Assembly (NCBI RefSeq): GCF_026151205.1
Contig: NC_087075.1
Location: forward strand, 13,343,628-13,407,627
Reading direction: 5' to 3'
Origin: Bolinopsis microptera
Taxonomy: Eukaryota; Ctenophora; Tentaculata; Lobata; Bolinopsidae
DNA: 64,000 nucleotides
In this document: one piece after another, positions 1 through 64,000 of the stretch
Layout of the letters: each line of letters begins with the position of its first letter
Numbering within the stretch: position 1 is the stretch's first letter
Notes under the pieces: model-generated
What the model was told of the DNA's origin: nothing
Databases searched by the model: none
The model's input: the letters and a program-made list of their open reading frames with translations, nothing else
Translations under genes and position numbers: made by a program

Positions 1-640
1 TGTTCTAAATTTTGTATTTATTCTCAACGATGATTTTAAGAAAGAAAGATAGAAAAAGTCGTTTACTCTGGACAAGCTTAATACAAACTTCTTGTCATTG
101 TAACGTCAAAGACCCTCCCGATTGATGTTTGATTGTATAAAATCCATATTTTCATAATTCACATTAGTAGTTCAGTGTCCCAGATCATGATAATCGTAAC
201 ATCGTAAAGTGTTGTGACATTTAATTAGTATTGAATAACTGCTGATAATAAAATATGTCATACCTAGCCTATTGCCAATAAACTTTCAGAACATAGAGTG
301 ATAACTCCCTGTTTAATAAATGGATTTGAAATATTTAAATTTGACAATAAAATGTATGATAATCATGTATCATCACTATCGATTTGCAGAATATATTTGA
401 ACGTGCACGCTGGAACGATCTACTGTCAACTCACAGAGGAACTTATATTTATTTAGAGAAAATTTGTGAAATTCATTTTTAGAGACGGCACTCAACTGAA
501 GATAAAGGAGAGAAGATGAGAAGAGATAGAACAGCCAATCCGTTGAGTCATGAACTCCACGAACGATCCATGACTCCGGTGGAGTCTCACACAGTGCATA
601 AAGTTATCACGTTATACACTGAAATCTTCAAACACACGGG
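1..640. other. AT-rich DNA without a recognised gene
   Basis: I see no convincing coding exon, RNA gene or mobile-element boundary here. The expected last exon of the V-ATPase subunit D gene (minus strand) should lie downstream of 2328, and I searched this stretch and the LINE remnant next to it for the conserved C-terminal tail without finding it. Confidence 0.5.
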
Positions 641-649
641 GTGATTGTG

Positions 650-2000
650 CGGTCCCAAATTTTAGTAGAGTAGATGTTCTGTTTGATTCTGAAAAAGTAA
701 ATCCTAACAAGGCCCCTGGCCCTGATGGAATTCATGGAAGTCCTCAAAAACTGTGCCCCAAAGCCTTGCATACCCCGTAAGTTTTATTTAACCTTCTTTC
801 TCTAGCGGATGCATGACCCCCTGATTGGAACTGGCACGTGTAGTACCATGCACAAAAGGCGATAAGTATTCGGTTGAGAACTACAGCCTATATCGTTAAC
901 ATCTCTTGTAATGAAAGTCTTTGAAAGGTGCATAAAACTCATTATACCGCTCATGTTTCTGAATCGTTGTTGACTGACAACAACGGTTTTTGTAATGAAC
1001 GTTCCATCACAACCCAAATGAATACTTTCACGGACTATCTTGCACTTGCATTGTTAACAGTCCAGACTGATATAATATATTTGATTTGCGAAAGCTTTTG
1101 TATAGCGTTTTCGCATAACCTCATTTTAAGTAAATTAAAGAATATTTTAATGTCGTGGACAAGCTTAAATTATTTAATTCCTATCTGAGGGGCACAACAA
1201 CTAGTAGTGATAGAGCCAAACGTCTCTTCTCCTACCAGTCGGTCTGTGTCCCTCCAATTTCTATACTTGCCCTTTAGTGTTTTGTAATATTTTATAAATG
1301 ACATTGTTCTCCTGTGTCTCTGAAGCACAATCCAACGCCCTTTATGCAGATTGACACTAAAATTTTAGGAGATCCCTTGTTACCCTGTCCAACACATAAT
1401 CAAAAATGACAACAACAATTAATGATTGGTCAGTGAGAAATCGAATGAAGTTCCACCCACAAAAGTGCAAAGCCCTCTCTGTGTCCCTGCAAAGAAACGG
1501 CGGATACTTGCCATTCAATACCTTCTTTTCTTCTTTATAAACTTTCTGAAAGTGATATTGTCTTGGTGCCCTCTCCAGTCAGATTTAGAGTCGCGAATAA
1601 ACTCCAGGTTTAATGGGGTGCACAAGTAAAGGCGCTTGTTTCCAAAGCTACCCTACATGACTACTTAAGAGAACATGTCCTTTTCACTACTGAGAAAAGC
1701 AGAAAGATCGTTCCTTTTAGCGTTAATTAGGTCCTATATTTGAACATTGTTCTGTCATATGGTCCTCCTCAATCTGCAACTCTCTTCAACATTTGTTGCT
1801 ATCCCAAAGAGAGGCTATAAATGATCAATGGAACCTTACTTCCGTTATAAAATACATAAACTGCTACGAGCAAAAAAACTATATATTCTCCTGTTAAACA
1901 AAGTTAAATTATAACGATCTTATGACCTTCTATAAAATAGTAATAGCATAATTCCAGTTCCCGCGCTCCTACATATATAGTCCATGCCTGTCCAGAGGCA
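650..2000 (+). pseudogene. Decayed non-LTR reverse transcriptase fragment
   Basis: Broken plus-strand frames still show reverse-transcriptase landmarks in the right order: KAPGPDGIHG near 700-735 (RT motif 0/1 region), ISLTSLVMKVFERCIK near 885-935, a degraded FAKAFDSVSHNLILSKL-like motif A near 1085-1135, a corrupted VPQGSILGPLLF motif near 1230-1275, and NRMKFHPQKCKALS near 1437-1475. These motifs belong to LINE RTs of the Jockey/CR1 group. Many stops and frameshifts separate them, so this is a dead fragment. No endonuclease domain and no 3' tail are recognisable, and the exact ends are estimates. Confidence 0.7.
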
Positions 2001-2327
2001 ACCGATACACTAGCACAATGCTCAAATAATTGATAAGTCGATACTTCAACTTACATGAGTAACACTGTGCCCCTGCTCGATTCCTTTTCGAAATAGCTTT
2101 TTTCATAGGAACGCCTTCTGTTTAGCTCGGATAACCTGGATAAATATTATACATTACAAACTTTTGATCAGCTTAAAGATGGTAAAATAGAATTTTAAAA
2201 GGATATTTTATTTCAGCCGGGTTTCATAAATTAGGGATTATATTTAATTGATGGTAGAACTGTATTATTCGATGATTTTGTACATTTAGATCAAGCTCAA
2301 AGAAGAAGCACCCCGTCCCCTATTTAC

Positions 2328-3723
2328 CTTCTTTTTGTCTTGAACTTTCTTCAGTCTGTAGAATTCTTCCCTCTCCCTTTCATCGAGCTCTTCAACAATG
2401 TATGCTATCGTATTTTCATACCTGAAATTATTATTAGACTGTTTAAAAAAACTCGATAAGTTAAAAAAACTCGATAAGTTAGCTCATATATTTCAAACTA
2501 GAGTCCCTTTCCCTGACTCGTTCCCATTCCTAGCCTAAAATACTAAATAGAGAGGTAAACATAACAAATTAAAATATTAACAATCTTCTTTACCAACCTA
2601 GGGATGATTACATATTCGATACCGTTAACTCTCCTATTAGTAATCTTAATAGCTTCGTCCAATGTGATAAAGGTAGTCTGCAGAGATGCCAACTCTACCA
2701 GGAGTTTTATAGCTTTCTGAGCGGTGTCTTTACACCTGGAGACGGTCTGTCCTCCCTTTCCCAGTCCTGTGCGAGGGAGTGTGCTCATTGTTCGGTAACT
2801 TAACTAACTAAATTAACTAAATCAACTATAATAACTTTACCAACTTAATTAACTTAACCAATGAATTGACCGAATAATCTATTTTAAGGACAATATTACC
2901 TAATAGTTAAGATAGAATATCAGGGCGTATTATTTAGATGTACCTGTGAGCTGATACACATCACTACCCTCTGTGTGCATGGTAAAGTTAGTGAGCTGAA
3001 CCCCCGCCACATTGTCCTTTGTGAACTTTATCTTGTTCTGCGCCTTGTCTGCGTTCTGGATAACTGTCTGCCTGAGCAAGGTTAAGACCTGTCTATGAAT
3101 ATGTAGGATGAGATTTCTGCTTAATAACCTTAATTTAAAGTCGGAGAGTGAAATTTGTGCGAGATGTTTGGAGTTGGCTTTCATCACATCACTTTTAACA
3201 TTACTTACACTTGGTGACTTCCTCTTTCACCATAGAAGGACTCTCGCACTGCGAGTTGAAAGATTCCGACTGGCACCATCGGTACTAGCGGGTTAAATTT
3301 TAAAAATAATAATAATATTACTTACGAGATATCTCCGGCAGCATAAGCAGCCTCAGCCAGAGAAAAGTAAACCGCTTTCATCACATCGCCCATCACAGTC
3401 TTATTCTCTATTATCTTCTTCAGAGTGGTACGGAATTTCATGGTCAGGGCGTCACTTTTCTTCTTCAGCAGACTGTGCCCTTTTTGCGCTCCCTGGAACG
3501 TTGAACATAACAATAATATATTATTTGATAATTCATCAAAGAAAGACACGTGACAGTAATAAACCAATCCATCAGCTTCCATTATTGACCATCCAAACCC
3601 CACAGTCACTTTCACGATGTTGTATTAAAAGCAATATGACGGTAAACAAACCTTAAGTCTGACTTTCATCACCGTTAGGATCATTCTGGAGGGGAAGACA
3701 TTGACCCTGTCTCCTGCACCCAT
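2328..3723 (-). CDS. ATP6V1D: V-type proton ATPase subunit D, partial (five exons)
   Basis: Subunit D is the central rotor-stalk subunit of the V1 sector of the vacuolar H+-ATPase; it couples ATP hydrolysis to proton pumping. Five exons can be placed, all with GT-AG borders and in one continuous frame of 210 codons: 3723-3652 (start MGAGDRVNVFPSRM), 3492-3326 (GAQKGHSLLKKKSDALTMKF), 3071-2944 (TVIQNADKAQNKI, KDNVAGV), 2766-2598 (LLVELASLQTTFITLDEAIK, ITNRRVNGIEYVIIPR) and 2421-2328 (ELDEREREEFYRLKKVQDKK). The order and spacing match the conserved ATP-synt_D family; animal proteins are about 247 residues, so roughly 35 C-terminal residues are missing. The last exon would start below 2327 but is not visible, so the gene is cut by the window, has a long last intron, or has been broken by the LINE remnant there. 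It lies directly downstream of ISY1 on the same strand. Confidence 0.93.
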
Positions 3724-4312
3724 CCTTACTAGGAAAAGGATTGATGAATATCGTTAAAAACTATTGTTACATCTGAAAGCTATGTCAAATATCGTGGAAG
3801 ATTATGGTTGTGAAGATTGGAATTATTCAAGAAATTGATAAAAGGAAGATGTAGGATCGTATTATTTTAATAACATGTAGGAAATCTGTGAACCCGATAA
3901 AGTAGACTTTTGTCATTCACGTCAAATAAATAGGGTAGATAATTATTATATCAAATGATAAATAAATTCATAAAAACTATAAAAGAGTTAAAATAAACAG
4001 TCTCTTCCCTTTGGTTTTACCGGGCTTTTCACATTAGTTAGAGCGTAGGGGTAGGGGTAGGGTGGCAGCATGATATAAACTCTGCACAATATTAAGATCA
4101 CAGAAACAAATTAGTTAGAGCGTAGGGGTAGGGGTAGGGTGGCAGCATGATATAAACTCTGCACAATATTATGATCACAGAAACTTCTTCAGTTATCTCT
4201 GAAGAATATGATTACCCCAGCCTTGTCTGAATCTTGTGCATCTTTTTGAAGAACTGAACAGAAATAATCTATAATTCCTTAAACTAACTCCAAATTCCAC
4301 AATTCCACACCC
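3724..4312. other. Intergenic gap between ISY1 and ATP6V1D
   Basis: A 589-bp gap separates the ISY1 stop codon (4315-4313, minus) from the ATP6V1D start codon (3723, minus). It must hold the ISY1 3' UTR and the ATP6V1D promoter. Apart from the two-copy 77-bp repeat it is AT-rich, and I recognise no further element. Confidence 0.6.
4034..4187. repeat. Two-copy tandem repeat, 77-bp unit
   Basis: A 77-bp unit containing GTAGGGGTAGGGGTAGGG starts at 4034 and again at 4111; the copies differ by one or two bases (for example ATTAAGATC versus ATTATGATC). The G-rich core on the plus strand has three or more G runs. It lies between ISY1 and ATP6V1D, so it could sit in the promoter of the latter. Confidence 0.9.
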
Positions 4313-7300
4313 TCAAAAGATAAGATTTCTCCCCATCAGAGTTTTAGCGTCCATACTAGTCTTCTGAAGGTCCTCGCTAGCGTATTTTAACAGCAACTCC
4401 ATCTTCTTCTTCCGGAGAAGCTCAATCTCTACGTCTTTTTGTGAGGGAACCTCTAGTGGTGCTATAGTGTGTTGGTCTGAGGTGTCATCTTCCGTATCAT
4501 CCTCCTTTCTCTTCTCCTAAAGTTTAACGGAATTAGTAAATAATGTGATATCATGACAATAGCAATATGTAGTGACGACAAGAGTCAAGAGTTTAAAATT
4601 TAACAACAACAAAGATCTCTCGCCTCCCACGTGAAATTTGAACTTTTGGACCAGAAAAAAGAAATCTAACCAGAAGTTCCTTCCTCCTCTTCTCCTCCTC
4701 CTCCCGCTCCTTCTTCTCCTCTTCCTCCAGTTCCTTATCCAATTCTCCTGTCTCTTTCTTCAACTTCCATTCTTCTATCGCCAGATGTCGTGCTGATAAC
4801 ATTAGCTCGGTAAATTCGAGGTTATCGTTTGTAAACAACTACAACCTACTCACAAGTATCAATGACATGATACCAAAGTGTATATAATTATATTGGGTAG
4901 TCAGCTAGATTTAAATCATTTAACAGCTGCTTAGGTATCAACATTTTAAATTTGTACAGAATATTTTTGAACCTTTTTTCTCCACCTCCACCTCTAATTT
5001 CAACAAAACTCCATCCTCATCATCTAGATAACCATAATAGTACGCATCTATATCCTTCATAAGATCACCTCTATTCTTACGAGGAGGCTGTGGAGGGGCC
5101 TCCTCGAATAGTTCCCGCACTCCTGGTAAATCTTTTGCTGCTCCGAAATATTTGTAACCTGTAAGGAGGAGAATTATACATCATGATAGGAATTAAGATG
5201 TGTGCCTACTAGTTTTTCGGAATCAAGAAACACATGATAAGAATAAAAATAAATCTTACAAAATCTATTATTAAAACACAACATTGACAAACTAATCCCG
5301 TCTAACAAATAAGAAGGTTACGCTCTTGGTGAAGTACTAACCGCGATTGCCTGGCAGCTCTTTCCCCTCGTGATCCAACATTTTAGGTCCTATTTTGTGA
5401 TAGTTGGGCCCGCCTAGTTCCACTATCCTATCCTGCCTGAAAAACAACTTGTTAGTTTATTATAAAAACAATGGTTATGATTCCCATTTCCCACCGTTAT
5501 TTCTACATGTGAAACAAGCCGATGATACAAAATTCAGTGTTAATACGGTGATCGTGAGATTTAGTTATCTAAATATGCTTACCAATGTCCCTTTTCCCGG
5601 ATAAGTTTATTAATTTCGTCGTTCAGATCTCTGATTCTGAATTCTCCCAGACCAGCATTTTGAATTTGGGAAACCTTTCTGGCAATCTCCTTAATGATCT
5701 GATGTCTCCATTTCTCAGCTTCTTGGAGACTGTGACATTCTGTTGCAAGATACGGTCTTTTTTCCTGAAGAAATTGATATTGATTATAATCATAAAGAGT
5801 GTGATTGTCGACCCTAGGTAATTCATAGACGGCCCCAACTAAATAATATAATGGATGCGTATACGCGCGCGCGCACGCGTAAAGCTTCCTTGATATTTGC
5901 CAACAGTTTTACACTACCATTCAAATAATTTTGCGCGCGTTCCGTCGAAATACTTCAGAAGACCCTTTTAACAACAAAACGCATTGGCAACCATATTGAC
6001 CACTGTGATACTTTAATGTTGACTATTGAATTTCAGTGTATTAACAAGTGAAAGGCTTAACTGAGGTCCACAAACTTTAGATTGTGCATTGGCGACTTAT
6101 ACAAGATATAATGACCGTCATGTTAATAAAGCAGTCAAGGATGCAAAAGAAGCCATCGACACACTCCTCTCAAGTTCCAGTGCTAAAATTGTTGTCTCCC
6201 TGCCCACTCCAACTCCTGGCCCAATAAGTGATCTAACAAATCAATTTGTTTCGGAGATCACCCAATTTGTCTCCACTAAAAGAGAGCTTAGTGACTTATA
6301 CCGGCGCCTCTTCACTGTAAACAACACTGGAAACTTCTCCCGAGCCATCTCTGCTGCTGAGTCATCTGAAGACTCTCCTAACCCTCTGAAGGAAGACCAA
6401 CTTCATGTCTCAGAGTATGGTCTAAAAAAACTCTGTATGAATATCAAACTTGGCCTATACCGTGCCTTTGGTATGAGATCCTATAGAAAGCAGCCCCCCA
6501 CAGAGCGTTAGAATAACCATGAAATTCAATAAAAAACAAGCCTCACGAGATCAACTCGCTGTAATGTCCTGGAACATTCAGGACAGCACAGGAGATGGGT
6601 CTAACAAATTTGAAAATAAAGAATTTCTTTCAATCCTCAATCAAGCTAACATTCTGTGTCTCCAAGAAACAAAGAAACAAGTTAAGATTGAAGGATACCT
6701 TTCTTTTAATAGCAACCGCAAAAATTCTCGCTCAGGAGGGGTCTGCATTCTTGCTGAAAATGATTTAAGAAAAGGTGTCTCTTGTGTGCCTTGTAGCGAA
6801 TCTGACGATATTATTGTTGTCAAACTTGACAAAAACTTTTTTAAGCTTGATTTTGACCTATTTTTAGTATGTTACTATATTAGCCCTGCATATTCGTCCT
6901 ATGTCAAAAAAAATCCAGACTATACTGCTAATACTTTCTCCGCTCTTGACTCCATCTGTATCAGACTACGTCAAAAGGGAGAGGTTATCATGTGTGGCGA
7001 TGCAAATGCAAGAACTGGAAAACTCCCAGACTATATCCTCTCTTGTAATGCACCTGCCATGCATGACATTTACAATGACATTGGACTTGAACATGACATC
7101 GAAGAACCCAGAAACAACTCTGACCTGACTATATCTGAACCCCACTGCCAACATTTTCTTGACATGGTTATTAATAACCAACTCAAAATTCTTAATGGCC
7201 GTACCCTCGGGGACACCACTGGAAAAATGACCTGTCACAAATACAATGGGAGCAGTGTGGTTGACTATTTCGTAATCACCTCATGGGCAAGGGATCATGT

Positions 7301-10300
7301 AAACTCTCTCCAAGTGAAGGAGTTTACATCATACTCTGACCATTGTCCATTAGTCTTGAAACTTACCACATTTGAACCATTTGTTGCCAACTTCCAGCTC
7401 CCAGACTTTTCTAATTTTCCTTGTGGCTATAAGTGGGACAGCAACACCTCTCACTCACTATTTAAAACAGCCCTTAACTCGCCCGAAATTGTTAGTAACC
7501 TGGAAAACATTGCAGCAAACGAATTTAGCAGCACCTTGGAGGGCAATCATGAACTGAACGATGCAATTACTAACTGTCTCCACAGTGCTGCTGATATAGC
7601 GTTAAAAGTGAAAAAACCTCCTAAAACTTCCGCCCACAAGAAATGGTTTGACCCACAAATCAACTCCTCGAGGCGAAACCTGAATAGGCTAGCAAACCGG
7701 CTAGGTAGTAAGCACTGCAACAATATTCTCAGACGTGAATATTACAAGCAGCGCAATAAGCACAGTAATCTTGTTAACAGTAAGAAATTATCTTTTCTTA
7801 GGAAGTTAAATGAAGCTATTGAAGAGGGTCATATTCTTGACTGGAAAAAATTTAAAAGGCTTAAACAAGAACATGACACTAGCCCCCTACTAGACAAATT
7901 CGATCTAGCTAGCTTTCATGATTTCTTTGCATCCCTCTATAAGAAACCAGACCAGGAGCCCGATCCCACTCACCACAATCACAATCATTACCCTGAACCA
8001 CCAGATCTGGATATCCTAAACAAGCTCATATCTGAACCCGAACTAACTTCTGCAATCAAAAAGCTCAAAAAGGGTAAAAGTTGCTCAAATGACTTGATCT
8101 CAAACGAAATGCTTCAGAGCCTAACTCCGCTTTGTCTCCAAGTCATCCTCAAAACGTTCAACCACTCTCTGGTCTCAGGTTACTATCCATGGCATACCAG
8201 TATTATCACTCCTATCTACAAATCAGGCAACCCCTTCAGCCCAGACAATTACAGAGCAATAGCAGTTGGCAGTTGTATGGGTAAGCTGTTCTCTAGCATT
8301 TTACTTGAACGTCTGTTATACTTCAAAAAGCTCTACTGTCCTGATCCAAAAGAACAGCTCGGTTTCTCGAAGGGTGCTCAAACTAATGATCACGTTTTCA
8401 CCCTTAAGACAGTCATTGATAAATACACTAAAGTTAAAAAAGCTCGTCTCTATGCATGCTTTGTTGATCTAAGAAAGGCCTTTGACACTGTATGTAGGGA
8501 CCTTCTTCTGCACAAAATAACATGCCTTGGAATTACCGGTAACTTCTTCAACTGCTTAAGTGATATGTACAAAAACTCAATTGCTCATATAAAAATCTCC
8601 AAACTCTTGTCCCCTAAAATTGATATTGGCAAAGGAACGGAGCAAGGACACCCCCTATCACCAGACCTTTTTAAAATCTATATTAACAACTTGTCATCTC
8701 TTCTGAAATCTGTTGGTGATTATCCAGTTCTTGCTGACGTTCTAATATCACATCTGCTCTGGGCTGACGATCTTGTCCTTCTTGCTCTAAGTCCCAAGGC
8801 CTTGCAAGTCAATATCAACATTCTATCTGACTTCTGTAACTCCATGGGCCTTGAAGTAAATATAAAGAAAACTAAGATTGTCATATTCAGCCCTCCCAAA
8901 AAGAAGCAGTCCCATGAAACATTTACATTGGGAGGTCAGCCCATCCAGCACACCGAAAAGTACTGCTATCTTGGCATAATATTCCACAGAAATGGATCCT
9001 TTACGGCAGCAAATACTGAGCTGAGGGCCAAAGCTCTCCGTGCTCTATATGGCCTTAAAGGCAATATAGTTAAAGATGCCCTCTCTCACCGTGCCCTTAT
9101 TATTCTATTTGATTCCTTAATCAAACCAATCCTGCTTTATGGCTGTCAAGTCTTATGCCCCCACTCTAAAACAATGAGATACCTTTCAAAAATAGATGAC
9201 AAAGCCAGCCCCCAGCATACCCTGAAGTACATTGCACAGGACCACTATGAGAAATTCCACCTAAAATTTATCAAGTGGTCTTTGTCCGTCCATTCAAAAG
9301 CATCAAATATAGGTTGCTGGGGCGAAAGTGGGCGCCACCCCCTATTCTTTGAAGCCTGCAAACTTGCAATAGATTACTATAGTCGCCTTGAAAGCACCGA
9401 AAATGAACTACTTTGTGCTGCATTTCACGAGCAGATCATGCTGGGCCTTCCTTGGTATACCAACATCTCAAAGCTTCTCACCAAATACAACTTCCCCCAC
9501 TCATCTTCATCAAAATCTAAGCTCTCCACCCAAATCAGTCATAATATGAGGGAAGAATTCGTGAATACCTGGAAATCTGCCAAGGCCTCCTCACCAAAAC
9601 TAGAATTCTATAACTTAATTAAACATGATTTTGAACCAGAGGCATACCTACGAATAATCAAAGTACCTGATTTTCGAAAAAGCTTGACAAGGTTTCGTAT
9701 CAGCTGCCACAACCTCTACGTTGAAAGGGGCAGATACGAAACCCCTCTTGTACCAAGAGAAGAACGTTGGTGCACTTACTGCTTTTTCAGTAAAGGGCTC
9801 AAACCTATCGAGGACGAAAGCCATGTATTAATTGACTGTTTGCTTTACTCCTCAGTTAGGGAAAAATTCAACTTTTATCCCCAAAACATCACTGACCTAG
9901 CCGGTCTGCTCTCCAACAAAAATCTAGATCCTACCAAATTTACTGCCACAGCAAGAGCAATCCATTCAATTCTCTCTGTGAACGAACAATATACAGCCTA
10001 TTATAAGAGCCCAGATTTCCACTCAAATACTGGCAAGTGCATAATGCTCTAGGAACTCAAAATAAACTCATGAACCATACAAATTTGATTTACTTAAAGA
10101 AAATAGCATTATATTATAACATTTCTATTTTATCCCTACACATTTGTAAATGATTAGAAGTGTGTAACTTAAATTATTTCAGAATTATAACTATTGTGAA
10201 CTCAATAAAATAATTATCACTTTTGTATCCTTGTATCCTTGTATCCTTGTATCCTACAAGTATTACTGGCACATTGTCAGATTTTTCTGGGTGTTTCAAA

Positions 10301-11397
10301 AGTGACCCAAAATTACTTATTCAATTTTTCTGATAACCTCCTTCATTTGTCTAAACTTGATTCAGTAACAGTTATTGATACAACTATACTATGCATATGA
10401 TTGAATGGTATTTTAATAATAATTACCGGTCCACCGGGGTTATGTAATTCTCTCTGATAAGTGTACCACCTAGACAGCATAGACCTGAGAGAGGAAGTTG
10501 TTAACTATGTTGGAAAGGATAGATTTGTTGCCCAATTTAAACTACATATAAAAACTGTAAGGTGCAAAAACCCCAAAAAAGGCAAGATCGGCAATAGAGT
10601 AAATTGAGGACGAGGCTGAAAGCCTAAGTAGGATTAGAAACAACTAAATATATACCAATTATAATCAGTGATAGACCGAGTCCTCGGCTTTACCGAGGAA
10701 TGACGATTTTTCCTCGGCCTTGTATTGGTCAGAAGAATGATTCCTCGGTTTGCCTCGGCCTCGGTTAAAAATCGAGATGCCATTCCTCGGCCTCGGCAAA
10801 ATTTGAAGATTTAACCGAGGATTTTTTACATATTTACCATGGAACAACATAGGCACTTTAAAAATTCTTCATTTTGGAAAATTGGTACGCAACTTTTGTT
10901 GAAAGTAAAATAGATTTTTCAAGGTTGAAAACTGTGAAGATTAAAACAATAACTATGAAAATTTAACAATAGAGCGTACATTTTAAATATAAAACTGCGA
11001 GCCAATAGGCGAAACCTTATGAAATGTCAGTTTGTTCAAAATTCATTGTCTGATGAGATTTCGATATTAGACTACTCTGATCCATTGTCTATCATGTCTG
11101 ACGGTACTATCCTGAGAAATTCTACCTCATTCTACATCCTAATCGTCAGCGAAATATCTGATGCAATTAATACTTTTTCTATACCAAAATTCCTCGGCCT
11201 CAGCCTTGGTCGAAATTAGTACTCCTCGGCCTCGGTTAAATTACAATATGCCTTCCTCGGCCTTGGCTTCGGTCGCAAATCCTGCCCTCGGTCGATCACT
11301 GATTATAATATAAAAGAAATGATATATTAAGATATTGGAAAAATGAAAATAATAGAAAACAATTAACTTACAATGCTTTTTCCTGGTTTCTTGCCAT
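4313..11397 (-). CDS. ISY1: Pre-mRNA-splicing factor ISY1 homologue
   Basis: ISY1 is a nuclear protein of the NineTeen/XAB2 complex that joins the spliceosome and helps position the branch helix. Minus-strand exons: 11397-11372 (MARNQEKA, then GTAAGT donor), 5764-5583 (EKRPYLATEC, AEKWRHQIIKEIARKVSQIQ, NAGLGEFRIRDLNDEINKL), 5436-5342 (ELGGPNYHKIGPKMLDHEGK), 5158-4973 (YKYFGAAKDLPGVRELF, AYYYGYLDDEDGVL), about 4838-4671 (Glu/Lys-rich coiled coil, AIEEWKLKKE) and 4516-4313 (VPSQKDVEIELLRKKKMELL, KYASEDLQ, TGA). Phases agree except at the 4973/4838 junction, where no clean donor/acceptor pair keeps frame. The short exon that should encode the RFRxAQLEEGK region was not found between 5765 and 11371. 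The interval holds an antisense LINE and a hAT MITE as intron passengers, about 5.6 kb in all. Identity is certain; integrity is not. Confidence 0.92.
5855..5880. repeat. CG/CA dinucleotide microsatellite
   Basis: A short alternating purine-pyrimidine run (GCGTATACGCGCGCGCGCAC) sits just upstream of the 5764-5583 ISY1 exon, inside the intron. Such runs can adopt Z-DNA in principle. Nothing else points to a function. Confidence 0.8.
6089..6511 (+). CDS. LINE ORF1-like small protein (about 140 aa)
   Basis: This open frame lies directly upstream of the LINE ORF2, ending 7 nt before it. The product would be about 140 residues, polar, with a Ser/Thr/Pro-rich segment (LPTPTPGPISDL) and a basic end (RSYRKQPPTER). 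I see no zinc knuckle, PHD or RRM of known LINE ORF1 proteins. No in-frame ATG exists near the beginning: the open frame starts after an in-frame TGA and the first Met codon lies close to the end. It is therefore either 5'-truncated, started at a non-AUG codon, or a spliced/frameshifted remnant of a longer ORF1. I do not recognise the family. Confidence 0.5.
   Translation: MATYTRYNDRHVNKAVKDAKEAIDTLLSSSSAKIVVSLPTPTPGPISDLTNQFVSEITQFVSTKRELSDLYRRLFTVNNTGNFSRAISAAESSEDSPNPLKEDQLHVSEYGLKKLCMNIKLGLYRAFGMRSYRKQPPTER
6519..10052 (+). CDS. LINE ORF2: EEP endonuclease - reverse transcriptase - zinc finger
   Basis: An intact 1,177-residue polyprotein. Residues about 12-290 are an APE-type endonuclease (MSWNIQDS; catalytic Glu in LQETKK near 48; GDANAR near 160; SDHCPL near 272). 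Reverse transcriptase spans about 480-830: YRAIAVGSCMGKLFS, motif A FVDLRKAFDT near 647, motif B GTEQGHPLSPDLF, motif C LLWADDLVLL near 747, and the thumb-side KPILLYGCQVLC. A C-terminal CxxC...HxxxxC finger (WCTYC near 1084, HVLIDC near 1101) follows. The protein would nick target DNA and prime reverse transcription from the nick. All catalytic residues I can check are present, so the copy may be competent. The start ATG at 6519 follows the ORF1-like frame by a few bases. Confidence 0.95.
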   Translation: MKFNKKQASRDQLAVMSWNIQDSTGDGSNKFENKEFLSILNQANILCLQETKKQVKIEGYLSFNSNRKNSRSGGVCILAENDLRKGVSCVPCSESDDIIVVKLDKNFFKLDFDLFLVCYYISPAYSSYVKKNPDYTANTFSALDSICIRLRQKGEVIMCGDANARTGKLPDYILSCNAPAMHDIYNDIGLEHDIEEPRNNSDLTISEPHCQHFLDMVINNQLKILNGRTLGDTTGKMTCHKYNGSSVVDYFVITSWARDHVNSLQVKEFTSYSDHCPLVLKLTTFEPFVANFQLPDFSNFPCGYKWDSNTSHSLFKTALNSPEIVSNLENIAANEFSSTLEGNHELNDAITNCLHSAADIALKVKKPPKTSAHKKWFDPQINSSRRNLNRLANRLGSKHCNNILRREYYKQRNKHSNLVNSKKLSFLRKLNEAIEEGHILDWKKFKRLKQEHDTSPLLDKFDLASFHDFFASLYKKPDQEPDPTHHNHNHYPEPPDLDILNKLISEPELTSAIKKLKKGKSCSNDLISNEMLQSLTPLCLQVILKTFNHSLVSGYYPWHTSIITPIYKSGNPFSPDNYRAIAVGSCMGKLFSSILLERLLYFKKLYCPDPKEQLGFSKGAQTNDHVFTLKTVIDKYTKVKKARLYACFVDLRKAFDTVCRDLLLHKITCLGITGNFFNCLSDMYKNSIAHIKISKLLSPKIDIGKGTEQGHPLSPDLFKIYINNLSSLLKSVGDYPVLADVLISHLLWADDLVLLALSPKALQVNINILSDFCNSMGLEVNIKKTKIVIFSPPKKKQSHETFTLGGQPIQHTEKYCYLGIIFHRNGSFTAANTELRAKALRALYGLKGNIVKDALSHRALIILFDSLIKPILLYGCQVLCPHSKTMRYLSKIDDKASPQHTLKYIAQDHYEKFHLKFIKWSLSVHSKASNIGCWGESGRHPLFFEACKLAIDYYSRLESTENELLCAAFHEQIMLGLPWYTNISKLLTKYNFPHSSSSKSKLSTQISHNMREEFVNTWKSAKASSPKLEFYNLIKHDFEPEAYLRIIKVPDFRKSLTRFRISCHNLYVERGRYETPLVPREERWCTYCFFSKGLKPIEDESHVLIDCLLYSSVREKFNFYPQNITDLAGLLSNKNLDPTKFTATARAIHSILSVNEQYTAYYKSPDFHSNTGKCIML
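10053..10254 (+). other. LINE 3' UTR with terminal TTGTATCC repeats
   Basis: Short AT-rich 3' UTR after the ORF2 stop, with AATAAA-like signals (CTCAATAAAATAAT near 10201) and four perfect TTGTATCC units at 10223-10254 marking the 3' end of the element. Confidence 0.8.
10658..11309. mobile_element. Non-autonomous hAT-type MITE with 8-bp TSD
   Basis: Perfect 8-bp direct repeats ATTATAAT flank the element (10658-10665 and 11302-11309). Inside them are terminal inverted repeats CAGTGATAGACCGAG (left, from 10666) and CAGTGATCGACCGAG (right, reverse complement, ending at 11301), with one mismatch. An 8-bp duplication with CAGTG termini is the hAT signature. The 636-bp body codes for nothing but carries many subterminal copies of TCCTCGG / CCTCGG in both orientations, as hAT transposases often need. 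It lies in the first intron of ISY1. The TSD word is itself palindromic, so an orientation-independent match is possible by chance. Confidence 0.85.
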
Positions 11398-11586
11398 TTT
11401 TCTTTCTTATCCTACTGAATAGTTTGGATGAGAATAATTATTCTCAAGTATAATATATCATGCAATCTATATTTTCAACGAGCAGAATATCACATTATTT
11501 TAGTTTGAGGACTGGGGAGGGATGAGAGGAAGCTGAATATCTGGAGAAAACTTTGTCCTACCGGTAGGATATATTCGAATTCACAA

Positions 11587-11780
11587 GACACGATCAAGGT
11601 ACTCAAATTTCTATTTCCAAAGAAAGCTTTGACTACTCCTACAAGATTAGCCTTGCTAAAAGTCGCCTGAAAAAGGCACTTCTAAAGCTGCAACATGCTT
11701 ATAATGATTCGGCATGGACCACAAGCGATTATGACATAATGCAGCTGTCATTTGAAAACAATCCCCTTCATCAAATTTAA
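11587..11780 (+). pseudogene. Short unassigned coding-like fragment
   Basis: An open plus-strand frame encodes ISISKESFDYSYKISL, then a Lys/Leu-rich segment and ends at TAA 11778-11780. Composition is protein-like, but the preceding stretch (ACACGATCAAGGTACTCA) recurs at about 12731 and 13163 in the degenerate repeats downstream, so this is probably part of a repeat family. I recognise no domain. Confidence 0.25.
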
Positions 11781-12500
11781 TCCAGTGATCTCGGCCCACA
11801 GGCTCCTCCTATTAAAAAAATTTTGATTTCGGTAAATGTGTGCTGACTCCACCACCTATGTAATTAACCTAATATTTAGTGTATTACAGGTAGAAATTGA
11901 CTTAGTAGGTAGGTATTTTTATCTTAGGTAGATATTAAGAATTTGGTTAATTTCTTAATTGTATGACTATTTCCATTACTGAGACGTTTTTAATATTTAA
12001 TTTAGAAGGGTTTTTGAAATTTTTAGGACTGGTTCACAGTGTGAACAGATTCCAGATTTATATATTTTTAAACTGATATTTAATAAATGATTAAAAGAAC
12101 CAATTTTAAAGTTGCCATTAGTTCCAAAAATACACCCATTATGCTCACCTAAAAACAACTCTAAATCAGTAGGCTGTCACTCTATTAATGCACCACACCG
12201 CTACCTCCACTGCACTAATAGTTATACAATAAATTCTACAATCCTAATTTTGTATCGTGATGGAGACCGGTGTTCATACAAAACATTTACTAGGTTGCCG
12301 TTTGGTGTGAGCAATAGCGAACAGCACGAACACTCCTTTGCCCCGTCAACCTATATCTAATCTATTTAAAGAGTGACAACCATACTGCACATTGAATTAG
12401 GATTCCGTTAAATATCAAATTGATTTATTGTAAACTTGTTTAATATGTAATAAATGGCATAAAATTGAAATTTTTGTTTTTAAACTGAAATTTTTGTTTA
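11781..12500. other. AT-rich spacer without recognised gene
   Basis: Nothing codes convincingly here. A small open frame at 12112-12360 lacks protein-like bias and any splice context. Confidence 0.5.
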
Positions 12501-12504
12501 ACTG

Positions 12505-13190
12505 AAACGGAAAATCATCAGAATACAAAAAGAAATTTTGGAAGATATTAGAAGAGGAGCTTTTCTGCCATCCCCTTGACTGAAATTTCACAGTTTTGAC
12601 TGAAATCTTGACCAGTGACCAATCAGTGAGGTTAGTGAGAGTGACACAAGTCGCCATCAACATACTGGAAGCAGTATATGTTTTGACTGAATTTTTCTTG
12701 AATGACCATCTTACAAGGTCACTGAGGTTGGGACAAGACACGATCAAGGTACTCATTTAGTTCTATTCCCAAAGAAAGCTTTGATAAACGCAAAATCGTT
12801 AGAATATAAAAAGAGATTTTGGAAGATCTTAGAAGAGGAGCTTTTTTTGCCGTCCCCTTCACTGAAATTTTGCGGTTTTGACTGAAGAAAGCTTTGAAAA
12901 ACGGAAAATCATGAGAATAGGAGAAATTTTGGAAGATTTTTGAAGAGAAGCTATTCTGCCCTCTCCTTGACCGAAAATTTGTGGTTTTTACTGAATTTTT
13001 GAACAATCAGTGAGGTTGATGAGAGTGACACAAGTCGTCATCAGATCAAGGGACTGTAATCTGTTTAAACTGGTAGGACACTTTCAGATTTCAGATTTTA
13101 GTGAACCAAATTTCACTGTTTTCAATTTTCTACAATGACCAGTTAGTGAGTTCACTGTGGATGGCACAAGACACGATTGAGGTCCTGAAA
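12505..13190. repeat. Degenerate tandem repeats
   Basis: A motif of the form ACGGAAAATCATCAGAATA ... AAATTTTGGAAGAT ... AGAGGAGCTTTTCTGCC, followed by CCCTTGACTGAAATTT, recurs near 12505, 12787 and 12898 with substitutions and small deletions. Linking segments with GTGAGAGTGACACAAG and CAAGACACGAT recur near 12640, 12731, 13020 and 13163. Irregular spacing suggests old, decayed duplications. The minus-strand frames over them only reflect the periodicity. Confidence 0.75.
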
Positions 13191-13394
13191 GCTTAATCCA
13201 GTCAAGGCTGCACCTTCACGAGTTAAATTGGGGTTAATCATCAAGCTAAGTGGTCACAATGAATGATCAAAATTATGGTGTATTCAGCAGAGAACAACTT
13301 CGAAATCTTCCAGAGAGAAACGATGGGAATAAGTATGGATGAGGACTCCCCATCAATATGAAAACATTGTTAAGGAAGGAAAAGATTCTGTCAA

Positions 13395-13662
13395 AAACAA
13401 AGACAAAGACAAAGATATAAACAAAGACAAAGATATAAGCAAAGACAAAGATATAAGCAAAGACAAAGATATAAGCAAAGACAAAGATATAAACAAAGAC
13501 AAAGATATAAACAAAGACAAAGATATAAACAAAGACAATGATATAAACAAAGACAAAGACAAAGGCAAAGATATAAACAAAGACAAAGATATAAGCAAAG
13601 ACAAAGATATAAACAAAGACAAAGACAAAGGCAAAGATATAGACAAAGACAAAGATCCTGTT
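13395..13662. repeat. 18-bp minisatellite encoding K-D-I-N/S repeats
   Basis: About 15 copies of an 18-bp unit (AAAGACAAAGATATAAAC or ...AGC) run in one frame, encoding Lys-Asp-Lys-Asp-Ile-Asn/Ser. The open frame runs from 13339 to 13686 and ends just where a decayed LINE RT begins. The repeat is in frame and multiples of three are kept, but low complexity alone could produce this. Confidence 0.92.
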
Positions 13663-13685
13663 CTTGATAAAGACTGCATAGTTTG

Positions 13686-15397
13686 ATCATTTCTCTGAGA
13701 TAACAGCTGATGAATTCAAGGACCTGGTATCAAAGATGTCCAACAAGTTCTGCTGCTTGGATCTGATCCCAGCATTTCTCTTAAAAAACTGTGTTGCTGA
13801 ATTGACACCTTTTCTACTCCACGTCTTAAACTCATCCTTAAAGACTGGAATCTTTCCCTCAGATACGAAGAAAGCAGTCATCAAGCCGACCTTAAAGAAG
13901 GAAAATGCTGATGTTGATATTTTCAGTAACTATCGACCAGTCTCTAACCTCTCTGCCTTCAAGATCCTAGAGAGAATTGTACTAAACCAGCTCTATGTCC
14001 ATCTCACGAATCATAGCCTTTACTCAGAAGTCCAATCTGGATACCGCCCTAATCACATGCACAGCTGTGAAACATTACTTGTAAGAATGTGTGATGATCT
14101 TAACAAAGAAATTAAAGCTGGGAACGTTGTTATAGTTGTACTTATACATGAACGTTGTTATAGTTGTACTTCTCGACTTAGGTGCAGCGTTTGATACCAT
14201 CAACCACACAGTCTTACTGGAAAAGCTTATGAAAGACTATGGAATTACTGGAAGTACACTGCAATAAGTAAGTAAAGTAAAAAATTATGACATAACATCA
14301 TCACACATGTCTACAAAGTATCAAATCACTATATGAAAAAATATAAATATCTTACCACCAAAATTAATGGATAAAGAGTATTTGTTTAGAGTTCCCCAGG
14401 GATCACTCTTGGGACCAATTCTCTCCATCATCTATATCATAGCTCTCCAGAATATTGCTGCTAAATATGGTCTTGATATACAGCTCAATGCAGATGAATC
14501 CCAACTGTACATCTCGTTTCAAACTAACCGTGTGGTACAGTTCACTGATGTCCAAGACAGAACAAACAGATGTCTTGCAGAGATAAAAGCATGGATGGTG
14601 AACAACTACATGAAACTGAACGAAACAAAGACAGAATTATTGGTGTTAGGAAAGAGCCATGATCTAAAAAAGTGTGAAATCAGGGTCAGACTGCAATTTG
14701 GAAGCACTCAAATTCTACCTATGGAGTGCAAAGAAGACAGCTGGAAGAGTCTGAGTGTCAAATTCGATGAAACCTTAAATATGGAAAGACAGATCAATAA
14801 TGTCAAAAGAAAATGTAGTTGGACAATGATGAACCTAAGAACTATTAGTTGTTACCTGGATGAAGGCATTAAATTGATGTTGGTGAGACAACTGGTTATA
14901 TTTAGATAAGATTACTGTAATTCTCTGTACATGAATCTACCCAAAACCAGATTAAACAAACGTAGATGATCATCTATAACATAGAAGACAGAACCACGGA
15001 CTTGGTTCCCTTCTATAAGAAGGCCCACATACTCCCTATAGACCAGCGAATCTTCTTCATAGTTTGTCTATTAACCCAAAAATCAGTGCACGGTACTGCA
15101 CCTGATTACATTAAAGCATTACTGGATGTGGATGTAGTGGATATAGAACTTTCAAACGCCATGACCAGGTCGAAGAGACCTGGTGACCATCTCAAGCTCA
15201 AGGTACCAAAGAATAAAAAGTCCAAAATTGATGACAGACATTTCTCAAGCCATGCACTGATTACAAGGAACTCTCATCCATTGATGTTAAGATGTAATAC
15301 TAATATCAACTTCATCAATAAAATTCACAAAGGATTCATGCGACGTATGAAAGACTATTTGGTTCAGCGCTCGATTTTCATATTATTTATGGTGTAA
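13686..15397 (+). pseudogene. Decayed CR1/L2-like LINE reverse transcriptase
   Basis: RT motifs occur in order across several broken frames: EFKDLVSKMSNKFCCLDLIP near 13715-13765, NYRPVSNLSAFKILERIV near 13930-13980, SGYRPNHMHSCETLL near 14037-14085, a split motif A (VVLLDLGAAFDTINH-like) near 14155-14200, VPQGSLLGPILSIIYI near 14390-14440, motif C degraded to NADESQLYISF (the catalytic ADD core is changed) near 14486-14520, and the thumb-side PIDQRIFFIVCLLTQKSVHG near 15040-15090. The HGTAPDYI segment is typical of the CR1/L2 group. A 22-bp local duplication at 14122-14171, stops and an insertion near 14265-14365 disable it. No endonuclease is seen upstream. Confidence 0.8.
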
Positions 15398-15622
15398 ATT
15401 ATAATTTCGAAAATATGCGCGGCGCGCCTAAAATTATACTTAATACTACAGTTTCATTTAGAATAATATTTTTATTCGATCATATTTGTATTGTATCTCA
15501 AAAAAATTGTCTTTTCTCAATGGGCTTATAAATGTAAATAAAAACCTTAATACATGTTGCAAGTAGTGTAAGGGGAGTTTTTCGAGCTGTATTCACCCCA
15601 AAAATTGAGGTACATTTAGCTT

Positions 15623-15678
15623 TAGCACAGTTGACTAATCTGCCAGATTTTTTAGCCGGAGATTACAAGTTCGAATCC
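15623..15678 (+). promoter_or_regulatory. tRNA-like Pol III A and B box pair (left arm)
   Basis: TAGCACAGTTGA at 15623-15634 resembles a Pol III A box (TRGCNNAGYNGG) and AGTTCGAATCC at 15668-15678 matches 10 of 11 positions of a B box (GGTTCGANTCC), about 45 bp apart as in tRNA genes. Stems of a full cloverleaf cannot be drawn convincingly, so this is not a functional tRNA gene. It sits about 60 bp inside the element terminus. Confidence 0.45.
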
Positions 15679-16483
15679 CAGTTGAAGCCATTCTTTTCTG
15701 CTTGATTGGTGCAGCGGTTTCAGGTCATCATCTTCGCCTGTCACATGACTTATCTAATCACGTGACTTGTGTAATTGAAGATGAAGCTGTACATTTATTT
15801 AATTTGATGATTCGTATTCTATTACAGATAGTCTCTAGATATAAATGAAACACCAAGTATCACTATCAACAGCGTTAACATCTGGCACGCGGCGACCTTT
15901 TATTTGTAAAGTGTGCTGATAAAGTGAGATAATGAATAATGTGCTTTCTAAATTTAACTAGGGACAGAGTGTACCGTTTCAGGACAACACCTGCAACTTT
16001 GCTTACACTATCATTCAGCGTTCAACTGTGTGTTGCGTAAATTTTGACTCTGCTTCAGCTTTAATTGTTATTATCTTTAACTTTAAGGTTAAGTTTTTAA
16101 TTGTTTTACCGTAGTCGGTCACGTAACACTGACTGTTTGATATGAAATCTAATTTATAAAGAGCACTTTCAGGATGCGGATGGTTACTCTACAGCAGCTC
16201 AAGAATACTACGTCATTGTATAGCCATAAGCCTTGTACAGCATAGTTACAGTAACATCTGTGCAATGTATTTGACACAAATCTCTTGTCAAGAACTGGTC
16301 TAGATATTTTCTACTTTCTAAAATTATATCATATGAATGAATACTGAATGATAATTATAATGTATTATTTAAATAAGTTATAATGTAGACAAGGAAACAC
16401 ACGTTTAGATTTTTGAAGATAACTTTAACAAAACTATATTCAATAACTCTATATCATATATATTATATATGTCCAAATACTTA

Positions 16484-17121
16484 TCAATAGTTAACAACGT
16501 TTTGGTTATAAAGTTCATGAATCTTCCTAACGATATTTTTGTTCTCGTTCATTAGTTTGTTGACATCAGATAGACTAGTAGTCGTGATAACTGCATCCAA
16601 TAGAGCTCGCTCTTCCATACTTAAAATTGTGGTGATATCTTGTCCACAGTCAACGAGAAGCTGCTCCAATGTCTCAAAAATTTCAGTTTTCATTATGTAA
16701 GAGAATAAAAAGTCGAAACATGTGTCTTCCTCTTTACATAATTTTCTTTGTAACAGGACGTCTAGAGTTTTGAGTAATTTCGACATCTTCACCTTTTTAT
16801 TTATTTGCTTGATTACTACACCTTTTCGCTTGCCTTTGCGTTGTCGAACAATACTAGATTCTGTTTTTGACTCATCATCACCGCTTGTTTCCTCAGAGTT
16901 AGAACCGTCTTGATGAGATCTTTCAGATATTGTTGTATCAGTATCTGAATATGTGCAGCAGCAGGATAATCCATTTCAACATCAGACACATCCGAGTTAG
17001 CTTTTGACACGATAGAGCTTGTGTCTGACTGTACGTTCTCTCGATGAAACCGACTTTTGTGTGAGGACAGACTTCGCTTGTTAGCGAATTGTTTATCACA
17101 GAGCGGGCAAAACACTGACAT
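16484..17121 (-). CDS. C2H2 zinc-finger protein of the palindromic element (left arm copy)
   Basis: This is the mirror copy of the right-arm gene, with the ATG at 17121-17119. The first frame runs to 16816 and the second to 16484. The N-terminus has one C2H2 finger (CPLCDKQFANKRSLSSHKS, then FH). An acidic, Ser-rich linker (second frame), a basic stretch KGKRKG, and a C-terminal helical domain with ALLDAVITTTSLSDVNKLM follow. Frame 1 ends in a Gln/Leu-rich tail; the acidic/basic linker is in frame 2, so a -1 shift or small splice is needed to join finger and C-terminal domain. The domain layout suggests a DNA-binding regulatory or packaging protein; the family is known to me only as small C2H2 proteins in animal Polinton-like contexts, and that is an inference. 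It reads outward, away from the centre. Confidence 0.7.
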
Positions 17122-17157
17122 CACTGATTGAAATGAACTGTTCCCGACAGTCTTCTC

Positions 17158-17165
17158 CTTATATA
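17158..17165 (-). promoter_or_regulatory. TATA box of the left-arm zinc-finger gene
   Basis: TATATAAG (minus strand) lies about 37 nt upstream of the ATG at 17121, implying a very short 5' leader. The same site is mirrored in the right arm. Confidence 0.65.
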
Positions 17166-17199
17166 GGCGATCTCAAAAATTTACTCAAATATCGCTTAA

Positions 17200-18504
17200 T
17201 TTTACTCAAATGTTATTCAATGCTTCAATACTCAATGTTGTTAATTTTTTGGTCCTATATTATTCGATGTTGCCCAAATGTTGCTTAGTGTTGCTTAATG
17301 ACCAATGTTGATTAATGTTGATCGATGTTGCTAGATGTTTCTCAATATTGTTCATTTGGTCGTATATTATTCAATGTTGCTAAAATGTTGCTCAAATGTT
17401 GTTCAAATGTTGCTAAAATGCTGCTTAAATGCTGCTTAAATGTTGTTCAAATTAAATGTTGTTTAACTGTTGCTTAAATGTTGCTTAAATGTTTCCTAAT
17501 ATTGTTAAATGTTGCCTAAATGTTGTTAAACATTGCTGAATATTGCTGAGTGTTGTTCAAATGTTGCCCAAATGTTGCTTAGTGTTGCTTAATGACCAAT
17601 GTTGATTAATGTTGTTCGATGTTGCTAGATGTTTCTCAATATTGTTCATATTTTGGTCTTATATTATTCAATGTTGCTAAAATGCTGCTTAAATGCTGCT
17701 TAAATGTTGCTCAAATTAAATGTTGTTTAACTGTTGCTTAAATGTTGCTTAAATGTTTCCTAATATTGTTAAATGTTGCCTAAATGTTGTTAAACATTGC
17801 TGAATATTGCTGAGTGTTGTTCAAATGTTGCCCAAATGTTGCTTAGTGTTGCTTAATGACCAATGTTGATTAATGTTGTTCGATGTTGCTAGATGTTTCT
17901 CAATATTGTTCATATTTTGGTCTTATATTATTCAATGTTGCCCAAATGTTGCTTAGTGTTGCTTAATTATCAATGTTGATTAATGTTGTTCGATGTTGCT
18001 AGATGTTTCTCAATATTGTTCATTTGGTCGTATATTATTCAATGTTGCTCAAATGTTGTTCAAATGTTGCTAAAATACTGCTTAAATGCTGCTTAAATGT
18101 TGCTTAAATGTTGCTCAAATTAAATGTTGTTTAAATGTTGCTTAAATGTTGCTTAAATGTTTCCTAATATTGTTAAAAGTTGCTTAAATGTTGTTAAACA
18201 TATTATTCAATGTTGCTCAAATGATGTTCAAATGTTGCTAAAATACTGCTTAAATGCTGCTTAAATGTTGCTTAAATGTTGCTCAAATTAAATGTTGTTT
18301 AAATGTTGCTTAAATGTTACTTAAATGTTTCCTAATATTGTTAAAAGTTGCTTAAATGTTGTTAAACATTGCTGAATATTGCTGAGTGTTGTTCAAATTT
18401 TGCTCAAATGTTAGTAATGCTGTCTAATGTTACCTAATATCGTTAAATATTGTCAAATGTTGTCGAATGTTGCTCAACGTTACTCACTGATGTATAATCT
18501 TTCA
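17200..18504. repeat. Left-arm array of TGTTGCTTAAA-type repeats
   Basis: About 1.3 kb is built of degenerate 9-12-bp words such as AATGTTGCTTAAATGTTGCT, organised into longer blocks (for example GATTAATGTTGTTCGATGTT followed by GCTAGATGTTTCTCAATATT) that recur roughly every 250 bp. It has no ORF. The orientation is the reverse of the right arm. Confidence 0.9.
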
Positions 18505-18576
18505 TTGGTTATTATATGATTAAAAATAAATAAGTAATATATTTGAGAACTATTTAGCACCATTGAACAACATTAG
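18505..18576. other. Unique spacer at the centre of the palindrome
   Basis: This AT-rich segment of about 70 bp separates the arms; the flanking bases CTGATGTATAATCT and AGATTATACATCAG are exact inverted complements. It does not code. Confidence 0.8.
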
Positions 18577-20110
18577 GCAAGATTATACATCAGTGAGTAA
18601 CGTTGAGCAACATTCGACAACATTTGACAATATTTAACGATATTAGGTAACATTAGACAGCATTACTAACATTTGAGCAAAATTTGAACAACACTCAGCA
18701 ATATTCAGCAATGTTTAACAACATTTAAGCAACTTTTAACAATATTAGGAAACATTTAAGCAACATTTAAGCAACATTTAAACAACATTTAATTTGAGCA
18801 ACATTTAAGCAACATTTAAGCAGCATTTAAGCAATATTTTAGCAACATTTGAACAACATTTGAGCAACATTGAATAATATACGACCAAATGAACAATATT
18901 GAGAAACATCTAGCAACATCGAACAACATTAATCAACATTGATAATTAAGCAACACTAAGCAACATTTGGGCAACATTGAATAATATAAGACCAAAATAT
19001 GAACAATATTGAGAAACATCTAGCAACATCGAACAACATTAATCAACATTGGTCATTAAGCAACACTAAGCAACATTTGGGCAACATTTGAACAACACTC
19101 AGCAATATTCAGCAATGTTTAACAACATTTAAGCAACTTTTAACAATATTAGGAAACATTTAAGCAACATTTAAGCAACATTTAAACAACATTTAATTTG
19201 AGCAACATTTAAGCAACATTTAAGCAGCATTTAAGCAATATTTTAGCAACATTTGAACAACATTTGAGCAACATTGAATAATATACGACCAAATGAACAA
19301 TATTGAGAAACATCTAGCAACATCGAACAACATTAATCAACATTGATAATTAAGCAACACTAAGCAACATTTGGGCAACATTGAATAATATAAGACCAAA
19401 ATATGAACAATATTGAGAAACATCTAGCAACATCGAACAACATTAATCAACATTGGTCATTAAGCAACACTAAGCAACATTTGGGCAACATTTGAACAAC
19501 ACTCAGCAATATTCAGCAATGTTTAACAACATTTAGGCAACATTTAACAATATTAGGAAACATTTAAGCAACATTTAAGCAACAGTTAAACAACATTTAA
19601 TTTGAGCAACATTTAAGCAGCATTTAAGCAGCATTTTAGCAACATTGAATAATATAAGACCAAAATATGAACAATATTGAGAAACATCTAGCAACATCGA
19701 ACAACATTAATCAACATTGGTCATTAAGCAACACTAAGCAACATTTGGGCAACATTTGAACAACACTCAGCAATATTCAGCAATGTTTAACAACATTTAG
19801 GCAACATTTAACAATATTAGGAAACATTTAAGCAACATTTAAGCAACAGTTAAACAACATTTAATTTGAGCAACATTTAAGTAGCATTTAAGCAGCATTT
19901 TAGCAACATTTGAACAACATTTCAGCAACATTTTAGCAACATTGAATAATATACGACCAAATGAACAATATTGAGAAACATCTAGCAACATCGAACAACA
20001 TTAATCAACATTGGTCATTAAGCAACACTAAGCAACATTTGGGCAACATCGAATAATATAGGACCAAAAAATTAACAACATTGAGTATTGAAGCATTGAA
20101 TAATATTTGA
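18577..20110. repeat. Right-arm array of AACATTTAAGCAACA-type repeats
   Basis: This is the reverse complement of the left-arm array, but about 230 bp longer. The arms are symmetrical around 18658 from the genes outward, whereas the true turn-round point is near 18540, so the array has expanded or contracted in one arm only. Confidence 0.9.
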
Positions 20111-20150
20111 GTAAAATTAAGCGATATTTGAGTAAATTTTTGAGATCGCC

Positions 20151-20158
20151 TATATAAG
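20151..20158 (+). promoter_or_regulatory. TATA box of the right-arm zinc-finger gene
   Basis: TATATAAG lies 37 nt upstream of the ATG at 20195. It sits exactly at the border between the repeat array and the gene, so the array would lie immediately upstream of the promoter. Confidence 0.65.
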
Positions 20159-20194
20159 GAGAAGACTGTCGGGAACAGTTCATTTCAATCAGTG

Positions 20195-20832
20195 ATGTCA
20201 GTGTTTTGCCCGCTCTGTGATAAACAATTCGCTAACAAGCGAAGTCTGTCCTCACACAAAAGTCGGTTTCATCGAGAGAACGTACAGTCAGACACAAGCT
20301 CTATCGTGTCAAAAGCTAACTCGGATGTGTCTGATGTTGAAATGGATTATCCTGCTGCTGCACATATTCAGATACTGATACAACAATATCTGAAAGATCT
20401 CATCAAGACGGTTCTAACTCTGAGGAAACAAGCGGTGATGATGAGTCAAAAACAGAATCTAGTATTGTTCGACAACGCAAAGGCAAGCGAAAAGGTGTAG
20501 TAATCAAGCAAATAAATAAAAAGGTGAAGATGTCGAAATTACTCAAAACTCTAGACGTCCTGTTACAAAGAAAATTATGTAAAGAGGAAGACACATGTTT
20601 CGACTTTTTATTCTCTTACATAATGAAAACTGAAATTTTTGAGACATTGGAGCAGCTTCTCGTTGACTGTGGACAAGATATCACCACAATTTTAAGTATG
20701 GAAGAGCGAGCTCTATTGGATGCAGTTATCACGACTACTAGTCTATCTGATGTCAACAAACTAATGAACGAGAACAAAAATATCGTTAGGAAGATTCATG
20801 AACTTTATAACCAAAACGTTGTTAACTATTGA
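20195..20832 (+). CDS. C2H2 zinc-finger protein of the palindromic element (right arm copy)
   Basis: ATG at 20195. Frame 1 (to 20500) encodes one C2H2 finger (Cys-x2-Cys ... His-x4-His, residues about 5-26) followed by a Ser/Asp-rich region with SDVSDVEMDY. Overlapping in frame 2 from about 20350 is a continuous coding-like stretch: YSDTDTTISERS, EETSGDDESKTESS, a basic RQRKGKRKG, and from 20530 MSKLLKTLDVLLQRKLC ... EERALLDAVITTT ... ending at TGA 20830-20832. Both frames have protein-like composition, and together would give about 210 residues. No obvious GT-AG intron converts one frame to the other, so a -1 ribosomal shift, a non-obvious intron, or a fixed inactivating indel are alternatives. 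The copy is identical to the left-arm copy as far as I can check. Function unknown. Confidence 0.7.
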
Positions 20833-21637
20833 TAAGTATTTGGACATATATAATATATATGATATAGAGTTATTGAATATAGTTTTGTTAAAGTTATCTT
20901 CAAAAATCTAAACGTGTGTTTCCTTGTCTACATTATAACTTATTTAAATAATACATTATAATTATCATTCAGTATTCATTCATATGATATAATTTTAGAA
21001 AGTAGAAAATATCTAGACCAGTTCTTGACAAGAGATTTGTGTCAAATACATTGCACAGATGTTACTGTAACTATGCTGTACAAGGCTTATGGCTATACAA
21101 TGACGTAGTATTCTTGAGCTGCTGTAGAGTAACCATCCGCATCCTGAAAGTGCTCTTTATAAATTAGATTTCATATCAAACAGTCAGTGTTACGTGACCG
21201 ACTACGGTAAAACAATTAAAAACTTAACCTTAAAGTTAAAGATAATAACAATTAAAGCTGAAGCAGAGTCAAAATTTACGCAACACACAGTTGAACGCTG
21301 AATGATAGTGTAAGCAAAGTTGCAGGTGTTGTCCTGAAACGGTACACTCTGTCCCTAGTTAAATTTAGAAAGCACATTATTCATTATCTCACTTTATCAG
21401 CACACTTTACAAATAAAAGGTCGCCGCGTGCCAGATGTTAACGCTGTTGATAGTGATACTTGGTGTTTCATTTATATCTAGAGACTATCTGTAATAGAAT
21501 ACGAATCATCAAATTAAATAAATGTACAGCTTCATCTTCAATTACACAAGTCACGTGATTAGATAAGTCATGTGACAGGCGAAGATGATGACCTGAAACC
21601 GCTGCACCAATCAAGCAGAAAAGAATGGCTTCAACTG

Positions 21638-21693
21638 GGATTCGAACTTGTAATCTCCGGCTAAAAAATCTGGCAGATTAGTCAACTGTGCTA
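21638..21693 (-). promoter_or_regulatory. tRNA-like Pol III A and B box pair (right arm)
   Basis: Mirror image of the left-arm pair: B-box-like AGTTCGAATCC and A-box-like TAGCACAGTTGA on the minus strand, about 60 bp from the right terminus, reading inward. Confidence 0.45.
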
Positions 21694-21771
21694 AAGCTAA
21701 ATGTACCTCAATTTTTGGGGTGAATACAGCTCGAAAAACTCCCCTTACACTACTGTTGCATGCTCTTTACA

Positions 21772-22187
21772 TATGTGACTTGTATTCAAAACAGAGGTCG
21801 AAATTAGTCAAAAATCTTTCTCAAATGCCAATCATTGAAATAAGCAATGAAATCACCGACTCCAGCAATATCAATGAAACAAATCTCAAAGATCATCTCA
21901 TGGAAATTTTGTCTCCTTACTCAACTGTAATTCCTCAAAATCACCAGAGCCTCCATATTCACTGCCACCGCTCACTTGATATTCAACCAAACACCCCACA
22001 GTATATTCAATTTCAAGAAAGGCGCTCCTACAACTACATCAGGACCAAGATATGCTTTGCTATGCTTAAAAGCATAGTGGTATCAGTTCATGGTGTGAGG
22101 AGTCAAGAAGAAAAGAAAGTAACAAAAACGGTTGCTGACACAGCATTTGGACTTATACCTAATATGACCTCTTATGAGTGCCGTTAA
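21772..22187 (+). CDS. Unassigned open frame right of the palindromic element
   Basis: The frame is open from the element's right end to TAA at 22185-22187, about 138 codons beyond the target duplication. It encodes a polar peptide with IIEISNEITDSSNINET and RSLDIQPNTPQYIQFQERR, and later KKVTKTVADTAFGLIPN. Codon use looks protein-like. I recognise no domain, and no start codon or acceptor is convincing, so it may be a terminal exon or an old transposon fragment. The frame does not continue into the DNA left of the palindromic element. Confidence 0.35.
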
Positions 22188-22393
22188 ATTATTAACAGGA
22201 AAATTGTCTTAATTTTGGTTGATCGAATGTTTTATATCAGATGTTGATTTCTTAAAGATAGGTGTATATTTTTGCTATTATTTCTATGAAAGGGGAGGTA
22301 CAGATAAAGTACCAAACCTTATTGTGTATATTTGGTTGCAACTCCGGTAAATGATGAAACATGTCTCCTATGAGAGTGATACCGTGAGTTGCT

Positions 22394-22396
<3 letters not shown>

Positions 22397-22423
<27 letters not shown>
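22397..22423. repeat. Poly(T) tract of 27 nt
   Basis: An uninterrupted T run on the plus strand, equivalent to poly(A) on the minus strand. It could be the tail of a minus-strand retrocopy, but no target duplication or source sequence is recognisable. Confidence 0.85.
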
Positions 22424-22429
<6 letters not shown>

Positions 22430-22661
22430 GAAAGGCGCTCCTATGCTGTCAACTGTGTGTGCACTTATTTCCTTCGCTGCTCCGAAGAGCGAAATAGCTT
22501 CACCGAAGATATGCGTCAGCGTATTTCAAATGCACGAAACTTAAACAATTTTACTATCAATTTGGTAAGAACCTCGCGAATTAGTCATAATTAAGACTTA
22601 AGGATAACCCTGGCCCTGACTTCAAGCAAAGATGATTGTTTTCATTAACTTCTGTAAACAA

Positions 22662-22745
22662 TTATGACGGTCCATGATAATGGATCTATAATTTAATTTT
22701 AATCCTGTGTAAAATCCTTAATCCTGTGTAATCCTGTGTAATCCA
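22662..22745 (+). repeat. Retroelement-like 3' tail with TAATCCTGTG repeats
   Basis: The segment ATTATGACGGTCCATGATAA ... AATTTTAATCCTGTG, followed by about three imperfect 10-bp TAATCCTGTG units, is almost identical to 55456-55575. A shared leader ending in short tandem repeats is typical of the 3' ends of non-LTR retrotransposons or SINEs. No coding part is visible upstream here. Confidence 0.7.
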
Positions 22746-23247
22746 CTACGCGTGCCACGTACAAATTGGGCGTATTACCTAATAGTAATATTATACATTA
22801 CATGCATCATATACATTAAAACACAGTCGCGCCGCGCATTCATACATCATAGATCACAGGCTATCTATACATCACATCTCCGCAAGCAATCCTCGCGCGC
22901 GCCCAACTTTTTCGTTGCATGGTAACGAACGGAAGGAAGGACACACGACATATTTAAACCCACCTATCTCGTTCTCCAAAATCCACGTTTTTCTGGAAAA
23001 ACCTCCATTTGTTTACTGGGCCGCGCTCAGCCTGTCATTCCGCCAAATCTTTATTCGTATGTTAATGAACATAATAGCCTGGGGTCCTCAGGTAACCATT
23101 TGTAACCTTTCACTATTGCCTTTTTTCAAAAGGGTGAAAAGGAAAAAATGGAGAAAAATAGGAGTGTTTTCAAGAATGTTATAATTCTTTGCATTCTTGA
23201 TGGGACCCAGTCTGTCAGTAGTAAAGAATCAATAAAACTGCAAAAAA
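22746..23247. other. Spacer with an interspersed repeat fragment
   Basis: No gene is seen. Positions 23013-23095 (TTTACTGGGC ... CGCTCAGCC ... AATAGCCTGGGGTCCTCAGG) recur with about 80-85% identity at 50848-50943, so this is a dispersed repeat. The related string AGGTCCTCAGGTAAC also occurs at 24063-24077 and, inverted, near 25062-25080. Confidence 0.6.
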
Positions 23248-25882
23248 GGGCACTATCCGTCGCGGAGTCGAGTCCGCGGCGGAGCCGCCGGACTTCGAGC
23301 GGACTCCGAGCGGACTCCGGCGGTGCTCCGCCAAAATGTATTTACAGTGGACTCGAGTACATTTTGGCGGACTCCGAGCGGAGCCGAGCGGACTTTAAAG
23401 TCCGCCGCGGACTCCGAGCGGCTCCGCGGCGGCTCGGCGGAGTGTCCGCCGCGGACTAAGCCACTAGGCGGACTCCGGTCCGCCGCGGACTCCGGCGGAG
23501 TGCTTGGCGGACTCCGCCGGACCTCTCCGCCAGACTTGAATCCGGCGGAGTCCGGCGGAGCTTGGCGGAGTCACGTCCGCCAGCTCGGCGGACTCCGCTC
23601 GGAGTCCGCCGGACTCCAACAGAGTCCACTGACTTCCGACCTCCGTCTTCCGACCCTCGGCTAAATTTGTCACGTGACATACAACATAGCATTTTGCAAT
23701 ATTGTGGTCAGATGAAAAGGTCGCTAGTGATAAACCTTAACCATTACCCTCACAATGTCAATAGTGTACAACTCTAGTCCTAACTTTGACCCTATAATGT
23801 ATAAACGTTGACCCTAACCCTCCACCAAACCGTCCGCAGCGAAATATCAATGTCATTGACTGGTCACGTGACCAAAACAATTTTTGTCATATTATCTCAT
23901 ATGGGGAAGCGTTTTTAGTTTTACCCTACACGTTGCATGTGGCGTCATTCGGCCGGATCCCAGCAAGCAAAAATACGTCGACCATCACAGGACGACGCCA
24001 GCCAGCACTCTCTACGCTTTTCGAGCTCCGATCGTCCTGTGACGAAGTAAGGACGAAGCCTGAGGTCCTCAGGTAACATCGACCACCGATTGAAAATTCA
24101 AAGATTTTTTGACATAAAAGTCAAATGTAAAACTAAAATCTTGATGCTGATTGATTGACGACGTCAATTTTTGAGCACAGCGCGAGCGCATGCGGAAAAG
24201 GACCGCGTAGCTAGTCAAGATGTTGATAAATATTTGGCTTGTGGCGCGATGTGTTGCTTTAACTATAGCCCTCTCGCTTGCAGTAGCGCGCGACCGCCGG
24301 AAATGACTTGTGGAACAATGAACAAGTGCGCCCGCAGCGGCGCGAAACACGAAAGCACCTGGTTAGCTAAATGAACGCGATGTGCCTTGCATTGTAGGAT
24401 GAAATCCTACTAGCTGACGCCACTCGCAGCTGTGATGTTCGCTGTACGTCAGCGATCGAAATTTATACGCGTATCATCCGTTAAGATGTGCCACCCGACG
24501 CGCCACGCAATTTTTCTCGTTGCTCGTCGCACGTCGACGACCTCATTAAATTTTTGGAGAAAATCGCTCGCCAAAATTTGTTGGACCAGGACGATGTCCT
24601 AGCCTGGCAGCTCATTGCGCGGCGCGTCGCAACGAGCTTCGTTGTTCGTCGACGTGCGACGAGCAACGAAAAAAATTGTGTGGCGCGTCGAGTGGCACAT
24701 CTTAACGGGGGATACGCGTATGAATTTCGATCGCTGACGTACAGCGAGCAGCACAGCTGCGAATGGCGTCAGCTAGTAGGATTTCATCCTACAAGGCACA
24801 TCGCGTTTACCTAGCTAACCAGGTCATTTCTGCCTCCGGCGGTCGCGCGCTACTGCAAGCGAGAGGGCTATAGTTAGAGCAACACATCGCGCCACAAGCC
24901 AAATATTTATCAACATCTTGACTAGCTACGCGGTCCTTTTCCGCAATATGCGCTCGCGCTGTGCTCAAAAATTGACGTCGTCAATCAATCAACATCAAGA
25001 TTTTAGTTTTACATTTGACCTTTATGTCAAAAAATCTTTGAATTTTCAATCGGTGGTCGATGTTACCTGAGGACCTCAGGCTTCGTCCTTACTTCGTCAC
25101 AGGACGATCGGAGCTCGAAGAGCGTAGAGAGTGCTGGCTGGCGTCGTCCTGTGATGGTCGACGTATTTTTGCTTGCTAAAAACGCTTCCCCATATGAGAT
25201 AATATGACAAAAATTGTTTTGGTCACGTGACCAGTCAATGACATTGATATTTCGCTGCGGACGGTTTGGTGGAGGGTTAGGGTCAACGTTTATACATTAT
25301 AGGGTCAAAGTTAAGACTAGAGTTGTACACTATTGACATTGTGAGGGTAATGGTTAAGGTTTATCACTAGCGACCTTTTCATCTGACCACAATATTGCAA
25401 AATGCTATGTTGTATGTCACGTGACAAATTTAGCCGAGGGTCGGAAGACGGAGGTCGGAAGTCAGTGGACTCTGTTGGAGTCCGGCGGACTCCGAGCGGA
25501 GTCCGCCGAGCTGGCGGACTCCGCCAAGCTCCGCCGGACTCCGCCGGATTCAAGTCTGGCGGAGAGGTCCGGCGGAGTCCGCCAAGCACTCCGCCGGAGT
25601 CCGCGGCGGACCGGAGTCCGCCTAGTAGCTTAGTCCGCGGCGGACACTCCGCCGAGCCGCCGCGGAGCCGCTCGGAGTCCGCGGCGGACTTTAAAGTCCG
25701 CTCGGAGTCCGCTCGGCTCCGCTCGGAGTCCGCCAAAATGTACTCGAGTCCACTGTAAATACATTTTGGCGGAGCACCGCCGGAGTCCGCTCGGAGTCCG
25801 GCGGCTCCGCCGGAGTCCGCTCGGAGTCCGCCCGGAGTCCGGCGGCTCCGCCGCGGACTCGACTCCGCGACGGATAGTGCCC
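23248..25882. mobile_element. GC-rich palindromic (foldback) element
   Basis: The 2.6-kb element starts GGGCACTATCCGTCGCGG and ends with its exact reverse complement; the arms (about 1.3 kb each) match through the centre near 24565 with small indels, including about 45 bp present only in the left arm near 23930-23975. A six-A run lies on both flanks (23242-23247, 25883-25888) and may be the target duplication, though homopolymer makes it weak evidence. The outer 400 bp of each arm is a maze of GGCGGACTCCG / CGGAGTCCGCC words. The inner part holds a nested inverted repeat (24483-24540 with 24640-24708, GCGACGAGCAACG type). It encodes no transposase. The superfamily is not assigned. Confidence 0.82.
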
Positions 25883-25888
25883 AAAAAA

Positions 25889-26918
25889 GAGTTGGAATCG
25901 GTTTTGGTGCCTGGAAAAAACCTTGGGAGAGAGAGGATGGATGAGCGGGAAAGAGAGAGGGATGTTATTCTGAGAGTGAAGGAGAACATTGAAAGAGAGA
26001 GAGGGATGTGCAAGTAGGTTCTCTGGAGATGCAGAGCAGGTGGGGTGAGTGGAGAGAACTCGTAATGAAGACGGATTTGAGCTGGCATACACTTTTTAAG
26101 TATGGTGACTCACTTATTGGGTTCATGCTAAGTGCTGTGTACGGCACCCTCTTAACCCCCTCTATCATGGTCTCCAAGTGGAGTGAAGATGAGGATGGGA
26201 AGTGCAAGTTATGTGAGGAGAGCAAATTTTGGCTGGGTGTAAGGTGGCCCTTAGTCAAGGAAGGTACGACAAGGTTCTGAAGCAGATCTCTGAACAGGTT
26301 GTCTTCCATTGTGATCGCCGAGTTAACACTTATAGTTATAAGAACAAGGCCGGCGACGGAAGACAGTTCATTGAATTTGTTCCTGCTGGGAGGAGAAAAG
26401 CAGGTACAGACGACCGGAAGGCGGAAGGAGAGTCGTGGTTTTGGGATCCTGGGTGGGTCTCGGGATTGGATATATCCAATCCCGAGACCCACCCAGGATC
26501 CCACATAGTGCTGTCAGACATTGAGGGTCAGCTTAAGTTTCCCAGTGAGATTGTGGAAACACGGCTGAGGCCGGACCTTGTGATATTCTCAGGGTCGGCA
26601 AAGACGGTTATTTGGTGGGAGCTAACGGTACCATCTGAAGAGCGGATCGTTGAAACGCATGAGTACAAACTCGACCGGTACAGTAGCCTTCAGACTGAGA
26701 TTCAAGCGAAAGGTTGGTGTTATAATGCTGCAGACGAAGTTGGAGCTAGGGGAGTGGTTGCGCAGAGTTTGGAGAGAGCTGCGAGGAGGATTGGTTTTAA
26801 AGGAAGAGAGCTGAAGAAGCTGGTACGGGATAGTGGGAAAGAAGCAGCTCACTGTTCCAGATGGATCTACTTGTTATCAAGGAAGAGGGAGTGGGAGTTC
26901 AGGAAGGTTGGAGCTTGA
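25889..26918 (+). pseudogene. C-terminal region of an endonuclease-type LINE
   Basis: In two frames: QSRWGEWRELVMKTDLSWHT (26020-26090), then a knuckle-like CKLCEE near 26202-26220, ending the first frame after a small deletion. A second frame (26229-26918) begins AGCKVALSQGRYDKVLK and contains LRPDLVIFSG ... WWELTVPSEE ... YKLDRYSSL. The spaced Pro-Asp / Glu-x-Thr / Lys pattern is that of a PD-(D/E)xK nuclease fold, which follows the RT and zinc knuckle in LINEs of the restriction-like-endonuclease group found in many animal genomes. The RT itself is missing to the left, where the palindromic foldback element is inserted. A frameshift and the 62-bp palindrome at 26442-26503 show it is not intact. 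Confidence 0.7.
26442..26503. repeat. Perfect 62-bp palindrome
   Basis: TGGGATCCTGGGTGGGTCTC ... and its exact reverse complement meet at 26472/26473 (GGATATATCC) without a spacer. It lies within the open frame of the LINE fragment, adding WDPGWVSGLDISNPETHPG without a stop. Confidence 0.95.
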
Positions 26919-27131
26919 GAGTTCACTTAACATCTAATAGTCCATGCTGCTTAAAGCATCAGTATTTTCAAGCTTTATGGAAACCTTTTTTTATCAAACT
27001 ACCCCGGTCCTGCATTTCAGTGTTAACTTTTATAGTTTTACTTTTACAAGCCATTCAAATTTCTGCGTGAAGTGGTTTTTATCTTAGACAACTTTAGGTT
27101 AACCTTAACAATTAACATCACGTGGAGCTTT

Positions 27132-27400
27132 CCTAGCACTGTTTCATTATCTCCCCTGAGTAATATGAACTATAACAGCGTCGGACAATGTCATTGGCAA
27201 CACGATTTACCGTATTAGCGGGGACTAGCTCATGAACTATGTTGTTGAGTGCCATAATTTCGTTGACTTTTTCCGCCAAGTGACCCTTGAAAACATCATA
27301 TGGTGTTTGGTTGGAGCCTTCTGTTTTGCTGTATAGCATTTCAGTCACTCCGCAGTTTATTAACTGTGTCTCAACTCCGAGATTTTTGAATGGATTTTAA
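27132..27400 (-). CDS. Unassigned small open frame
   Basis: The minus-strand frame reads FKNLGVETQLINCGVTEML, then KTEGSNQTPYDVFKGHLAEK and NDIVRRCYSSYYSGEI before a stop near 27133. The composition is protein-like and there are no internal stops over about 85 codons, so it may be an exon or fragment of an element. I recognise no family, and no convincing splice sites define the ends. Confidence 0.3.
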
Positions 27401-27599
27401 GTGGACTTAATAGTTTCATAATTTATCATTTTTAAGTGGATTTTATAGGTTGGCGCGTGTTACATCTCCAGTGATCCACCAAAACACAAGAGCACATATA
27501 ATTTGATACATATGAAATATTGGTAATCTTGTTTTGCTCTTATGAGTGGATCAATCATTTATTTTTAATTGTAGTTGACGAAATGAGAGTCTCCACTCA

Positions 27600-28195
27600 G
27601 TGTGTTAAAACATAATTCTTTGTCGACGTTTCGGCTACATGCCTTTGTCATAAACAGGACGTACTGAAAACTTACATAGCTGCAAAGATACAATGTTAAA
27701 ATAATCTATTAATACTACGAAATATAACAACAACAAATAACATCTTGAAACACAACAACAACCACAAATTTTTCCAAAAGAAACATAAAATATAACGGCT
27801 AAAAGAATCCACACCGCAACAAGCCGTGAACAATTCCTCATAGTACTACAAACATTTTACCAAGATAGCTCCTTCATAAAACTGATTAATCAAAAATTAT
27901 ATAGGTTTATAAGTTCAATATTACATTAACTTCCAAGTATATTTTATCCAATCACCTTCATTTACGGACTCAGACAATTGAGTATTTATTTCTGGGTTTT
28001 CACGTTTTATTAGAACCGACTGCCACAATTGACGGTCCACATAGTCTTTACATCTTTTTCGAACTGTAAACCGAAACGGTATGTTTGGCATTGAAATGTC
28101 TGCATGCTCCTCTAGGTAGTGCTTCCCGATGGCCGTAGATTTGTTGCCATCCCTTACTGATTTGTAGTGCTCCCAGGCTCTACTTCTTTTAAACC
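27600..28195 (-). mobile_element. Penelope-like element 3' end (GIY-YIG remnant)
   Basis: From 28195 to the stop TAA at 27923-27921, the minus strand encodes RAWEHYKSVRDGNKSTAIGK, then HYLEEHADI, a basic RFTVRKRCKDYVDRQ and LIKRENPEINTQLSE. This matches the end of a GIY-YIG nuclease as in Penelope-like elements (EH ... SAIGxH ... E/R ... PxIN pattern). Downstream on the same strand, at 27650-27624, is TGACAAAGGCATGTAGCCGA followed by AACGTC, the 'gacaaaggc...ccgaaacgtc' signature common at Penelope ends. The RT part is missing; the fragment is cut at 28195 by LINE element A. Confidence 0.65.
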
Positions 28196-28199
28196 TACG

Positions 28200-30428
28200 T
28201 CAACGTCAACATCATTGCAAAAAAACTCGACCAGAAGCGCCTAAGTGTTTATGACATCGAACTGGAGAACAACTCTCTCCTAACAATCTTCCCAGACACC
28301 TACCAGCATATGAACATCAGCTTGCCTAGCGAAGGGATTCATCCAAAGGGCAAAGGAGATTTTAGTATTATCATAACACCTTGCTTTGTCAAAACAGAGA
28401 ACACTCTGGATCTTGCGATTGAAAAGCAACAAACCGAAGTCCTCAATTGTTCAGTAGAACACACCGAAATTGTCCCAAATTCGTCTACCCCTGAAGAGAC
28501 TGTTTCAAATTCCTCCTCTACCCCTGAGAAGACGACACCTACTGATCCTAATGAGGCAGAACAAACTAAGACTGTCTCGAATTCTTGTGTCCCTGTGGAG
28601 ACGTCAGCAAATGACCCCATAGAAGTAGAGCACGCTATGACTGTCCAAAATACTTCTACCCCTGAGAAGACAACAGACACTGATCCCGCAGAAGCAGAAA
28701 AAACTAAAAGTGTCTCAAATACTTCTACCCCTGAGAAGACGACAGCAAATGACCCCGTAGAGAAGGCGACAGTTCCTGACTCCAATAAAGCAGAACAAAC
28801 TAAGACCGCCTCAAATACTTCTACTCCTGAGAAGACGACAGCAATTGAGTCCGCAGAAGCAGATCACGCTATGACTGTCATAAATTCGTCTACCCCTGAG
28901 AAGGCGACAGTTACTGACTCCAATAAAGCAGAACAAACTATAAAGACTGCCTCAAATACTTCTCATCCTGAGGAGACGACAGCTCCTGCCCCACCGAGTG
29001 TGGAGACACAGAGCACCATCGACCCCTCGAAAGAGTCGGCACCGGACGCGGCATTCATTGATACCAAAACTCTTAAACTGTTTCTGAGTAAAGAAACATT
29101 GGTGCAACTTGCTGACCGAAACTCGAAATCTAAAATCATCGAGCTGGTGAAGCTGTGCCACATGAGAGTAGCGCATACTTCAGAACAAAACAGGAAGATG
29201 GTTCTTGACCACCTGTTGGATGCTTCGCAAGGAAAAGTGAAACTCCAGCCGAGTCTAATCGATAAACTTGTCAAGAGACTTAATGATGAAGCAGTCACTG
29301 CCGAACTGATGAACATGGGTCTTGAGGTGCCTCAAAGTGCTAGAATGCGTAAAAACGCCCTTGAAACCTACCTCAATAATGAATTCAGTACTCTTAACTC
29401 AAGTGACTTCAATGAAACCTGTTGCTTGGAAAAAAAGTAGAATCGGAAGCCCTAAGACAAAAAAACAAAACCCAAAGGGAAAAAAAAACAAGAGCAACAA
29501 AAAGACTAGGGCAACCAAGAAAACTAACGACAATGCAGCTAACACTACCGCAGAAACGAGAAATTGTGCTAATGTCACTTCGGATAGCAATGCTATATTA
29601 CATGCCACTCAGCAGAACGGAGAGGATGATAAAATCACTGAAAACACCGATGAACCGTCTGCACAAGACTCAAAGACTGCTAGGTGTTTTCCTACCACAC
29701 CAGAAGAATCTGCTGAACCACATGAACTTGTCCCCAAGAAAGGCAAACCAAAAATCGGAAGAACAGAGGAAAAAAAACCAGACCCAACAAATCAAGCTAC
29801 TGGAAGCCTTGGAATGAGCAATCCAGCATTTGAAAAACCCCTCAAAATACTTGAGAATAGTATTCTCAAGCTCCAAGAAACAACGAGCAATCAACAAGCT
29901 CAGCTGGAACTTTTCAAGAAAGACCAAATAGCCAAAAGCGTCGACGCAGAGTTGTCAGACCTGAAAAGCAAAGTGCTATCTCTCTTAGAGATGATAAAGA
30001 TTCAGCAAAGCACCCTTGACAACCTTGTTAATCAAAGATCGACTCAAGAGCAACAAGTTGGGACTTCCAAAGCTCTACTTACAAATCCACCCAAACAAAT
30101 GATGAACAGAGAAACCCAAACTACAAACCCCCATGATCACAAAATAAATGACAGAGGGACTCATACCGAAACATCATGTCAAACAGATCAACCAGCTTAT
30201 AATACATCACCATCTCTGATTGAAAGCAAAGAAACCCAGACCATCCTTATGATCAGAGAAGCGCCCTCGCCAAACCAGAGATCTACCACTTGTAGGGCTA
30301 CAGCTAACAATATTGAACAACAGCCGGAAAATAAAGAAATTCCTCCCAACAGAGCTGACCAAACTGAAGAAAAAACCCAAACTAGTACTCCATCACAATA
30401 TCGTAATACTTTCAACACTACTATATAA
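28200..30428 (+). pseudogene. Element A upstream ORF: repeat-rich, basic, coiled-coil protein
   Basis: Frame 1 (open from about 28200; first in-frame ATG 28310; to 29440) has an N-terminal segment LDQKRLSVYDIELENNSLL, then nine or so imperfect repeats of STPEKTTANDPxEAEQTKTV (28455-28990), then a helical domain (KLFLSKETLVQLADRNSK ... DHLLDASQGKVKL). After a shift near an A-rich run at 29430, a second frame to 30428 has a Lys-rich basic part (KKQNPKGKKNKSNKKTRATK), a coiled coil (ILKLQETTSNQQAQLELFKK) and a tail with ETQTT / THTETSCQT. I recognise no enzyme. It is like an RNA-binding ORF1 protein of a LINE in composition, but its link to element A rests on position only. Confidence 0.55.
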
Positions 30429-30630
30429 CAAATAATTTGAGGAATGGTATGTTACAACTCCCCCGAAGGGGCGTACTAAGCTAAGGGTCATCTACACTCT
30501 ATTAGGGTCATCTACACTTTACTAGGGTCATCAACTCTGAAGTCCTAATCCCCTCCAAAACAAAACACTTAACGGGAGCCGACCCCAAGTCGGATCTATT
30601 TGGTCAGTATTACTTATATTTGATTTGAGA
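30429..30630 (+). other. Inter-ORF spacer with AGGGTCATCTACACT repeats
   Basis: This 200-bp gap between two ORFs of element A contains three copies of AGGGTCATC(T)ACACT (30485, 30504, 30525) and a short stem-loop GCCGAC-CCCAA-GTCGG near 30579-30594. It could serve re-initiation or be a promoter for the next ORF; no evidence decides. Confidence 0.5.
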
Positions 30631-32685
30631 ATGGCGACAAATACTAGGAAGAATTCAGGTACTCCTAAAACATCTAATAGCTTGTCTCGCAACATTTTAG
30701 CTGAATCTACAGTGGACAATGAAGATCAGGAAAACAGGAAACATAGGGACAAGAAGAAATGTCCATGTCAACGCTCTTTTAACGGTAAAGTTTACCTCAT
30801 TGACTGTTCTAAGTGTCATCAAGAGTGGCATGTGGACTGCCTGTCTATGAAGGGTATAACGAGGTCAGCTATCAACTCCATGGTAGAATGGCTGTGCCCA
30901 TACTGCTTCGTGGCACCAGTATCAACACTGAAGAAACAGAGAGGTGAATTTTGTTACAGCTGCAGGAACACAAGGGCTTTGCAACAGGCCAACTCAGATT
31001 TTGAAGCATCTACAGCTGTTAAGAATCTTGAAACTGTCAGTGCACTCGTGGCATCAGCAAGCTCAGCAGGCTCAGCTCTTGAAAAATTTGACTTCGAACA
31101 GTTCTCTAGGAACCTTGACACTCTCTCCCAGTTCGACGTTCACCTTCAACACCTGCTTCTTAAGGAGAACTCCCTTAATGGGCTAAATAATGAAATAAAG
31201 CTTCATGACAAATCATTAGAATCAATCAATACTAATATTGCCGAACTTCAGAAGGACCTGAAACTTCTGTCATCCAGACCATCTACAGAACCATCCTCAC
31301 CCTCAGCTTCATCTGAGCAGTTTCTGAAGGACATCTCTGAACAGCTCACTGTACTCTGTGCCAATGAGCACACTGCAGCTGCAGGCATAAGTGAATTGAA
31401 ACAATCCTTAGACTCATTACAGCCATTGCATAATCCTGGCCACTGCATTCCTCCCACCCCATTGCATCCAGGACCTCCTACTCAGCACCTTCGTTCTCCA
31501 GTCCCTACAGTCCCTGTGCAGCTACCCAATCATGAGCAGAAACCTGTGGAAATGTTCAAAGATGACTACATTGATCAGCAAACAGCAAATGATTTAGGAG
31601 AACTTTTTGTTAAGGACAGCAGTCACTTCAAAGTTGAGAACGACCGCTCCTGCCTAACATATGGGGAAAGGTATGATTACCCAGGTTCCAAGTCATCTGA
31701 AAAGCCACAGGCAAATACCATCGGTTCTCAAGGAACTCATTGACAAAATCAATAATGAGTTCTGCCAGGGTGATCTACCTCAGATCAACAGCTGCTTAGT
31801 AAATCGGTTTGAAGGAACAGACAGCAAGCTACCTAGACACTCTGATGACGAGGCTACCATCCATCCAGAGTCTAAAATATTCACTGTCTCGCTTGGTTCT
31901 GCATGTCAGGTTTCTTTCTCTGACTCTCACACAGGCACTGATAAGCACAAGCAGCAATGTGACCCACGGTCCTTGTATGTTATGACACGTCATAGCCAAG
32001 CACTGTTCGACCATCGTATTGATGCAGGTGATATAGAAGGGCTACGTTACAGCATCACACTTAGATCCGTGAATTCGTTGAACAGAAATGCCACATGCAT
32101 CATCGGGGATTCAAACACTGGAGGCTTGAAATTTGGTACTGATCCTGCTAAGTCATTCGGCAAGTGGTTACCTGGCAAACGCATCTTCGCTCCGGTCATT
32201 GATAATATAGATCCTTATGTCACGTTGGGGTATAGAAACTGTGTAATATTGTGCGGGGTCAACGACCTCAAAAACGAAGACGTCAAGAACCAACATGATA
32301 TTGAAATTATTTATAACGCATTAGCTTCAAAGATTGCACAGATACAATCTGTCAATCCGTGTATACATGTTTTTGTTTGTCCAGCAATTCCCTCTAAACG
32401 TGCTGACTTAAATAGAAAACTTATATATTTTAACAGTTTGATTCGACGTAGGCTGCTCCCGTCCAATTTTGGTGTCAGTTATGTGGATGGATTTGATGAG
32501 TTCTGTGATAGAGATGGTCTACTTGACCGCTCTCTCTCTCTCGCGACCTCAACAAACACCAAAAACCAGACTTCCTTCACCTCAACTGGAGGGGACTAGC
32601 AAAGTTAGGTCAATTTATTCGTAACACTGTTCTTCTCAGGATTAACGGTGGTATCGACAAAAGGAAGAGGAGGTCCACAAAGTAG
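30631..32685 (+). pseudogene. Element A ORF1: PHD finger - coiled coil - AlkB - SGNH esterase
   Basis: ATG at 30631 after an AT-rich leader. A PHD-type finger (CPCQRS ... CSKCHQEWHVDC ... WLCPYC, residues about 43-92) precedes a long Leu/Ser-rich helical linker and a Pro-rich hinge (PPTPLHPGPPTQH). After a frameshift near 31700 an AlkB-like dioxygenase domain follows: YDYPGS, Fe ligands HSDDE near 31840 and DHRID near 32010, and RYSITLRSV near 32047 (2-oxoglutarate Arg). Then an SGNH hydrolase: IIGDSNTGG (nucleophile Ser) near 32099, ILCGVNDL near 32250. After a second frameshift in a CT run (32530-32542) the catalytic-His block FLHLNWRGLAKLG follows. In other CR1-like LINEs PHD and esterase are known; AlkB-like enzymes demethylate alkylated DNA or RNA bases. 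The order is the same in element B. Confidence 0.88.
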
Positions 32686-32733
32686 ACAGTAGATCCTTCA
32701 GGGATGTGACTGCTGGAAGAGAAACTGGTCCTG

Positions 32734-35700
32734 TTGTTCCTGCTGCTGCTAGTCAGGGTCACGTGGATGGCTACCAACCACATGACTCCCCTCATTAAGG
32801 AGGTATGTCTTGTCTGTTCTAAGAACATAGTCATCGGCCAAACAATAGTTGAATGTTTCCACTGTGACTGCATAATGCACCATAAATGCTATCGCAAATC
32901 CAATACAAATAGCCAATCTAATGAGTTTTACTGTACTCGTTGTATCCATTTAGACAAGGTTAAATACAACCCATTTAAACTACTCACTGACAATGACAAC
33001 GACGACAACAACCTAGACGAATACACAACCAAAATCTCGAATACTTTAAATAATTGTAACTCATACACTGCATCTGACCTTACCAATATTCTCTGCAACC
33101 AAGTAAAGAAACAATCATCTATTCTCTTTCAAAATATTGATGGAAATAAATCAAATTTTGACAACCTTGCCATTGAAACCTGTAGGTACAAAACAAAATT
33201 CTCCGTAATAGGCCTTGCTGAAACCAACACTGGGAAAGAATTAAGCAACCTATTTCAGCTCGACGGTTATAATAGTTACTATCAGGACACAGCACCTAAC
33301 AAACAAAAGGGCACTGGAGTAGCCCTTTATGTTGACGATAGATTAAATGCTACAGTAATTGAAAATATATCACAAGTCAGAGAACATCTAGAAATACTTG
33401 TCTTATCATTAAGTAACGAAGATCAACCTGTTAATGTAGGTGTTTTGTATCGTCCACCAAGTGGCTGTATTTCCCAAGCTCTAGTTGAACTTTCTAACCT
33501 TCTTGATCACATGCCGAAGTTTAGTTATCTAGCTGGAGACTTTAATATCGATCTTCATGATAAAGATAACAAAATGTACAAAAATATGAAGAAATATTGT
33601 TCAGTAAAGGATTTTGTCCGTTAATATCTATTGCTACTCACGAAGTAGGTATGGACATGTAGTTAGAATGCAGACTCTAGACTACCGAGGTTTCTGTTGA
33701 ACTGGAAGCCAAACTATGGAAAGAGGTCAAGGGGCAGACCCCGTAAGAACTGGAAGTCCTGCGTACTCGAAGATGCTGCTAGGTTTACAGGTGTTGAAAA
33801 CATCGACAACGACACAACAGAAGCTTTGGCTACCAACCGAGTACAGTGGAGACATATGTTACGCCGCCAACGCGATGTGTGTGATGCAGGCCACTCCAAC
33901 GACTAGGAGGAGACCTTACCATGTAACATGTATGTAACTCACGAAAAACCAGGCTGTAAAGCATCTTGCATAGACAACATAATTACCAACGACATTGAGA
34001 ATGTTATTACTTCAGGCACCCTAAAAGAACGAATAACTCACCACTCGCCTATTTTTAACATATTTAACTGGAATGTTGAAGTCAACTCTGGAAAAACTCC
34101 TATTAAACAGTATTACGATTTCTGTCAATCAAATGTTAACGGCTTCCTAGTGGATCTTGAAGATGAGCTTAAAACTAAAATAATCCATAACTTTACTGAA
34201 TTCTATTGCATGACACTTACAAAAACTGCATCGAAAAATCGTTTAAACTAGAAACCCCGAAAACCTCTAAGAGAACTGTTAAGGTTAACCCTTGGATAAC
34301 TCCCGGTCTCATTTGCTCAATTAATAATCAGCATAAACTGTACGAAAATTAGGTTGAGATAAGAAATAGAAAATGTAAACTCGGGGAAACTGATAACAAG
34401 GGCGGGATTTGCCAGTGCCCTGAATGCTCACTAAAACGTAGTCGCTACCTTATCTACAAAGAATACAGAAAAGTCCTAAAGAAAACACGTCAAAACAGTG
34501 AAAACAGATTACTTCTCTGGTAAATTTGCAGAAAATAGCGGGAATAGTAAAAAGACCTGGGAACTAATTAATAGTATAAGAGGAAAACGGCGGCGTGAAA
34601 TAAAGCCGCTGTTCACCATAGACAACGTTAAGATAACGAACAGGAGGATCATAGCAAACGAATTCAATAAGTATTTCGTATCATTGGCCTCTGACCTAAA
34701 TACTGCTTACAATGAACTTGGTCAAATGAACATAAACAATCTACCTAGTTTCTATGACTATTTACCGCTCTCAAACACCTCCAGCATTTACATGCATGAC
34801 TGCACAACAGACGAGGTTAGCAAAATCATATCTGAACTTAAGAACGGTAAGGCAAGTGATATTCCTATTCATGTTGTAAAACAGTCCTCAAAAATAGTCA
34901 CTCCTCTACTTACTGTACTGTACAATGAATGTATGAAAGATGGCATATTCCCTGATGACCTTAAGATTGGAAGGATTAGTCCAATTCACAAGAAAGATAA
35001 CCAGGAACTCCTTGAAAATTATAGACCTGTGTCGACACTTGCAGTATTTGGTAAAATATTTGAAAAAATTATATTCAACAGATTATATAGCTTCTTTCAT
35101 TCACAGAATTCCTTGTATGAAAACCAGTATGGATTCCGTAAAAATCATTCGACTAGTTATGCTTTAAATTACTCTTAGCAAAGCTTTTGATACAATCTCA
35201 CATGAAAAGTTACTGCATAAGTTAGAAAATTATGGGATCCGTGGAAATGCAAACAACCTTATAGCAAGTTACCTGTCGAATAGATACCAGTATGTCTCAG
35301 TATTAGGTGAAGACTCTGAGAAACTGCCCGTTGTCTACGGAGTGCCCCAAGGGTCCTGTTTAGGTCCCCAGCTGTTTATCATCTACATAAATGACATCCG
35401 AAACTCATCAATTATAGGAACGTTTATACTATTTGCCGATGACACTAACATATTTATTGAAGAAACATGTGTCAGAAGACTGTACGAAAAGGGAAATGAA
35501 GTTTTAGCATCTGTTTATAAGTATATGAAACTAAACTTATTACATATTAACATTAAGAAATGCTGTTTTATCCACTTTAGACCGTCACGTGCCAAAGAGG
35601 AAGTAGAAAATGACGAGAACATATTAACTTTGAACAATGTTGTCATTAAAAAAGTCCAAGAAGCTAAATTTCTAGGTGTCATTATCGATGATCAACTTAA

Positions 35701-35992
35701 TTGGAAAACTCACACACGGTCACTTAACTCAAAACTTAAATGTGAAGTAGGTAAGTTATGCAGAATACGACACATTGTCCCTAAACAGTATTATAAGGAT
35801 TTATACCATACTTTATTCGAATCACATTTGGGATTTGGAATATCTGTATGGGGTGGTATCAGCAACAACCGACTCGAACCTCTCTTTAAAACACAGAAAA
35901 AGTGTATAGGAATTCTATTTGGGGATAGAGAAGCTTACTTAGAAAATTTAGAACTTGTGCCCGGACACGACCATTTGGTGAGCAAAGACTAG
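32734..35992 (+). pseudogene. Element A ORF2: zinc finger - EEP endonuclease - RT (broken)
   Basis: An N-terminal Cys-rich finger (CLVCSKNIVIGQTIVECFHC, residues about 25-70; MHHKCY; CTRCI) is followed by an EEP nuclease (NIDGNKSNF, GLAETNTGK, GVLYRPPSG, AGDFNIDLH). Positions 33645-33936 are a foreign LINE fragment inserted between ATHE and KPGCKASCIDNII. After a stop near 34250 and frameshifts, RT continues: KNGKASDIP, ENYRPVSTLAVFGKIFEKII near 35010-35070, QYGFRKNHSTSYA. About 20 codons including the catalytic-Asp end of motif A are deleted near 35178, but SKAFDTISHEK remains. GVPQGSCLGPQLF (35341) and FADDTN (35431) follow, then GISVWGG. The sequence shifts frame near 35940 and runs to KKEHSKPL at 36030. 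Confidence 0.85.
33636..33945 (+). mobile_element. 5'-truncated LINE fragment with 9-bp TSD, inside element A
   Basis: ACTCACGAA occurs at 33636-33644 and again at 33937-33945, flanking a 292-bp insert. Removing the insert and one repeat gives a continuous endonuclease frame in element A (ACT CAC GAA AAA CCA GGC). The insert encodes the C-terminus of another LINE polyprotein (RYGHVVRM; KRSRGRPRKNWKSCV; ATNRVQWRHMLR; stop near 33906) and ends with ATGTAACATGTATGTA. This is target-primed insertion of a 3' end. Confidence 0.93.
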
Positions 35993-36030
35993 GTGTGGAC
36001 TTTTACAAAAAAGAACACTCTAAGCCCTTG

Positions 36031-37747
36031 TCCTTTCCTCCATTCTCCCGTGCTGAAGAGTCTGCTGAAGAACTTGAAATCCAGGATAAACCTACAGTAA
36101 AACAACGGGCTTCAAAGAGTGATTGTCCTTGCCGATCAACATCAGATGGTAAGGAATGGAAGTTCAAGTGTACCAGATGTTTTCAGCACTGGCATGCTTC
36201 CTGTTGCAATCTCAAGGGTGCTAACAACATTCAGCACGATACACCTCTTGAAGCTTCTCTGAATATGATTCTCTCAGAATGGCTATGTCCATGGTGTTTC
36301 GATACATCATTCCCCAGACCAGGCTCCAGCATGTCAGCCAAGATGGACAACAACCTAAAGAGCTCTGTAGACTACAGCCAGAACATACAGGCTATATCAG
36401 ATGCTATTTCTAATGCTTTTGGTAACAGTATGCCTACTGTGGAGATTGTATCCCTGGAGACAAGACTGAAGAAGCTGAGTCAAGAGATTCATGAATTTCA
36501 GCAGTCCAGAAGTCCATCTGAAGCACCACCTGCTACAGAAATCCCCTCCCTAAATGCACAGAACCTCCAGTGTGTGATTACCTGGTCGATGTGCTAAGTG
36601 CTGAGATCCTCAAAGAAGTTACAGAGTTTCTCCTGGAGAGCCAAGCTAGTAATAAGTTCATCCCGAAGAATGGAAGACAGGTCCTTAAGTTTGGGGAAGA
36701 CTACTCTTATACTGGTGATTCAGACCCACCCCTATCCCCCACAATCCCAGCACCCCTTGCCTCAGCCATAGACGCAGTTACATCAAAGTGCAGACTGACC
36801 CATAAGCCCAACTCCATCCTAATAAACTACTACCCTCCCTCAGTTGATACCACCACTAGTAGCAAGCTCCCTTTTCACTCTGACGATGAGTCTGAGATTA
36901 TTGCTAACTCAGAAATTGCTACTATCAGCATAGGCGACGTCAGGAAGGTGTGCTTTAAGTGCATCTATGAGACCGGAAACGAAGCCTCAACTGAGTATGT
37001 TCATAGTGTGAGTCCAGAATCTAACTCAGTGTATGTGATGACACGATCGTCACAAGCCTGGTATCGTCACGGTATTGATGAAACAGGTCCAGCTGAAACT
37101 CAGTCTTCTGTGCAGACAGGAAGGTTCTCCATCACACTGAGAACTGTGAGCAAACAGTTTAGCCGGAGCTGCATCATCATGGGCGACTCTAACACCAAGC
37201 CCATCAAGTTCGGTGTCGGTACTGGAACCCTTGGACAGTCCTTCCCAGGTGAACGTGTTAAAGCCAACAAGGTCAGTGCAATAGACCCTAAGCTCTGCAT
37301 TGGTTATAGCAACGTCATCTTAGTTTGTGGGACCAACGATCTACGAGTTGAAAATGTGCAGTCACCTGGTGATATACACCAGCTGGTAGACATTCTCCAC
37401 CTGAAAATCCAGCAACTGTGCCCTAAGGCGAAGTTGTTTGTCACAGCAGTTTTACCGTCTAGACTCCCTAAGATGAATAAAAACATTATGGCATTCAACA
37501 GCTTGGTTGATGAAATGTTGTACTCTAGCTTTAACCAGACTGTATGGCACCTTGGTGTGGCCACTTTTTAGACGGTAAAGGGTTGCTTGCTATGAAACTC
37601 ACGAGAAATGGTGATGAAATCCATCTCGGAGAGCTTGGTATTGCTAAATTTGTGAGATGTCTGAAACAGTGGGTGTATGTGAGGGAGAGACAGGAGAGAG
37701 TAAGACAAAGGAAGGCCACCCGACCAGTGGGAGTTTATCCCACTTAG
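36031..37747 (+). pseudogene. Element B ORF1: PHD - AlkB - SGNH esterase (5'-truncated)
   Basis: Open frames 35995-36597, 36570-37571 and 37544-37747. A PHD finger (CPCRST ... CTRCFQHWHASC ... WLCPWC, 36124-36300), a helical linker (VSLETRLKKLSQEIHEFQQS), then a frameshift near 36575. The AlkB domain has GEDYSYTGDS near 36697, SILINYYPPS near 36817, Fe ligands HSDDES near 36876 and RHGIDE near 37065, and RFSITLRTVS near 37123. The SGNH domain has IIMGDSNTKP near 37178, ILVCGTNDL near 37320, and after another shift near 37555 DGLLAMKLTRNGDEIHLGEL (catalytic His block), ending QRKATRPVGVYPT. Fe and 2-oxoglutarate ligand patterns are the same as in A although the two copies differ widely in other residues, which argues that the domain was kept by selection. 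Confidence 0.88.
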
Positions 37748-37753
37748 TCTATC

Positions 37754-40700
37754 ATGATTATGAAACTTATTAAAGATGTGTGCGACCCCTGTAGTAAATA
37801 CATTAATATTGGCCAGCCACTCTTAGAATGTGAAAATTGCAGCAAAGTTGTTCATACTAAGTGCTTCAGATCCGCGAAATTTACAAGCAAAAACGGTCTA
37901 TGGATGTGCAGTGATTGCTGTAGTACAATAGAAGATAGGTATTGCCCATTTCCAAGCAGCCAAAGATATGATGATTCAGATAAATTCTATGATACAAACA
38001 ACCAGGAAGATGTCACCATAGCTAAATTCTCTTCAATACTTGAAGACTGTAAGCGTTACACAAAACAAGAACTAGCAAACTCAATCAGCAAACTTTTTCC
38101 TGAGAAAAATAAAAATTCTGCTTATCTGCCCGCTCTGTTTTGCAATATAGATGGGTTTGCTAGTAATTTTGACAGCTTTTTAATAGAACATAAGACCCTC
38201 CCGTGTAATTTTGATGTCATTGGATTGGCTGAGACCAACATCGATCCAAGCCAACAAGGCTTATACAAATCCCCTCCTATACAACATTTTGTCAAGTACC
38301 ATTCCCTGATAAGAAAAAAGGAACAGGAGTATCCTTATATGTCTCTGATCGCCTGAATGCTGTAGTAATCGAAAATCTATCTCACTGTACAAAAGATATT
38401 GAGTGCTTATTTGTTGAAATTACTCTTAGCTCGGGTGATAAACTGACATATGGGGTTGCTTATCGTCCTCCAAATGGCTGTAGTGAGACCTTTTGTCAAA
38501 CTCTTGAGGATATATCTAAGCAGTTGGCTGGTAAAAAGTTCCATATTCTTGGCGATTTTAACTCTAACCTCCTCAATGTACAAACCTCCAGCCAGCTATT
38601 TGAGGACACGTTACTTCGTAACAATATGTATCCTACTATATCACTTGCTACCCACTTCCGTCCTAACTGTAAAAACTCATGTATTGACAATATCCTCACA
38701 TCAGAGATAGATCATGTACTTCTCTCCGGTGTATTGAATGATAGGATTGGTGACCATGCCTTTATATTCACCTTCACGTCAATTCCTACCGAAAACAGTA
38801 CTGAAAAACTTAAACATGTTCGCTACTATGATTATTCAAGTTCCAAACTCACTAATTTTGTTAATGAACTCGAGGTGAAGGTGAATGACTTGACTCCCTC
38901 GGTAAACTTCAATGAGTTCTTGGACTGCTTCAATGAAACACTTGATAAACACTGTAAGCTTGATGTACCAAAAGTTACCAAAAGGACTCCCAAACTCAAC
39001 CCGTGGATTACCGATGGAATCATTGTCTCAGTTGAAAGAAAACATGAACTCTGTAGAGACTGGTCAAGCACTGTAACAAATAGAAACCCTGAGGGTAATG
39101 TACTGCTATATAAAGTCTTCAGTGACTACCGAAGAATGCTTAAAAGTATTATCAAGGTCGCCAAACGATCGTACTACTGCAATGAAATCCATAAAAATAT
39201 AGAAAACAGCAAAAAAACGTGGCAGATAATCAATGAGCTCAGGGGCAAGAAAAAGAAGCAAACTAAGCCTCCCTTTATCATAAACAACGAACGAATCATG
39301 AATCGTAGAGTCATAGCCAATGGATTCAACTCTTACTTTGTTTCTATTGCCCCTAAGCTCAATGAAACACTTAGTAGCAGTGAGGCCTCTGGTTTACCAA
39401 TTCTCCCTATAAAAACATTCTATGATTTCCTTGGAAAGACTAATGAAAAATCGATTATGTTAGAAGACTGTACACCTTATGAGATAACGGAAATAATAAA
39501 AGGATTTGAAAATGGAAAAGCAAGTGATATTCCTGTTAGTGTAATCAAAAGATCATCTCACGTAATTACACCGATCCTTAGTCGATACATCAACATCTTA
39601 ATGTCTAATGGCACGTTCCCCGACGTTCTAAAGACTGTAGAATAACTCCTGTATTTAAGAGGGAAACCCTGAAGAGATAGAAAACTACCGCCCAATCTCT
39701 ACTCTCTCTATATTTGGTAAAATCTTTGAAAAGATCATTTACTCAAGAATATATTCGTTTGCTAGCTCACAGGGTATAATATCTAAAACACAATTTGGCT
39801 TCAGGCAGTCACACTCTACTTCACATGCAGTTAATCACTCAGTAAACCTTATAACTGAATCTCTAAAACTTAAGCATCATGTCTTAGGCATATTCATAGA
39901 CCTTAGCAAAGCTTTTGATACAATAGATCATGGTACATTACTTGTCAAATTACAGGGCTATGGGATACGTGGGGTGGCAAATGATCTTATAAAAAGTTAC
40001 TTAACAAATAGATCACAATATACTGAAGTTGTTGGTGAGAAATCTGACGCCTTGAAAATACAGTTTGGAGTCCCTCAGGGTTCGATTCTTGGACCTCTCT
40101 TATTTCTCCTATATATTAATGATATCGCCAACAGCTCCAGTTTGGGATCATTTGTCACCTTCGCTGATGACACCAATATATTTGTGACTGGGAAATCTAA
40201 AAAGGAGGCATATATGCGTGGTAATTCTCTTTTAGCTAGTTTATATTCCTACATGCGAGCAAACAAACTCCATGTCAACTTGTCTAAATGCTGTTTCATT
40301 CACTTTAAACCAGCATCGTCCTCCCAGACTGACAATAATTCTGAATATACTCTAACCATTGATAACTTTCCAATAAAACAAGTTGCATCTGCTAAGTTTC
40401 TGGGAGTCGTCATCGATGAAAAGCTAACCTGGGAAGAACATATAAAATCACTTAGGCGTTCTCTCAGCCATGCAACATCAACTCTCTGCCGCCTACGCTG
40501 CTCCCTCCCAGATTTCTTACACCGCCAGTTGTATTACACTCTATTTGAATCACACCTCTCCTATTGTATCACGGTTTGGGGTGGGGCAGCCAAAACTCGT
40601 ATAAGTTCTGTATTCAAAGCACAAAAATATTGTCTCAGGGTACTGTTTGGCGACAGGGAGGCATACCTAGATAAATTTAAGACCTGTGCTCGTGCTCGAC

Positions 40701-41146
40701 CGTTTGGCAACCAAAATCTGAACAAAAAATTTTTCTTGAAAGAGCACACGAAACCTTTGTTCAAGGAACACGGAATACTTGCCGTCCAAAACCTGTACAC
40801 TTACCATTGTTTCCTTGAGCTCTATAAAATCATGAAATTCCGTGCTCCGATTTCCCTCCATGAAAATTTCACCTGCTCAAGTAGGAAACCCACCCTTATA
40901 CTAAGCCAAGCAGACCCCCCTGACAACTTCAATAGCAGAACGACTCGTATTTGGAACGTAATTGTGCCTAAGCTTGGTATACGTGACTACTGTCTAAGTG
41001 TGGCCTGCCTGAAGTCTAGGATGAAGCAATCACTGCTCGTCAACCAGCATAACCATGCTGATCTTGATTGGACAAACAAAGATTTCGAATGCTCTAATAT
41101 AAATTTTGACATTAAGTCCACCCTAGGGTCCACACATCCAAAATGA
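37754..41146 (+). pseudogene. Element B ORF2: zinc finger - EEP endonuclease - RT (frameshifted)
   Basis: ATG at 37754. Cys-rich finger CDPCSKYINIGQPLLEC ... HTKCF ... CSDCC (37787-37922); EEP nuclease FCNIDGFASNFDSFL, GLAETNI, then after a shift near 38330 VAYRPPNG and LGDFNSNLL near 38550, CIDNIL, GDHAFIF. Linker and RT: PWITDGII, NGKASDIPVSVIK, a frameshift near 39640, NYRPIS-type block near 39690, FGFRQSHSTSHA near 39800, IDLSKAFDTIDH near 39895, GVPQGSILGPLLF near 40067, FADDTN near 40160, GVVIDEKLTWEEH, then CITVWGGAAK and a long C-terminal part to TGA at 41144-41146. Only frameshifts prevent this from being a full RT. The C-terminal part ends WTNKDFECSNIN, the equivalent of WCELNF in element A and WCDKNF in copy C. 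Confidence 0.88.
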
Positions 41147-42366
41147 TTATCTTGAAATTGAAAATTAGCTGGGTGTGCATTTTCCTTTGTCTTACTAACG
41201 TGTGTGAGCGCAGTGTAGTGAGAAAGTGTTTTTAACAGATTTATTATTAGACTTAGGATTATGATTTTTAATATATTACATTGATATAAGATTTATTTTT
41301 GATAGGTACTTAATAAAGTTGATGAATTTCCCTCCCTATTAAAATTTTAAACCCATTTAGTGAAAATTGATAAACGAAGATCTAGATATTGATACATATT
41401 ATAACCAACATTGCTTATATTCTGCCTTGTAAACAAAGAGCAAATCTTCTTAATGCCTTCTTCCTGTCCTAAAACTAAAACTTCATCCTATTAAAGTAAA
41501 GGCCAGTTGTTACCACAAGCTATTATACCGTCCCTCTCAAAAACATGCCTCAGCCTCCATCAAAAACAATTTTAGTTTTCAGTCCTTCTACGTACGGAAT
41601 CAAACGTTAATAAGCTTGCAGCTTCCGATGAAAATGTATTCAACTTTGTGTCATGCTTGAATTGGTTTTGGACCTCTTCAATGCTTTTAATTTATTTATT
41701 ATTGTTATTTGGTATTATGAGCTGATATGTATATATACATACGGTATCTAAAATTAAGCGTATAGCGAGCATATTTAACAATTTTTAAGCAATAATGTAT
41801 TGCGAGCAGCTGTAACTTAAATATCGCATAAAAATCATATAATTATAACACAAAACTAAAATTTTATTGGAATCTAGGTTAAACTAAGATAAAATTAATA
41901 TCAGCCCCTTCGCCACTCTCAGCAGTCAACCAGGGCTCATAAAAGCTTAACAGCGCCTGGGTCCGTTCACCAACTGTGCTAATGTGAGTGGCGGTGTGGT
42001 AAATGGTAAAACCCATTTTAACAGCGTGAATATTTCTCAAATATAAGCGCGCTAGCTGCTAGCATACTTGTATCATTTAATTTTTAATCAAATTTATTCG
42101 GATATATATTTATTGATTATGTATTGAATTGGTGATAAATAATAAAATTGTCTTTTCTCAAAAAATTGTCTTTTCTCTAGTTTCCAAAAATCTACCGAGC
42201 TAGTGTTCTGGTGTGCACAAAAGCCCCTAAGCCCGTGCATTCCTTGCCCCGCTAGCTGCCAGTCCTTGACAAACTTCCAATAGCAAAGATCAACTAGTCA
42301 TTTACAAATTGAGCACTATACAATTTTAATTGTTTTAAATATTTGACTTTGTAAAATGAGCTAAAA
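41147..42366 (+). other. Element B 3' UTR
   Basis: About 1.25 kb of AT-rich sequence with no ORF. AAAATTGTCTTTTCTC occurs twice at 42146-42177 and, once, at 15504-15519 behind the decayed LINE. It leads straight into the two terminal 17-bp repeats. Confidence 0.6.
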
Positions 42367-42405
42367 CATTGATTTATTAGTTTCATTGATTTATTAGTTT
42401 CATTG

Positions 42406-42753
42406 TTTAAGAATCAGAAATTGTTAACTGTTCACAACCTGTACAAGTACACTTGTCTCTTAGAACTATTCAAAATTAATAAGTTAGAGGAACCATTATC
42501 ACTGTACTCATCATTTAACAGGTCACCACGACGAGAGGATTATTTCATCACATCACAACCATCCTCACAATTCATCTACCAATCATCCTACATGTGGAAC
42601 AGCTGTCGACAAACATCAAGTAAGATAAGTTTTAATACTCCGACAAACGGGTTTAAGAATACATTGAAAATTGCTTTACAAGAATTGCAATTCAAGCATG
42701 ATACACTTGATTGGTGTGAGCTTAATTTTGCCACGAATAAGCTCAAGTTTTGA
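42406..42753 (+). pseudogene. Element A ORF2 C-terminal end
   Basis: Continuation of element A RT from 36030: FKNQKLLTVHNLYKY, LLELFKINKLEEPLSLYSSF, FIYQSSYMWNSC, DTLDWCELNFATNKLKF and stop at 42751-42753. It aligns along its length to element B (FKEHGILAVQNLYTYHC, LELYKIMKFRAPISL) and to copy C, which proves that the intervening 6.4 kb is an insertion. Confidence 0.9.
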
Positions 42754-43566
42754 TTAATGTGAGTTACTAAAATAACCACTTATCTTTCCTCATACATGCA
42801 ACCACTGCACTCCAACTAAACACATTATTTACCACAGTCCACACACCATACTCCACAGATGATATATTTATATATACACACAAACACACTAGTACCGAAC
42901 AATTGCACTGTAAAACATGCTCACGATACACTCAAAATTAGAAATATTCGGCTCGTATATGAAACTTAGCGACTTACACTCAGTGTACACCCAGTGTTAA
43001 CCAGTATTACACACTAGTAAATTCTACGTAACGCGCGAAAACAATAATTCTGTAGCGTTTTCATTGTCACATCTCACGTCGACGGGATTAAACACGCGCG
43101 CGCGTAACAACTTATCTTACTGCTAACTCAGCGACTAAACACACAACGACTTTGACAATTGACAGATGACTAAACAATTGTGAGTTATGACGGACTTAAC
43201 TGTATGGGTCAACTACTGAAACTATATTGTTTACTATCTTATTCATTATACTGGACATGAGATGACGAAGTATCTTAAGCAGCACTTTATACCCCCACTT
43301 AGAACTTGATTAGTCACGAACAATAGAATCATCAAAAACCAATACAATAAAACATCTTGATCAATAAATGCCTAGCAGCACCAAACAGCAGCCGTGTACC
43401 TTTTTCGACTCCGTGGAGTCCCTGATGGACTTTTGTTTACTTTTGTTAATAATCGGACCAACCTTTCTTTCTCGAAACATGTATCCTATTGTATTTCATT
43501 ATAGTATTAAGATGTAAAATATACTAGATATTACAACGAAATAGAGGTATACCAAATTGGCCCTTG
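42754..43566. other. AT-rich spacer, probably element A 3' UTR in part
   Basis: No gene is seen. Contains a short ACGCGCGCGCGT run at 43093-43104 and a palindrome-like GACTCCGTGGAGTC at 43408-43421. I could not mark the 3' end of element A. Confidence 0.45.
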
Positions 43567-44119
43567 ATATGAACGGGGGGGTACCAATGGCATAAAATGG
43601 AGACAAATGGCATAAAAATCGTCAAATGGCATAGAAATTTCATGGCATAAATGGAAATTTAGCTTGGCCAATTCTCCATTTATGCCAATTTATGCCATTA
43701 ATTTAGGTCTTCATATTTGACCTTTAGGATGACTTTAGATTCGCAAATACTATTAGTACTTGAATAAGAGACATGTTTCATGCTTTATAACGCTTGGAAT
43801 GATCGTTAACGTCAAAGATTCATATGACAAATAACTAAATAAAGAAAATAGAAATGTATTATATCAAATATATACCAAACATTTCACTATTCAAGAATAC
43901 AAACATTGACAACACAACGATTTTGAATGTCATCAAGGAACAATGCATCTGATGTATTTGTCTTCGACGAGTAGCCATACATTAGGAGATCCATTGATTA
44001 GGCTATGTTCCTGGCAGTATTACTTCATCGGGCATGATTATAAGAAATAAATCTAACCACTCCTGTTGCAAAGTTCTGCTGAGATTTGAAGACTTTAAGA
44101 GTTTCTGTACTGCCAGCTT

Positions 44120-44875
44120 TCAAAACTGTTGAACATCCGCATTCAGGTTGATTGTATATATGCGAACATCAGAAGACACTCCAAACGCGTCCCCCTTGAA
44201 TCTTGAAAGACGAGATTTTGTTGATAAAGTGCTTCTTCCTCCATTGAGCGTGAGTGTCTCAAAAGACCGGAAGGATAGTGTTCCATATTTATCTGTTGAT
44301 ATTGTTTCTCCATCATCACAATCATCAACTCCAGGTTCTACCTCATAAGCTAAGTCGTCCTCATACTCGAGGCATCCAGCTTCATCATCTACAGCTTCCC
44401 AAGAAAGTTCTTGGCCATGGACGATTGGCTTCCCACTCCGTTCTTCAGGATCTGCGACTGCGGCGAACACAGGGAAATTGTTTCTTTTCCCTTCTCGAAT
44501 GCAGTCCCTCGATGCCCTGTCCAGCGTTTTTGCCAACTTGCCTAGGCTTATCATACCACCAGTCCATTTCACAATTCACTCGTTCTGCTTTCTGGCCTGT
44601 AGATTTAACCTTTTTGAGGTGAACTGTAGGATGCAAAACTGTACTTCCCCGGCATGTGCAATTGCAGATGTGTCTTCATGTAATGATAAAGCACTGTACA
44701 CATTCTTTCTCTCCATTCCATGGGCCATAGTTATCGCATCCATATTTCTTGAGCGACCAGATGAAAAAGAAACCCGAATAAATGCAAACAGTTGCTCATT
44801 CTGATCACTTCCAAGGTAATAAGTGACGATTTCAGCATTAGGGAATTGCTTCTTCAGCAGAGTTAAATACAAAAC
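44120..44875 (-). pseudogene. Transposase-like remnant of the 8-bp-TSD transposon
   Basis: Minus strand 44872-44576 encodes KKQFPNAEIVTYYLGSDQNE, LFAFIRVSFSSGRSRNMDAI and MAHGMERKNVYSAL. After one or two frameshifts near 44600-44575 a second frame (44572-44120) encodes GGMISLGKLAKTLDRAS, an acidic segment (DDEAGCLEYEDDLAYEVE) and RSTLSTKSRLSRFKGDAF. The GSDQNEQLF...R block resembles the C-terminal catalytic-Glu region of transposases in which a 'S/GDxxExxF..IR' motif is kept, but I cannot name the superfamily. The upstream catalytic part (above 44900) is not seen, so the element is probably internally deleted. Confidence 0.45.
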
Positions 44876-45394
44876 AAGACCGTCACAAGTACATATAAGA
44901 TCAAGGTACGTCTGATTCGTTATGCTGACAGCTGAGTAAGTATTCTCTTTCCAAGTAACGAAAAATGTTTTTTCTCAAACTGTTCCATTTTTATTATACT
45001 TTATAGTTTAGAGTCTAATTTGGCATGATATCAGATCATGTGATATTACATGGCCCAATCCCCATGGAGAGCATTGCCAGAGCAGTTGGCCAGAGAGCTC
45101 CATAGAAGTAAGGGGCCTACTCTAGCCAACAGCTCTAATACATTTCCTTCCTCAACTTCATTTTCTTCATCTAACTGCTGCTGCTGCTCAGCAACTACTT
45201 GACAGCTGGCACAGTGACAATTGTCTGCGTAGTGTATCTGTTAGCCTCAATTTTGCCTCAAGGAGGGAAGGTAGCCTCAATCCAACCTCACATAAGTTTC
45301 GATAAAGTCTCAATAACCTTCGGGCTACAATTACAAGTTTTATAGTGGGTCTATAACATTTTTCCGTACATTAAAGTTAAAACTTAAAATGCGG

Positions 45395-46135
45395 TGTTGA
45401 CACATTAGATAGTCACAATACCGAACATGCTCGAAAATATACACAAAAGTATACTTGTTAGCCTCATTTCACCCTCTCACAAGGTGGTTAGCCTCATTTT
45501 CACCTCAAAAATTTGAAGCTATAATCCGACGGAATTTCATGTGCAACATAGATATCAAGTAACTTGTGAGTTGTTAACCTGTTTCCGTACATTAAAGTTA
45601 AAATGCGGTCGAATTTTTTATTAGCCTCATTTTGGTCTCCTACAAGTAGACTCGGCGATTTCTGAAATGTTGAGTTTGAAGAGGATGAATCGCAATCTTT
45701 ATTGTTGACGTGTTAGATAGTCACAATACCGAACCAACTCGAAAATATATACAAAAGTATACTTTTTAGCCTCATTTCACCCTCTCAAAAGGTGATTAGC
45801 CTCATTTTCACCTCGAATATTTGAAGCTTAAATACCGATTAAATATAATCCCAAGGAATTGCATGTGCAACATGGATATCAAGTAACGTGTGAGCTGTTA
45901 ACCTGTTTCCGTACATTAAAGTTAAAATGCGGTCGAATTATTTATTAGCCTCATTTTGGCCTCCTACAAGTAGACTCAGCGATTTCTGAAATGTTGAGTT
46001 TGAAGAGGATGAATCAATCTTTATTGTTGACATATTAGATAGTCACAATACCGAACCAACTCGAAAATATAAACAAAAGTATACTTGTTAGCCTCATTTC
46101 ACCCTCTCAAAAGGTGGTTAGCCTCATTTTCACCT
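45395..46135. repeat. About 310-bp tandem repeat rich in TTAGCCTCATTT
   Basis: TTAGCCTCATTTCACCCTCT recurs at about 45468, 45767 and 46089 (spacing 299 and about 322), each time within a longer similar block containing CCGTACATTAAAGTTAAAAT, TGTTGACxxxTTAGATAGTC and GAACCAACTCGAAAATATA. About 2.3 copies are present. Related TTAGCCTCAATTTTGCCTC words lie outside at 45240 and 46520, so an inserted element with subterminal repeats is possible. Confidence 0.8.
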
Positions 46136-46139
46136 TTTT

Positions 46140-46500
46140 TTTATTTTTTATCAAGACACTTATTTTACTTCGGAGTATTCCAACAGCCACATTGTTACAC
46201 AAGTGCAACCAGCCAATTACAGGAAGCCGAAGGATTTGTTTTTTTTAGCCAGTGACGGTTAAGGTAGTGTGTACCATACTTTCTTCGCCCGAGACTTTGC
46301 TGCAATGTGCAGCTCCTCATTTAACCCTCACACCCGATTTCTCGAGTATTCGGCTGAGTAGACCGGGGGGCTGCATAGACCACTCAGGATCCTTAGCTGA
46401 ACGTCAACGACCCCCAAAGCTTAGATCTCGATCAAGTATAATCACTATGGATTATACTTGCAACTTGGATATCATGGACGTAACATGAGAAAGTTCTTTT
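46140..46500. other. Unassigned GC-richer segment inside the transposon
   Basis: GC-richer than its surroundings; no ORF with coding character. ATCTCGATCAAGTATAATCA and GATTATACTTGC suggest a small hairpin near 46427-46463. I recognise no RNA family. Confidence 0.35.
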
Positions 46501-46944
46501 TTGAAAGTGGTGAGGCTAATTTGTTAGCCTCAATTGTCCCTCGCAGTTAAATCACTCCTACTGAGTCTAGTGAGTGAGCTTGGAGGTCGCCGAACATCTC
46601 ATTTTAAAGCCGTATCGATTTTCTATACGCATACCAAAAATCAAATGCGTAACTAAAACAGAAATGAAATTACAGAAGTTTTAAATTTTTGTCAAAAAAC
46701 GAACTTTTAGGGGTGTTTCTAATGACCAGGGTCAGTACAACAAATAGAGATAAAGGTGGACAGTACTAGTGGGGTGCAGACTATTCGTTATTAAATTCTC
46801 AGTTCAAAGTTTTAAAATTTCATATTTCGAATGGCATAAAATGGAGACAAATGGCATAAAAATCGTCAAATGGCATAGAAATTTCATGGCATAAATGGAA
46901 ATTTTGCTTGGCCAATTCTCCATTATGCCATTTATGCCATTGGT

Positions 46945-46945
<1 letters not shown>

Positions 46946-46976
<31 letters not shown>
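46946..46976. repeat. Poly(C) tract of 31 nt
   Basis: An uninterrupted C run forms the right terminus of the 8-bp-TSD transposon. The equivalent G run at the left end has only 7 bases. Confidence 0.9.
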
Positions 46977-46984
46977 ATATGAAC

Positions 46985-48720
46985 TATAACCGTTTTGATG
47001 GTTTTAAATTTTGTATGTTGTAAGCACTTTAGTTTGTGAAGCGTTTACTCCTCCCCCTCAGCAAGACAGCTAGATTATAGATTAATGATAATAATTGTCA
47101 AATGTCGTTATATATTATATAACAGTTATAAATGTTCAATAGTTGTAGAGCGACTTCAAGAGTAGTGGTCCACAGGGGTCCGAAAAAGCCGTACAGGCAC
47201 TTGGGTCCTTATCCTTGTCACTAATCTCAATTGGATTCGGTTTACACAAAGCATGAACATTTAGACGTACACATTGACACAATATTTATTAGAAAGCAAA
47301 AAGTATAAAATAATACGTGCGTGCGCGGCCTGAGCCGCGCCGCATAAGAACGGATGCGTGCAGGGGCTGGAGTACGCTTGTATGTAAATTAATGAAATGT
47401 TGCATTGTAAATATTTAGAATTGACGATATATTTTGATCTAAAAGTAAATTATACAAAGCTGGCTTTGGATTTAGGTAAGATTATAATTTGTTTTTTTAA
47501 AAAACCACGGATAATTTTAAATTTATTTCTATTTGTCGTATAATCATAAACAATTTAATCATGTTTTTAAGAATGCGCGGCTTTGGCGGCCAGTTATTGA
47601 CTTATACATTAAATTGAATTTTAAATAGAAATGTGAATATATTATAATTTAAAACTTTCAAAACGGAGGCTTATAAATATTATTATATTATGATTGTAAA
47701 ATAAAGGATAAAATTTTAAATTTGTTTCACTAAAATTTGTTTCACTTGAACAGTTCAATATGATGGAGCCCTGCTCAGTTGCTAGATCGACTATGGGCCT
47801 ACCGCTGTTGCACAGGGTGATGATTCGTTCCGCTTGAAATTGTAGATTTGTGTCCACAAGCTCACAACTTGATAGTAGGTGCAGTGCTAGGAAAGAAAAA
47901 TTTTTTTTTTTTAGGAAAGAAAAATTTTTTATTTACCACAAAACAATCAATACATAATGTTATATTCATAAATAAATTCAAATTTCAATTTCAAACACAT
48001 ATACAGTACGCCGCGCACACAGCCACAATTTTCAATTGTTCAGAAATTCGTAGGTCAGCTGTAGGCGGGTGGCGATTACGATTTCACCTCTTGAGGGAAT
48101 CCTACGCATGTTGTTAACTGTCAGACTTTGGACAAGGAAATGTTCTCGCGCCGTACGTTTATTATGGTAAAGCATTTTGGTACCAGAACGACAAATCTGT
48201 TCAAAATGAAAAGTTAAAAAGTTCGAAAATACAGTGTTTTTGTGAATAACTTAGAATATATTTCTAATGATTTTCTCACGGTCTGACTGATAGATTTTCT
48301 TTAAACTTTCCAGATAGTTACATCGTTATATGGCGGATAATGTGTGAGAGTATTGGAGTATTTATATGTGCCAAACTTAAGATATGACTTAAAACACAAG
48401 AAAGTATATATATATATAGTTTTAAACTAATTACAACACTACAAATCTATTACATTTATTGAGGATGACTGTAAAGGTACATTTTACCGACATTTGAAGT
48501 CAAGGCGTTGTTTTACTGACAGTTGTGGCTGACTAACAATATATATTATATAATATCTTGTATATATTATCAACACCGACTTTTAATGTGTAGGAGTACA
48601 GCAACGAAATATATATATATATATATACAAGATATTGCGAGCGTCCTGTTACTCTCTTAGATGCAATCTCTGTAAAGTATTGGACGAGAACTGATTTTAA
48701 GTAAGGATTTTAAATCAAGT
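46985..48720. other. AT-rich region without recognised gene
   Basis: No exon or element boundary is recognised. It contains a two-copy block GGAAAGAAAAATTTTTT at 47889-47930 and TA microsatellites near 48406-48417 and 48610-48627. Confidence 0.5.
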
Positions 48721-48726
48721 TCAGGA

Positions 48727-48937
48727 TTAGAAAAAAGTTCTCCGATTTGCAGTTTGAATAGTATGTGCTTGTGACGCATCCGGTATCAGCATAATCTCAG
48801 AGTAAACATGTCTCGCGTGCATATCTTCTTTATCTTTTTTAGCAGAACTCTTTCCTCGGAAAGTCACCGAGTAAAAAGTCAGATGACTGTAACAAAGCAG
48901 CAGAAATCCCAGACATTGATAGCCCTCTCTCATCATT
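48727..48937 (-). CDS. Possible small secreted protein or exon
   Basis: Minus-strand ATG at 48937 opens a 69-codon frame with a hydrophobic N-terminus (CLGFLLLCYSHLTFYSVTF) that could be a signal peptide, then a charged part (KSSAKKDKEDMHARH) and stop. No family is recognised and neither splice sites nor a promoter are evident; random occurrence is possible. Confidence 0.2.
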
Positions 48938-48960
48938 ATGCTGAAATTTAAAAAATACAA

Positions 48961-50847
48961 TTCGTGACTCTACAATGGTATAATTGAGACTTTTCAAATC
49001 TCAATCAGGTTTTAATTATCTCAGTTACTCGCCAGATTTTGAACGATTAGGCGCTAGACAGTATGATTCTAAAGATTTACAATCTAAAACTTTGTACTAC
49101 CTTTGTTCATCCTTAGAACAATTACATCACGAAGTACTCCAGCGGACGAAGCACTCCAGCGGACATCTGAGCAGAAACGATTTCACTCGACCAAGGTACT
49201 GGAGCTGAAAAATTCAGAGTCATATTTCTTTTGTAAACAAGTGAAAAAGAAGTACTAAATTACAAACAATGTCATTAAGCTTATTAGTGATCATGGATGA
49301 AGATAACAATGTAATTAGGAACAATGTAAACATGGAATACAGCATCGTATTGATTTAATTGAGTGGGTCTCAGAATTAATTTGAAGATAACACACTTTTT
49401 AAAAAGTTTAAACCAGTCGGTCGGATTAACAAGTAAACGAAATACAGTAGTCCCGGTAACGAAGCTTTAATATACCACTCATCATGCGGAACAGTGTGTA
49501 AAATATAACATTAAAATAATTCACTGGCTAAACATTTCAGGTTACTAAATGATTGAATGTGCCTGTGTACCATTAGCATTAATATAGTACATAATACGGT
49601 GTAGTGTGTTCTATTCGTACTATACACTATTTTTATATTAATTTATCGTGCATTGCTGGGAAGGCTGTTAATTTAGGATAGAGTTATTGTGGCACTTATA
49701 TCAGTTTGCTCTTTTGCAGTTGTTCTCACACTGCTAAGTAAAAGTTTTACAACTTAAAAGCAAATTTAAAATTATTCTACACAGCCCACCTGTATAAAAT
49801 CAACCCAGGAAGTTAAGTTATTAAAGCTTTAAAGGCAAAGCAGCGTGTACGAAACCATAATATCAAAACTTCCTTTTCTCTAGATCTCTTAAAATATTGT
49901 ACTAAGAACTAAAACAAATTCAATTAGGAATTGAAAGCAGTCTTCATTACGAAATTTAATACACATATGACTCGCTCCATGCACGAACAAAATTAAAATA
50001 ATAGACCGAATAGAAATTACATCAAAGATCAATTAACAAGTATATTAATTGAGTGTATCATTAATTAAGTCCTCCAAATCCAGAGCACTGGAAGAGAGAG
50101 CTGGGTTGAGTGATAAGTGAAGAAGTGAAGAAAGCTCATTATAATGATTACGTGCACATGTTACATGCTAGTGGAATGAGTATACTAGTATAGATACACC
50201 TGTAGGTACTTCAAGTGGCTTTCCAGAGGCTGATGAAGAGGGTGATGGTCTTATATTACAGTATTTCGGTTGTAGTTGGAGCTAGGAGAGAAAGCATAGA
50301 GGTCCACATGAGAAGTTATCCGTCTGCTGAGACTGCTGTTGGCACGGCAAGACACTGATATATTTCACATTCCTTGCTGTTGGATGTTCTTCTCTTCAAA
50401 AAATCCGGTCACCATCCTCACGCACTCACTAGATGATTTAGTTGCTACAGGAACTAACTGGCAGGCGATTATTAATCTTCGATGCTGGCTCTATTTTCCT
50501 AAAGAGTGGAGAAATGGTAACAGGCTTCACTCCCTATTCCACCCACTGAACGGTCTCCTCAAACACATCTAGCTCATACCCCAGGTTTTTCTCAAACTTC
50601 TTTTTCTTTTCTATAGTAGACCTGTTTCTCATAAGATATATGAATGTAACAGCAGGAATTTCATCCCCGACATGTTATATAATGAATATCTGTACCTATT
50701 AAGCTCATTCCTTGTGATTTTGCTCACAAATTGATGTGTTTATTCTATTCCGTAGCAGCTGTGCGCAAATATCCAACAGATGAAATATATCTAATGGATT
50801 TTTAAAAGTCACCTCATGATATCTGTCAAATAAGATGTACTTATGGC
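48961..50847. other. AT-rich region without recognised gene
   Basis: Only short open frames (for example 48984-49208 plus, 50339-50572 plus) without splice signals or recognisable domains. Confidence 0.5.
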
Positions 50848-50943
50848 TTACTGGGCGACGCTCAGCCAGCACTGTCATTCCACCGAATCTCTATCTATGA
50901 TTATGGACATAAATATAATAGCCTGAGGTCCCCAGGTAACTTG
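50848..50943. repeat. Dispersed repeat related to 23013-23095
   Basis: TTACTGGGCGACGCTCAGCC ... AATATAATAGCCTGAGGTCC shares its order and most bases with 23013-23095. Both end with CAGGTAAC. Confidence 0.7.
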
Positions 50944-51339
50944 TGGCTTAACTTGGTTACAGGATGGTCTCTAGGGTTGGATTTCACAGTTTAAGCTTTG
51001 TGGTGCCACAGCTCATCGAAGCTTATGAGGCCGCCGGATTTGATGAATTGCGGGATCTCCGGTTTTGAAGAGTCTGCCAGCTTTCCTCCGTATGGTGGCA
51101 GCATACCAGGGAACTGCTTCTCGGCATAGCGGGCCACTTGGGGAGCAAAGTCCACAACAGATATTGACGGAATATGCTGCCATGATCTAAGGAACTGAAC
51201 GTAATCCGATGCCCCTTCATGCAGGTAGAGGACCTTAAACCCTACACATATTCATGTGGACACATAACTGTGAGAAGTCCACCACTCTTCCCAGCAATCT
51301 GTACAAACTTTTTAGTGAACGAATAGTGATCTGTGTTGT

Positions 51340-51731
51340 GTTCATGATCTTACCATGAATCAGGTTGAGACTGAGTTATCTGCCTCGGGGCTGCCCCTAC
51401 AATATCCACCAAGGGGTGATTCAACTATGCTAAAACATGCGATGGAAAACAAACGCATTCCACTGAGTGTAATCCACTCGTGTGTAAGACGGAATGTCAG
51501 TCAAATCCCTGTTAAAACGTATTCCATCGAAGAAAATCTGCACCCACTGTAACCAGGGCAGTTGGTTACAGAAGGAGGCAGTGACGACTGTTGACATACA
51601 TGTTAAGTTCTGTTTCACCTGTCAGACTCCATATCGATACACATTACACAGATGTCTCGGAAGGGTGTTCACTGTTCAATAACAACAACCATACAATTGT
51701 AGACTGTCAGCTTCTGGAAACCATCTTCACC
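51340..51731 (+). repeat. Inverted partial copy of the gene's exon
   Basis: This plus-strand segment copies 53782-54174 (minus) at well above 90% identity, from GTTCATGATC to GAAACCATCTTCACC. It has lost 9 bp (TCAACTATG versus TCAACTGTAGAGCGTATG). It ends abruptly where a LINE fragment begins. Confidence 0.9.
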
Positions 51732-52160
51732 AGACTGGCATTGTTTGTTGCTACTGTGGAGTCAATACTTCTTTATGGTTCTGAAACGTGGACGTTGACA
51801 GAGCAATTGAAGAAACGCATTGATGGCTGCAACACTAGAATGATAAGGATGGCACTAAATGTGGATTGGAAGCAGCGCAAAACCAACAAAGAAGTCTATG
51901 GCAACCTACCGAGAGCAACCATGAAGATCCAAGAGCGCAGGATGCGACTAGCAGGCCATATCCACCGGCACCCAGAACTAGTCGCAAACCGCTTGCTACT
52001 CTAGGAACCAACTCATGGGGTACGGAGTAGGGGGAGACCAGCCATGACTTATGTTGATAGCCCACGAGCTGACACGGGTCTCAACGACACTGGAGAAATG
52101 AGCAGACTTATGGCGGATAGAGTTCTATCCAGAGACAGCGCATCAATACTCGGACGCTGA
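51732..52160 (+). pseudogene. LINE RT C-terminal fragment fused to the inverted copy
   Basis: SILLYGSETWTLTEQLKKRI, then RMIRMALNVDWKQRKTN, YGNLPRATMKIQERRMRLAG, HIHRHPELVANRLLL, a TAG where Trp is expected, then EPTHG and GRPAMTYVD, ending at TGA 52158-52160. This is the familiar C-terminal end of animal endonuclease-RT LINEs. It is a 5'-truncated fragment; the junction at 51731/51732 is with a copy of the KDZ-like gene. Confidence 0.85.
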
Positions 52161-52890
52161 AGCCGCCTTAAGCCCACATCCAGAAAGTTAAAAATTTCCT
52201 CGCAGATACACATTTTCTGTTTTCTGTGGCCCGCTCGCTTCGCTCGCAAATTTTCCTTTTTTGCAATGTCGGCGAGTGAAGCAAGACAGTCTTAAGCATT
52301 CGGAGCTAGGCCCCAGAACATTTTTTTGCGTTTTTGCTTGGCCACATTAAAATCTACAATAACAAAATATCTGAAGTCCTTCAAAATAGTGTATTACAAA
52401 ACGGCTTTCTCCTACAACCCACAAGTAAAACATGGCCAGCTTGCACCATCTGTCGTAGTTATCACAAATTATTATTATATGTGTAATGTGCCTTGCAGAG
52501 TAGAGGCAACCATGTCCTGAGAAATATAGAGTGCATACAACTTAAACTTTCGCACAGACAGGAATTGAAGATATGTTCGCCGCAGGCAAAAATTCTTGAT
52601 GATTTTTCCCACACAGAAGGCCTAGAAGCAATTTGGCAATAGAGATCATTTTCAAACACAGTTTCAAGAACGATTCAAAGAACTGTTAGTTTTTTCCTCT
52701 TTCATTTGTCAACAATTTTGGATTGTTTTTAGAAAATCTCCTCTTTACCCCAGAAAATTCATGGTAAAAAATTCAGATCGTAGACTTTATAAATTTCCTC
52801 TTTGGCACCAAAAATTTCCTCCGAAATCGAAAATTTCCTTGCAGATTATCTGCTATGGTTTCTGGCTGTGGGGCCTTAGGTCAGTCAAGT
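52161..52890. other. Spacer between LINE fragment and KDZ-like exon
   Basis: AAAATTTCCTCGCAGAT at 52191-52207 and related AAATTTCCT(T/C) words at 52790-52850 suggest an old repeat family. No coding sequence is recognised. Confidence 0.4.
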
Positions 52891-53162
52891 CAGTAAGTCA
52901 GTCGAGTTCTATTATTCTCTCCACCCGTTGTCTCAGTGTCCCCTTCTTGTTTAATTTAAGCATGTCAATCATCCCGTATATGACGTTAGATCCGGGTTTC
53001 TGCTTGGTGATGTTCCACAAGTCATCAAATTGTATGGGGTAGACATCAGGTTTGCCGTCAGAGCCTTTATCTATTGCTTTCACATCAAAGAGGATGACAG
53101 GGGAATGTCTCCCACACTCTCTACAGGACAGAAAGTCTAGAGGTGTCTCCTTCATGCCCATA

Positions 53163-53672
53163 TACCTTACAAGACATATTTATGGCGGCCTAATTTGCGA
53201 CGACCGAAATTTTGGCGGTCCGAAAATATGGCGAAATTGAACAAAAACCGTCAAATTTCGGACGTCACAGAAAATAAGGGTATTTTTCATCATTTTTTGT
53301 GACAGTAAGCAGTAAGGAAATTTCTGAAATCGGTAAAATCATGTTCAAACTTAGTCTGTATTAAGACTGTAAGACTTTCATGTTAGCACATACATGTATT
53401 TTAATGCAAATTTAAACTGTATTGCTTGACATTCAATTCGTCATTGGTGTGGTGATAATTTGTCCCAAGATGCCAGAATTTATTTATTTTACTTGATATT
53501 ACTTTTTAGAAACAAAATAAAGCAGTGAAGGCACAGTCATTGAAATAAGCTAAAATAAAAGATAATGCGACGGATTCTATTATGACGACCGAAATTTTGG
53601 CGGTCCGAAAATATGGCGAAATTTTCGGAAAACCGCCACATTTCGTACGTTATAAATATGTCTTGTAAGGTA
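53163..53672. mobile_element. TA-target MITE in the KDZ-like gene
   Basis: Terminal inverted repeats CCTTACAAGACATATTTAT at 53165-53183 and 53652-53670, each flanked by TA, enclose 506 bp without an ORF. TA duplication with short TIRs fits Tc1/mariner-type elements. Internally GACGACCGAAATTTTGGCGG occurs twice in direct orientation (53199 and 53584). The insertion splits the reading frame after LLFNL. Confidence 0.85.
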
Positions 53673-55455
53673 GATTAAAGAGGAGGAAGGCATCCCTTAG
53701 GGTGTTGGTGGTAAGGTGGGGGCTGTCAGACTCCATTCGGAAAGTATCGACTAGTGTCTTGGATATGGGGTGTCCAAAGGTGGTGAAGATGGTTTCCAGA
53801 AGCTGATAGTCTACAATTGTATGGTTGTTGTTATTGAACAGTGAACACCCCTTCCGAGACATCTGTGTATGTGTATCGATATGGAGTCTGACAGGTGAAA
53901 CAGAACTTAACATGTATGTCAACAGTCGTCACTGCCTCCTTCTGTAACCACCTGCCCTGGTTACAGTGGGTGCAGATTTTCTTGGAGGGAATAAGTTTTG
54001 ACAGGGACTTGACTGACATTCCGTCTTACACACGAGTGGATTCCACTCAGTGGAATGCGTTTGTTTTCCATCGCATGTTTTAGCATACGCTCTACAGTTG
54101 AATCACCCCTTGGTGGATATTGTAGGGGCAGCCCCGAGGCAGATAACTCAGTCTCAACCTGATTCAGGGTAGGATCATGAACAGTAGATGGATTCTTACT
54201 GTCGACATGTTTGCAAAACCTCGGTAAAACTCGGCTTGGTAAAGTTTTTAATTTGTATCGTACATTTTGAACGTTAAGATCAAAATGTACGATAAAATGT
54301 AATTCAAACATCAAGCATTTGTGAGATCAATTATAAACGTTGCATAGAAGATAAACTGAAGTTTCACCCGGGTAACAGCTGATTATCAAGCCTGGAAACA
54401 AGTTATTTAGATGGATTTGAGCATGACGAGTGACGACATATGTAACTCGAGATCACACATAAGCCCGGCAATATCCAAGTAGCCCGATGGCCGACACGTG
54501 TTCACGAACAGTTTTTCCACTTGTACTAACCGATTTGACAGTGCTGCATGTCTTGATAGCAGGTTTTTTGATATCAGGTTTCTTGATAACAGGTTTCTTG
54601 ATAGCAGGAATGCTCTCAATCTTCGGACTACTCTTTGGCTGAAAAACAATAGTTATTTCAATGAATGTTTATACCAAATGAAAACGAATGTAGGATAGTA
54701 CACATTGCTGCGATAAGTTATGAAGCGTACGTTACAACATTCATACTATAGCTATGTTACATCGATTCTTTGACATTTGACAAGATATACTTACAGGGAG
54801 AAAATCATCCTAGCTCGAACTGTATGTTTCTTGGAGCAATTTGTTCATTTGTGATGAAATATTGTTCCTGGGCAGGTAACAGTTAAATTAAATAAGTTTT
54901 GGAATGTAAGTCAAAACCATGTAAATCTATTAAGTTGATCAACCAAATAATGGCATAGGTGGTGTCCAACCGTGTCCATGTCGATTGGGCGACATCTGTC
55001 CGACAACGACATCTGTCCGACAGCCGAATTAGGGATTTCGGACAGATATCGCTGTCGGACAGGAGTCGTTTTTGGCGACATCTGTCCGAATTTCGGATCA
55101 TATTGTAATTTCGGTTCACATTCGTATTTCAGAAGCTCACGGGTAATCTTCAAATCTTGTGACTTTGCTCCCATTGTTCTAATGCTGATGTGATCCATTG
55201 AGATATGATCCATCGATGATTCGATACATGATTGACTAGTTGAGAACAGGAACGTCAGATCGTGCTAGCCGTAAACTAACAAGCTGGCGATCACATCACA
55301 GTACATATAAGACAGCGGTATGGAGATTAGTTATCGCAATCCACAATTGCAACTAATCTTCAGTTTATCCCTGGACCCAAACAAGGCTCGGAGAACCCTG
55401 TCCTGAATGGCTTCCGATACGTCTTCGACAAACGAAGAGACGACACCACCCACAA

Positions 55456-55575
55456 TTATGACGGTCCATGATAATGGATCTATAATTTAATTTTAATCCT
55501 GTGTAATCCTGTGTAATCCTGTGTAATCCTGTGTAATCCTGTGTAATCCTGTGTAATCCTGTGTAACTGTGTAAT
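55456..55575 (+). repeat. Retroelement-like 3' tail with eight TAATCCTGTG units
   Basis: The same leader as at 22662 (TTATGACGGTCCATGATAAT) followed by seven to eight perfect TAATCCTGTG units. The unit number differs between the two loci, as expected of a terminal microsatellite. Confidence 0.8.
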
Positions 55576-55589
55576 CCACCCACTAGAAA

Positions 55590-55992
55590 TATTCGGATTT
55601 CCGAAAGGGTTGCAGAGCCCGCATCTCTACCGTGGACAAACAACTGATCACTCCTACTACAGTACTACTGCCCACCATGCTGAAATGACCGTCCACGTCA
55701 GCAAACAGAACTTGAAAAGAAAAGCTTCTGGTGGAGATCAACCGACGAAATACCTCGTATCTGAATCAGTTGGTGGATTGGGTTATGAATCTAGAGCAAA
55801 GCTTGGTTTCCAGCTATCACCCCTCAACAGAATGGTACAGAGCTGCAGAAAAGCAGCAAACAGACACCCTTCCAACCCTTCTAATCTGGAAACACTCTCC
55901 ATTCCTGCAAACTATATGCTCTCTACTGACAATGAACCAGTGATGCTCTGGGACTCTGGATGGGACGAAAATACTCGACGATCTTTCCTTTA
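55590..55992 (+). pseudogene. FLYWCH/MULE-like gene fragment
   Basis: Across one frameshift near 55660 the plus strand encodes CRARISTVDKQLITPT, then HHAEMTVHVSKQNLKRKAS, KYLVSESVGGLGYESR, SCRKAANRHPSNPSNLETL and VMLWDSGWDENTRRSFL before a TAA at 55990-55992. A GCRAR...T...HxH pattern followed by a CRK...PxxP...DSG...RRSFLF region is that of animal FLYWCH-finger proteins with a MULE-type transposase domain downstream. Only this N-terminal piece is present; the 5' side is replaced by the tail repeat at 55456-55575. Confidence 0.5.
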
Positions 55993-57290
55993 AGGGACTG
56001 CTAAGAAAGCAGATCATATATTATATGGCGGACGCGGAGCATTGGGTAGATCATATCTCAAATTGGAAATGTTACGTATACAAATTAGTGAGTAACAGTT
56101 CATGAGTTCAGATCATGTCTCTAAATGGAAATGTGTGGAAATGTGTTGAAATCAGATGATAATTTCGGACAGATGTCGTTTTTTTTCTGGTACCTTGAGT
56201 CGGACAGATCTCGCTGTCGGACACGAGTCGTGTTACCGACTTACCGACCATGTCACGGCGCAAAGGCTCAGGTCGTTGCACTTTTAACAATAACAATTTT
56301 AATGATTAACTGGTTTAGCTGGCAACCTCTGAGGTATGGATTTCGTCTCTACTACATCGGCTAAAGGTTTACTCTGTGGTTAGATTTGTCCCATTAGCTT
56401 CAATCAAAATCTATCGTGATAGTTAAAGTATTAGGAAATAGTTTGGCCCCACTAAAATCTTGTTTTAAGAAACACCAATAAAAGCAACACTTTTGGTTCA
56501 TACCTTTACGTAAAAAAACATGTAACTTTTCACGTTTGTTATATCAGATATAATGGTCACCACGTCATCATTCTGTCGAGTCCAAGTTCCTGAAATTTAG
56601 ACCCTTTAAAATTAAAATCGATGATATCAATCACAAACAATCTTCCTAACTTAACTTGTTACAATATTTTAATTGCATAACTTGACAAAGACTCACCACT
56701 ACGTTCCCTACTGTAGCTTATGATATCAGTCAGTAACTCATTCATTCAATCGTTTAAAAACTGACTTTCAGCAGACAAAGCTCCAAACTTTTGCTATGCA
56801 GTCTATACAATGTAATTCAGTTAATATAATAATTTTAATAGATCCAAAATTAAATAACAATAAATCCCAGTTTGGTAACACGACATCTGTCCGACAGCGA
56901 CATCTGTCCGACAGCACTATTTTCGTGTATTTGAAGTGATATCTCAAATTTGGCACATAGAAATTTATCCAAACTTGCACAAGTTATTTGTCTTTAAGCT
57001 ATCTTACTATCTAGAAAGTTTCAAGAAAATTGTATCGTTGGATCTCCAGATATATGCTTTGGAACCACTGAAACAACCGAATTGCATATATTTTTTGTGT
57101 TTAAGGTAATATCTTAAACTTGGCACATAGAAACTCGCTCAAACTTACACAGATTATTCGTCCTATAACCAACATACTTTGTGGAAAGTTTTAAGAAAAT
57201 CGTACGGTAGGATCCGACATAAACTATTGTCCAAATAACCTATTTTCTGAGTCGGACAGATGTCGCTGTCGGACAGATGTCGCCCAATCT

Positions 57291-57501
57291 GATGGTTCCA
57301 ATTAGATTTAGACCTCTTCAGGGAAACACAGTATTCCAGTATATTTATTTCTAGTTCCTGGCATCCAATAATTTTATTTTATTCCCCTTGATGGTTCCAA
57401 TTAGATTAAGACCTCTTCAGGGAAACACAGTATTCCAGTATATTTATTTCTAGTTCCTGGCATCCAATAATTTTATTTTATTCCCCTTGATGGTTCCAAT
57501 T
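57291..57501 (-). repeat. Two inverted units of the 99-bp satellite
   Basis: Two units of the satellite in reverse orientation (TCTAGTTCCTGGCATCCAAT at 57350 and 57449, spacing 99 bp). On both sides lie GGGCGACATCTGTCCGA motifs pointing away from the inverted units. Confidence 0.95.
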
Positions 57502-57524
57502 GATTGGGCGACATCTGTCCGAAA

Positions 57525-60500
57525 AAATTAAAATAAAATTATTGGATGCCAGGAACTAGAAATAAATATACTGGAATACTGTGTTTCCCTGAAGAGGTCT
57601 TAATCTAATTGGAACCATCAAGGGGAATAAAATAAAATTATTGGATGCCAGGAACTAGAAATAAATATACTGGAATACTGTGTTTCCCTGAAGAGGTCTT
57701 AATCTAATTGGAACCATCAAGGGGAATAAAATTAAATTATTGGATGCCAGGAACTAGAAATAAATATACTGGAATACTGTGTTTCCCTGAAGAGGTCTAA
57801 ATCTAATTGGAACCATCAAGGGGAATAAAATTAAATTATTAGATGCCAGGAACTAGAAATAAATATTCTGGAATACTGTGTTTCCCTGAAGAGGTCTTAA
57901 TCTAATTGGAACCATCAAGGAGAATAAAATAAAATTATTGGATGCCAGGAACTAGAAATAAATATACTGGAATACTGTGTTTCCCTGAAGAGGTCTTAAT
58001 CTAATTGGAACCATCAAGGGGAATAAAATAAAATTATTGGATGCCAGGAACTAGAAATAAATATACTGGAATACTGTGTTTCCCTGAAGAGGTCTTAATC
58101 TAATTGGAACCATCAAGGGGAATAAAATTAAATTATTGGATGCCAGGAACTAGAAATAAATATACTGGAATACTGTGTTTCCCTGAAGAGGTCTAAATCT
58201 AATTGGAACCATCAAGGGGAATAAAATTAAATTATTAGATGCCAGGAACTAGAAATAAATATTCTGGAATACTGTGTTTCCCTGAAGAGGTCTTAATCTA
58301 ATTGGAACCATCAAGGAGAATAAAATAAAATTATTGGATGCCAGGAACTAGAAATAAATATACTGGAATACTGTGTTTCCCTGAAGAGGTCTAAATCTAA
58401 TTGGAACCATCAAGGGGAATAAAATTAAATTATTGGATGCCAGGAACTAGAAATAAATATTCTGGAATACTGTGTTTCCCTGAAGAGGTCTTAATCTAAT
58501 TGGAACCATCAAGGGGAATAAAATAAAATTATTGGATGCCAGGAACTAGAAATAAATATACTGGAATACTGTGTTTCCCTGAAGAGGTCTTAATCTAATT
58601 GGAACCATCAAGGGGAATAAAATAAAATTATTGGATGCCAGGAACTAGAAATAAATATACTGGAATACTGTGTTTCCCTGAAGAGGTCTAAATCTAATTG
58701 GAACCATCAAGGGGAATAAAATTAAATTATTGGATGCCAGGAACTAGAAATAAATATTCTGGAATACTGTGTTTCCCTGAAGAGGTCTTAATCTAATTGG
58801 AACCATCAAGGGGAATAAAATTAAATTATTGGATGCCAGGAACTAGAAATAAATATTCTGGAATACTGTGTTTCCCTGAAGAGGTCTTAATCTAATTGGA
58901 ACCATCAAGGGGAATAAAATTAAATTATTGGATGCCAGGAACTAGAAATAAATATACTGGAATACTGTGTTACCCTGAAGAGGTCTTAATCTAATTGGAA
59001 CCATCAAGGGGAATAAAATTAAATTATTGGATGCCAGGAACTAGAAATAAATATTCTGGAATACTGTGTTTCCCTGAAGAGGTCTTAATCTAATTGGAAC
59101 CATCAAGGGGAATAAAATTAAATTATTGGATGCCAGGAACTAGAAATAAATATACTGGAATACTGTGTTACCCTGAAGAGGTCTTAATCTAATTGGAACC
59201 ATCAAGGGGAATAAAATTAAATTATTGGATGCCAGGAACTAGAAATAAATATACTGGAATACTGTGTTTCCCTGAAGAGGTCTAAATCTAATTGGAACCA
59301 TCAAGGGGAATAAAATAAAATTATTGGATGCCAGGAACTAGAAATAAATATACTGGAATACTGTGTTTCCCTGAAGAGGTCTTAATCTAATTGGAACCAT
59401 CAAGGGGAATAAAATAAAATTATTGGATGCCAGGAACTAGAAATAAATATACTGGAATACTGTGTTTCCCTGAAGAGGTCTAAATCTAATTGGAACCATC
59501 AAGGGGAATAAAATTAAATTATTGGATGCCAGGAACTAGAAATAAATATTCTGGAATACTGTGTTTCCCTGAAGAGGTCTTAATCTAATTGGAACCATCA
59601 AGGGGAATAAAATAAAATTATTGGATGCCAGGAACTAGAAATAAATATACTGGAATACTGTGTTTCCCTGAAGAGGTCTTAATCTAATTGGAACCATCAA
59701 GGGGAATAAAATAAAATTATTGGATGCCAGGAACTAGAAATAAATATACTGGAATACTGTGTTTCCCTGAAGAGGTCTAAATCTAATTGGAACCATCAAG
59801 GGGAATAAAATTAAATTATTGGATGCCAGGAACTAGAAATAAATATTCTGGAATACTGTGTTTCCCTGAAGAGGTCTTAATCTAATTGGAACCATCAAGG
59901 TGAATAAAATTAAATTATTGGATGCCAGGAACTAGAAATAAATATACTGGAATACTGTGTTACCCTGAAGAGGTCTTAATCTAATTGGAACCATCAAGGG
60001 GAATAAAATTAAATTATTGGATGCCAGGAACTAGAAATAAATATTCTGGAATACTGTGTTTCCCTGAAGAGGTCTTAATCTAATTGGAACCATCAAGGGG
60101 AATAAAATTAAATTATTGGATGCCAGGAACTAGAAATAAATATACTGGAATACTGTGTTACCCTGAAGAGGTCTTAATCTAATTGGAACCATCAAGGGGA
60201 ATAAAATTAAATTATTGGATGCCAGGAACTAGAAATAAATATTCTGGAATACTGTGTTTCCCTGAAGAGGTCTTAATCTAATTGGAACCATCAAGGGGAA
60301 TAAAATAAAATTATTGGATGCCAGGAACTAGAAATAAATATACTGGAATACTGTGTTTCCCTGAAGAGGTCTTAATCTAATTGGAACCATCAAGGGGAAT
60401 AAAATAAAATTATTGGATGCCAGGAACTAGAAATAAATATACTGGAATACTGTGTTTCCCTGAAGAGGTCTAAATCTAATTGGAACCATCAAGGGGAATA

Positions 60501-62269
60501 AAATTAAATTATTGGATGCCAGGAACTAGAAATAAATATTCTGGAATACTGTGTTTCCCTGAAGAGGTCTTAATCTAATTGGAACCATCAAGGGGAATAA
60601 AATTAAATTATTGGATGCCAGGAACTAGAAATAAATATTCTGGAATACTGTGTTTCCCTGAAGAGGTCTTAATCTAATTGGAACCATCAAGGGGAATAAA
60701 ATTAAATTATTGGATGCCAGGAACTAGAAATAAATATACTGGAATACTGTGTTACCCTGAAGAGGTCTTAATCTAATTGGAACCATCAAGGGGAATAAAA
60801 TTAAATTATTGGATGCCAGGAACTAGAAATAAATATTCTGGAATACTGTGTTTCCCTGAAGAGGTCTTAATCTAATTGGAACCATCAAGGGGAATAAAAT
60901 TAAATTATTGGATGCCAGGAACTAGAAATAAATATACTGGAATACTGTGTTACCCTGAAGAGGTCTTAATCTAATTGGAACCATCAAGGGGAATAAAATT
61001 AAATTATTGGATGCCAGGAACTAGAAATAAATATACTGGAATACTGTGTTTCCCTGAAGAGGTCTAAATCTAATTGGAACCATCAAGGGGAATAAAATAA
61101 AATTATTGGATGCCAGGAACTAGAAATAAATATACTGGAATACTGTGTTTCCCTGAAGAGGTCTTAATCTAATTGGAACCATCAAGGGGAATAAAATAAA
61201 ATTATTGGATGCCAGGAACTAGAAATAAATATACTGGAATACTGTGTTTCCCTGAAGAGGTCTAAATCTAATTGGAACCATCAAGGGGAATAAAATTAAA
61301 TTATTGGATGCCAGGAACTAGAAATAAATATTCTGGAATACTGTGTTTCCCTGAAGAGGTCTTAATCTAATTGGAACCATCAAGGGGAATAAAATAAAAT
61401 TATTGGATGCCAGGAACTAGAAATAAATATACTGGAATACTGTGTTTCCCTGAAGAGGTCTTAATCTAATTGGAACCATCAAGGGGAATAAAATAAAATT
61501 ATTGGATGCCAGGAACTAGAAATAAATATACTGGAATACTGTGTTTCCCTGAAGAGGTCTAAATCTAATTGGAACCATCAAGGGGAATAAAATTAAATTA
61601 TTGGATGCCAGGAACTAGAAATAAATATTCTGGAATACTGTGTTTCCCTGAAGAGGTCTTAATCTAATTGGAACCATCAAGGTGAATAAAATTAAATTAT
61701 TGGATGCCAGGAACTAGAAATAAATATACTGGAATACTGTGTTACCCTGAAGAGGTCTTAATCTAATTGGAACCATCAAGGGGAATAAAATTAAATTATT
61801 GGATGCCAGGAACTAGAAATAAATATTCTGGAATACTGTGTTTCCCTGAAGAGGTCTTAATCTAATTGGAACCATCAAGGGGAATAAAATTAAATTATTG
61901 GATGCCAGGAACTAGAAATAAATATACTGGAATACTGTGTTACCCTGAAGAGGTCTTAATCTAATTGGAACCATCAAGGGGAATAAAATTAAATTATTGG
62001 ATGCCAGGAACTAGAAATAAATATTCTGGAATACTGTGTTTCCCTGAAGAGGTCTAAATCTAATTGGAACCATCAAGGTGAATAAAATAAAATTATTGGA
62101 TGCCAGGAACTAGAAATAAATATACTGGAATACTGTGTTTCCCTGAAGAGGTCTTAATCTAATTGGAACCATCAAGGGGAATAAAATTAAATTATTGGAT
62201 GCCAGGAACTAGAAATAAATATACTGGAATACTGTGTTTCCCTGAAGAGGTCTAAATCTAATTGGAACC
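57525..62269 (+). repeat. 99-bp satellite array with 18-unit higher-order repeat
   Basis: About 48 direct units of 99 bp (TTGGATGCCAGGAACTAGAA ... GAATACTGTGTTTCCCTGAA ... CTAATTGGAACCATCAAGG). Unit variants (AAATAAAATT or AATTAAATT; TATACTGG or TATTCTGG; TTTCCC or TTACCC; TTAATC or TAAATC) are not random: TTACCC units lie at 58971, 59169, 59961, 60159, 60753, 60951, 61743 and 61941, so the pattern repeats every 1,782 bp = 18 units, built of 10 + 8. The rare variant AAGGTGAATAAAATTAAAT recurs at 59899 and 61681, again 1,782 bp. Near the left end a 4-unit block is duplicated (ATTAGATGCC at 57838 and 58234). Confidence 0.97.
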
Positions 62270-63400
62270 CTGTAGGCGCCGCGCACAGGATCTATTTAAT
62301 TGTTATCTTACAATTACATGTCGCATTTCTTAATTACTAGAGCCAAAATTTCAGAAGCAAAATAATTTAAAACATATTTCTGTCGTTCACGCAGTACAGG
62401 CCGTGAGCACTGCGATCTAATTAATAGATCGAAAAATAATAATGGAGAAATTCCAAAAACCGCGCGCTCGTTATTTGTGATTAAATTGAGTGCTATTATA
62501 TGCGCGCCTCTGTGAACAGCAGTACCGCTCAAGCATGAAGTACTAAGCGGTACGCAGTTCTGCGTGAGGCGTAGACATTTGTAGCACACGTTTCATTCAA
62601 CTAATCAATTATGTGACATGTAATTATATTAAAGCAAAAAGAATATTAATTTTAGTAATAATTGACGTAAACATATGTGTTTAAATAACATTTATAATCT
62701 AGCGAGTTACCAATAATATAATACTATTTGTTTGTATTATTGATTATATATGTTTACACTAGCCTATATTATGATGGAGATATACATTATATAATTGCTC
62801 CAATATTCAACACTGCTAAACAACAAATACCTACTCGCCCATCGATGAAGCAGTCGCCAAAACAAAGCTCAAAGTTAATATACCTTCGTACTTCGTTTTG
62901 GAAACTGTAGAATGCCAGTAAATAATTATAATTTGTGTTTCAATCGTGTATTCGATGGGCAAGCACTCGCCACTCGAGGCCGAGACAAACGGCACCGGCT
63001 CCGCCCTGCAACCATGAAGTAATGTAAGCAGTAAGGCGGGGCGGTGGTGTGCGCCGTTTATACGGCCCACAGCACGAGACATTTTGAGCTCCAAGACTTA
63101 CGACTATAAAAGTCCCGAGTTAAACGTAGCGACTTACCATCGTCAGCCGTCAAAAATTTAGAATTTGTATGTTATAAACTCTACATCTGATATCAGTATA
63201 ACATGTAATTTAGTTTGTTATTGGCTAAATTTTTAACTCGATTAAGCGATGCAGACGGATGAACTAGGCTCCTCCTCCGTCAAAAACACAATGAGAGGGG
63301 ATTGTGGAAGGACACGAACACTATTCGTTAACTCGTACCCCGGGTACCCCCTAGAACTATATGTCCCATCAGATCACAGGCAAATAAATATCACTTCTTA
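62270..63400. other. Region between satellite and element C
   Basis: No gene is recognised. GC-richer patches occur at 62270-62290, 62380-62580 and 62950-63080. The right part (about 63150-63400) is probably the 3' UTR of minus-strand element C. A CGACTATAAAAGTCCCG sequence near 63101-63117 looks like a TATA box but has no ORF behind it. Confidence 0.5.
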
Positions 63401-63401
63401 A

Positions 63402-64000
63402 TCAGAATTCAGTGAAATTTTTGTCACACCACTCAGTTCCATACCGGTTTTGAGCTCTTAGAAGTGACTGTTTAAGTAAATTCTTGATAGATCTGCATGT
63501 GGAGGTGAAATTTAACGGGCCAACTTTACGGAATTCATTCCACAGCCATGCAGATTTATAAACAAATTGATTAGTTGGAGAGGGCGTAATGAACAGATTA
63601 TCTTTCCTATTTGATATGTTGAATAAGTAGTATAACGAAATTGGTACTCGTGACTTAATGATCTTAAAAAGTTCCATTAAACAACGGTATCTGTACAGGT
63701 TCTCTGTAACAAGTAATTCATGTTTTGTGAATAGAGGCTTAGTGGACTCTTTAACATAGAATTCAGATCCTAGACGTTGAGAATTAATTGGTCTTGCTCT
63801 AGCACATGTCTTGAACTTGTCTACATAAGCTTCATAGTCTCCAAATAGAATCCTGATACACTTCTTTTGAGTAATAAATAGCGGTTTTAACTGATTATTG
63901 GGAATACCTCCCCAGACAGAAATAGCATAACCTAGGTGTGATTCAAAGAGGGAATGATATATTTGCTTATATAGTGATTCTGGTAAGCATTTCTTAATAC
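63402..64000 (-). pseudogene. Element C: third AlkB-family-related LINE, RT C-terminal part
   Basis: The minus strand is open from the window edge (64000) to TGA at 63404-63402: IYHSLFESHLGYAISVWGGI, LFITQKKCIRILFGDYEAYV, KFKTCARARPINSQRLGSEF, VKESTKPLFTKHELLVTENL, ELFKIIKSRVPISLYYLF, and TEWCDKNFTEF at the end. It aligns over its full length with elements A and B but is distinct from both, and its frame is intact. It runs off the window, so domains upstream are not visible. Confidence 0.9.

Follow-up and report, generated by a model that had tools for sequence, protein, structure and literature searches.

Two nested LINEs in the window

The window, a stretch of 64,000 nucleotides from the ctenophore Bolinopsis microptera (contig NC_087075.1, positions 13,343,628 to 13,407,627), carries two LINEs, one nested within the other, as the initial annotation had described. 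LINE B lies inside the second open reading frame (ORF2) of LINE A, which picks up again at ~42,404, and TTG is common to both A/B junctions (Table 1). The start of LINE B (~36,030) aligns with position 760 of its close relative L032, inside ORF1, and B is therefore 5'-truncated. Its 3' end is placed by the resumption of A and by a two-copy 17-bp tail repeat. The limits first given for the elements, 28,196 to 41,146, have to be moved on both sides: A begins at ~30,404, which puts the earlier start about 2.2 kb too early, and it extends to 42,753. The interval 28,310–30,428 is part of a separate repeat family with 25 matches; two 98% copies lie within frames 1240 and 1406 aa long. The reading frames of both window copies are broken, and in LINE A a frameshift near 31.7 kb interrupts the AlkB domain.

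From the letters, the initial annotation had placed an AlkB-like dioxygenase after a PHD finger and before an SGNH esterase in both elements, and this order is borne out. PF13532 matches AlkB at 31661-32596 (A, 52.4 bits) and 36570-37568 (B, 70.5 bits), above the curated cut-off of 31.2; the PHD finger and esterase matches fall below theirs. The quoted Fe(II) and 2-oxoglutarate motifs are present as HSDDE, FDHRID and RYSITLR in A and HSDDES, YRHGID and RFSITLR in B. The proposed ORF2 order of zinc finger, EEP endonuclease and reverse transcriptase (RT) also stands, entirely by Pfam in A, and in B by Pfam for the zinc finger and RT and by similarity to the ORF2 of L016 for the EEP side. A Pfam search of L032, which is 99% identical to B, returned neither PHD nor SGNH; the esterase motifs are nonetheless present. 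The label 'CR1-like' for A and B is a matter of architecture (PHD, esterase), not of RT placement, and the architecture points to the CR1 or L2 clade.

Table 1. Positions of LINE A, LINE B and their domains in the window
Feature	Position	Strand	Evidence
LINE A 5' part (ORF1 and most of ORF2), interrupted by B	30404..36029	+	99.15% identity to L017 over 30404-32749
A ORF1 PHD finger	30760..30906	+	PF00628 E=0.0011, aa 46-94 of ORF 30625-31743, below curated cut-off
A AlkB N-terminal part, upstream frame	31525..31713	+	A1 profile positions 2-65, E=5e-14
A AlkB catalytic part (HSDDE, DHRID, RYSITLR)	31694..32089	+	PF13532 E=1.1e-13; A1 profile E=1.7e-51
A SGNH esterase	32234..32530	+	PF13472 E=4.4e-5, below cut-off; GDSNT, GVNDL, DFLHL in close relative L017
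A ORF2 zinc finger (PHD/C1/RING-like) and EEP endonuclease	32797..33567	+	PF14446 E=0.0027, PF00628 E=0.0028, PF03372 E=0.001, all below cut-off
A ORF2 reverse transcriptase, broken frames	34498..35992	+	PF00078 E=5.5e-7 on 34498-35175; 35342-35992 55% to L016 ORF2
LINE B, inside ORF2 of A, 5'-truncated within ORF1	36030..42404 (ends approximate)	+	99.2% identity to L032 over 36030-37710
B ORF1 PHD-like finger	36130..36216	+	PF23004 (PHD variant) E=0.01, below cut-off
B AlkB (HSDDES, RHGID, RFSITLR)	36558..37163	+	PF13532 E=2.9e-19; A1 profile E=7.7e-57
B SGNH esterase, weak by Pfam	37260..37466	+	PF13472 E=0.027, below cut-off; GDSNT, GTNDL in close relative L032
B ORF2 zinc finger	37781..37918	+	PF00130 E=1.5e-5, PF00628 E=2.4e-5
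B ORF2 endonuclease-side stretch and RT, broken frames	38524..41146	+	50-57% to L016 ORF2; PF00078 E=6.3e-15 on 39974-41143
LINE A ORF2 C-terminal end resumes	42403..42753	+	33-47% identity to C-terminal ends of related ORF2s

AlkB in the LINEs and Helitrons of the genome

The domain is found genome-wide, in line with the expectation of further copies. The B. microptera genome gives 151 scored PF13532 matches, and AlkB is spread over 21 clusters of LINE-type ORF1s. Membership in LINEs is supported by an ORF2 with EEP and RT downstream of ORF1, found by Pfam at three loci (L001, L003, L006) and by similarity at more. A PHD finger precedes AlkB in some families only, and the SGNH esterase follows it. 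In window-type families the esterase carries the motifs GDSNT, G-x-ND and D-x-L-HL (nucleophile Ser and D-x-x-H block); SSS replaces GDS in L001, L007 and L011, and Pfam overlooks the esterase in L006, L012, L013, L032 and L029.

PF13532 is above cut-off in 10/10 ORF1s of one Pfam-scanned set. Six LINEs (L042-L047) were sampled by an SGNH match where the genome survey gave no PF13532 match, and the transposon profile finds AlkB in all six. Pfam recognises it above cut-off in two of these, and the other four (L043, L045, L046, L047) are recognised only by the transposon profile. The idea of a group of esterase-only LINEs lacking AlkB was accordingly dropped. Among six LINEs sampled by their endonuclease, with ORF2 frames >1000 aa, the same profile finds AlkB in none; thus AlkB is not required for LINE spread in this genome. 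Six extra loci have a long open ORF2 and are absent from the AlkB lists: three of them carry AlkB in broken frames and one has none in the examined stretch. As a long open ORF2 can stand beside a broken or absent AlkB, ORF1 may be supplied in trans.

Outside the window, AlkB is also encoded, unexpectedly, by Helitrons of the same genome, as SGNH-AlkB-DUF6570-Rep in one long frame. The Rep domain (Helitron_like_N) is present in 3/3 (L004, L009, L014), and a PIF1 helicase (E=3.2e-22) lies in the continuation of the L004 frame (L057), the one continuation examined. Helitrons are an element class with a single-stranded intermediate. As they have no RNA template, explaining AlkB by RNA alone would call for a separate account in Helitrons.

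The Fe(II) and 2-oxoglutarate residues (H, D, E, H, R, S, R) are kept in 42/42 AlkB domains read, which form 22 clusters at 60% identity; 36 of these domains were located with a motif filter and L042-L047 without one, and one further ORF, L020, failed the filter because its extracted stretch ended early. The alignment A1 (21 rows) has a mean column identity of 34% and 13 invariant columns, including H106, D108, E110, H164, R175, S177, T179 and R181. In eight non-overlapping pairs, dN/dS over AlkB is 0.065-0.197 (highest 95% bound 0.33), far below 1. By maximum likelihood, the 18 of 24 pairs with dS >0.2 give 0.012-0.32 (p <=2.6e-4); the remaining six are very close, and in four of those dN/dS=1 is not rejected (p 0.12-0.24). 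For L004/L014, a pair of Helitrons, the segment directly behind AlkB evolves neutrally (1.0-1.1) as against 0.14-0.17 for AlkB itself; in the other Helitron-type pair, L005/L014, that segment gives 0.60 and is not neutral. These comparisons show AlkB to be a real component of ORF1 in many of the genome's LINE families, maintained by strong purifying selection. None of the three outcomes that the initial annotation named as refuting (no significant AlkB match, absence from other copies, dN/dS near 1 over the domain) came about.

Relatives and known counterparts

Both window copies have significant Pfam matches to the AlkB family. Among proteins of solved structure, ALKBH3 and ALKBH2 come nearest. 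Against the PDB, the A1 profile (21 domains) matches ALKBH3 at 1.8e-29, ALKBH2 at 3.6e-26, ALKBH8 at 2.8e-16 and E. coli AlkB at 4e-11; matches to a DNA N6-methyladenine demethylase (1e-5), ALKBH5 (5.5e-4), ALKBH1 (3e-3) and ALKBH7 (E=0.014) are weaker. LINE B alone matches ALKBH8 best (6.8e-4), with ALKBH2 at 0.12. Resemblance to ALKBH3 does not by itself say which substrate is used. Human ALKBH3 and ALKBH2 share with the transposon domains the HxDxE...H...R core, the N-S/F-x-L region and the Y-x-Y hairpin region. They differ in reading RVNLTFR where the transposon domains have R-x-S-x-T/S-x-R, and, unlike them, the transposon AlkB is fused to other domains. AlphaFold on the two window copies reaches a pLDDT of 49; a Foldseek search with this model ranks ALKBH5 first (1.8e-6), with ALKBH2, ALKBH8, ALKBH3 and AlkB also among the top, a ranking that lends weak support to an AlkB fold and to nothing finer.

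In a tree whose ALKBH rows are limited to ALKBH2/3, 30 transposon domains stand on one side and five ALKBH2/3 rows on the other with moderate support (89/84), below the level that the tool marks with a star. Host ALKBH2-/ALKBH3-like exons are found separately (L037, L038, L039) and lie on the opposite side of the tree, so that a host gene mistaken for a transposon is rejected. Among other genes of the host, one glutamate receptor (L055) has as its best solved match ML032222a iGluR (1.2e-61, with kainate receptor 2 behind it at 1.6e-54), a protein of the ctenophore Mnemiopsis; for two further receptors (L054, L056) this chain is absent from the best 60 matches listed. A set of 13 chromosomes likewise fits ctenophores. 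One scan of prokaryote genomes with a single transposon AlkB domain gave no relative, nor did two scans of IMG/VR viral contigs with one such domain each.

Esterase-type (type IV) ORF1s of the zebrafish ZfL2-1 kind, in CR1/L2 LINEs, are described in PMC3905857 and PMC4120745 as carrying an SGNH esterase. PHD fingers are known from CR1/L2 ORF1s. These LINEs share with those of B. microptera two ORFs, an EEP-RT ORF2 and the esterase in ORF1. In the latter, however, AlkB stands before the esterase, and neither AlkB nor oxygenase is mentioned in the main text of either paper. Bdelloid LTR and Penelope-like elements carry GDSL esterase ORFs, another case of esterase genes across unlike retroelement types; LINE esterases are judged there to have been captured independently, and the main text has no mention of AlkB (PMC5408684).

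Transposon-borne AlkB has been published for an orchid (Phalaenopsis) Ty3/Gypsy element, which likewise encodes an AlkB-family protein with conserved cofactor residues. According to PMC9289625, that protein removes m6A from RNA in vitro, an activity interpreted as erasing regulatory methyl marks so that the element escapes host control. It is a separate ORF of an LTR element, ALKBH5-like and closest to RNA m6A demethylases, in contrast to the ALKBH3/2-like domain built into LINE ORF1 and Helitron proteins. The same paper notes AlkB in plant RNA viruses (Alphaflexiviridae, Betaflexiviridae, Closteroviridae), with a postulated role in RNA repair. By description, they resemble the present elements in carrying AlkB on a replicating element for possible repair of its own RNA, but they replicate differently from LINEs and Helitrons. 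No AlkB in LINE ORF1 or Helitrons was found in the literature, in a mostly open-access coverage without bioRxiv or Repbase, so it may be described elsewhere.

What the AlkB domain may do

Nucleic-acid modification is usually regarded as something done to transposons, and not as something that they themselves undo. 1-Methyladenine and 3-methylcytosine block copying and are known substrates of ALKBH3 and ALKBH2. The ORF1 AlkB may be a working Fe(II)/2-oxoglutarate dioxygenase of the ALKBH2/3 type that, in cis, oxidatively strips N-alkyl adducts such as these two from the single-stranded nucleic acid of the element encoding it. In LINEs it would act on the RNA template bound to the ORF1 protein and on the first cDNA strand, and in Helitrons on the single-stranded rolling-circle DNA. 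The esterase would localise the particle or anchor it to a membrane, as proposed for zebrafish ZfL2-1, and AlkB may also provide the nucleic-acid contact otherwise missing in esterase-type ORF1 proteins. Dealkylation of the element's own single-stranded nucleic acid is the likeliest reading and has, in our judgement, an even chance of being right. The initial interpretation is partly supported: AlkB does belong to ORF1 in many LINE families, and the suggested role, in which the element would erase alkyl marks from its own RNA or cDNA or counter host modification, would fit ALKBH2/3-type sequence.

It is more tentative, and falls some way short of an even chance, that AlkB and the SGNH esterase form a portable module passed between two unrelated kinds of transposon, LINEs, which copy through RNA, and Helitrons, which copy through single-stranded DNA, giving them direct-reversal repair of their template. 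If true, transposons would repair a template before copying it. That an AlkB whose active site is intact is kept under purifying selection in many LINE families and again in Helitrons suggests that alkylation or methylation of templates may limit element spread enough to be fought. Since AlkB and the esterase are paired in both element classes, it becomes possible to test with what partner the enigmatic esterase of ORF1 acts, and the transposons of this genome would offer a wide natural range of ALKBH3/2-like enzymes.

Counter-defence is an unlikely but serious alternative, in which AlkB erases methyl marks placed by the host (m6A on RNA; 6mA or others on DNA), so that the element escapes silencing or sequestration rather than being repaired. 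The orchid analogue, an m6A demethylase in vitro, has been read in this way (PMC9289625). The PHD finger of some ORF1s is a domain of chromatin-reader type, ALKBH5 heads the structural matches of the weak model, and the profile also picks up a DNA N6-methyladenine demethylase. The profile is nevertheless far better to ALKBH3 and ALKBH2 than to ALKBH5, and chromatin marks do not obviously account for retention in both LINEs and Helitrons.

A role of the AlkB fold chiefly in nucleic-acid binding or in assembly of the ORF1 protein, with catalysis secondary, is rather improbable. A known RNA-binding domain is absent from esterase-type ORF1 proteins (PMC3905857), and all six ORF1s sampled by their esterase have AlkB. 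Such a role would lead one to expect loss of cofactor residues in some of the 22 clusters, yet these residues are kept throughout despite the low mean identity.

ALKBH4/7-type enzymes are thought to modify protein. Hydroxylation or demethylation of a protein by the transposon AlkB, for example the ORF1 protein itself or histones at the target, is very improbable: sequence cannot reveal a substrate, and some ORF1s do have a PHD finger, but the relation to ALKBH7 is weak and the best profile matches are nucleic-acid dealkylases, as in the fold search with the weak model.

A chance motif, or a host ALKBH fragment captured by chance and passively carried by few copies, is scarcely credible, since, although transposons do carry such fragments and both window copies are broken, the domain, for the most part in open frames and with low dN/dS, occurs in 21 LINE-type ORF1 clusters as well as in Helitrons, it groups apart from the host ALKBH2/3-like exons, and the Pfam scores, the copy survey and dN/dS rule this reading out.

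Elements A and B and their relatives in the genome

The two nested LINEs of the window, A and B, are organized as the initial annotation had proposed: ORF1 carries a PHD finger, an AlkB domain, and an SGNH esterase in that order (Pfam), and ORF2 carries a zinc finger, EEP, and RT (Pfam and similarity). The AlkB assignment was borne out by the Pfam AlkB-family model PF13532 (E=1.1e-13 in A and 2.9e-19 in B); the PHD and SGNH of both elements are recognisable, yet below the curated Pfam cut-offs. As copies in the window, A and B are dead. A frameshift near 31.7 kb interrupts the AlkB of A, the ORF2 frames of both are broken, and B is 5'-truncated within its own ORF1, as seen from where its match to the genomic copy L032 begins.

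The stretch at 28.3-30.4 kb, previously counted with these LINEs, belongs to another repeat family, which has longer open frames elsewhere. This fragment (28310-30428) is 98% identical to copies within 1240- and 1406-aa frames, and its distant relatives have frames of up to 2331 aa. Its N-terminal part is repetitive (STPEKTT-type), and Pfam gives nothing for it at E 0.1. At 42371-42404, a 17-bp unit in two copies closes B directly before A resumes; such an ending resembles the short tails of tandem units in CR1/L2 LINEs.

Boundaries of the LINEs A and B, and genomic loci pairing a long open ORF2 with a broken upstream AlkB
Feature	Position	Strand	Basis
LINE A start	~30,404	+	99.15% identity to genomic copy L017 over 30,404-32,749
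LINE B start	~36,030, inside A's ORF2	+	99.2% identity to L032, beginning at L032:760
LINE B end / A ORF2 resumption	~42,404	+	sequence at junction
L058	upstream of open ORF2 at C6:8436807		
L059	upstream of open ORF2 at C7:15724987		
L062	upstream of open ORF2 at C3:4579667		

AlkB is a family trait of these LINEs. In the one genome surveyed (264.65 Mb, 232 contigs), PF13532 gave 587 first-look candidates, and scoring 150 of them yielded at least 151 matches; all those listed lie above the cut-off, and three are host ALKBH2/3-like exons. Further copies were found with the AlkB-SGNH parts of A and B, for which 127 and 122 matches are listed, respectively. Among these, ten copies besides A belong to its family, matching at 95-98% identity across at least query residues 16-297; all are free of internal stops, and eight are in frames of 698-751 aa. 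The B family has 16 copies at 98-99% identity over the full query (one with an internal stop, 14 in 697 aa frames), and four of them, on three contigs, have the same score of 735.7 bits, which suggests a recent spread.

Single-linkage clustering at 60% identity divides the 42 complete AlkB domains that were read into 22 clusters: LINE-type ORF1s supply 21 (some, such as L024 and L029, known from ORF1 alone), and Helitron-type proteins supply one. Two His, Asp, Glu, both Arg, and Ser are retained in 42/42, a count that is partly circular because 36 of the domains were located by a motif filter (one of 37 ORFs failed it, its sequence being cut too short). The catalytic residues are likewise kept in all six unfiltered ORF1s (L042-L047). 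To gauge how far the AlkB lists bias this picture, we examined six loci that they lack and whose ORF2 is long and open. AlkB lies in a single clean frame in two (L060, L061) and is present in broken frames in three (L058, L059, L062); none occurs in the 1 kb read at the sixth locus (L063). Since those three pair a long open ORF2 with a broken ORF1, it is as if ORF1 could be supplied in trans.

Association of AlkB with LINEs and Helitrons

Esterase and AlkB occur together in the sampled LINE ORF1s. L042-L047 were chosen for an SGNH match and no PF13532 match in the genome listing; Pfam PF13532 recognises AlkB in two of them, and a profile built from 21 transposon AlkB domains does so in all six (12-protein search, every E at or below 5e-23). 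Some of the AlkB ORF1s, but not all, have a PHD that Pfam recognises (L006, L008, L012, L016, L017, L029). Six further LINEs (L048-L053) were chosen by endonuclease and have ORF2 frames > 1000 aa. The transposon profile detects no AlkB in the six ORF1 frames, where no match is better than E=0.07 and where two frames, L048 and L051, are short and perhaps incomplete. It likewise finds nothing in six-frame translation at E 0.01, and Pfam finds neither SGNH nor AlkB in the ORF1s of L049, L050, L052, and L053.

On an ORF2 tree of 15 AlkB carriers and six non-carriers, the AlkB label requires three changes, of which strongly supported branches impose two; support is SH-aLRT only and carries a long-branch warning. 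The AlkB and ORF2 trees share three groupings (L001 with L011; L042-L047; L003 with L013) and place L015 differently. The association looks old, because ORF2s of different groups are only ~20-39% identical; ORF1 exchange could also spread it.

Three Helitron-type loci (L004, L009, L014) have strong PF13532 matches within single frames of 2,459-3,388 aa, in the order SGNH, AlkB, DUF6570, and Helitron Rep (Pfam); SGNH thus precedes AlkB, the reverse of the LINE order. PIF1 helicase is found at 3.2e-22 in the continuation of L004's frame. By-eye comparison places a listed AlkB on the same strand and no more than 5 kb ahead of at least seven of the 41 Rep matches in the genome; the remainder include fragments, and AlkBs outside the listing may adjoin some. 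The LINE esterase profile finds four Helitron-type esterases (E=6e-11 to 1e-14, six-sequence search). The AlkB tree places all four Helitron-type rows in one clade (100/99) among LINE rows. With the alternative of a single LINE clade without them not rejected (AU p=0.067), this placement only suggests exchange between LINEs and Helitrons.

In full-text searches of an open-access library, three of which covered just the first entries of long results, we found no AlkB in LINE ORF1, no account of its breadth, and no AlkB in Helitrons. AlkB in a transposable element is already known from an orchid Gypsy; here it lies inside LINE ORF1 and in Helitrons.

Selection and predicted role of the AlkB domain

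Pairwise maximum likelihood on 24 AlkB pairs agrees with the initial annotation, in which dN/dS near 1 would speak against the domain: in the 18 pairs with AlkB dS > 0.2, dN/dS is 0.012-0.32 (p at most 2.6e-4), dS being saturated in the most distant. For the six closer pairs, dN/dS=1 is rejected at the 0.05 level in two; it is not rejected in the remaining four, for one of which the estimate is unbounded. A second method was applied to seven LINE pairs and one Helitron pair, none overlapping. It gave 0.065, 0.084, 0.113, 0.130, 0.157, 0.170, 0.171, and 0.197, and the upper limits from the bootstrap run from 0.145 to 0.328. The Helitron pair L004/L014 provides an internal control, with dN/dS of 0.14-0.17 in AlkB versus 1.0-1.1 in the linker directly after it; in L005/L014 this linker gives 0.60.

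Against solved structures, the transposon profile is closest to ALKBH3 (1.8e-29) and ALKBH2 (3.6e-26); its matches to ALKBH5 (5.5e-4), ALKBH1 (3e-3), and ALKBH7 (0.014) are far weaker. ALKBH3 and ALKBH2 reverse 1-methyladenine and 3-methylcytosine; for ALKBH3, reversal is described on single-stranded DNA and RNA (PMC5304225). LINE RNA and Helitron DNA have in common a single-stranded intermediate that needs to be copied. Based on this common feature and on the nearness to ALKBH3 and ALKBH2, we favour, at about an even chance, the reading that AlkB performs direct-reversal repair of the element's own single-stranded intermediate in cis. Against an ALKBH3/2-type assignment, window B alone matches ALKBH8 best among solved proteins, and a poor structural model of the window AlkB matched ALKBH5 first. 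That AlkB removes host regulatory marks ranks below repair and seems rather unlikely.

For the repair role, enzymatic activity is deduced from the sequence. Enzymatic activity of the LINE and Helitron domains is plausible by analogy, because the orchid Gypsy AlkB is described as active in vitro (PMC9289625). AlkB may also hold nucleic acid, given that esterase-type ORF1 proteins are described as having no recognised RNA-binding domain (PMC3905857).

Module boundaries and other observations

L001:3472-6934 and L007 are 97.7% identical in DNA over ORF2 and the 3' part, and their ORF1 proteins are just ~55% identical; in these two families one ORF2 occurs with different ORF1s, apparently through an ORF1 swap close to the ORF1/ORF2 junction. 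Between L030 (from 1212) and L031 (from 1247), 89% DNA identity sets in abruptly just upstream of AlkB, the PHD-side N-termini being 44% identical in protein, which suggests a module boundary where AlkB starts. Within the single ORF1 of L022/L025, dS rises from ~0.23 in AlkB to ~3.6 in SGNH, a jump at their boundary pointing to recombination between families. At L010:3747-6755, an inserted A-like LINE has its AlkB-SGNH part in frame with another LINE's ORF2, and the fusion forms a 1003-aa open frame.

Among other host genes, the ligand-binding family of ionotropic glutamate receptors has 32 matches in the genome. Ten of these are each contained in a single frame of at least 900 aa and so appear to be intron-poor genes.
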